34,622 nt of DNA, from contig JAMJVX010000038.1 in NCBI GenBank assembly GCA_023558315.1, forward strand, positions 1 through 34,622, written 5' to 3'. Source of the stretch: Flavobacteriaceae bacterium (lineage in GTDB: Bacteria; Bacteroidota; Bacteroidia; Flavobacteriales; Flavobacteriaceae). A program made the translations under genes and the position numbers. This document shows, piece by piece, positions 1 through 34,622 of this stretch. Within the stretch, counting starts at the first letter, position 1, and each line of letters starts with the position of its first letter. Below the pieces are notes generated by a model. The model was not told the DNA's origin. It was given only the letters and a program-made list of their open reading frames with translations, and did no database searches.

Positions 1-30
1 TTTAGGTGTATTAATCCAAAATTTTATTTA

Positions 31-38
31 TACTTTTG
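31..38 (+). promoter_or_regulatory. Bacteroidetes -7 promoter element for the hicBA-like operon
   Basis: TACTTTTG is an exact match to TAnnTTTG, the -7 element of the Bacteroidetes primary sigma factor. It ends 26 nt before the ATG at 65. I see no clear TTG at the -33 position. The window begins only 30 bases upstream, so other promoters may lie outside it. Confidence 0.45.
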
Positions 39-64
39 TGTCTCAATTTTAATAAAATTGAAAA

Positions 65-460
65 ATGGAAAACAATTATATATTTCAGGCTGATTATAAA
101 AATAAACAAGGGGAAGTAAAAGTTAAATTATTACTTGTTTCTTTTAAAGACAAGCAACAAACACATTTTGTTTATTCTCCCCACTTAGATTTGACAGGGT
201 ATGGAGACTCAATAAAGGAAGCGAAAGAATCCTTTGGTATTGTATTTAATGATTTTATTGAATATACCCTGAACAAAAACACATTAGCAAAAGTGCTTAC
301 AAAACTAGGATGGACATTGAAGGGAACAGTAAAAAAGCCAAAGAAAATTTTAGCGCCAAGTATGCAATCTATTGTGAATACTGATTATATTTCAGAAATA
401 TTTGATAGATATCCTGTAAAAACCTTTCATAAGGAAGTGGGAATTCCAGCATATATATAA
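65..460 (+). CDS. HicB-like antitoxin (putative)
   Basis: This is a 131-residue protein. Residues about 35-75 (YSPHLDLTGYGDSIKEAKES followed by a helix) resemble the partial RNase H fold of HicB antitoxins, where a short 'G-x-G-x-S/T-xx-EA' turn precedes an amphipathic helix. The identification rests mainly on context: the next gene, 11 bp downstream, looks like a HicA toxin. If the pair is a toxin-antitoxin module, this protein would bind and block the toxin. I see no recognisable C-terminal helix-turn-helix or ribbon-helix-helix; instead there is a basic stretch (KGTVKKPKK) and a tail of about 33 residues. It may therefore neutralise the toxin without being the DNA-binding repressor. An alternative is an uncharacterised partner of a HicA-fold RNA-binding protein. 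The start is the first in-frame ATG after a good -7 box. Confidence 0.55.
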   Translation: MENNYIFQADYKNKQGEVKVKLLLVSFKDKQQTHFVYSPHLDLTGYGDSIKEAKESFGIVFNDFIEYTLNKNTLAKVLTKLGWTLKGTVKKPKKILAPSMQSIVNTDYISEIFDRYPVKTFHKEVGIPAYI

Positions 461-471
461 TTTTACTATTT

Positions 472-717
472 ATGTCTACGAAAAAGCTATCAAATATTCC
501 TTTGAAAGATTTTCGTAGTTTTTTATCAAAGGAAGGGCTAAAAGTTATAAAAACAACTAAAGGTAGAGGGAGACATGAAAAATGGTCAAGACGTGATTTA
601 GATAGACCCATTACAATTCAAACTCACAAAGACCCTATTCCAGAATTTATTGTAAAACAGGTGATGAGATATCTAAACATAAATAGGGAAGAATTTTTAA
701 AAAAATTATCTAAATAA
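472..717 (+). CDS. HicA-like mRNA interferase toxin (putative)
   Basis: This is an 81-residue basic protein with the HicA (YcfA-like) layout. An N-terminal helix covers residues about 10-22 (LKDFRSFLSKEG). A beta strand leads into RGRHEKW with His35, the position of the catalytic histidine in the G-S/R-H motif of HicA toxins. A second strand, ITIQTH, is followed by IPEFIVKQVMRYLNI, matching the 'H-x(n)-I-x-x-G-T-L-x-x-I-L' end of the fold. HicA toxins have a double-stranded-RNA-binding-like fold and cleave mRNA during translation. The gene lies 11 bp after the HicB-like gene and 5 bp before DUF493, so antitoxin precedes toxin, as in some hicBA modules. The second motif is divergent, so loss of nuclease activity is possible. 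Confidence 0.65.
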   Translation: MSTKKLSNIPLKDFRSFLSKEGLKVIKTTKGRGRHEKWSRRDLDRPITIQTHKDPIPEFIVKQVMRYLNINREEFLKKLSK

Positions 718-722
718 GTATA

Positions 723-995
723 ATGAACAAATCAAGTTTTTACGAGCAACTACAAAACTCCCAGAATTGGCCGGGGGAATATATGTTTAAAATTATTCTA
801 AAATCATCCATTGAAGAAAATTTAGCGTATATAAAAAAGTTATTCATATCTAAAGAAGCTAAATATTCTGTTAAAGAATCGTCTACTAAAAAATTTCAAA
901 GCCTTACAATAATAGTTAATATGAAGAGCCCTGAAGAGGTTATGTCAATTTATACTCAGTTGGAGGCAATACAAAAAGATATTATTTTACTTTAA
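723..995 (+). CDS. DUF493 family protein (YbeD-like)
   Basis: This 90-residue protein has the size and pattern of DUF493/YbeD proteins: WPGEYMFKIILKS near the N-terminus, a central helix, then a beta strand (SLTIIVNMKSPEEVMSIYTQL) and a short final helix, giving a ferredoxin-like/ACT-type fold. The biochemical role of the family is not established; E. coli YbeD lies near lipoate genes, which suggests a regulatory role only. The gene starts 5 bp after the HicA-like stop, and its TAA shares one base with the ATG of the next gene, so it is translationally coupled to the YpdA-like reductase. Confidence 0.8.
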   Translation: MNKSSFYEQLQNSQNWPGEYMFKIILKSSIEENLAYIKKLFISKEAKYSVKESSTKKFQSLTIIVNMKSPEEVMSIYTQLEAIQKDIILL

Positions 996-1957
996 TGAAA
1001 GATGTAATTATAATTGGTGCAGGTCCTATTGGGCTTTGTTGTGCAATAGAGGCTCAGAAAAGAAATTTAGAGTATTTGATTATAGAAAAAGGAACACTCG
1101 TAAATTCAATCTATAATTACCCTACGAATATGACTTTTTTTTCTACATCAGATAAAATTGAAATAGGAGAGGTGCCATTCATCGCTCATAATCCTAAACC
1201 AACTAAAGAGGAAGCGTTAGAGTATTATAGACGAGTAGCATTACATTGGAAATTATCAGTAAATTTATATGAAAAAGTTGATACTTTCACTCCCTTATCC
1301 TCTGGCGGATTTAGTATTAAAACTTCAAAAGGAGAATATAAAACTAAAAATATAGTGATGGCTACTGGATTTTATGATTTTCCTTATTTATTAAACATTC
1401 CAGGGGAAGAACTTCCCAAGGTTTCACATTACTATAAAGATGCGCACCCCTATTTTGGAATGGACGTAGCAATTATAGGTGCAGGTAATTCAGCAGTAGA
1501 TGTAGCTTTAGAAATTTATAGAAAAGGCGCAAAAAGCGTTACGATGATTATTAGAGAGAAAGAAATTGGAAAAAATATTAAATATTGGGTACGACCTGAT
1601 ATTATTAATAGAATTGAAGAAAGTACTATCAATGCTTACTTTAACGCTGAACTTACCAAAATAACACCAGAAGAAGTATTAATAAAAACACCCAGTGAAG
1701 AAATCCAATTAAAAAATGATTTTGTTTTAGCAATGACAGGGTATCAACCTAATTTTACGTTACTAAAATCTTTGGGGATTTCTTTTGAGAAAGATGAGTA
1801 TAACACTCCTATATATAATAAAGATACGATGGAGTCTAATGTGAAAGATGTATACCTAGCTGGAGTTGTTTGTGGGGGATTAAAAACAAATAAGTGGTTT
1901 ATTGAAAATTCAAGAGTTCATGCCCCCATCATTATGGAGCATATATCCAAAAAATAG
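995..1957 (+). CDS. ypdA: YpdA-type FAD/NAD(P)-dependent oxidoreductase (putative bacillithiol disulfide reductase)
   Basis: This is a 320-residue flavoprotein of the thioredoxin-reductase-like superfamily. It has an N-terminal FAD-binding Rossmann motif (GAGPIG, residues 8-13), a central NADPH-binding Rossmann motif (IGAGNSA, residues 161-167) and a C-terminal FAD segment (VYLAGVVCGG). It lacks the CxxC redox pair of thioredoxin reductase. That absence is characteristic of YpdA/Bdr, which reduces bacillithiol disulfide with NADPH in bacteria that use bacillithiol, including many Bacteroidetes. The ATG overlaps the preceding stop by one base. Its stop lies only 3 bp from the stop of the convergent cytochrome oxidase gene, leaving no room for a terminator. 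The substrate assignment is from family knowledge. Confidence 0.85.
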   Translation: MKDVIIIGAGPIGLCCAIEAQKRNLEYLIIEKGTLVNSIYNYPTNMTFFSTSDKIEIGEVPFIAHNPKPTKEEALEYYRRVALHWKLSVNLYEKVDTFTPLSSGGFSIKTSKGEYKTKNIVMATGFYDFPYLLNIPGEELPKVSHYYKDAHPYFGMDVAIIGAGNSAVDVALEIYRKGAKSVTMIIREKEIGKNIKYWVRPDIINRIEESTINAYFNAELTKITPEEVLIKTPSEEIQLKNDFVLAMTGYQPNFTLLKSLGISFEKDEYNTPIYNKDTMESNVKDVYLAGVVCGGLKTNKWFIENSRVHAPIIMEHISKK

Positions 1958-1960
1958 TTT

Positions 1961-2935
1961 TTACACTAAATAGAAGAAAGTAAAGACAAATACCCACACT
2001 AAATCTACAAAGTGCCAATATAAACCTACTTTTTCTACCATTTCATAGTGTCCTCTTCTTTCATACGTGCCTAATAGCACATTTATAAAGATAATAATGT
2101 TAAAGATAACTCCAGAGAATACGTGAAAACCATGAAATCCTGTGATGAAAAAGAAAAAGTTTGCAAATAATCTATTTCCATATTCATTATGAATTAGGTT
2201 AGCACCTTCAACAATATTTACGGCATCGTTTATTTTTTCAATAGATTCTTCTTTTGAATAAACGACTTTATGCCCGTTTTCTTGAATTTCTTCTCCTTTA
2301 ATCACTATTTCTGGAATAGCAATAAAACTATGTCTTACATCTTCAATACTATAACTTGGTAATTTTTCGCCAGATTTAAACCATATTCCATTGTGACTTT
2401 CATGAGCTATTCTATCGCTATGTGTTTTTTCAACAAAATCATTTAAAGCAACACGTTTTCCAGTATTCTTATCTACAAATTGTAGTATTTCTCCTTTGTG
2501 AGTTTCTACCGCTCCATAATCACCAAGTATAAATGTTTTCCATTCCCAAGCTTGTGAACCTACGAAGGCTAATCCACCAATTATAGTAGCCATCATATAA
2601 AAAACTACTTTAGACTTTTGCATTTTATGCCCAGCATCAACAGCTAGAACCATAGTCACAGAAGACAGAATTAATATAAATGTCATCAAGGCTACGTAGT
2701 ACATAGGTGCTTCTATTCCATGCAAAAAAGGAAAGTGTGTAAATACTTCATCGGCTATAGGCCATGAATTTATGTTTTTGTAACGAGAGAATCCGTATGC
2801 AACTAAAAATCCTGAAAAAGTTAGGGCATCTGAAACGATAAAAAACCACATCATTAACTTTCCATAACTAGCCGCCATAGGTTTTTTCCCACCTTCCCAA
2901 TTATTAACTTTATTTGTATTCAAAACAGTATCCAT
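1961..2935 (-). CDS. Cytochrome c oxidase subunit III (long form)
   Basis: This 324-residue membrane protein belongs to the heme-copper oxidase subunit III family. Hydrophobic helices lie at about 27-50, 78-100 and 108-132; the third carries the conserved glutamate in QAWEW. A soluble insert of about 120 residues (roughly 135-255) follows. Two last helices start in FFFFITGFHGFHVFSG and end in WHFVDLVWVFVFTF, both family signatures. The long polar insert between helices III and IV is a known feature of flavobacterial CoxIII. Subunit III supports the catalytic subunit I/II core in the inner membrane; those genes are not in this window. It is the last gene of the ctaB operon here, but a -7 box upstream suggests its own promoter. 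Confidence 0.93.
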   Translation of the reverse strand: MDTVLNTNKVNNWEGGKKPMAASYGKLMMWFFIVSDALTFSGFLVAYGFSRYKNINSWPIADEVFTHFPFLHGIEAPMYYVALMTFILILSSVTMVLAVDAGHKMQKSKVVFYMMATIIGGLAFVGSQAWEWKTFILGDYGAVETHKGEILQFVDKNTGKRVALNDFVEKTHSDRIAHESHNGIWFKSGEKLPSYSIEDVRHSFIAIPEIVIKGEEIQENGHKVVYSKEESIEKINDAVNIVEGANLIHNEYGNRLFANFFFFITGFHGFHVFSGVIFNIIIFINVLLGTYERRGHYEMVEKVGLYWHFVDLVWVFVFTFFYLV

Positions 2936-2952
2936 ATTTTATGTTAGGTGAG

Positions 2953-2960
2953 CAAAAGTA
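2953..2960 (-). promoter_or_regulatory. -7 promoter element upstream of long coxIII
   Basis: Read on the minus strand this is TACTTTTG, an exact TAnnTTTG match ending 17 nt before the coxIII start codon. The 118-bp gap between the decarboxylase stop and coxIII otherwise contains only AT-rich DNA with no convincing terminator. The element suggests coxIII can be transcribed independently of the upstream decarboxylase. Confidence 0.5.
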
Positions 2961-3053
2961 ATAAAAATGTATTTAATTTTTAAAATATTAATAAATAAAT
3001 TTAGTAGTTGACTTTTTTATAATATATAGAAACAATTCACAGATTTATTAGAA

Positions 3054-4160
3054 TTAATTTGAGTTTACAATTAATCCTTCCTTTAAAAAGTCATCTATTG
3101 TTTTTTCTTTGGTATCAGCCATACATACAATATGCCCGATTCCTGATGCGCATGCAATTTGGTATTTATTTAGAGATTTTTCAGTCATAGCAGATTCAGG
3201 AAAAACTACAATATTTGAATTTTCATTTCTCCATGCATCAACATTTCTTTTTTTGAACTCTTGAATAGCATAGTCCGCAGTTTTAATACATCGTTCAGCC
3301 ATTTCTTGAAATCCACTGATTTTTTTTGTTTGAATGGCATACCATAATATAAGAGGATTAAATGCAGATCTTGAACCACTAATAGTCGCATCATTTCCTT
3401 GGATATAAGAGATTTCAGATTTTATAGGGTCAATATATTCTTTTTTGCAAATTACAATTCCACTAGGGAAAGGAGAGCCAATAAATTTATGCCCACTTAT
3501 AGCTATACTATCAATTCCATCTTTTATTTTAAATGATTGGCGCGTGTCTAAAAAAGGCAAAGTCATTCCAAATAAAGCTTCATCAGCATGAATATAATAA
3601 GGAATATTTTTGCATACTGCTTGCATCTTGTCTATGTCGTCAATTGCTCCTTTCATTGTTGTTCCTATATTGGCAAAGAGAATTGCAGGAGTATGTGATC
3701 TAAATGATACATGGCTTTTTAATTTTTCATAATCAATCTCTCCATTTGGCAAAGACTCAATTTCAATCGCTTTTAAGTTTAAGAGCTTAACAATTTTCTT
3801 AACACTATAATGTGTTTGGTCTGAATAATATAAAATTCCATCTGGAAATTTTTCTCTAGCGATAAATAATCCATATAAATTTCCTTCTGTACCTCCATTG
3901 GTTACATAACCCCATGAATGTTTATTATCTGTGCCTAAAATTTCATAGAAAAAATCCAACACTTCTTGTTCAAATTCTTTAGTGTTAACATGATAACGAC
4001 CATTTATATAGGGGTCTCCAATATTATTTCCGCAATAGTTTAAGAATGAATCTAAGTCCTGATAGTTAAATTTGGCATTCGCAGGATATCCTAAACATTT
4101 TTCGCTATTTAATTCAAATTGACTTTGAAGTTTTTGTAATTTCTTTTTTATTTTTTCCAT
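3054..4160 (-). CDS. hdc: PLP-dependent amino acid decarboxylase, histidine decarboxylase-like
   Basis: This 368-residue protein is a fold-type I, group II PLP decarboxylase, closest in motifs and length (about 380) to the bacterial PLP-type histidine decarboxylases. Visible sites are NGGTEGN (88-94, phosphate binding), the ring-stacking His117 in SDQTHYS, HADEA with Asp193 contacting the pyridine nitrogen, and SGHKF with the Schiff-base Lys225. The expected reaction is L-histidine to histamine and CO2; plant serine decarboxylases share these motifs, so the substrate is not certain. The gene starts 3 bp after the stop of the short coxIII gene and is followed by the long coxIII gene, so it sits inside a respiratory operon. 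No siderophore synthesis, histidine/histamine antiporter or histidine-utilisation gene is visible nearby. Base composition looks like that of its neighbours. Confidence 0.8.
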   Translation of the reverse strand: MEKIKKKLQKLQSQFELNSEKCLGYPANAKFNYQDLDSFLNYCGNNIGDPYINGRYHVNTKEFEQEVLDFFYEILGTDNKHSWGYVTNGGTEGNLYGLFIAREKFPDGILYYSDQTHYSVKKIVKLLNLKAIEIESLPNGEIDYEKLKSHVSFRSHTPAILFANIGTTMKGAIDDIDKMQAVCKNIPYYIHADEALFGMTLPFLDTRQSFKIKDGIDSIAISGHKFIGSPFPSGIVICKKEYIDPIKSEISYIQGNDATISGSRSAFNPLILWYAIQTKKISGFQEMAERCIKTADYAIQEFKKRNVDAWRNENSNIVVFPESAMTEKSLNKYQIACASGIGHIVCMADTKEKTIDDFLKEGLIVNSN

Positions 4161-4163
4161 GGG

Positions 4164-4724
4164 TTATATATATGAAATAAATAAAAATAAATACAACCAA
4201 AGCCCTCCTAAGAAATGCCAAAATATAGTGACTAAAGAAGCACCTAAAATGTTTGTGGAATTATATTTTTCTTTAATAACTTTAAAGGTAACAATGGAAA
4301 GGAAAATGATACCAAAAAATAAGTGAAGAAGGTGTAAAACAACTAAAACGTATAGAAAAGAACTATTAACATGGCTTTCAGCTCCTGTAAAATAATACCC
4401 TTTGTCTATTAATACACCGAACCCTTTAAATTGCAAAAAAACGAAACCTACTGAAATTCCAAAAGTTAGTCCTAAAAACCATAGAGATTTTAGTTTTGAA
4501 ATTAGGATATTTTTTTTTCCAAAATAAAAAGTTAAACTACTTAGTAAAATAAGTATTGTACTTACACTAAATTCTAAAGGTAATTCAAAAGAAAGATCCC
4601 AATCTTTTCTATTACTGCTAATAAGGTAAGCGCTTGTAAGTCCTGCAAAAGTCATGGTCATGCTTATCATCCCAAACCACAACATGTTTTTTTTTGCTTG
4701 TCTTTTATTGGCTTTTTCTTCCAT
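4164..4724 (-). CDS. Cytochrome c oxidase subunit III (short form)
   Basis: This is a 186-residue integral membrane protein of the heme-copper oxidase subunit III family with five hydrophobic helices. Diagnostic segments are the first helix (WFGMISMTMTFAGLTSAYLIS), HLLHLFFGIIFL and the last helix (IFWHFLGGLWLYLFLF). Flavobacteria commonly encode a short and a long subunit III in tandem, and this is the short one. It starts 8 bp after the ctaB stop and is followed 3 bp later by the histidine-decarboxylase-like gene, so translation of the three is probably coupled. It is expected to act in the cytoplasmic membrane with subunits I and II, which are encoded elsewhere. Confidence 0.92.
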   Translation of the reverse strand: MEEKANKRQAKKNMLWFGMISMTMTFAGLTSAYLISSNRKDWDLSFELPLEFSVSTILILLSSLTFYFGKKNILISKLKSLWFLGLTFGISVGFVFLQFKGFGVLIDKGYYFTGAESHVNSSFLYVLVVLHLLHLFFGIIFLSIVTFKVIKEKYNSTNILGASLVTIFWHFLGGLWLYLFLFISYI

Positions 4725-4732
4725 AATTTATT

Positions 4733-5590
4733 TTATAAAAATGAATCTAAAATATAAGTTATTTGTAATAAAGTAATATAAAAGATACTTGCAAAGATAA
4801 GTTTTTTAGAGGTAATGATTGTTCTTTTTAATAGATGTTGAATAGAAAAATAAAGAGTGATAATACCGACTATAATTATAAAAATTCCACTACCTAAAGA
4901 AATACTAAAATCTCCAGTAACTCTAAAAAGAGGAGAAATAGAAAGTAAAATAGTGATTAGTAAAAAAACAATAATAAGGATTGCAATTTTTTTATTTGGT
5001 TTTTCAAAAGGCAGTAATTTAAATCCCGCTTTATGATAGTCTTCATGTAAAGTCCAAGCAATAGCCCAAAAATGCGGGAATTGCCAAAAAAATTGTATTA
5101 AAAACAAAATACCAACCTCAATTCCAAAACTATTTGTGTGAGCTACCCAACCTAACATAAATGGAAAAGCTCCGGGAAAAGCTCCAACTAAAACGGCAAA
5201 TGGCGATTTGGTTTTAAGCGGAGTATATAAACAGGTATAAATAAAAATAGATAATAACCCTAATGCAAAAACTTTTAGATTAATTAGATAAAGTAAAAAT
5301 ATCCCCAAAATACCAGAGACGATAGCTATAGATAGTGCTTTTTGAATAGAAAGTCTCCCTTTTGGTAAGGGTCTGTTCATAGTTCTTTTCATCATTCCAT
5401 CTAAATCCTTCTCCATGATTTGATTAAAAGCATTTGATGAAGCGGTTAATAACAATCCTCCAAATGATAAAAGGAGAAGCGTTTTATAATTTATATGTGA
5501 AGTACTAATTAGATATCCTGTAATTGAAGAAAATCCTATACTAAGAGCTAAACGCGTTTTAAAAAGTTGATTTAAATCTTTTAAATTCAA
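4733..5590 (-). CDS. ctaB: Protoheme IX farnesyltransferase (heme O synthase)
   Basis: This 285-residue, multi-helix membrane protein belongs to the UbiA superfamily. The first Asp-rich motif is NQIMEKDLDGMMKRTMNRPLP (residues about 56-76), diagnostic for CtaB/CyoE, and the second region includes FPHFWAIAWTLHEDYHKAGF. It transfers a farnesyl group to heme B to give heme O, the precursor of the heme A used by cytochrome oxidase. It heads the minus-strand operon with coxIII, consistent with oxidase maturation. I found no exact -7 box in the 74-bp gap upstream, which is partly taken up by the tonB terminator. Confidence 0.95.
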   Translation of the reverse strand: MNLKDLNQLFKTRLALSIGFSSITGYLISTSHINYKTLLLLSFGGLLLTASSNAFNQIMEKDLDGMMKRTMNRPLPKGRLSIQKALSIAIVSGILGIFLLYLINLKVFALGLLSIFIYTCLYTPLKTKSPFAVLVGAFPGAFPFMLGWVAHTNSFGIEVGILFLIQFFWQFPHFWAIAWTLHEDYHKAGFKLLPFEKPNKKIAILIIVFLLITILLSISPLFRVTGDFSISLGSGIFIIIVGIITLYFSIQHLLKRTIITSKKLIFASIFYITLLQITYILDSFL

Positions 5591-5607
5591 GTTTAAATAT
5601 TTATTAT

Positions 5608-5640
5608 AAAAAAAGGGCTAATTTATTTAATCAGCCCTAA
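5608..5640 (-). terminator. Rho-independent terminator after tonB
   Basis: On the minus strand AGGGCT and AGCCCT form a perfect 6-bp stem (arms 5633-5638 and 5614-5619) around a 13-nt AT-rich loop, followed directly by a run of seven T (5608-5614 as A on the plus strand). It lies 25 bp past the tonB stop and before ctaB, separating the two transcription units. Confidence 0.75.
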
Positions 5641-5664
5641 TATTTTTTGTTGGCGTTATTTTCT

Positions 5665-6369
5665 TTATTGAAGTCTAAAAGTAATAGGAATACTATAAGG
5701 AACTCTTACTGGAACACCTCTTTGTTTTCCAGGCTTCATTTTAGGAAACAATGAAATAATTCTTCTCGCTTCTTTTTCTAAACTTTTGTCAGGACTCCTT
5801 ACGGCTTTTACTTCTACATGCCCTTTTTTATCAATAACAAATTGCACAAAAACTCTACCTTGAATCCCCATTTCTTTAGCGATTTCAGGGTATCTAAAAT
5901 TTTTTCTTATGTGTTTGTTTATTTTGTCTTGGAAACACTTAGCTAGTTCTGATTTTTTTACTTTTTCACAACCAGGAAAAATAGGTTTATCTTCAATGAT
6001 AGCAAAAGGAATTTCTTCATCAATTACCTCTTCAATTTCAATATCTTCTATGATTTCCTCATCATCAGTTTCAGTAGTTTCTATAACCGTCTCTTCCACT
6101 TCTTCTTCATCATCAACTATCTCAATCACCGTAGGAGCTTGAGGAGGTGGTGGTGGCGGTGGTGGTGGTGGCGGTTTTATTAAGTCAATTAATGGGATTT
6201 CGTCATCATCTTCGTCATCAACATTTAATTTTTCTAAATCATATATTTTTTCATAGGTTTTATTTTCTATTGCTCTCCAAGTAATAAAAAGAACTAAAAC
6301 TAAACCAATTATAAAAAACAGACCACTATTTTTGTTTAAGTCGGCTTTTGGATTTTTCTTTAATTTCAC
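5665..6369 (-). CDS. tonB: Energy transducer TonB
   Basis: This 234-residue protein has the TonB architecture: a short cytoplasmic N-terminus, one membrane anchor (residues about 17-32), a periplasmic linker starting with eleven consecutive prolines (66-76), then a strongly acidic stretch (84-120) and a C-terminal TonB domain (about 150-234) with YPEIAKEMGIQGRVFVQFVI and a final VPYSIPITFRL strand. It couples the proton-motive force through ExbB/ExbD to outer-membrane TonB-dependent receptors; none of these partners is in the window. Two cysteines (134 and 145) before the domain are typical of Bacteroidetes TonB proteins. It is transcribed alone, with a terminator downstream. No exact TAnnTTTG element is visible upstream. 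Confidence 0.92.
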   Translation of the reverse strand: MKLKKNPKADLNKNSGLFFIIGLVLVLFITWRAIENKTYEKIYDLEKLNVDDEDDDEIPLIDLIKPPPPPPPPPPPQAPTVIEIVDDEEEVEETVIETTETDDEEIIEDIEIEEVIDEEIPFAIIEDKPIFPGCEKVKKSELAKCFQDKINKHIRKNFRYPEIAKEMGIQGRVFVQFVIDKKGHVEVKAVRSPDKSLEKEARRIISLFPKMKPGKQRGVPVRVPYSIPITFRLQ

Positions 6370-6471
6370 GATATTATTATTTTATAATTAAACGAAATTG
6401 AAATTTTTGCTAAAATAAAAATATTTATTCATTTAACCTTTATTAGTTTTATTTTTTTAATCAATTGTGTA

Positions 6472-6495
6472 AATTATACTTAAAAGAGTATAATT
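6472..6495 (-). terminator. Perfect 9-bp hairpin just after gcvH (possible terminator)
   Basis: AATTATACT and AGTATAATT form a perfect 9-bp inverted repeat around the 6-nt loop TAAAAG, starting 5 bp beyond the gcvH stop. The stem is AT-rich and no T-run follows immediately on the minus strand (a poly-A/T stretch lies about 15 nt further on), so it may be a 3'-end stabiliser or a weak terminator. Confidence 0.4.
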
Positions 6496-6499
6496 AAAA

Positions 6500-6883
6500 T
6501 TAATTACTAATTAACGATTTGTAATCACTAACATTAAGCAAATTATCTTCGTTTAAATTTTCAGGATTGATTTTTATTTTTATAATCCATCCTTGTCCAT
6601 AAGGGTCAGAATTAATTTTTTCAGGGTTTTCTTCTAACTCTTTATTAGTTTCAATAATTTCTCCAGTAATAGGCATAAATAAATCAGAAACTGTTTTTAC
6701 TGCTTCTATTGTTCCGAAAACTGACTCAGCGTCTAATGTTTCTCCATTAGTATCTACTTCTAAATATACGATATCTCCAAGTTCTTTTTGAGCAAAATCT
6801 GTAATTCCAACGGTTACAATATCATCTTTAATTGAAACCCATTCGTGGTTTTTTGTGTATTTTAAATTTTCAGGGAAAGTCAT
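6500..6883 (-). CDS. gcvH: Glycine cleavage system H protein
   Basis: This 127-residue lipoyl-carrier protein is of full family length. The lipoylation site is Lys63 in [19 protein letters not shown], and the N-terminal KYTKNHEWV and the [14 protein letters not shown] segment are H-protein signatures. It carries the aminomethyl group from the P protein (GcvP) to the T protein (not in this window) on its lipoyl arm. The gene lies downstream of gcvP with an 85-bp gap that contains its own -7 box, so P and H may be made from separate as well as joint transcripts. Confidence 0.97.
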
Positions 6884-6905
6884 TTACGTTTAATAATTAT
6901 AAGGG

Positions 6906-6913
6906 CAAATATA
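6906..6913 (-). promoter_or_regulatory. -7 promoter element for gcvH
   Basis: Minus-strand TATATTTG is an exact TAnnTTTG match, ending 22 nt before the gcvH ATG. I see no clear -33 TTG. Confidence 0.5.
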
Positions 6914-6968
6914 TATAAATATTTAAGACCCTAATCTTAAATTATATTAAAATAATACTAATTTATAT

Positions 6969-9803
6969 TTAAGACTCGTACTCGCTAATATCTGGACAGG
7001 TGCAAATTAAGTTTCTGTCTCCAAAAGCTTCATTAACTCGTCTAACCGTTGCCCAAACTTTATTTTCTTTGATATAGTCTAATGGAAAAGCAGCTTCATT
7101 ACGAGTATAAGGATACGCCCAATTATCTGAGGCAATCATATTCAATGTATGTGGAGCATTTTTTAATAAATTATTTTCAGTATCATTAATATTTTGAATT
7201 TCATGATAGATATTGATTAAGGCATCACAAAAGGTATCAATCTCCTCTTTGTTTTCACTTTCAGTAGGTTCTATCATCATCGTATTGGGCACAGGAAAGG
7301 ATACAGTAGGAGCATGGTATCCATAATCCATTAATCTTTTTGCTATATCAATAACATCTATGTTTTTTTCTTTAAAAGTACGACAGTCTATAATCAATTC
7401 ATGAGCTACTCTGTTATTATTACCGACATAAAGAATATTAAAGTACTTTTCTATTCTTTTTTTTATATAATTGGCATTTAAAATTGCCACTGAAGTAGAC
7501 TTTTTAAGCCCATTTGTACCTAGAAGTCTTATATAACCATAAGAAATTAGAGAGACTAATGCCGAACCCCAAGGCGCTGAGGAAACAACAATATCCTTGT
7601 TCTCTGAGAACATAAAATGTGAAGGAAGAAAATCTTTTAAATGCGCTGCAACACATACTGGGCCTACACCTGGTCCTCCTCCACCATGCGGTATAGCAAA
7701 CGTTTTATGTAAGTTAAGATGACAAACATCAGCACCTATTATTGCAGGATTTGTAAGACCTACTTGTGCATTCATATTTGCTCCATCCATATAAACTTGC
7801 CCTCCATTTTCATGTATAATTGCTGTTATTTTCTGAATATTATTTTCAAATATTCCATGAGTGGATGGGTAAGTAATCATTAAAGCAGCTAAATTTTCTT
7901 TGTGTTCAATTGCTTTGGATTTAAGGTCTTCAATATCAATATTACCTTGAGCATCTGTTTTGACTACAACTACTTTCATTCCGGCAATAATCGCTGAAGC
8001 TGGATTAGTTCCATGCGCAGAAGAAGGAATTAGACAAATATTTCTGTGCAATTGATTTTTTGATTTCAAATATGCTTTTATAATTAACAGTCCAGTATAC
8101 TCTCCTTGTGCTCCTGAATTTGGTTGTAACGTGGTTCCAGCAAACCCTGTTATTTTTGAGAGGAATTGACAAAGGTCTTCCAACACTTTGCTATAACCAT
8201 TTGCTTGTTCGACAGGCACAAATGGATGAATATTATTCCATTGAGAATTACTAAGAGGAAGCATAAGGCTGGCTGCATTTAGTTTCATTGTACAAGAGCC
8301 TAGGGCTATCATAGAATGATTAAGAGAAATATCTTTTCTCTCTAATTTTTTAATGTATCTCATTAAAGATGTTTCCGAATGATACTTATTAAAAATAGGA
8401 TTTTGTAAATAAGTAGTTTTTCTTTGTAGAGATTGTGGGATTTTACTTTTATTCTCTAGTAAATTTATAGGGGTGAAATTTCTATCAATACAAGTTGAAA
8501 ACAATTCTATAAGTCTATTGATATCATTGATTGTAGTTGTTTCATTTATAGAAATTGCAACTTTATCTTCAGCAACATATAAAAGGTTTATATTATTTTT
8601 AAGAGCTAATGGACGAATTTTATCTACCTCTATATTTACCAATAAGGTGTCAAAGTAATTTTCATTTAATTGTGTGATTCCTAATTCTTTTAGTTTCTCA
8701 TCTAATGTAACCGCACTTTTATGAATTTTATTAGCAATGGCAAATAATCCATTAGGGCCGTGATATACTGCATACATACCAGCCATAACAGCAAGCAAAA
8801 CTTGAGCAGTGCAGATATTTGAAGTAGCTCTGTCTCTCTTTATGTGTTGTTCTCTTGTTTGTAATGCCATTCTAAGGGCGCTATTTCCATCGGTGTCTTT
8901 AGTTAGCCCTATGATTCTGCCAGGGATGTATCTTTTATATTCATCTTTACAAGCAAAAAAAGCAGCATGAGGACCCCCATAGCCTAAGGGAATACCAAAA
9001 CGTTGTGAGGTGCCAACGACAACATCAGCTCCTAGTTTTCCCGGGGCTTCTATTAATAATAAACTCATAATGTCTGCAGCGACAGCAACCTTAATACCAT
9101 TTGTATTCGCTTTTTCAATAAAGCTTTTAAAGTCAATTAAATTTCCAAATTTTCCTGGAGATTGTAAAATTGCTCCAAAATAATCTTCAGAATAATTAAA
9201 GGATTCTATAGATCCTTTTTCTAATTGTATATTATAATTAGAGGCTTTGGTTTTTAATACATCCCAAGTTTGAGGTAAAATATCATCTGCGACAAAAAAT
9301 TTAGTAGTTTTGTCTTTGTGTTTAGGCACTTGAATATTATATAAAAAAAGCATCGCTTCCGCAGCAGCGGTACTTTCATCTAAGAGAGAGGCATTTGCTA
9401 ATTCCATTCCAGTAAGATCGCATACCATCGTTTGATAATTCAAAAGTGCCTCTAATCTTCCTTGAGAAATTTCTGCTTGATAAGGAGTATAAGCAGTATA
9501 CCATCCGGGGTTTTCTAAAATGTTTCTTATAATTACAGAGGGTGAAATAGTAGGGTGATACCCCAAACCAATATAGCAATCATTTTGTTTATTTAATTTC
9601 CCTAAAGCGTGTATTTTTTTTAGAAAATCGTACTCACTAATCTCATCAACTATATTAAAATCTTTTTCATCCAGCATTATATCTTTTGGAATAATTTCTT
9701 GAATAAGTTGTTCAACAGAGTCTACATTTAAGGAATTTAACATCTCTGAAATACCGCTTTCAGTAGGGCCGATGTGTCTATCGCTATATTTTTTTATATT
9801 CAT
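6969..9803 (-). CDS. gcvP: Glycine dehydrogenase (aminomethyl-transferring), P protein
   Basis: This 944-residue protein is the full-length single-chain P protein, with the two halves (GcvPA- and GcvPB-like) fused. It has the N-terminal RHIGPTE motif and the PLP lysine at about residue 700 in LHKTFAIPHGGGGPG. It also has SSAHGTNPASAIIAGM and YPSTHG, which are conserved around the cofactor. It decarboxylates glycine and passes the aminomethyl group to the lipoyl arm of GcvH, encoded next on the same strand. The start at 9803 (MNIKKYSDRHIGPTE) matches the family N-terminus and is preceded by an exact -7 box. Its promoter lies back to back with that of the divergent UbiA-like gene. Confidence 0.97.
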   Translation of the reverse strand: MNIKKYSDRHIGPTESGISEMLNSLNVDSVEQLIQEIIPKDIMLDEKDFNIVDEISEYDFLKKIHALGKLNKQNDCYIGLGYHPTISPSVIIRNILENPGWYTAYTPYQAEISQGRLEALLNYQTMVCDLTGMELANASLLDESTAAAEAMLFLYNIQVPKHKDKTTKFFVADDILPQTWDVLKTKASNYNIQLEKGSIESFNYSEDYFGAILQSPGKFGNLIDFKSFIEKANTNGIKVAVAADIMSLLLIEAPGKLGADVVVGTSQRFGIPLGYGGPHAAFFACKDEYKRYIPGRIIGLTKDTDGNSALRMALQTREQHIKRDRATSNICTAQVLLAVMAGMYAVYHGPNGLFAIANKIHKSAVTLDEKLKELGITQLNENYFDTLLVNIEVDKIRPLALKNNINLLYVAEDKVAISINETTTINDINRLIELFSTCIDRNFTPINLLENKSKIPQSLQRKTTYLQNPIFNKYHSETSLMRYIKKLERKDISLNHSMIALGSCTMKLNAASLMLPLSNSQWNNIHPFVPVEQANGYSKVLEDLCQFLSKITGFAGTTLQPNSGAQGEYTGLLIIKAYLKSKNQLHRNICLIPSSAHGTNPASAIIAGMKVVVVKTDAQGNIDIEDLKSKAIEHKENLAALMITYPSTHGIFENNIQKITAIIHENGGQVYMDGANMNAQVGLTNPAIIGADVCHLNLHKTFAIPHGGGGPGVGPVCVAAHLKDFLPSHFMFSENKDIVVSSAPWGSALVSLISYGYIRLLGTNGLKKSTSVAILNANYIKKRIEKYFNILYVGNNNRVAHELIIDCRTFKEKNIDVIDIAKRLMDYGYHAPTVSFPVPNTMMIEPTESENKEEIDTFCDALINIYHEIQNINDTENNLLKNAPHTLNMIASDNWAYPYTRNEAAFPLDYIKENKVWATVRRVNEAFGDRNLICTCPDISEYES

Positions 9804-9828
9804 AATTATGAGTGTATTAAAAAGTCCC

Positions 9829-9836
9829 CAAAAATA
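9829..9836 (-). promoter_or_regulatory. -7 promoter element for gcvP
   Basis: Minus-strand TATTTTTG is an exact TAnnTTTG match ending 25 nt before the gcvP ATG. It lies 2 bp from the plus-strand -7 box of the divergent gene. Confidence 0.55.
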
Positions 9837-9838
9837 AA

Positions 9839-9846
9839 TAATTTTG
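9839..9846 (+). promoter_or_regulatory. -7 promoter element for the UbiA-like gene
   Basis: TAATTTTG is an exact TAnnTTTG match ending 20 nt before the ATG at 9867. Its upstream half must overlap the transcribed leader of gcvP, so the two promoters probably compete. Confidence 0.5.
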
Positions 9847-9866
9847 CTTGTTTTTATTTTTTAATT

Positions 9867-10664
9867 ATGCGTGTTTTTACCTATTTTTTTAAACAATATA
9901 TAAATACAAATATACATGTGTCAATTGCAGTAACTTCATTGTTTCATTTGGTGTCTTCGTATTTTAAAATAGCCGTTCCCACAAACGCTTTTTTTATTGT
10001 TTTTTTTTCAAGCATGTTATCTTATAATGGAATAAAATTTTTTGAAAGTTGTTTAACCAACAATTATAGGATAAATTATAAAAATCTATTATTTTTACTT
10101 GTTTACTTTATTGTATTTCTTTACTTTTTTATTGAATTAACATCTAAATCTCAGATTGTAATTTTAATAGGTGCGATTTTAACTTCTTTTTATATAATTC
10201 CTTTTTTTAGAAAAAAAACAATAAGAAATTTTTACATAATTAAGATATCATGGGTAGCCATAACTTGGGCATGGTTGAGTGTTGTTTTTGTGTGGAGTAT
10301 TTCTAATCAATCTTTTTCTTTGGAGTGGGTAGTGATATTTATTCAATTGTTTCTTTTAGTATGGGTAATTATTTTGCCTTTTGAAATAAGAGATACATTA
10401 ACGGATGCTACTGATTTACAAACTATTAGTCAAAGAATAGGGATAAAGCGTACAAAAAGAATAGGGTACATTTTAATAATAATTTTCTTCTCCCTTAGTT
10501 TTATTTTAAAAAATCTATCTGAGTTATTTATTCCTAATCTGATAATCACAATTCTCATACTATTTATTTTAAAAAAAAGTACATTAAAGCAAAGCACTTA
10601 TTATAGTAGTTTTTGGGTAGAAAGCATACCAATTGTTTGGTGGGGATTAAATTATACTATATAA
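9867..10664 (+). CDS. UbiA-fold-like integral membrane protein, catalytic motif incomplete
   Basis: This 265-residue, very hydrophobic protein has about eight predicted membrane helices. The best functional clue is PFEIRDTLTDATDLQTISQRIG (about 171-192), which closely resembles the second Asp-rich motif of UbiA prenyltransferases (D-x-x-x-D followed by T-x-x-x-x-x-G). The first motif (N-D-x-x-D-x-x-x-D) should lie near residues 50-65, but there the sequence reads LSYNGIKFFE and has no aspartate. It may be an inactive or altered member of the superfamily. I start it at 9867: the longer reading from 9774 would run through the gcvP start and both promoters. The rhodanese gene follows 8 bp later and is probably co-transcribed. 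The substrate is unknown. Confidence 0.65.
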   Translation: MRVFTYFFKQYINTNIHVSIAVTSLFHLVSSYFKIAVPTNAFFIVFFSSMLSYNGIKFFESCLTNNYRINYKNLLFLLVYFIVFLYFFIELTSKSQIVILIGAILTSFYIIPFFRKKTIRNFYIIKISWVAITWAWLSVVFVWSISNQSFSLEWVVIFIQLFLLVWVIILPFEIRDTLTDATDLQTISQRIGIKRTKRIGYILIIIFFSLSFILKNLSELFIPNLIITILILFILKKSTLKQSTYYSSFWVESIPIVWWGLNYTI

Positions 10665-10672
10665 TTGCATTT

Positions 10673-11044
10673 ATGTATTTTTATTTTATACTATTCTTTT
10701 GTTCTTTAATCTCTCAAGAAAATACTATTATTCAGAATGTATCTATAGAAAAGTATTCTGAAATTAATAAAATTCCTCACGTATTATTAGATGTTCGAAC
10801 ACCTGAAGAATATGAGAACGAGCACATTGACAAAGCAATTAATATAAATGTAAAAGGGGAAGATTTTATAGAAAAAGTTCAAGAATATAGTAATGAAACA
10901 ACACTCATTATTTATTGCAGAACTGGAAAAAGAAGTGCTAAAGCGGCTAAAATTTTAAAAGAATTAGGGTATAAAAAAATATTTAATCTTTTAGGAGGTT
11001 ATCAAAAATGGAAACAGTTCCAAAAAAGTAAATTGGTTAATTAA
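10673..11044 (+). CDS. Exported rhodanese-like domain protein
   Basis: This is a 123-residue protein made of a short hydrophobic N-terminus (YFYFILFFCSLISQ, probably a signal peptide) and one rhodanese domain. The domain shows VLLDVRTPEEYENEHIDKAI and the active-site loop IYCRTGKRSAKAA, whose cysteine is the expected sulfur or persulfide carrier, and it ends with LGYKKIFNLLGGYQKW. The six-residue C-R-T-G-K-R loop is typical of active single-domain rhodaneses. An upstream ATG at 10613 would overlap the UbiA-like gene by 52 bp and give a non-hydrophobic leader, so I prefer 10673. The physiological sulfur acceptor in the periplasm is unknown. Confidence 0.85.
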   Translation: MYFYFILFFCSLISQENTIIQNVSIEKYSEINKIPHVLLDVRTPEEYENEHIDKAININVKGEDFIEKVQEYSNETTLIIYCRTGKRSAKAAKILKELGYKKIFNLLGGYQKWKQFQKSKLVN

Positions 11045-11066
11045 TTCTCATGAAAGATTTTTAGAT

Positions 11067-11074
11067 TAATTTTG
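11067..11074 (+). promoter_or_regulatory. -7 promoter element very close to the DUF4254 start
   Basis: TAATTTTG is an exact TAnnTTTG match, but it ends only 5 nt before the ATG at 11080. Initiation at the usual distance would give a leaderless or nearly leaderless mRNA. Confidence 0.4.
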
Positions 11075-11079
11075 TAATT

Positions 11080-11679
11080 ATGTTTAGTACAAAAGCAATA
11101 AAAATATTCCAACAAAGTATCGACAACTATCACATTTTAGATACATTAACTCAACCTTTAAATAATCCTTATCCTTCATCTGAAATAGATCATTTGATAT
11201 ATAAGAAAAATTGGATAGATACAATTCAATGGCATTTAGAAGATATTATCAGAGACCCAAAAATTACTCCAGAAAAAGCATTGGGAATTAAAAGAAAAAT
11301 AGATGCTTCTAATCAAGAAAGAACAGACTTAGTGGAATATATAGATAGTTATTTCCTTAACTTATTTAAAGATGTCACGCCTCATAAAGACGCTACAATA
11401 AATTCTGAAAGCCCTGCTTGGGCTATTGATAGACTTTCTATTTTAGAATTGAAAATTTATCATATGCGAGAAGAAACGGAAAGGAAAAACACGACCGATT
11501 CACATAGAAACACTTGCGAGAATAAATTAAAAATCTTGTTAGAACAGCGAAAAGATTTATCAACGGCTATAGATACACTCTTGAATGATATAAAGGAGGG
11601 CAGAAAATATATGAAAGTGTACAAGCAAATGAAAATGTATAACGATGAAACGTTAAACCCTGTCTTATACAATGGTTGA
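11080..11679 (+). CDS. DUF4254 domain-containing protein
   Basis: This 199-residue, largely helical protein covers the DUF4254 domain along its whole length. The signature is SPAWAIDRLSILELKIYHMREE (about 109-130), followed by a charged helix rich in Arg/Lys/Glu and the end LKDIEGRKYMKVYKQMKMYND-like segment. The family is found mainly in Bacteroidetes, often near glycosyltransferase or surface-polysaccharide genes, but no biochemical function is known. Here no such genes are adjacent. Its stop overlaps the start of the crotonase-fold gene by 8 bp, so the two are translationally coupled. The N-terminus (MFSTKAIKIFQQSIDNYH) fits the family, supporting this start. Confidence 0.8.
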   Translation: MFSTKAIKIFQQSIDNYHILDTLTQPLNNPYPSSEIDHLIYKKNWIDTIQWHLEDIIRDPKITPEKALGIKRKIDASNQERTDLVEYIDSYFLNLFKDVTPHKDATINSESPAWAIDRLSILELKIYHMREETERKNTTDSHRNTCENKLKILLEQRKDLSTAIDTLLNDIKEGRKYMKVYKQMKMYNDETLNPVLYNG

Positions 11680-12430
11680 AAACACTACGGTAACCGTTAA
11701 AAATAAAGTAGCATATATCACTTTTGAAAGCACACATAGCAATGCTATGTCCTCATCTCTTTTACAAAAACTTACGGATGATATAAATACAATTTCTAAA
11801 AATGAGGAAGCAAATGTTATTGTATTGAAGAGTAATGGAGATAAAGTCTTTTGCGCAGGAGCAAATTTAAAAGAACTTTTGAGTATCAAAAATCTTGAAG
11901 AAGCAGAGTCTTTTTTTGGACATTTTGCTACACTCATATTAGCGATGATAACAAGTCCAAAAATAATTATAGGAAGTGTGCAAGGGAAAGCAGTTGGGGG
12001 AGGTGTTGGAATTATTGGTGCTTGTGATTATGTGTTTGCAACAGAAAAGGCGAGTGTTAGATTATCCGAAGTCGCCATTGGTATTGGTCCTTTTGTCATA
12101 GAACCTGTCCTTTCAAAAAAAATGGGGCAACCTGCCTTTATGGATTTGACCTTGAATCCAAATGAGTGGAAAGAGGCAAAATGGTGTGTTGAAAAAGGAT
12201 TATTTACTAAAATTGTAAATGAGCAAAGTGGATTATATGAAACAGTTGCTACTAAAGCTGAAAGTATCGCTGCGTATTCTAAAGAAGCGCTAGCGGAGTT
12301 AAAAAAAGTTTTTTGGAAAGAGACAAATAATTGGGAAGAATTATTTGTAGAGAGACAAAAGATGTCTGCAAAATTATTGTTGTCCTCTCATTGTCAAGAG
12401 GTAATTAATAAGATTTTAAAGGTAAAATAA
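11672..12430 (+). CDS. Enoyl-CoA hydratase/isomerase (crotonase) family protein
   Basis: This 252-residue crotonase-fold protein has the first oxyanion-hole segment FCAGANLKEL (60-69) and the second, GKAVGGGVGIIGACDYVFA (105-123). In classical crotonase a catalytic Glu follows the glycine run (GGGxE); here that position is Gly (GGGVG). The second catalytic Glu is present as Glu133 in RLSEVAIGIGP. With only one of the two acids, simple hydration is less certain and an isomerase, methylglutaconyl-CoA hydratase-like or other crotonase-family reaction is possible. Annotated flavobacterial relatives are usually called simply enoyl-CoA hydratase/isomerase. It is coupled to DUF4254 by an 8-bp overlap. 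A hairpin terminator follows 20 bp later. Confidence 0.87.
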   Translation: MVENTTVTVKNKVAYITFESTHSNAMSSSLLQKLTDDINTISKNEEANVIVLKSNGDKVFCAGANLKELLSIKNLEEAESFFGHFATLILAMITSPKIIIGSVQGKAVGGGVGIIGACDYVFATEKASVRLSEVAIGIGPFVIEPVLSKKMGQPAFMDLTLNPNEWKEAKWCVEKGLFTKIVNEQSGLYETVATKAESIAAYSKEALAELKKVFWKETNNWEELFVERQKMSAKLLLSSHCQEVINKILKVK

Positions 12431-12450
12431 TTAGAAAATTTTGAAATAAA

Positions 12451-12490
12451 TGGGATTTGACGGCTGAAATCTTTTCTGCCGCCATTCCCA
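12451..12490. terminator. Bidirectional hairpin terminator between convergent genes
   Basis: TGGGATTTGACGGC can pair with GCCGCCATTCCCA: TGGGA with TCCCA and CGGC with GCCG, separated by a small internal loop, around a 13-nt apical loop. T-rich sequence follows on both sides. It lies between the stops of the crotonase-fold gene (+) and the lipoprotein gene (-) and is the only GC-rich spot in the gap. Confidence 0.65.
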
Positions 12491-12500
12491 ATTTTATTAT

Positions 12501-13064
12501 CTACTCTTCTGACTCTACAGTGAAGTAATAATGAACTGCATTGTCTTCTGTATATGAGATATCTGTATTTTCTCTATACCCAACATGCAATCTATAATCA
12601 CCCGCAGGTTTGTTTAAAGTTCTTTCAATAGTGAACTCTCCAACATCAGTAGGGTTAAAAGATAAGTAACCATCTTCTTCTCCATCAATGTGCTCAACGA
12701 ATAAATCAACTTCGCCGATTCCATCTAATCCAACGATATCAAAGATAAGTTGCACTGTGTTGTCTTTATGTGCCACAAATCTATCTGGTGGAATAACGGT
12801 TAAGTTATAATGAAGAGACCCTCCATCTCCTACTTGAATTTTTAAATTTTGATAAAAATTAATTCCAGTAGTAGAATATTGATATTGATAATCATTTGGA
12901 TTACCAGGTCTCGAAGTTAAACTAGCATTTGTTGATTCATCTTTAACTTCTGAAGCTAAATGACTTTCTGTATCTGTTATTTCATCAATTCTTCCGCAAC
13001 TCATTACAGAGAATAAAACAACTGTGATACTCATAAAAAATAAAATTTTTGATTTCATATTCAT
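12501..13064 (-). CDS. Lipoprotein of unknown function
   Basis: This is a 187-residue predicted lipoprotein. The N-terminus has a basic start, a hydrophobic core and a lipobox VMSC|G with Cys23 as the lipidation site. A low-complexity Ser/Asp/Glu-rich linker (about 25-50) follows, then an all-beta-looking domain (about 60-187) with repeated acidic segments such as VDLFVEHIDGEEDGYLSF and a final strand VHYYFTVESEE. The mature protein is strongly acidic. I do not recognise the family; the strand pattern suggests an immunoglobulin- or jelly-roll-like sandwich, but this is inference. No SusD, protease or secretion partner is adjacent. An exact -7 box lies 25 nt upstream and a shared hairpin terminator lies downstream, so it is a single-gene unit. 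Confidence 0.75.
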   Translation of the reverse strand: MNMKSKILFFMSITVVLFSVMSCGRIDEITDTESHLASEVKDESTNASLTSRPGNPNDYQYQYSTTGINFYQNLKIQVGDGGSLHYNLTVIPPDRFVAHKDNTVQLIFDIVGLDGIGEVDLFVEHIDGEEDGYLSFNPTDVGEFTIERTLNKPAGDYRLHVGYRENTDISYTEDNAVHYYFTVESEE

Positions 13065-13089
13065 AATATATTTAAATTAAAATTAGCGA

Positions 13090-13097
13090 CAAATATA
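13090..13097 (-). promoter_or_regulatory. -7 promoter element for the lipoprotein gene
   Basis: Minus-strand TATATTTG is an exact TAnnTTTG match ending 25 nt before the lipoprotein ATG. It lies in a run of alternating T and A. Confidence 0.5.
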
Positions 13098-13166
13098 TAT
13101 ATATTAATGAAAATGGGGAAATAAATATAATTAAAAGTGGGTATGATATTTCGTAGATAAAAATAT

Positions 13167-13340
13167 TTAGGATTTGTTCCAATTTTTTATCTCCTTAATG
13201 ATTTTAATAATAGTATAGGTTGTTCCTGCTAAAGCACCAAATGCCAATATCAATTTATATAAAGGGTCTATCCATTCTAAACTACCTAATACAGCATAAA
13301 CGGCTATTGCTACAAAATTAATTAGAAAATCTTTATTCAT
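13167..13340 (-). CDS. Small two-helix membrane protein (57 residues)
   Basis: On the minus strand ATG at 13340 opens a 57-codon frame ending in TAA at 13167. It begins MNKDFLINFVAIAVYAVLGS, continues through a Trp-Ile-Asp-Pro turn at about 23-26, has a second hydrophobic segment (about 27-48) and ends in a lysine-rich tail (KIIKEIKNWNKS). The helix-turn-helix hydropathy with a charged C-terminus suggests a small inner-membrane protein; a holin-like shape is possible but no lysin or phage gene is near. An exact -7 box lies 47 nt upstream. It fills part of an otherwise gene-free 442-bp gap. The coding status is inferred from the hydropathy pattern and promoter only. Confidence 0.55.
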   Translation of the reverse strand: MNKDFLINFVAIAVYAVLGSLEWIDPLYKLILAFGALAGTTYTIIKIIKEIKNWNKS

Positions 13341-13387
13341 TTTTGATGTTAAAAAAGTATGGCTAATAAAGCCTTGTTTTCAATGAA

Positions 13388-13395
13388 CAAATATA
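13388..13395 (-). promoter_or_regulatory. -7 promoter element for the small membrane ORF
   Basis: Minus-strand TATATTTG is an exact TAnnTTTG match, ending 47 nt before the ATG at 13340. Between them a short GGCT/AGCC inverted repeat (near 13361-13373) could form a small leader hairpin. Confidence 0.4.
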
Positions 13396-13470
13396 ACAAA
13401 ATAATAGTAACTACAAATAATACGTTTTTTTTACTATTGTTTTTGTATAAGTTAATATTTCAAAATATAC

Positions 13471-13478
13471 TATTTTTG
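13471..13478 (+). promoter_or_regulatory. -7 promoter element for pgmB
   Basis: TATTTTTG is an exact TAnnTTTG match ending 28 nt before the pgmB ATG. A TTG at 13443-13445 is a possible -33 element, although its 25-nt spacing is slightly longer than usual. Confidence 0.5.
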
Positions 13479-13506
13479 CGACCCTAAAAAAAACAATATT
13501 AAAGAT

Positions 13507-14160
13507 ATGAATGGAGTTATTTTTGATTTAGATGGCGTAATAGTAGATACCGCGGTCTATCATTTTTTGAGTTGGAAAACTATAAGTGAATCTATTGGAT
13601 TTTCACTCACTGAATCTGACAACGAATTTTTAAAAGGCAAAGGGCGTTCTGAGTCCTTAGACCAGATATTGGAATGGGCAAAAACAAGCTTGAGTCCTTC
13701 AGAGAAAGAAGAGTTGTTAGTTAAAAAAAATACCCTATATTTAGAATATATTGAAAAATTAACAAAAAAAGATATTCTTCCCGGCACTGTGTTCGTATTA
13801 GATTTTTTTAAGCGTCATAATACGCCCATTGGTCTAGGCTCTGCCAGTAAAAATGCAGTTTTTATTTTAGAAAAATTAGATTTGATTTCATACTTTGATG
13901 TGATTGTGGATGGCAATAGTGTTAAGAAATCAAAACCAGATCCTGAGGTGTTTTCATTAGGCGCTCAAAAAATGAATTTGCCTGCTGAAAACTGTACGGT
14001 GTTTGAAGATTCTATATTAGGGATACAAGCAGCGAACAGTATAGGGATGCAAACCATAGGAGTAGGGGATTCCAAAAAATTAACTGCTTGCACCCATTGT
14101 TTTAAAGATTTAGAAATGATATCAGAAGATTTTCTTTTAGAAAAAATAGTAAATAAATAA
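13507..14160 (+). CDS. pgmB: Beta-phosphoglucomutase
   Basis: This 217-residue HAD-superfamily phosphatase/mutase has motif I FDLDGVIVDTA with nucleophile Asp7 and acid/base Asp9. Motif II is SASK, motif III is the KKSKPDPEVF lysine, and motif IV is FEDSILGIQAA with the Mg2+-binding acids. The helical cap between about 15 and 90 includes the KGKGRSESL segment typical of beta-phosphoglucomutases. It converts beta-glucose-1-phosphate to glucose-6-phosphate in the cytoplasm. The next gene, 3 bp downstream, encodes a GH65 phosphorylase that produces beta-glucose-1-phosphate, which makes the assignment strong. Confidence 0.93.
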   Translation: MNGVIFDLDGVIVDTAVYHFLSWKTISESIGFSLTESDNEFLKGKGRSESLDQILEWAKTSLSPSEKEELLVKKNTLYLEYIEKLTKKDILPGTVFVLDFFKRHNTPIGLGSASKNAVFILEKLDLISYFDVIVDGNSVKKSKPDPEVFSLGAQKMNLPAENCTVFEDSILGIQAANSIGMQTIGVGDSKKLTACTHCFKDLEMISEDFLLEKIVNK

Positions 14161-14163
14161 TTT

Positions 14164-16455
14164 ATGAAAAAGACATTGTTTGAAGTAAACCCTTGGAAAA
14201 TTATTGAGGAGGGATTTGAAAAAGAAAACGTAAAATCTGCAGAAAGTATTTTTAGCATTGGAAATGGAAATATGGGTCAACGCGCCAATTTTGAAGAATT
14301 TTATAGCGGGACTACTTTTCAAGGGTCGTATATAGGAGGCGTTTATTACCCGGATAAAACAAAAGTAGGGTGGTGGAAAAATGGATACCCTGAATATTTT
14401 GCGAAAGTGCCAAATGCGCCTAGTTGGTTAGGGATTAAAGTTGTTATTGATGATGTAGAACTTGATTTGAATACTTGTGAAAAAGTAGAAAATTTTCAGA
14501 GAACACTTGATATGCAAAAAGGTATTTATACACGTGAATGTATTTTAACGCTTTCAAACAATGTAAAAATTAAACTTAAAAGCGAGCGCTTTCTATCTAT
14601 GGCAAATAATGAGATAGGCGCAATAAAATATAGTATTACCCCTCTCAACAAAAAATGCGTTATTGATTTGACTCCCTATTTGGATAGTTATGTAAAAAAT
14701 GAAGATGCCAATTGGGAAGAGATTTTTTGGGATACAACAAAAGTTATTGGGAGTAAAAACGAAGGGTTTATTCTTTCTCATACCCTAAAAACAGAATTTA
14801 AAGTAGCTACTTATATGCAAAACAAAGTATATATAGAGGGTGTGCTTCAAGAGAATTTACCTGAAGAAAAAATCACAGATAAGCAATTATCTTACTCTTA
14901 TAATAATGAGATAGATATAAATCAAACAATTTCTTTAGTTAAATTAGGGGGATATATTACAGATATTAACCACCCAGATACAGATTTGAAAGAATATACA
15001 AATTCATTGCTCACAAAAATAAGGAATAGTTCCTTTGAAAATTTATACGCTGAGCATATAAATGAGTGGAAGAAAATTTGGGATAATTCTGATATTGTGA
15101 TAGAAGGAGATGAAAAAGCACAACAAGCAATTCGGTTTAATATCTTTCAGCTAAACCAAACCTATACTGGAAAAAATGCATTGTTAAATATAGGTCCCAA
15201 AGGATTTACAGGAGAAAAATATGGAGGGAGTACCTATTGGGATACAGAAGCATACTGTCTGCCTTTTTATATGGCGACAAAAACTAATGAAATAGCACTT
15301 AATTTATTAAAATATAGATATTATCATTTGTCTAAGGCGATAGAAAATGCAGAGAAATTAGGTTTTAAGGATGGAGCAGCGCTTTATCCTATGGTAACAA
15401 TGAATGGAGAAGAATGTCATAATGAATGGGAAATCACTTTTGAAGAAATACATAGGAATGGTGCAATTGCATGGGCAATATACAATTATGAACGATTTAC
15501 TGGCGATACAACTTACGTACCTAAAATGGGTTTGGAAGTACTCATAGGTATTGCAAGGTTTTGGGCGCAAAGAGCAAATTTTTCTGAAGAAAAACAGAAA
15601 TATGTGATTCTTGGTGTGACGGGTCCTAATGAATATGAAAACAATATAAATAACAATTGGTATACTAATTATATTGCAAAATGGTGTTTAAATTATGCTG
15701 CAATTAAAGTTAATGAAGTAAGAGCAGAATACCAAGATGATTATGTAAGAATTGAAAGTAAAACAAAATTATCCACACAAGAATCTGATTTGTGGCAAAA
15801 AATAGCTAATGAAATTTTTTTTCCTTTTAGTGAAGAACACCAAGTATACTTACAACAAGATGGATTCTTAGACAAAGAATTAAATCCTGTAGATTCTTTA
15901 TCCTCAAATGAAAGACCGTTAAATCAAAATTGGTCATGGGATAGGATACTTAGATCTCCATATATAAAGCAAGCAGATGTTTTACAAGGGTTTTATTTTT
16001 TTGAGGAACATTTTTCTAAAGAAGAATTACAAAGACATTTTGATTTTTATGAACCTCTTACTGTTCATGAATCTTCTCTATCTCCATGCATTCATTCTAT
16101 ACTAGCTTCTAAAATTGGATATAATGATAAAGCATATGACCTCTATTTACGAACTGCGCGTTTAGATTTAGATGATTATAATAAAGAAATTGAAGAAGGA
16201 CTGCACATCACAAGTATGGCAGGTACGTGGTTAAGTATTATTGAAGGTTTTGCAGGAATGTCTATTAAGAATGAAAAACTTTCGTTTGTGCCAAGTCTTC
16301 CAAAAAATTGGAAATCATTAGGTTTTAAAATTAATTTTAAAGAGAGACTCATAGAAGTTAATATTGACAACAAAAACAATTGCAGTATTGTTAATCATAC
16401 TCAATCAAAACCTATTTCAATTTTAGTGAATGGTGAAATTATTTCGTTGAAATAA
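14164..16455 (+). CDS. Glycoside hydrolase family 65 phosphorylase, probably maltose phosphorylase
   Basis: This 763-residue protein is of full GH65 length: an N-terminal beta-sandwich (about 1-270), a helical linker, an (alpha/alpha)6 barrel (about 320-680) and a short C-terminal beta domain. Conserved segments are GGSTYWDTEAYCLPFYM (354-370), NGEECHNEWEITFEEIHRNG (about 414-433) and GPNEYENNINNNWYTN (487-502), whose Glu490 is the expected general acid. The HNEWEITFEEIHRNG loop resembles maltose phosphorylases more than trehalose or kojibiose phosphorylases, but specificity is inferred. Phosphorolysis of maltose would give glucose and beta-glucose-1-phosphate, the substrate of the adjacent pgmB product. 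There is no signal peptide, so it acts in the cytoplasm. No maltose transporter or regulator is visible nearby. Confidence 0.9.
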   Translation: MKKTLFEVNPWKIIEEGFEKENVKSAESIFSIGNGNMGQRANFEEFYSGTTFQGSYIGGVYYPDKTKVGWWKNGYPEYFAKVPNAPSWLGIKVVIDDVELDLNTCEKVENFQRTLDMQKGIYTRECILTLSNNVKIKLKSERFLSMANNEIGAIKYSITPLNKKCVIDLTPYLDSYVKNEDANWEEIFWDTTKVIGSKNEGFILSHTLKTEFKVATYMQNKVYIEGVLQENLPEEKITDKQLSYSYNNEIDINQTISLVKLGGYITDINHPDTDLKEYTNSLLTKIRNSSFENLYAEHINEWKKIWDNSDIVIEGDEKAQQAIRFNIFQLNQTYTGKNALLNIGPKGFTGEKYGGSTYWDTEAYCLPFYMATKTNEIALNLLKYRYYHLSKAIENAEKLGFKDGAALYPMVTMNGEECHNEWEITFEEIHRNGAIAWAIYNYERFTGDTTYVPKMGLEVLIGIARFWAQRANFSEEKQKYVILGVTGPNEYENNINNNWYTNYIAKWCLNYAAIKVNEVRAEYQDDYVRIESKTKLSTQESDLWQKIANEIFFPFSEEHQVYLQQDGFLDKELNPVDSLSSNERPLNQNWSWDRILRSPYIKQADVLQGFYFFEEHFSKEELQRHFDFYEPLTVHESSLSPCIHSILASKIGYNDKAYDLYLRTARLDLDDYNKEIEEGLHITSMAGTWLSIIEGFAGMSIKNEKLSFVPSLPKNWKSLGFKINFKERLIEVNIDNKNNCSIVNHTQSKPISILVNGEIISLK

Positions 16456-16476
16456 TTTTTTTAAGAGATAAATTCT

Positions 16477-16484
16477 TACTTTTG
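16477..16484 (+). promoter_or_regulatory. -7 promoter element for the tail-specific protease
   Basis: TACTTTTG is an exact TAnnTTTG match ending 19 nt before the ATG at 16504. A TTG at 16447-16449 precedes it with a 27-nt spacer, longer than the usual range. Confidence 0.5.
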
Positions 16485-16503
16485 AGACTTAAAATTAAAT
16501 TCT

Positions 16504-18615
16504 ATGTTCTTTAAAAGAAAATATATCATACTCCTTTTCATTATCGTATTAATCTCAGGATTAGTTTCTTCTTTTACTTTAAATAATAAAAGCATTAAAA
16601 GTTCAGAAAAGGACAAAGTAATTCTTCAATTAGTTTCTTACATTCTGCAAAAATGGCATTTTGATAAGAGAGATATTAATGATGATTTCTCCGAAAAAGT
16701 ATATTATTCATATTTAGAAAGTATGGATGGGCAAAAAAGATTTTTTTTGCAAAATGATATCACAAGCCTTTCGCCCTATCGTTATCTTTTAGACGATGAA
16801 ATTGATGAGTTAAACACTAATTTTTTTGATGTTTCTTATAAGAAATTTCAGGTGCGGTTCGAACAAGTCAGAGGTTTCTATAAAGATTTATTAAAAACTC
16901 CATTTGATTTTTCTAAAGAAGAATCTATTAATGTAGATTATGAGAAAATAGAATATGTAAAATCTATAAGTGAATTAGAAAATAGATGGAGAAAGAATTT
17001 AAAATTTTCTGCATTAGCGATTTATACGGATAAAATAAAGGTAGAAAAAGTAAAGAAAAAACAAGATAGCACCTATGCTATGAAGTCATTTGAGGTTTTA
17101 GAAAAAGAAGCTAGGGATAAAGTATTAGAAAATATGAATATATATTTTGAATATATGGATGATTTAGATGAAAAAGATTGGTTTTCTATCTATATAAATA
17201 CTATATCATCTCAATTTGACCCTCATACTTTCTATTTTGCCCCTCAAGAAAAAGAAGTTTTTGACACAAGTATGTCTGGACAATATGAAGGTATCGGTGC
17301 GCGATTACAAAAGAAAAATCAAGAAATAAAAATTATAGAACTTTTATCAGGGGGACCCGTTTGGAAAGATAAACTATTGGAAGTGGGTGATATTATTCTA
17401 AAAGTATCTCAAAAAGATAAAGAAACGATTGAGGTTACGGGAATGCGTTTAGATGATGTGGTCAAGTTTATCAAAGGTCCTAAGAATACTAAAGTAACGC
17501 TAACTGTAAAGCGAGTTGATGGAACTATTGAAGATATAACTATCACAAGAGGTGTTGTAGAGCTTGAAGAAACCTATGCAAAGTCTACTATTATAAAAAA
17601 AGGAGATACTAAAATTGGATTTATTGATTTACCAAAATTTTATATTGATTTCAAAAAAGCGGAAGAGATAAATGCATCTTCTGATGTTAAGAGAGAAATT
17701 GAAGAATTAAAAAAACAAAACATTGAAGGATTAATAATAGATCTAAGAAGTAATGGTGGAGGATCGTTAAAAACTGTGGTTGATATGACAGGGCTCTTTA
17801 TAAAAGAAGGACCTGTGGTACAAGTAAAAAGTATAGGACAGGAAAAAGAAGTTCTTTACGATACGGATGATTCTATAACGTGGGATGGTCCATTAGTAAT
17901 TTTGGTTAGCGAGAACTCGGCATCTGCTTCAGAAATATTAGCAGGTGCATTACAAGATTATAAAAGAGCGGTTATAATTGGAGGAGAACAAACCTATGGA
18001 AAAGGGACTGTCCAAAATGTCATTGAATTAGATAATATGATGAAAAAAAATACGTACGGAAAATTAGGAGCAATAAAAATAACTACAGATAAATTCTATA
18101 GAATAAATGGAAGTTCTACACAATTAAAAGGGATAAAAAGTGATATTTCATACCCTACACCTTATACTTATATTGCCTTAGGGGAAAGAGATCAAGAGAA
18201 TCCACTAGCATGGGACACTATTTCAGAAACAGATTATTCCGTTTGGGAAAACCCAATTGATTATGATTATATACTTACCAAAAGCAAGAATCGTATTTCC
18301 AATGATTCTATTTTTAGCCTCATTGACGAACAGGCAAAATGGATAAAACAACAGCAAGATAAAATGATATATTCTCTCAATTACAATTCTTATAACGATG
18401 AGTTAAAAACAAACGAACTCTATGTTGAAAGATTTGATTTTTGGGATAACTATAAAACTTCTTTTGATTTAGAATACACAACTAAAGATAAAGAAAAAAT
18501 TGCTGTAGATGAGAAATTAAAAAGCAAAAGAAAACGTTGGCATCAAAGTTTGAAAAGTGATATATATTTAGATGAATCTGTTAATGTCATAAATGATTTA
18601 ATATCTAATAAATAA
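16504..18615 (+). CDS. Carboxy-terminal processing peptidase (Tsp/Prc family, S41A)
   Basis: This 703-residue protein has an N-terminal hydrophobic signal or anchor (about 6-25), a helical N-terminal region, a PDZ domain (about 255-345) with the GIGARL carboxylate-binding segment, and an S41 peptidase core. The catalytic dyad is visible as Ser474 in SENSASASEILAG and Lys500 in GEQTYGKGTVQ; GLIIDLRSNGGGSL (about 409-422) is the usual preceding strand. The C-terminal Lys/Asp-rich helical region (about 560-703) matches the long Prc type rather than the short CtpA type. It degrades or trims periplasmic proteins from their C-termini. It is monocistronic, convergent with rodA. Confidence 0.93.
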   Translation: MFFKRKYIILLFIIVLISGLVSSFTLNNKSIKSSEKDKVILQLVSYILQKWHFDKRDINDDFSEKVYYSYLESMDGQKRFFLQNDITSLSPYRYLLDDEIDELNTNFFDVSYKKFQVRFEQVRGFYKDLLKTPFDFSKEESINVDYEKIEYVKSISELENRWRKNLKFSALAIYTDKIKVEKVKKKQDSTYAMKSFEVLEKEARDKVLENMNIYFEYMDDLDEKDWFSIYINTISSQFDPHTFYFAPQEKEVFDTSMSGQYEGIGARLQKKNQEIKIIELLSGGPVWKDKLLEVGDIILKVSQKDKETIEVTGMRLDDVVKFIKGPKNTKVTLTVKRVDGTIEDITITRGVVELEETYAKSTIIKKGDTKIGFIDLPKFYIDFKKAEEINASSDVKREIEELKKQNIEGLIIDLRSNGGGSLKTVVDMTGLFIKEGPVVQVKSIGQEKEVLYDTDDSITWDGPLVILVSENSASASEILAGALQDYKRAVIIGGEQTYGKGTVQNVIELDNMMKKNTYGKLGAIKITTDKFYRINGSSTQLKGIKSDISYPTPYTYIALGERDQENPLAWDTISETDYSVWENPIDYDYILTKSKNRISNDSIFSLIDEQAKWIKQQQDKMIYSLNYNSYNDELKTNELYVERFDFWDNYKTSFDLEYTTKDKEKIAVDEKLKSKRKRWHQSLKSDIYLDESVNVINDLISNK

Positions 18616-18649
18616 TAAGACTTTAAGGTATTTATCTTATCACCAATAA

Positions 18650-19888
18650 TTACCGTATTTTATATAGAAAAGTAAATATAAAAATACTGAATATAAGCAG
18701 ATTAGACCCTCCGTAACTGATGAAAGGTAATGGGATTCCTACTGTAGGCAATAAGCCAAGAGTCATGCCAATATTAATAGTGAAATGAAAAAATAGGATT
18801 GCTGCTAAAGAATATCCAAAAAACAGATTGTGTTTATCTTTTTGCTTTTCCGCTAAAAGAACAATCCTAGCTATTAATATTGAAAACAAAATTATTACAA
18901 GGATACTTCCAAAAAATCCCCATTCTTCTGAAATGTTTGTGAAGATATAATCAGTAGATTGTTCAGGCACAAAGTTCCCTTTATTTTGAGTGCCTTGTAA
19001 ATATCCTTTTCCTTCAATTCCTCCAGAACCAATAGCAATTTTGGATTGATTAATATTATAGCCAATACCTCTTACGTCATATTGTTTTCCTAGAATAATA
19101 TTAAATCTATCTCTATGTCTTTGTTCAAAAACATTGTTAAAAATATAATTTGTAGAATAAACAACGGCACAGGTAGAGACTATACCAATAATGAGTTTTA
19201 GAAAAAAGTACTTTCTTTTTTTATTCGTAAAAAAGAAGAAAAGATAAACAATGAACAAAAAAATAGAAGCCCCTAGCATTAAGTTATACATGGGTAATAA
19301 CAACGATAAAATAAATATAGTGATGAGCCCTATAGGAATGATAAAATACACATAACTCAAGCCAGCTCTTAATAAAGGTAAAAGGAATGCGAAAAATATA
19401 ATCGCAGAACCTGGGTCTGGTTGTAAAATTATAAGAATTACTGGGATAATAATAATGCTAAAAATAGTGACTTGCCCTTTTAAATTATTTAAGTTTGCAT
19501 TATATCCACTTAATATTTTTGATATATATAGTGCGGTAGTAACTTTAGCAAATTCTGCGGGTTGAAAACTAAATCCTCCAATTTTATACCATGATGTAGA
19601 ACCCGATATTGTGGTTCCAAAAATAAATACTCCAATGAGTAAAAAAATACTAGTAATATAATAGAGGTTACTATGTTTTATAAATTCTTTAAAATTAAAA
19701 TAGCTAAGAATAAAACAAATAATTAAACTTATTATAAAAAAAAACAATTGCTTTCCTGCTAAAGAATTTAAACTGAAAATAGTACTTGAATTATTGTAAC
19801 TTGAAGAATAAATAGCAATAAATCCAATACAAACCAAAAGGAAATATATAATCAATATTAAACTATCTAATTTATAAAACTTGTTCAT
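18650..19888 (-). CDS. rodA: Rod shape-determining protein RodA (SEDS glycosyltransferase)
   Basis: This 412-residue polytopic protein of the FtsW/RodA/SpoVE (SEDS) family has about ten membrane helices. Diagnostic segments are FQPAEFAKV near residue 109, LQPDPGSAIIFFA, the extracytoplasmic segment IAIGSGGIEGKGYLQGTQ, FVPEQSTDYIFTNISEEWG and GIPLPFISYGGSN. SEDS proteins polymerise peptidoglycan glycan strands and work with a class B PBP. Its start overlaps the mrdA stop by 4 bp, so the PBP2/RodA pair is translationally coupled. It is the last gene of the elongasome operon. Confidence 0.96.
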   Translation of the reverse strand: MNKFYKLDSLILIIYFLLVCIGFIAIYSSSYNNSSTIFSLNSLAGKQLFFFIISLIICFILSYFNFKEFIKHSNLYYITSIFLLIGVFIFGTTISGSTSWYKIGGFSFQPAEFAKVTTALYISKILSGYNANLNNLKGQVTIFSIIIIPVILIILQPDPGSAIIFFAFLLPLLRAGLSYVYFIIPIGLITIFILSLLLPMYNLMLGASIFLFIVYLFFFFTNKKRKYFFLKLIIGIVSTCAVVYSTNYIFNNVFEQRHRDRFNIILGKQYDVRGIGYNINQSKIAIGSGGIEGKGYLQGTQNKGNFVPEQSTDYIFTNISEEWGFFGSILVIILFSILIARIVLLAEKQKDKHNLFFGYSLAAILFFHFTINIGMTLGLLPTVGIPLPFISYGGSNLLIFSIFIFTFLYKIR

Positions 19889-21741
19889 TCGTTTATTGTA
19901 AAGGGTTTATTACTGAACGGTTTAGCGTATTCTTCTAAGAGACTTCCTTCAAGCATTCTATCTTCTAATTCCTTTCTAGATATAGTTTTATTTAAATATT
20001 TTTCTATCATTAAACTTGCGATAGGAGATGCCCATCTGGCACCCCAATATCCATTTTCTATAAATACGGCAATCGCAATTTTCGGGTCTTCTTTAGGAGC
20101 AAAAGCAATAAATATAGAATGGTCTGTTAATTGTACTTTTTTTCCTTTTAACTTTATAAAATTTTCTACAGTTCCTGTCTTTCCGCAAACCTCAATTCCT
20201 GGAATTTGTGCGTTTCTGGCGGTACCATTTTTTACTACATTAAACATGCCATTAATTACAGTTTCAAAATGCTTTTCATCTATAGGGATATCTTTTTTCT
20301 TAAATCTATTGTCTATAGAATTTTCGTCTATTTTTTTAACAAAATGGGGTGTATAGAAGTGCCCTCTGTTTGCAATTGCTGCAGTTAAATTTGCTAGTTG
20401 GATAGGTGTAGTCAAAATTTCTCCTTGCCCAATTGCGTTAGAAATAGTAGTAACGGTTCGCCACTTTTTTTCTCCATAAACTCTATTATAATATTTTGAA
20501 GTGGGAACCAAACCTCTTTGTCCAGAAGGTAAATCATACCCTAAGTAATTCCCCAATCCAAAACTTCGCAAATATTTAGCCCAATTATCCATCCCTTCAG
20601 AAGAAGTTGGATATTTATCTAAAATACGGGTATATGTTTTGCCAAAAAAGGTATTACACGATTTATAAATAGCGCTTAATAGGTTGTTTTCCACTTGTCC
20701 ACAATGGCATCTCATAAATCGGTATGGAGTATAATAAAATCCACCATAACAAGAAAACGTTGTTTGAGGCCTAATGACTCCTTCTTGTAATCCAATTAGT
20801 GCATTTACTACTTTAAAAGGAGAACCTGGAGGATATACTGCTTGAGTAGCTCTATCAAAAAGGGGTTTAGCGATGCTGTCATTTGCCAATAGTTTATAAT
20901 TAGCATTTCTCTTTCTACCAATCAATAAATTTGGATTAAAACTAGGAGCGGAAACCATCGATAATACTTCTCCTGTGCTAGGTTCAATGGCAACTATACC
21001 CCCTCGCTTATTTTTCATTATTTCTTCTCCATATTTTTGTAATTCAATATCTATCGTTAAATAAATATCTTTTGATATACTTGGTTCAATATCAAATTTT
21101 CCATTTTTATAAGAGCCTATAATTCTATTAAATTTATCTTTTTGAAAAAATTTTTCTCCTCTGGCTCCCCTTAAATATTTTTCATAACTTTTTTCAATAC
21201 CTCTTCTGCCAATTTGTTCACCCAAATGATAATATGCATCTTTTTTTAAATCATTTTCATTTACCTCACTTAAATAACCTAATATATTAGCAGCACTATG
21301 GATTTTATAATCTCTCAATGAATTTTTAGTAATTGAAAAACCAGAAAATTGCCACATTTTTTCTTGTAATAATGCGTATTTACTTTTAGAAATTTGACTT
21401 TCGATTACATAAGGGAGTCTTACAGAAAATCGAGTTGCCTCTCTCATTTTCATTTTGAGCTTTTCTTTAGAAATATCTGTTAATTTGCAAAGCGTTAACG
21501 TATCAAAAGACCTTGTTTTTTCCATAACTACTACTAGATTGTAGTAGAGTCTGTTTGAAGCTAGGAGTGTATTATTTCTGTCATATATTAAACCTCTGTC
21601 TGGGTAATCATACACTGTCATTACAGCGTTATTTTCAGATTTTCTTAGGTATTCATCATTGTTTAGTTGTAAGGATAATAGTCTTACCATAAAAGTAATG
21701 ACTATGAGTATTATTAAACCTAGAAACGTATACTTAGTCAT
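19885..21741 (-). CDS. mrdA: Penicillin-binding protein 2 (elongasome transpeptidase)
   Basis: This 618-residue class B PBP has an N-terminal membrane anchor (about 4-22), a PBP dimerisation/pedestal region (YPDRGLIYDRN, about 46-56) and a transpeptidase domain. The active-site triad is complete: SxxK at Ser307-Lys310 (PPGSPFK), SxN at SCN (361-363) and KTG in EVCGKTGTVEN near residue 525. It cross-links peptidoglycan during cell elongation together with RodA. Its start overlaps mreD by 8 bp and rodA overlaps its end, so mreD-mrdA-rodA is one tightly coupled unit. Confidence 0.97.
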   Translation of the reverse strand: MTKYTFLGLIILIVITFMVRLLSLQLNNDEYLRKSENNAVMTVYDYPDRGLIYDRNNTLLASNRLYYNLVVVMEKTRSFDTLTLCKLTDISKEKLKMKMREATRFSVRLPYVIESQISKSKYALLQEKMWQFSGFSITKNSLRDYKIHSAANILGYLSEVNENDLKKDAYYHLGEQIGRRGIEKSYEKYLRGARGEKFFQKDKFNRIIGSYKNGKFDIEPSISKDIYLTIDIELQKYGEEIMKNKRGGIVAIEPSTGEVLSMVSAPSFNPNLLIGRKRNANYKLLANDSIAKPLFDRATQAVYPPGSPFKVVNALIGLQEGVIRPQTTFSCYGGFYYTPYRFMRCHCGQVENNLLSAIYKSCNTFFGKTYTRILDKYPTSSEGMDNWAKYLRSFGLGNYLGYDLPSGQRGLVPTSKYYNRVYGEKKWRTVTTISNAIGQGEILTTPIQLANLTAAIANRGHFYTPHFVKKIDENSIDNRFKKKDIPIDEKHFETVINGMFNVVKNGTARNAQIPGIEVCGKTGTVENFIKLKGKKVQLTDHSIFIAFAPKEDPKIAIAVFIENGYWGARWASPIASLMIEKYLNKTISRKELEDRMLEGSLLEEYAKPFSNKPFTINE

Positions 21742-22240
21742 TTTTTACTCTTTGAAGTAAGGTAATATAAATTAATATTAAAATATATGTAAAAGGAAGA
21801 GTCAAGAAAGTATATTTTAGAATGAGTAGAGAATGTTTAAAACTGAAATATTCTATCGTAAAAAATATCAGATGATGAAGAAGGACTATTAAGAAAATAA
21901 ATAATAGTTTTTTATCCACTCTTATATCATAAATAGAGAGTTGAAGTTTTTCATAACTTCTTCCAAAAATAAAGGCTAATAAATAGGGTCTAAGAAAGCC
22001 TAAAAAAAGGCAAGATATAGTATGTGTTCCAGGAGATTGTGTAAGTAAATCCATTATAAAACCTATTAAGAATGAAAAAATCAAAAAGAAAGAATTTAAT
22101 TTATTGAAACTATAAAAAACAAAAATGACAACATATAAAAATGGATTTACTATTCCAAAAATATTGAGGTTGTTAAAAATAAATACCTGAAGTAGTAGTA
22201 AAATAATTGTGTTTAGTAAAAGTGTTAGAATTTGATTCAT
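21734..22240 (-). CDS. mreD: Rod shape-determining protein MreD
   Basis: This 168-residue protein has five hydrophobic segments. LIGFIMDLLTQSPGTHTISCLFLGFLRPY matches the MreD signature, with the conserved D-x-x-x-x-x-x-G-x-x-x segment after the second helix. It is a membrane partner of MreB/MreC in the elongasome. In most flavobacteria I know of, mreD follows mreC directly; here an XRE regulator and a MutS-like gene lie between. The XRE gene ends only 24 bp upstream on the same strand, and I find no TAnnTTTG element in that gap, so mreD is probably read through from the XRE promoter. Confidence 0.88.
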   Translation of the reverse strand: MNQILTLLLNTIILLLLQVFIFNNLNIFGIVNPFLYVVIFVFYSFNKLNSFFLIFSFLIGFIMDLLTQSPGTHTISCLFLGFLRPYLLAFIFGRSYEKLQLSIYDIRVDKKLLFIFLIVLLHHLIFFTIEYFSFKHSLLILKYTFLTLPFTYILILIYITLLQRVKND

Positions 22241-22264
22241 CTTAAAATATAGGATTAAGAGTGC

Positions 22265-22666
22265 TTAGAGGGGGCTGTTTTTTAACGCAGTAATTATCTC
22301 GTCTTTGGCTTTGATGACTTCTTCCATCTCTTGCAACTTACTCTCGTAAAGCGCTTCTATCTTTTGTTGTTGTTTTTCGTTGGTCGCACAGACCTTCTGT
22401 ATTTGATGCGCAAAGATATTTCCATTATTTTTACTAGAATCATTGTTGTTATTAAACACCTCAGAAGTATTGATATTTAAGAGTTCTTCGATGGAGGTTT
22501 CTAAGATGTCGGCAATCTCGTAGAGGCGTTTGACGGAAAGCCCCGTTTTTTCATTTATCATTCGCACATAAGACCCTTGTGTAATACCTAATTGGTCGGC
22601 GACATACTCCTGAGTGATGTATTTCTGTAAACGAATTTTTTTGATGGTTTGTCCCAAATCTTTCAT
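22265..22666 (-). CDS. XRE-family helix-turn-helix regulator with C-terminal coiled coil
   Basis: This 133-residue protein has an N-terminal Cro/C1-type helix-turn-helix (about 6-62: LGQTIKKIRLQKYITQEYVADQLGITQGSYVRMI, ending EIADILETSIEELLNI). An Asn/Ser-rich linker (about 66-83) and a charged coiled-coil tail (about 95-130) follow. The tail probably mediates dimerisation or partner binding. It looks like a free-standing DNA-binding regulator, not an enzyme. Hand counts on its coding lines give about 40% GC, against roughly 20-30% for mreD and the MutS-like gene, so it appears to be a recent arrival. A perfect inverted repeat overlaps its own -7 box, suggesting autoregulation. It lies 24 bp upstream of mreD on the same strand. 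Confidence 0.9.
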   Translation of the reverse strand: MKDLGQTIKKIRLQKYITQEYVADQLGITQGSYVRMINEKTGLSVKRLYEIADILETSIEELLNINTSEVFNNNNDSSKNNGNIFAHQIQKVCATNEKQQQKIEALYESKLQEMEEVIKAKDEIITALKNSPL

Positions 22667-22686
22667 AACTTAAAAATGAGTTCGTG

Positions 22687-22694
22687 CAAAGATA
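22687..22694 (-). promoter_or_regulatory. -7 promoter element for the XRE gene
   Basis: Minus-strand TATCTTTG is an exact TAnnTTTG match ending 20 nt before the XRE ATG. It overlaps the left arm of the inverted repeat at 22690-22713. Confidence 0.6.
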
Positions 22695-22713
22695 CTACTA
22701 TTTTAGAGTATCT
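22690..22713. promoter_or_regulatory. Putative XRE operator: perfect 7-bp inverted repeat
   Basis: AGATACT, a 10-bp spacer and AGTATCT form a perfect inverted repeat that overlaps the -7 box of the XRE gene and extends towards its -33 region. A dimeric regulator bound here would block initiation, the classical arrangement for autorepression by XRE proteins. The match of protein to site is inference; no second copy was noticed near the divergent MutS-like gene. Confidence 0.5.
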
Positions 22714-22817
22714 ATAAAAAAAGATGTGATGTAAAATACATATATTAAGGCGTTAAATAAATTAAGCATTAAATGATTTGGCTTTAAATAAACTTTTCTC
22801 AATTTTGATTCAATTTA

Positions 22818-22825
22818 TATTTTTG
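22818..22825 (+). promoter_or_regulatory. Upstream candidate -7 element for the MutS-like gene
   Basis: TATTTTTG is an exact TAnnTTTG match but ends 98 nt before the GTG start. The site at 22881 fits the usual spacing better, so this would be a second, distal promoter at most. Confidence 0.25.
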
Positions 22826-22880
22826 TTTATTTAATAAAAAATATTAACTTATCTTTAATTTAATAATAAAGAATAAAAAA

Positions 22881-22888
22881 TAGATTTG
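22881..22888 (+). promoter_or_regulatory. -7 promoter element for the MutS-like gene
   Basis: TAGATTTG is an exact TAnnTTTG match ending 35 nt before the GTG start at 22924, close to the spacing seen for other genes in the window. Confidence 0.45.
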
Positions 22889-22923
22889 AAAAACTATTCA
22901 AATTATAAAAAAACAAAATTAAA

Positions 22924-24696
22924 GTGATAGAATATCTAAAATTAAAAAAACAATATTTAAACGATTTTAATCGATTAAATAAAAGTTACAATCTAATTAG
23001 TGCTCTTAGGTTAATAACTGCAATTACCTTAGTTTTTTTTGCATATAAATCTTTTAAAACAGATGATTATTTATTTATATCCTTAAGTATTTTAGGGTTT
23101 ATACTTTTTATTGCTTTATTGAAAATACATGAAAAAATATCATTTAAGAGACGAATAAAAAAACAATTAATAGCTATTAATAATAATGAAATAATCTATT
23201 TAAAAAATGAAGGAATACCTTTTGAAAATGGTTCAGAATATATTGATTTCAAACATTTATATGCTTATGATTTAGATTTTTTTGGAGAAAATTCATTGTT
23301 TCAAAACTTAAATAGAACAGCAACTTATATAGGTAGTAAAAGATTATCCGAACGATTACTTACCTTATTAAAAAATCAAGGAATAAAAGCAAATCAACAA
23401 GCTATTAAAGAATTGTCTAAAAAAATTGAATGGAGGCAATACTTATATTCATTAGCAAAAATAGTAAAAGACAACAGAGAAAATTATCAAAAATTAATTG
23501 AATGGACAGAGGCAAAGCAAGTTACTTTTACTAAGTTTTTTAATGTACTAATTTATATTATACCCATTTTATTTTGTTTATCAATTATCCCTTATTTTAT
23601 AACTAACTACCTGTTTTTCATTTATATATCATTTACTTTTTTCCTGATAAATTTAGTGGTATTAGTAACACAACTAAAAAGAATAAAAAAAGAACTTATA
23701 GAATCTGATAATATCAATGCAATTATCAAACAATATGGGTTAATTATTGAAGCAATAGAAATCGAAAATTTTAAAAGTGAAAAATTAAACCAGTTAAAAG
23801 AAAAACTAAACCACAAATCTTGCCTAGCAAGTAAACAAATAAAAAAACTATCCTCATTATTTTCTAGTTTGCAAAGCGTTCAAAATGGAATAGGTGCCAT
23901 TTTATTTAACGGTGCATTTTTATACCATATTCATACTTTAAATACTTTATTAAAATGGAAAAAAGAATATTCAACTCATATAAAAGGTTGGTTAGATATT
24001 ATTGGTGAATTTGAAATGCTTAATAGTTTAGCAAATTTCTCTTATAACAATCGTGCTTTTGTATTTCCTAATCTAAATGAAAACTATAACATTGAATTTG
24101 AAGAATTAGGACACCCACTCATAACAAAAGAAAAAAGAATTTGTAATGATATACAATTCAAAAAAAGTAATCTCATAATTCTAACAGGTTCAAATATGTC
24201 TGGAAAAAGTACTTTTTTGAGGACTCTAGGGGTAAATATGATTCTTGCAGGAATCGGCGCTCCAATTTGTTCCACTAAAGCAAATATTCATCCATTAAAT
24301 GTAATTGTTTCTATGAGACAAGTAGATTCACTAAATGATAGTGAATCTTATTTTTTTGCAGAAGTGAAAAGGTTAAAACGTATAATTGACAAATTAAAAT
24401 CAAAAACTTGTTTTGTATTACTTGATGAAATACTAAAGGGGACAAATTCAGATGACAAACAAAATGGAACGATAGAATTTATTAAAAATATTATCTCTAA
24501 AAACGCAATAGGCACCATTGCTACACATGATTTAGAAGTTTGTAAAACAACAAATGATTATCCAGAAAAGCTTATTAATAAGTGTTTTGAATCAAAAATT
24601 ATTAATAATGATTTACTATTTGACTATAAATTAAAAGAGGGTATTTGCAAAAATAAAAGTGCTACTTTTTTAATGAAAAAAAATGGAATAATTTAA
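22924..24696 (+). CDS. Membrane-anchored MutS-family ATPase (MutS domain III-V paralogue)
   Basis: This 590-residue protein has two hydrophobic hairpins (about 27-66 and 203-248), a MutS core-like segment between them (SLFQNLNRTATYIGSKRLSERL, about 124-145) and a C-terminal MutS ATPase. Walker A is TGSNMSGKST (421-430), Walker B FVLLDEILKGT (497-507) and the switch His lies in ATHDLEV (533-539). The N-terminal mismatch-reading domain with the Phe-x-Glu motif and the Smr nuclease domain of MutS2 are both absent, so it is neither MutS1 nor MutS2. Similar two-hairpin MutS proteins occur in Bacteroidetes, and their function is not established. The start is GTG: an in-frame stop lies at 22906-22908 and no ATG lies between. 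It runs against the mre operon. Confidence 0.88.
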   Translation: MIEYLKLKKQYLNDFNRLNKSYNLISALRLITAITLVFFAYKSFKTDDYLFISLSILGFILFIALLKIHEKISFKRRIKKQLIAINNNEIIYLKNEGIPFENGSEYIDFKHLYAYDLDFFGENSLFQNLNRTATYIGSKRLSERLLTLLKNQGIKANQQAIKELSKKIEWRQYLYSLAKIVKDNRENYQKLIEWTEAKQVTFTKFFNVLIYIIPILFCLSIIPYFITNYLFFIYISFTFFLINLVVLVTQLKRIKKELIESDNINAIIKQYGLIIEAIEIENFKSEKLNQLKEKLNHKSCLASKQIKKLSSLFSSLQSVQNGIGAILFNGAFLYHIHTLNTLLKWKKEYSTHIKGWLDIIGEFEMLNSLANFSYNNRAFVFPNLNENYNIEFEELGHPLITKEKRICNDIQFKKSNLIILTGSNMSGKSTFLRTLGVNMILAGIGAPICSTKANIHPLNVIVSMRQVDSLNDSESYFFAEVKRLKRIIDKLKSKTCFVLLDEILKGTNSDDKQNGTIEFIKNIISKNAIGTIATHDLEVCKTTNDYPEKLINKCFESKIINNDLLFDYKLKEGICKNKSATFLMKKNGII

Positions 24697-24782
24697 AATA
24701 ATATACAAAATGAAAAAACTACTTTTAAATCAAAATGGGTATTTAGAAAACGTGAAGATTTAATTTGGGTAATCTTAAAAAT

Positions 24783-25595
24783 TTAATTCATAATATTTAA
24801 AGAATCTATTGTGTTAAATTCTTCTGCCATAACATTTTTTATAATATATACATTTTCTAAATGTGTTAAATCATTAAAAAGCGCTACTTCTATTTTATAG
24901 TGATTATTAAACACATTTTCTTCTATTTTTGAAACTGTACCAATAGGAATTCCAACAGGAAAAGCTGAAGAAATTCCTCCAGTGATTACAGTATCTTTTT
25001 CTTGTAATTTATCTAATAAAGGTAAATCCAACAATTCCATTTTCTTGAAACTCCTTCCATTCCAGCTTAAAGAGCCAAAACCATTCTTGTTTTTTATTTT
25101 AGCATTGATTTTGAAATTTAAGTTTAGAATAGAGATTACACTAGAAAAATTATCAGAAGTATAATTGACGATCCCTACAATTCCTTTTTCTGAAACGACA
25201 CCCATTCCTTCTTTCACTCCTTCTTTTTTCCCCTTATTTATAATGAGGTAATTTTGAGATTTGTTAAAACTACTTTTAAGCACTTGAGAACTCATGTAAC
25301 TAAATTGATTATTTTTATTAAAATAATATTTAGAAGTAGTTATTTTATTTTCTAGTATTTGATTTTTTAAGGATGTGTTTTCTGAAAGTAACTCTGTATT
25401 AATATCTTTTAAATTCAAATAATTAGTGAGATTTTTATAGGGAATATTGATTGTGTATGTAATGTCACTACTCAATCTAAATAATTGTGTGTGGTGATAA
25501 TTGCTTTTTTGATTTAAAATAATGAAAGATATAACTAATAAAATAATAAATAAAAAACCATTTTTAAGAAAAAATGGCTTAGAATAAGAATTCAT
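24783..25595 (-). CDS. mreC: Rod shape-determining protein MreC
   Basis: This 270-residue protein has one N-terminal membrane helix (about 8-26), a short coiled coil (about 60-85, LNTELLSENTSLKNQI) and a periplasmic double beta-barrel domain. In that domain YLIINKGKKEGVKEGMGVVSEKGIVGIV and DTVITGGISSAFPVGIPIGTV are family signatures. MreC links MreB filaments to PBP2 in the periplasm. It starts 7 bp after mreB. The expected next gene, mreD, is displaced about 2.5 kb by the XRE/MutS-like insertion. The 86-bp gap to the convergent MutS-like gene holds only a weak AAGATT/AATCTT hairpin near 24755-24776. Confidence 0.94.
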   Translation of the reverse strand: MNSYSKPFFLKNGFLFIILLVISFIILNQKSNYHHTQLFRLSSDITYTINIPYKNLTNYLNLKDINTELLSENTSLKNQILENKITTSKYYFNKNNQFSYMSSQVLKSSFNKSQNYLIINKGKKEGVKEGMGVVSEKGIVGIVNYTSDNFSSVISILNLNFKINAKIKNKNGFGSLSWNGRSFKKMELLDLPLLDKLQEKDTVITGGISSAFPVGIPIGTVSKIEENVFNNHYKIEVALFNDLTHLENVYIIKNVMAEEFNTIDSLNIMN

Positions 25596-25602
25596 ATTTT
25601 TA

Positions 25603-26631
25603 TTATTTAATTAAGACTTTAGAATAACTAGGTATATCTTTAAGAATAATTCCAGTACCTCTTACGACAGTCTGAAGTGGGTCTTCAGCGATAGAGACCA
25701 TTAAATTTGTTTTTTCAGCTAAACGTTTATCTAAACCTCTCAATAAAGCACCTCCTCCAGCTAAGAAAATACCTGTTTTATATATATCTGCAGCTAACTC
25801 AGGGGGCGTCTGTGATAATGCTTCCATAACAGCATCCTCTACTCTTATAATTGATTTATCCAAAGCCTTTGCCATCTCAATATATGTGATTTCTTTTTTT
25901 GCTGGACGACCCGTCAATAAATCTCGTCCTTCAACAGAAATAGGAGCGGGAGGGTTTTCTAATTTAGTGGTTGCAGAACCTATGGCTATTTTCATTTCTT
26001 CTGCTGTACGGTCTCCAATATACAAATTATGTTGTCTTCTCATATAATAGACAATATCATTGGTAAATATATCTCCTGCTATTTTGATAGATTTATCACA
26101 AACAATTCCAGATAAAGCTATAACAGCAATTTCAGAAGTACCACCACCTATATCTATTATCATACTTCCCTTAGGTTGAGAAATATCAATACCCATACCT
26201 ATAGCAGCAGCAATTGGTTCATGAATTAAATAAACTTCTTTCCCGTTTACTCGTTCAGCTGACTCTCTAACAGCACGCATTTCTACTTCAGTAATACCTG
26301 AAGGAATACATATTACCATCCGTAAGGAGGGAGCGATTACTTTTCTTTTTAAAACAGGAATACTTTTTATAAAAGCATTTATCATTAATTCAGTAGCATT
26401 AAAATCAGCAATTACACCATCTTTTAGTGGTCTAATAGTTCTAATATTATCATGCGTTTTACCTTGCATAATGCTAGCCTCTTTTCCTATTGCTACTATT
26501 TTATTTGTCAATTTATCTAGCGCAATGACTGAAGGGCTATCAATCACAAGTTTATCATTATGTATAATTAGTGTGTTAGCTGTCCCTAAATCGATAGCTA
26601 TTTCTTCTGTAAAAAAATTAAATAATCCCAT
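25603..26631 (-). CDS. mreB: Rod shape-determining protein MreB (bacterial actin)
   Basis: This 342-residue actin-fold ATPase is of full family length. It has phosphate-1 loop DLGTANT (14-20), EPIAAAIGMGIDI, phosphate-2 loop IDIGGGTSEIAVI and the adenosine motif FLAGGGALLRGLDKRL. MreB forms membrane-associated filaments that direct sidewall peptidoglycan synthesis. It heads the mreBC unit and has its own exact -7 box in the 36-bp gap after purH. Confidence 0.98.
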   Translation of the reverse strand: MGLFNFFTEEIAIDLGTANTLIIHNDKLVIDSPSVIALDKLTNKIVAIGKEASIMQGKTHDNIRTIRPLKDGVIADFNATELMINAFIKSIPVLKRKVIAPSLRMVICIPSGITEVEMRAVRESAERVNGKEVYLIHEPIAAAIGMGIDISQPKGSMIIDIGGGTSEIAVIALSGIVCDKSIKIAGDIFTNDIVYYMRRQHNLYIGDRTAEEMKIAIGSATTKLENPPAPISVEGRDLLTGRPAKKEITYIEMAKALDKSIIRVEDAVMEALSQTPPELAADIYKTGIFLAGGGALLRGLDKRLAEKTNLMVSIAEDPLQTVVRGTGIILKDIPSYSKVLIK

Positions 26632-26654
26632 TTAGTGTAAAAATTTAATGCCGA

Positions 26655-26662
26655 CAAAGATA
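26655..26662 (-). promoter_or_regulatory. -7 promoter element for mreB
   Basis: Minus-strand TATCTTTG is an exact TAnnTTTG match ending 23 nt before the mreB ATG. Its upstream half would lie in the last codons of purH. Confidence 0.5.
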
Positions 26663-26667
26663 TAAAA

Positions 26668-28194
26668 CTAATGTTTAAAATGTCGTATTTTGGTGAATAT
26701 CATTGCGATGTTTTTTTCATTACAAAAATCTATTGACAATGAATCTTTAATAGAACCTCCAGGTTGAATTACATTTTTAACTCCTTCGTTATAAGCAACT
26801 TCGATACAATCTGGAAAAGGAAAAAAAGCATCACTTGCCATAACTGCTTCTTTCAAAGAAAAATTAACGTTTTTTGCTTTTTCAATAGCGTGATTTAAGG
26901 CGTCAATTCTTGAGGTTTGACCTGTTCCTATTCCCACTAATTTTTTGTCTTTCGCTAAAACTATTGCATTTGATTTTGTATGCTTACATACTTTTGAGGC
27001 AAATATTAAATCTTCAATTTGTTCTTTTTGAGGATTTTTATTTGTTACTATTTCAAAATCTGTTTCGCTATCTGTTTTATAATCTTTCTCTTGTAAAAGA
27101 TATCCATTTAAACAAGTTCGAATGTGTTGTGAATTAGTAGGAATTTTATTTAAGACTAATAAAATTCGATTTTTTTTCTGTTTCAAAACAGCTAGACTTT
27201 CTTCATCATAATTGGGAGCAATGACTACTTCACAAAACAACTCATTTATTTTAGTAGCGGTTTCTAAATCTATAGTTTTATTTGTTACTAAGACTCCTCC
27301 AAAAGCAGATACGGGGTCACACTCTAAGGCATTTTCATAAGCACTTTTAAGGGTGTCTCTTGTAGCAATACCACAACAATTATTGTGCTTTAAAATAGCA
27401 AATGTAGGTTTTTCTTCAACAAACTCACTGATAACATTTATTGCAGTATCTATATCTAACAGATTATTATATGAAATTTCTTTTCCATGAAGTTGTTTTA
27501 ATATCTCTCCTAAATGCCCTAAGAAAATTCCTTTTTGATGAGGATTCTCACCATATCGTAAAGAATTTTGAGGCAAATGAATAGGATTTTTTTCAATTGG
27601 CTCTACATCTTCAAAATACTCATAAATAGCCGTGTCATATTGTGAAGTTATTTTAAAAGCTTTAGTAGCAAAATATCTTCTTTCTTCTAAAGTAGTGTCA
27701 CCTCCAGATTTACAAAGTATTTCATAAAATGAGTTGTAATCTCCTTTATTACAAAGACAAAAAACATCATTAAAATTTTTTGCTGCAGCTCGAATAAGGG
27801 AAACCCCTCCAATATCTATTTTTTCAATTAATTCAGATTCAGTACAATTAGAAGCTAATGTCTCTTGAAAAGGATATAAATCTACACACACTAAATCAAA
27901 AGAGGGAATAGCATATTTCAAAACCTCTTCTTTATCTAACTCATTATTTCTTCTATTTAATATTCCTCCAAAAATTTTAGGATGTAATGTTTTTACTCGT
28001 CCCCCCAAAATAGATGGATAGGAAGTAATTTCTTCAACGGGGATAACTTTTATTCCTAAATCTTCTATAAATTTTTGTGTTCCACCAGTAGAGTATATTT
28101 CTACGCCCTGTTCATTTAATTTGTTTAAAATATTCTCTAATCCTTCTTTATTAAAAACGGATATAAATGCAGTTTGAATTTTTTTGGAGTTCAT
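26668..28194 (-). CDS. purH: Bifunctional AICAR formyltransferase / IMP cyclohydrolase
   Basis: This 508-residue PurH is of full length. Residues 1 to about 140 form the IMP cyclohydrolase (MGS-like) domain with STGGTQKF and GGRVKTLHPKIFGG. The rest is the AICAR transformylase domain with LRYGENPHQ (212-220) and the catalytic Lys269-His270 pair in AILKHNNCCG; SDAFFPFPD and IQPGGS near the C-terminus complete the active site. It performs the last two steps of de novo purine synthesis in the cytoplasm. It is followed 36 bp later by mreB, the usual order in Bacteroidetes. Confidence 0.97.
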   Translation of the reverse strand: MNSKKIQTAFISVFNKEGLENILNKLNEQGVEIYSTGGTQKFIEDLGIKVIPVEEITSYPSILGGRVKTLHPKIFGGILNRRNNELDKEEVLKYAIPSFDLVCVDLYPFQETLASNCTESELIEKIDIGGVSLIRAAAKNFNDVFCLCNKGDYNSFYEILCKSGGDTTLEERRYFATKAFKITSQYDTAIYEYFEDVEPIEKNPIHLPQNSLRYGENPHQKGIFLGHLGEILKQLHGKEISYNNLLDIDTAINVISEFVEEKPTFAILKHNNCCGIATRDTLKSAYENALECDPVSAFGGVLVTNKTIDLETATKINELFCEVVIAPNYDEESLAVLKQKKNRILLVLNKIPTNSQHIRTCLNGYLLQEKDYKTDSETDFEIVTNKNPQKEQIEDLIFASKVCKHTKSNAIVLAKDKKLVGIGTGQTSRIDALNHAIEKAKNVNFSLKEAVMASDAFFPFPDCIEVAYNEGVKNVIQPGGSIKDSLSIDFCNEKNIAMIFTKIRHFKH

Positions 28195-28213
28195 GAATTA
28201 ATTTTAAGATTGG

Positions 28214-28221
28214 CAAAAATA
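28214..28221 (-). promoter_or_regulatory. -7 promoter element for purH
   Basis: Minus-strand TATTTTTG is an exact TAnnTTTG match ending 19 nt before the purH ATG. I see no PurR-type operator or guanine riboswitch in the 127-bp gap. Confidence 0.55.
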
Positions 28222-28321
28222 GGAATATTTACTTATAATTTTAATATAAATATTTATATAATATTCACTCTATTAACATATTATAAAAGCGAAATAAATT
28301 TCCTTTTTTAGATTTAATGAA

Positions 28322-29032
28322 TTAATATTTATGGAATAAAAAAATAGCGGGTTGTTTATGTAAATCTATTTTTTCTTTTTTCCATTGTTTAACATTTTGT
28401 GTTAGAATAAATTCTTGTTTTAAAGTTAAATTGACGGCAACACATAGCATTGTGGAAGGATGTAATATTTCTAAAAATGTAGAAAATAATTGATTGTTTC
28501 TATAAGGAGTTTCAATAAAAATTTGTGTTTGTTGTTCTTGGTTAGATTTTTTTTCAAAAAAATTTATTGCATTTTTTTTCTTATCAGAATTGATAGGAAG
28601 GTATCCATTGAAGGCAAAGTTTTGTCCATTTAATCCAGAACTCATTAATGCTAGAAGTATTGAATTTGGACCTACAACAGGAACAATTTTTAATTTATGT
28701 TGGTGCGCAAACGCAACAATTTTTGAGCCTGGATCAGCAATAGCTGGACACCCAGCATCAGATATTACGCCAACATATTTCTCTTTTAAGCACTCTTTAA
28801 ATTGATTTTCTATTTCTACATCGTTTGAATGTTTATTTAAAGTATAAAGGATTAAATCACTTTGTTTCTTTTCAGGCAATGCTTTTTTAATAAAAGCGCG
28901 AGCATTTTTTTCATTTTCAACAAAGAAATAATTTATTTTCTCAATACATAATTTTACTTCTTTTGGTAGAACTTTTTCAATTGAGGTCTCTCCTAATAAA
29001 TTTGGAATTAAGTAAATTGTAGGATTATTCAT
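28322..29032 (-). CDS. RsmI-like SAM-dependent methyltransferase (tetrapyrrole methylase fold)
   Basis: This 236-residue protein resembles RsmI, the 16S rRNA C1402 2'-O-methyltransferase. It has the start YLIPNLLGET, GVISDAGCPAIADPGSKIV (about 91-110), VPVVGPNSILLALMSSGL and FNGYLP, each at the RsmI position. Differences from canonical RsmI (for example LIPNLLGETS in place of VPTPIGNLxD, and ENEKNARAF) suggest the Bacteroidetes paralogue often found beside dnaA and not the housekeeping RsmI. The substrate is therefore unknown, with an rRNA or other RNA target plausible. It lies 63 bp after the phosphatase gene on the same strand, in the dnaA unit. Confidence 0.85.
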   Translation of the reverse strand: MNNPTIYLIPNLLGETSIEKVLPKEVKLCIEKINYFFVENEKNARAFIKKALPEKKQSDLILYTLNKHSNDVEIENQFKECLKEKYVGVISDAGCPAIADPGSKIVAFAHQHKLKIVPVVGPNSILLALMSSGLNGQNFAFNGYLPINSDKKKNAINFFEKKSNQEQQTQIFIETPYRNNQLFSTFLEILHPSTMLCVAVNLTLKQEFILTQNVKQWKKEKIDLHKQPAIFLFHKY

Positions 29033-29095
29033 TTTATTAAAAGTATAAATATTAGAATGGATACGTCAAAAAATTATAAAAGTTATTTTTATAAT

Positions 29096-29545
29096 TTAAA
29101 TATCAAATTCAGTTACTAATTTTTGTGATATTTTTTTTATGTCTTTATCTAATAAATTGTATACATATTCAAAATCATTTAAATCTCCATGGTATGGATC
29201 AGGGACTTCCTTATCACCTAGTATAAGTTTTACTTTTTTCGAATCCTCTTTATTAGTAGATAATTTCAAAACATTTTGGTAGTTTGATTTATCCATCACA
29301 TAAATTAAATTAAATTTTGAAAAATCCTCTTTTGTAAATTGTCTTGCTTTCTGAGTAGAAATATCAATATTATTTTGTTTTGCTATTTGTATACTTCTTC
29401 TATCAGGAGGGTCTCCAATATGATAATCTCCAGTACCTGCTGAGTCAATAAAAAAATGTTCTTCAGGCAAATAATTTTTTAAAATACCTTCAGCTAAGGG
29501 TGACCTGCAAATATTTCCTAAGCAGACGACTAAAATTTTATACAT
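29096..29545 (-). CDS. Low-molecular-weight protein-tyrosine phosphatase
   Basis: This 149-residue phosphatase has the N-terminal P-loop CLGNICRSP with catalytic Cys8 and Arg14, and the general-acid motif DPYHG (Asp near residue 116). It has full family length. It dephosphorylates phosphotyrosine proteins; in other bacteria relatives often pair with BY-kinases of capsule export, none of which is here. It starts 5 bp after the dnaA stop and is probably co-transcribed with it, an arrangement I recall from other flavobacteria. Confidence 0.93.
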   Translation of the reverse strand: MYKILVVCLGNICRSPLAEGILKNYLPEEHFFIDSAGTGDYHIGDPPDRRSIQIAKQNNIDISTQKARQFTKEDFSKFNLIYVMDKSNYQNVLKLSTNKEDSKKVKLILGDKEVPDPYHGDLNDFEYVYNLLDKDIKKISQKLVTEFDI

Positions 29546-29550
29546 AAAAA

Positions 29551-30984
29551 TTACAGATTAGTAATTTTTTTCTTTATGTCTTCTAAAGCCGTTTTGAATT
29601 TTTTATCAGTGAAGCTTAAATTTTCTACGGTTTTACAAGCGTGAAGTACAGTAGCATGATCTTTGTTTCCTGTTTCCATACCTATATTAGATAAGGAGGT
29701 TTTGATATATTTTTTTGAAAAATACATAGATAGTTGACGCGCCTGAACAATATGTCTTTGTCTAGTTTTAGATTTCAAAGTTTCGATATCCATTTGGAAG
29801 TAATCAGCGACAATTTTTTGAATTGTTTTGATTGAAAGCTCTTTATTAGATTTTTTAACAAATTTGCTTATTACTTTTTTCACTAATTCAGGGGTGATAT
29901 CTACTTTGTTAAAAGAAGATTCTGCGACAATTGAAATGATAGCCCCTTCAAGTTCTCTAATATTGGTCTTAATGTTTTCAGCGATATATTTTAAGATTTC
30001 ATCATTTATAGGAATGCCATCTTTTTTAATTTTTTCTTTTAGAATTTGAATTCTTGTTTCCAAATCTGGTTTTTGAAGTTCTGCAGATAGTCCCCATTTA
30101 AACCTAGATAAAAGTCTTTGCTCTATATCTTGAATTTGTATAGGAGCTTTATCAGAAGTTAAAACGATTTGTTTTTTATTTTGATGTAGGTGGTTAAATA
30201 TTTGAAAAAAGACATCTTGGGTTCCTTTTTTTCCAGATAAAAATTGTACATCATCTACAATTAGGACATCAATTATTTGATAAAAATGAATAAAATCATT
30301 TCTTGTATTTCGTTTAGTAGCTTCGCTATATTGTTGTATAAATTTTTCTGCAGAAATATATAGAACAGTTTTGTTTGGGAATTTTTCTTTAATTTCTATA
30401 CCAATAGCATGAGCAAGATGTGTTTTCCCTAATCCAACTTCACCAAAAAGGAATAATGGGTTAAATGAAGTTTTTCCAGGATTTTGAGCCAAAGCTAAAC
30501 TTGCAGAACGTCCTAATCTGTTACTATCTCCTTCAATAAAATTGTCAAATGAATAACTATGATTTAATTGAGATTCTACAGCAACATCTTTTATTCCAGG
30601 AATGATAAAAGGATTTGAGATTTTAGAATTGGAATTGCTGAAAGGCATATTTACTTCTTGAGAAGTAACTGGGGATTTAGTACTGCCAGAAATTATGTTG
30701 ACATGGTTTTGATTGGCATCTATATTGTTGTCCATTTTTACCATATAAATCAATTTAGCGTTCTCGCCCAATTCTCTGGTTAAAAAGGATTTTAATAAAT
30801 CAAAATAATGTTCTTCAATCCATTCATAAAAAAATTTACTTGGCACTTGTATACTAAAATTTTCTCCTTCTAATTTAACAGGTACGATTGGTTTGAACCA
30901 AGTTTTAAAGGCTTCATCATTTTTAATATTATCTTTGATAAAAGATAAACAATTAGCCCATAATTTTTTTGCAGAATCAGTCAT
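29551..30984 (-). CDS. dnaA: Chromosomal replication initiator protein DnaA
   Basis: This 477-residue AAA+ initiator has domain I (1 to about 85, SAKKLWANCLSFIKDNI and FKTWFKPIVPV), a low-complexity linker (about 88-145), then domain III. Walker A is GEVGLGKTH (181-189), Walker B is LIVDDVQFLSGK (241-252), and sensor and arginine-finger segments (IEQRLLSRFKWG) follow. Domain IV carries the DnaA-box signature GNKDHATVLHACKTV. I start it at 30984 (MTDSAKKLW), the family N-terminus; a longer reading to 31062 would add only 26 hydrophobic residues from a poly-A/T leader. No cluster of DnaA boxes is visible beside the gene. Confidence 0.97.
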   Translation of the reverse strand: MTDSAKKLWANCLSFIKDNIKNDEAFKTWFKPIVPVKLEGENFSIQVPSKFFYEWIEEHYFDLLKSFLTRELGENAKLIYMVKMDNNIDANQNHVNIISGSTKSPVTSQEVNMPFSNSNSKISNPFIIPGIKDVAVESQLNHSYSFDNFIEGDSNRLGRSASLALAQNPGKTSFNPLFLFGEVGLGKTHLAHAIGIEIKEKFPNKTVLYISAEKFIQQYSEATKRNTRNDFIHFYQIIDVLIVDDVQFLSGKKGTQDVFFQIFNHLHQNKKQIVLTSDKAPIQIQDIEQRLLSRFKWGLSAELQKPDLETRIQILKEKIKKDGIPINDEILKYIAENIKTNIRELEGAIISIVAESSFNKVDITPELVKKVISKFVKKSNKELSIKTIQKIVADYFQMDIETLKSKTRQRHIVQARQLSMYFSKKYIKTSLSNIGMETGNKDHATVLHACKTVENLSFTDKKFKTALEDIKKKITNL

Positions 30985-31030
30985 ATAAAAAACAATAAAA
31001 TTTAATTTTCTTTTGGTAAAAAAGAGATTG

Positions 31031-31038
31031 CAAAAATG
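31031..31038 (-). promoter_or_regulatory. Weak -7 promoter element for dnaA
   Basis: Minus-strand CATTTTTG matches TAnnTTTG at all fixed positions but the first two-base TA, which reads CA. It ends 46 nt before the dnaA ATG, within a very AT-rich leader with a run of ten A (plus strand). Confidence 0.3.
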
Positions 31039-31119
31039 AGCAAAAAAAAAATAAAAAAACATATTGATTTTTAATTTTTTTATTCATATAATTATAGGCG
31101 ATTTAAAAAAATAAAGAAA

Positions 31120-31521
31120 ATGAAAAAAGTATTAAGTGTCAGAGTGCGTTATGGTGAAACTGATAAAATGGGGATAGTTCATCACAGTAATTATTTGAGA
31201 TATTTAGAAATGGCAAGGATAGAATGGCTTAGAAATCTAGGGATGTCCTATGCCAAAATGGAATTGGAATCTGTTATACTACCTGTAGTAAACACAACGC
31301 TTTCCTTTAAGTCTCCTTCTTATTTTGACGATGTTTTGGAAGTAAAAATTAAATTAGTAAAAGAACCCACTTCTAAATTAGAATTTGAATATGAAATATA
31401 TAATCAAGATAAAAAACAAGTGTGTACGGGGACAACTTGTTTAGCTTTTTTAGATGCAAATTCCATGCGCCCAATTCGATGTCCTCAAAATATTTCAGTG
31501 AGATTAAAAGAAGAATTATAA
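31120..31521 (+). CDS. Acyl-CoA thioesterase (YbgC/4-hydroxybenzoyl-CoA thioesterase family, hotdog fold)
   Basis: This 133-residue hotdog-fold protein has the diagnostic RVRYGETDKMGIVHHSNYLRYLEMARIEWL segment (7-36), including the Asp and His of the YbgC active site (D-x-x-G-x-V-x-H). It hydrolyses acyl-CoA thioesters; the physiological acyl group is not known. It is divergent from dnaA and convergent with ribD. Its last 37 bp overlap the end of ribD on the other strand, so there is no space for an intergenic terminator. Confidence 0.92.
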   Translation: MKKVLSVRVRYGETDKMGIVHHSNYLRYLEMARIEWLRNLGMSYAKMELESVILPVVNTTLSFKSPSYFDDVLEVKIKLVKEPTSKLEFEYEIYNQDKKQVCTGTTCLAFLDANSMRPIRCPQNISVRLKEEL

Positions 31522-32552
31522 AAATAAGAGAGTGTATCTTTCTCAATATTTTTTTTGTAATCTGGAGTGTTTTTTAAGAAAGAAAATTTAGGAGATTCAA
31601 CGCCCTTTTTTATTTGTTCAGGAGATTTAAAAATACGAATTTCATCCCATATATTTTCTGTAATAAAATAATCTAAAGTTTTTTTTCCTCCCTCTACAAT
31701 TATAGAATTTATTTCTTTTTCGTATAAACTTTTTAGTATTTCTTGAATGGCGTTTTCAAATGGAATTTTTTGATAGAAAATATTGTCTATAGACGTATTT
31801 TCAGATTTTGAAAATACTAAAGTTTCTTCTTTTGAATTTAACACATGAGCATTTTTAGGGATTCGATTGTTTGGGTCTAATATCACTCTTAAAGGATTTT
31901 TTCCATTATAAAGTCTTGTCGTTAATTTCGGATTGTCATCAATCACGGTTTGACAACCCACTAATATAGCATCTTCTTCACTGCGCCATTGGTGTACTTT
32001 TTTTCTAGAAGCCATTCCAGAAATCCAAACTGGTTCTATGTTTTCTTTTTTTTCTGGGGCAATAAATCCATCTCTGCTCTCTGCCCATTTTAAAATAATA
32101 TACGGTCGTTTTCTAATGTGATACGTAAAGAAACGTTTATTTAAAATTTTACATTCATCTTCAGCAACCCCAACGATAGTGGATACATTATTTTTTAAAA
32201 GCGTATCTATTCCACTTCCATTTACTTTACTGAATGGGTCTTGAGTTCCAATGACTACTTTAGGAATTTTTGCGTTGATAATTGCTTGGGAACATGGAGG
32301 CGTTTTTCCATGATGATTGCACGGCTCTAAATTTACGTATAGCGTAGATTTATTTAATAAGGATTTGTCTTTTAGATTTTCTATAGCGTGAACCTCTGCG
32401 TGTTTTTCTCCAAATTTTTGATGCCACCCTTCACTGATTACTTTATTGTCATACACTAATAAAGCACCCACCATAGGATTGGGGGAGACTCCCTCAATTC
32501 CTTTTTTTGCTAACTCAATGCATCGGAGCATCCATTTTTTATCGGTATTCAT
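31485..32552 (-). CDS. ribD: Bifunctional riboflavin deaminase/reductase RibD
   Basis: This is a 355-residue protein. The N-terminal deaminase domain (1 to about 145) has zinc ligands in HAE (51-53) and PCNHHGKTPPC (77-87). The C-terminal reductase domain (about 150-355) starts at RPYIILKWAESRDGFIA and contains AILVGCQTVIDDNPKLTTR and IIVEGGKKTL. It deaminates the pyrimidine and reduces the ribosyl chain in riboflavin synthesis. I start it at 32552 (MNTDKKW) because an exact -7 box ends 30 nt upstream; a longer reading to 32585 would pass through the promoter. No other rib gene is in the window. Confidence 0.95.
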   Translation of the reverse strand: MNTDKKWMLRCIELAKKGIEGVSPNPMVGALLVYDNKVISEGWHQKFGEKHAEVHAIENLKDKSLLNKSTLYVNLEPCNHHGKTPPCSQAIINAKIPKVVIGTQDPFSKVNGSGIDTLLKNNVSTIVGVAEDECKILNKRFFTYHIRKRPYIILKWAESRDGFIAPEKKENIEPVWISGMASRKKVHQWRSEEDAILVGCQTVIDDNPKLTTRLYNGKNPLRVILDPNNRIPKNAHVLNSKEETLVFSKSENTSIDNIFYQKIPFENAIQEILKSLYEKEINSIIVEGGKKTLDYFITENIWDEIRIFKSPEQIKKGVESPKFSFLKNTPDYKKNIEKDTLSYFYNSSFNLTEIF

Positions 32553-32582
32553 TTTTTTTAGAATGATATGGTATAGGAATAA

Positions 32583-32590
32583 CAAAAATA
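32583..32590 (-). promoter_or_regulatory. -7 promoter element for ribD
   Basis: Minus-strand TATTTTTG is an exact TAnnTTTG match ending 30 nt before the ribD ATG at 32552. There is no room for an FMN riboswitch between promoter and start. Confidence 0.5.
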
Positions 32591-32613
32591 TTTAATTTTT
32601 ATTTTTTTAAATG

Positions 32614-32621
32614 TATTTTTG
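32614..32621 (+). promoter_or_regulatory. -7 promoter element for the GNAT-prmC-ligA unit
   Basis: TATTTTTG is an exact TAnnTTTG match ending 18 nt before the ATG at 32640. It is divergent from the ribD promoter, with 23 bp between the two boxes. Confidence 0.5.
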
Positions 32622-32639
32622 GTTTTTAAAATAAATTTA

Positions 32640-33125
32640 ATGAATATTCAAATTCGTCACATAGAAAAAAAGGACAATGAACAATTAGCAAAAGTTGTAA
32701 GAGAGGTTTTGATAGAATACAATGTGCCAAAAACAGGAACAGCGTATGAAGACCCTGAATTAGATATGATGTTTGAAACGTATCTAAACCCAAAAAGTAT
32801 TTATTATGTATTAGAATCGGAGGAGGGAAATATCTTAGGAGGTGGAGGTGTTGCACCCTTGCAAAATGGAGACCCTGCTATATGCGAGCTGCAAAAAATG
32901 TATTTTTCACCACTAGCTAGAGGAAAAGGTTTGGGTTCTAAAATGATAGATATATGTCTTGATTTCGCAAAACAAAATCAGTTTAGTCAGTGTTATATAG
33001 AAACGATGGAAAACATGAAAGAGGCACAACGATTATATGAGAAAAAAGGATTTTCTTATCTAGATAAAAGTATGGGGAATACAGGGCATTGTTCGTGTAA
33101 TGTTTGGTTATTAAAAGATATTTAA
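32640..33125 (+). CDS. GNAT family N-acetyltransferase
   Basis: This 161-residue GCN5-related acetyltransferase has the acetyl-CoA pyrophosphate-binding motif A, LARGKGLGSKMI (about 99-110), preceded by the strand CELQKMYFSP, and motif B, EAQRLYEKKGF (about 130-140). The substrate is unknown. I start it at 32640 (MNIQIRHIEKKD) because the family begins with such a strand; an upstream in-frame TTG start at 32619 would lie within the promoter. It precedes prmC by 17 bp, so both may share a transcript. This position next to ribD and prmC is common in flavobacteria. Confidence 0.88.
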   Translation: MNIQIRHIEKKDNEQLAKVVREVLIEYNVPKTGTAYEDPELDMMFETYLNPKSIYYVLESEEGNILGGGGVAPLQNGDPAICELQKMYFSPLARGKGLGSKMIDICLDFAKQNQFSQCYIETMENMKEAQRLYEKKGFSYLDKSMGNTGHCSCNVWLLKDI

Positions 33126-33142
33126 AAACAATTTTCTATACT

Positions 33143-33994
33143 TTGAAAATAACAGAGGCGTTAGCGTTATTTAGGGAAAGATTAGCATTTTATTTATCCA
33201 AATCAGAAATTGATTTTTATTTTAAAAAAATCATATCACACTATTTTGATTTGGAAGCAACAACCCTAGCTTTAACTCCAAATCACGTTTTTGAAAGCCA
33301 AGAAGTCAAACAACTAAAAGAGGTACTTTCAGACTTAGAAAAACAAAAACCGCTTCAATATATTTTAGGAGAAGCAGATTTTTATCACTATACGTTTAAA
33401 GTTTCTGAGGATGTGCTAATTCCTCGCCCAGAAACCGCAGAACTTATAGAATGGGTGAAAGAGAGTTATTCAGATACGCAAAAAACCCTTTCTTTATTAG
33501 ATATAGGTACAGGTAGTGGATGTATTGCTGTTAGTTTGGCATTAGCAAACGCAAACTTTAAAGTGTATGCCTTAGATAAATTTCAACACGCTTTGAACAT
33601 TGCCAAGGAGAACGCTATAAATTTGGAAGCAAAAGTCTCTTTTTTTAAACACGATATTACTCAAAATTTTCAGTGGGAAACCCCTTTGGATAGTATCGTA
33701 TCTAATCCTCCCTATCTTATTTCTAATGAAAAAAAACAAATGCGTCCAAACGTTTTGGATTACGAACCATACTCTGCGTTGTTTACACCAGATAAAAATC
33801 CCATATATTTTTATGAGAAAATCGTTTCCTTTGCACAATTATATTTGAAAAAAAATGGGTATATTTTTTTTGAAATAAATCCTACATTTGTTAAATCTAT
33901 AGTTTCTTTACTAGAGGAAAATTCTTATTCAAATATTGAAATACGGAAAGATGCTTATGGAAAGGAACGAATGATAAAAGCTATAAAAAATTAA
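33143..33994 (+). CDS. prmC: Peptide chain release factor N5-glutamine methyltransferase
   Basis: This 283-residue methyltransferase has an N-terminal helical domain, IPRPET (about 93-98), SAM motif I LLDIGTGSGCIAVSLAL (about 118-134), and the catalytic NPPY at about 188-191. It methylates the glutamine of the GGQ loop in release factors RF1 and RF2. No ATG is available near the N-terminus. I choose the TTG at 33143 (reading MKITEALALFRERL), which fits the family; an earlier TTG at 33104 would overlap the acetyltransferase by 22 bp. It is followed by ligA after 2 bp. Confidence 0.92.
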   Translation: MKITEALALFRERLAFYLSKSEIDFYFKKIISHYFDLEATTLALTPNHVFESQEVKQLKEVLSDLEKQKPLQYILGEADFYHYTFKVSEDVLIPRPETAELIEWVKESYSDTQKTLSLLDIGTGSGCIAVSLALANANFKVYALDKFQHALNIAKENAINLEAKVSFFKHDITQNFQWETPLDSIVSNPPYLISNEKKQMRPNVLDYEPYSALFTPDKNPIYFYEKIVSFAQLYLKKNGYIFFEINPTFVKSIVSLLEENSYSNIEIRKDAYGKERMIKAIKN

Positions 33995-33996
33995 AA

Positions 33997-34622
33997 ATGA
34001 GTGACATCAAACAGGAAATAGAGAAATTAAGACAGCAATTAAACCGATGTAATTATGAATATTATATTTTAGACAGTCCTACCCTAAGTGATTATGAGTT
34101 TGATATTCTCTTAAAAAAACTTCAACAATTAGAAGAGGAAAACCCTCAGTATTTTGATGCTAACTCACCTTCACAAAGAGTAGGAGGAACAATTACTAAA
34201 AATTTCCCTACCGTAAAACACAATTATAGGATGTACTCTTTGGACAACGCCTATTCCTTAGTAGAGTTGCAAAAATGGGAAACACGAATACAAAAAATAG
34301 TAGGGGAGGAGCAAAAAATAGAATACTTCTGTGAGTTAAAATTGGATGGGGCATCAATTAATTTGGTTTATGAAAAGGGAGTGCTAACAAAAGCGGTTAC
34401 AAGAGGTGATGGAGAACAGGGAGACGATATTACTACCAATGTAAAAACTATTCCGACAATACCGCTAAAATTGATAGGAGATAAGTATCCAGACTTTTTT
34501 GAGATAAGAGGCGAAATAGTATTGCCTATAGAAAAATTTGAAAAACTAAATGAAGAGAGGATAAAAAATGAACTTCCTCCCTATATGAATCCAAGAAATA
34601 CCGCTTCAGGGACGTTGAAACT
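33997..34622 (+). CDS. ligA: NAD-dependent DNA ligase LigA, 5' part (cut by the window end)
   Basis: ATG at 33997 opens a frame that continues to the end of the window, giving 208 complete codons. The N-terminal Ia domain (about 5-70, with YYILDSPTLSDYEFD) binds NMN, and the adenylation domain begins after SLDNAYS (81-87). The adenylated lysine is Lys115 in CELKLDGASINLVYE; RGDGEQGDD, EIRGEIVLP and NPRNTASGTLK follow as expected. The enzyme seals nicks in DNA using NAD+. The remaining two thirds (OB, zinc finger, HhH and BRCT domains) lie beyond the window. It starts 2 bp after prmC. Confidence 0.97.
   Translation, partial: MSDIKQEIEKLRQQLNRCNYEYYILDSPTLSDYEFDILLKKLQQLEEENPQYFDANSPSQRVGGTITKNFPTVKHNYRMYSLDNAYSLVELQKWETRIQKIVGEEQKIEYFCELKLDGASINLVYEKGVLTKAVTRGDGEQGDDITTNVKTIPTIPLKLIGDKYPDFFEIRGEIVLPIEKFEKLNEERIKNELPPYMNPRNTASGTLK

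Follow-up and report, generated by a model that had tools for sequence, protein, structure and literature searches.

Organization of the Locus

The stretch of DNA analyzed here, referred to as the window, comprises 34,622 nucleotides and is a whole contig (C38; JAMJVX010000038.1) of a draft Flavobacteriaceae genome (GCA_023558315.1; 1.56 Mb, 83 contigs, 92% complete). It harbors all six genes of the purH-mreB-mreC-mreD-mrdA-rodA operon that is conserved in the family, intact and in the usual order and strand, yet divided into two halves. In the first half, purH (26668-28194, minus strand), the upstream neighbor in the conserved order, is followed by the mreB open reading frame (25603-26631, minus) and by mreC (24783-25595, minus), which is intact, encodes 270 aa (MreC profile, 1.2e-38) and is now the last gene of the mreB-mreC half. 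The second half starts with mreD (21734-22240, minus), an intact gene for a 168-aa protein scoring above the cut-off of TIGR03426, and continues with mrdA, encoding PBP2 (19885-21741, minus; intact as judged from the open reading frame and comparison with relatives), and with rodA at its distal end (18650-19888, minus; intact, as judged from the open reading frame and tblastn synteny with relatives).

The two halves are separated by an insert of 2,542 bases between the mreD start and the mreC stop (22241-24782), which carries two genes. The first shape gene past the insert, mreD, is directly preceded by a gene for a 133-aa XRE-type protein (22265-22666, minus), with an HTH_3 domain (E = 3e-12) and a coiled-coil-like C-terminal tail. 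A region of 257 bases (22667-22923) lies between this gene and a divergently oriented gene for a MutS-like protein of 590 aa (22924-24696, plus; MutS_V, E = 3.5e-24), the GTG start codon of which is backed by the family alignment. The MutS-like gene and mreC converge on a gap of 86 bases (24697-24782). Open reading frames and profiles thus agree with a previous sequence-only reading, which had described purH-mreB-mreC and mreD-mrdA-rodA on the minus strand, parted by an XRE gene (minus) and a MutS-like gene (plus). The same reading took every shape gene to be intact, and this is borne out: mreB, mreC, mreD, mrdA and rodA are all present at full length, and MreC and MreD, at 270 and 168 aa, have lengths like those of their relatives (~258-295 and 165-188 aa), hence no shape gene was damaged. 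A short frame of 17 codons beginning with ATGAAAAAACTACTTTTAAATCAAAATGGG is found 3′ of the MutS-like gene (24709-24762, plus) and may be a remnant of a gene start that was brought in with the insert.

Conservation of the mreC-mreD Joint

For comparison, the mre locus was collected from 60 further genera of Flavobacteriaceae. The genes mreB, mreC and mrdA and the mreD position have the same order and strand in all 60, and no gene intervenes between mreC and mreD in any of them. In the 58 genera that could be read automatically, the spacing of mreC and mreD ranges from an overlap of 64 bases to a gap of 11 bases, an 8-base overlap being the most common arrangement, while in the remaining two the mreC match crosses a stop and the gene order is unchanged. 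In one of the 60 (G142), MreD is too divergent for a tblastn match, yet a 168-aa frame occupies the mreD position. The joint sequences were compared in 14 relatives. By contrast, mreC and mreD of the window are not adjacent but 2.54 kb and two extra genes apart, and the insert is absent from all 60 genera, so that the split is beyond chance variation. In a tree of MreB, MreC, MreD, MrdA and RodA, the window falls into a clade with 11 small-genome genera (support 100), each of which keeps the joint unbroken. Since the joint is unbroken throughout the 60 genera, these 11 nearest ones included, the break is a derived state that is so far unique within this sample. Within the limits of a draft assembly, the split is therefore real and rare, and represents a lineage-specific rearrangement. 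It had been proposed from the sequence that the cell-shape genes normally run uninterrupted and that the insertion abolished the usual coupling of mreC and mreD; both proposals hold within the family, as the overlap or abutment seen in the relatives is gone in the window, and the insert is not an ordinary feature of this interval. No report of mreC and mreD being split apart in Flavobacterium was found among the papers searched. Acquired genes between intact operon genes constitute an event of an ordinary kind, but here at an unusual place.

Two further variations of the mre locus were observed in the family. In a few genera (L064, L067 and others; G075, G086, G058, G050, and G006), the mreC match extends through one stop (TAA) into an open frame of ~441 aa, which may reflect an mreD that follows mreC immediately and in frame. 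Several species of the genus g142 (G228, G327, G331, and G378) have two or three copies of MreB, the extra copies being ~68-69% identical to MreB of the window.

Edges of the Insert and the Assembly

The edges of the insert carry an imperfect repeat, with one copy (AATTTGATTCATCTTAAAA; 22229-22247, plus) over the mreD start and the other (AATTTGGGTAATCTTAAAA; 24762-24780, plus) just past the mreC stop. The copies match at 16 of 19 positions (84%, three mismatches), a score that was reached by chance in 3-7% of matched comparisons (P ~0.03-0.07), and by eye the end of mreC and the start of mreD also share a shorter match, ATGAATyAAATT. Because the repeats are only marginally above chance, no target-site duplication is claimed. 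A mobile-element reading of the insert was likewise dropped, since neither the insert nor its immediate surroundings contain a transposase or an integrase.

As the genome is a draft in 83 contigs and the XRE gene is foreign in composition (see below), an error of the metagenome assembly could have joined the insert into the operon. Such a chimera would, however, need two false joins that leave the operon halves in register and preserve mreC and mreD to the stop and the start codon, respectively. Moreover, mreC is single-copy in this genome, no long duplicate of the insert occurs there (besides itself, it finds only AT-rich matches of <90 bases), and the MutS-like gene has the AT content of the host. 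An assembly artifact is hence considered very unlikely.

The MutS-Like Protein

The ATPase domain of the MutS-like protein is clearly recognized (MutS_V, 86.3 bits against a cut-off of 30.2), whereas the scores for the curated equivalogs stay far below their thresholds (NCBIfam MutS, 118.7 bits against 480; mutS2, 79.1 bits against 400), which assigns it to neither MutS1 nor MutS2. With MutS (MutS1) it has the core and ATPase fold in common, but it lacks a match to the mismatch-recognition and connector domains (MutS_I and MutS_II profiles, no match at E ≤ 1) and has two hydrophobic hairpins that are not seen in MutS. Similarity to MutS2 and KamC, a MutS-like reactivase ATPase, lies in the ATPase domain (NCBIfam E = 2.4e-22 and 2.5e-24), but the protein is far under both curated cut-offs, and the search with the Smr domain profile gave no match. 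A MutS frame of normal size (869 aa) is located on another contig (C54) of the genome.

An AlphaFold2 model of the protein (mean pLDDT 88.8) aligns with the MutS core and ATPase with a VIA-align Z of ~27 over ~390 residues, starting from residue 107, and Foldseek searches with the model gave E-values down to 4.5e-17. The structure comparison barely covered residues 1-106. Residues 1-93 of the model form a hydrophobic helical hairpin, and a second hairpin spans residues ~204-280. According to hydropathy, nearly all of 23 family members have hydrophobic segments around residues 22-74 and 200-252, and the family alignment has an invariant P-loop (G-x-N-M-x-G-K-S-T) and a D-E Walker B motif. The window protein thus belongs to a Bacteroidota family of membrane-anchored MutS-like proteins, with which it shares the length of ~590 aa, the domain layout with both hydrophobic stretches, the P-loop and an alignment over the full length, at 30-69% identity. 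Most likely, it is a membrane-anchored MutS/ABC-type ATPase that is predicted to have its substrate in or near the membrane and to take no part in mismatch repair. No sign of an action on the elongasome was seen in this analysis.

Database records of the 590-aa family in Bacteroidota (e.g., L098, L107, and L115, and the plasmid-collection matches H2 and H3) bear the name "MutS family DNA mismatch repair protein". This name looks misleading, given the predicted membrane hairpins and the missing mismatch-recognition domain. Among the papers searched, none was found to deal with this membrane MutS-like family. The split operon draws notice to a widespread family that is labeled as mismatch repair, yet resembles a membrane-anchored ATPase.

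Distribution and Ancestry of the MutS-Like Gene

At loci other than this one, 99 of the 149 family genera have a relative of the MutS-like gene, as do 72 of 247 genomes from the phylum; long relatives also occur in Parabacteroides and Bacteroides records. The window protein is 69% identical to the copy of a Formosa MAG, 59% to that of G016, 53% to that of G141 and 44% to that of G023, but only ~30-39% to the bulk of its family. In the MutS-like tree, it groups with the Formosa MAG copy (98/96), then with G016 (95/95), and together with G141 and G023 at 100/100, and this subclade is parted from the main family group, likewise at 100/100. When the scan was extended to 237 genera of the family, no more than 4 had a member of this subclade. 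G016 joins the window in the MutS-like tree, but is far from it in the elongasome tree, and none of the 11 sister genera has a MutS-like homolog at E ≤ 1e-40. The gene has a stable neighborhood in the genus g142, with universal-stress-protein-like and mnmE-like genes upstream (names taken from the sequence starts), while outside g142 the subclade loci share no common context and each copy has different neighbors. Only in the window does a copy lie inside the mre operon, unlike every other copy examined.

Because its subclade is rare and a homolog is missing from all 11 sister genera, the MutS-like gene was probably gained horizontally. With a GC3 of 0.15 it is as AT-rich as the host, so that it is the trees and the distribution that speak for its foreignness. 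The main alternative to a gain is old paralogy with differential losses, and formally the two look alike. In this case the MutS-like gene would be ancestral, would have been relocated to the joint within the genome and lost by the sister genera, and only the XRE gene would be foreign. While this fits with an old family that is widespread in the phylum and with the native composition of the gene, it demands several independent losses, given that a homolog is missing from 11 of 11 sister genera, and it places the window copy in a subclade otherwise made up of distant genera, outside the main clade of the family. We therefore regard vertical descent as unlikely, and horizontal gain of the MutS-like gene as the preferred reading.

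A separate association with a shape gene was noticed in G023 (L099, G023:C1:174900-192600, ~6649-9701), where rodA directly precedes the MutS-like gene of the window's subclade on the same strand and, in the longest reading, overlaps it. In this genome, which is among the 60 compared, rodA has moved from the mre locus, in which mrdA is followed by maf-like and bactofilin-like genes (L071). This adjacency was considered as a hint that the MutS-like gene is tied to the elongasome, but was judged to be a coincidence, since G500 of the same genus (L127) is without it and no other examined copy lies beside mre genes.

The XRE Gene and the Question of a Two-Gene Module

With 46.8 bits for HTH_3 against a curated cut-off of 23, the second gene of the insert encodes a helix-turn-helix regulator of the XRE/Cro-C1 type. 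In length and architecture it is like the stand-alone small XRE regulators of Bacteroidota (~115-150 aa, a helix-turn-helix plus a tail), but it has no clear ortholog among them and is distinguished by its place directly upstream of mreD. Its relatives are scattered and distant (29-53% identical): apart from the window's genome, 6 among 149 family genomes have one at E ≤ 1e-6, and 20 among 212 genomes of the class at E ≤ 1e-9. The six family loci, when opened, showed unrelated contexts. The composition of the gene is exceptional for the window, with a GC3 of 0.455 as opposed to 0.199 ± 0.031 in 29 other window genes (z = 8.3) and a codon-usage deviation of −0.43 per codon, compared with −0.06 to +0.05 in the other genes tested. 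Seen against the AT-rich MutS-like gene, GC3 and codon usage indicate that the two differ in origin or age, and we infer that the XRE gene either arrived on its own or had another donor, richer in GC.

The sequence-only reading had suggested that the XRE and MutS-like genes could travel together as a two-gene module, which would then have entered the operon as one unit, as a small mobile regulator/effector pair of a toxin-antitoxin- or defense-like kind. Indeed, the two genes are adjacent and divergent and have a common upstream region of 257 bases, like many regulator/effector pairs, and PADLOC returned matches for both. These matches are weak and non-specific, however, and a reading of the insert as a defense system was rejected. 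The pairing itself did not recur, with an XRE relative beside the MutS-like gene in 0 of 27 MutS-like loci, and the XRE relatives of the family are either on another contig than the MutS-like gene or >200 kb away from it, which disfavors a traveling pair, as does the strongly unlike codon usage. The viral contigs searched gave nothing closely related to the MutS-like protein; the XRE protein had no match in phages or viral contigs and only one weak match in plasmids, and where plasmid-collection records show long MutS-like matches, these are <40% identical. The suggestion of a module is thus unsupported, and we consider it highly improbable.

Transcription after the Split

Taken together, it appears likely that the purH-mreB-mreC-mreD-mrdA-rodA operon, which is otherwise conserved, received an insertion of laterally acquired DNA between mreC and mreD in this lineage. 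The MutS-like gene would have entered horizontally and the XRE gene on a separate occasion or from its other donor, one operon would have become purH/mreB-mreC and XRE-mreD-mrdA-rodA, and mreC and mreD would have ceased to be an overlapping, co-transcribed pair. The XRE gene and mreD share a strand, with 24 bases from the XRE stop to the mreD start. A pattern scan for TAnnTTTG, the sigma-A −7 box of flavobacteria (PMC9723704), found TATCTTTG at 22687-22694 (minus), ~20 bases before the XRE start, as a predicted promoter that would now transcribe XRE-mreD-mrdA-rodA. There is no TTG at −33 of this box, and such motifs often arise by chance, the window having 66 matches. Since mreB has a TATCTTTG box of its own at 26662 (minus), two units, namely mreB-mreC and XRE-mreD-mrdA-rodA, would be expected, and the predicted promoter suggests that the latter is now its own transcription unit. 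No intrinsic terminator was found in the 86-base gap after mreC, and read-through past mreC is possible.

For Escherichia coli, it was proposed that the activity of PBP2 is set by how MreC and MreD are balanced (PMC7793260), hence the uncoupling of mreC and mreD could matter. Given the near-invariant gene order in the family and the normal overlap of mreC and mreD, this naturally occurring split would be useful for testing if the co-transcription or the ratio of the two is of importance. It is conceivable, although doubtful, that the XRE gene was taken into use, with its own promoter driving, and the XRE protein perhaps autoregulating, mreD-mrdA-rodA apart from mreBC. If so, the MreC:MreD balance in this lineage would be under a new, acquired regulator.
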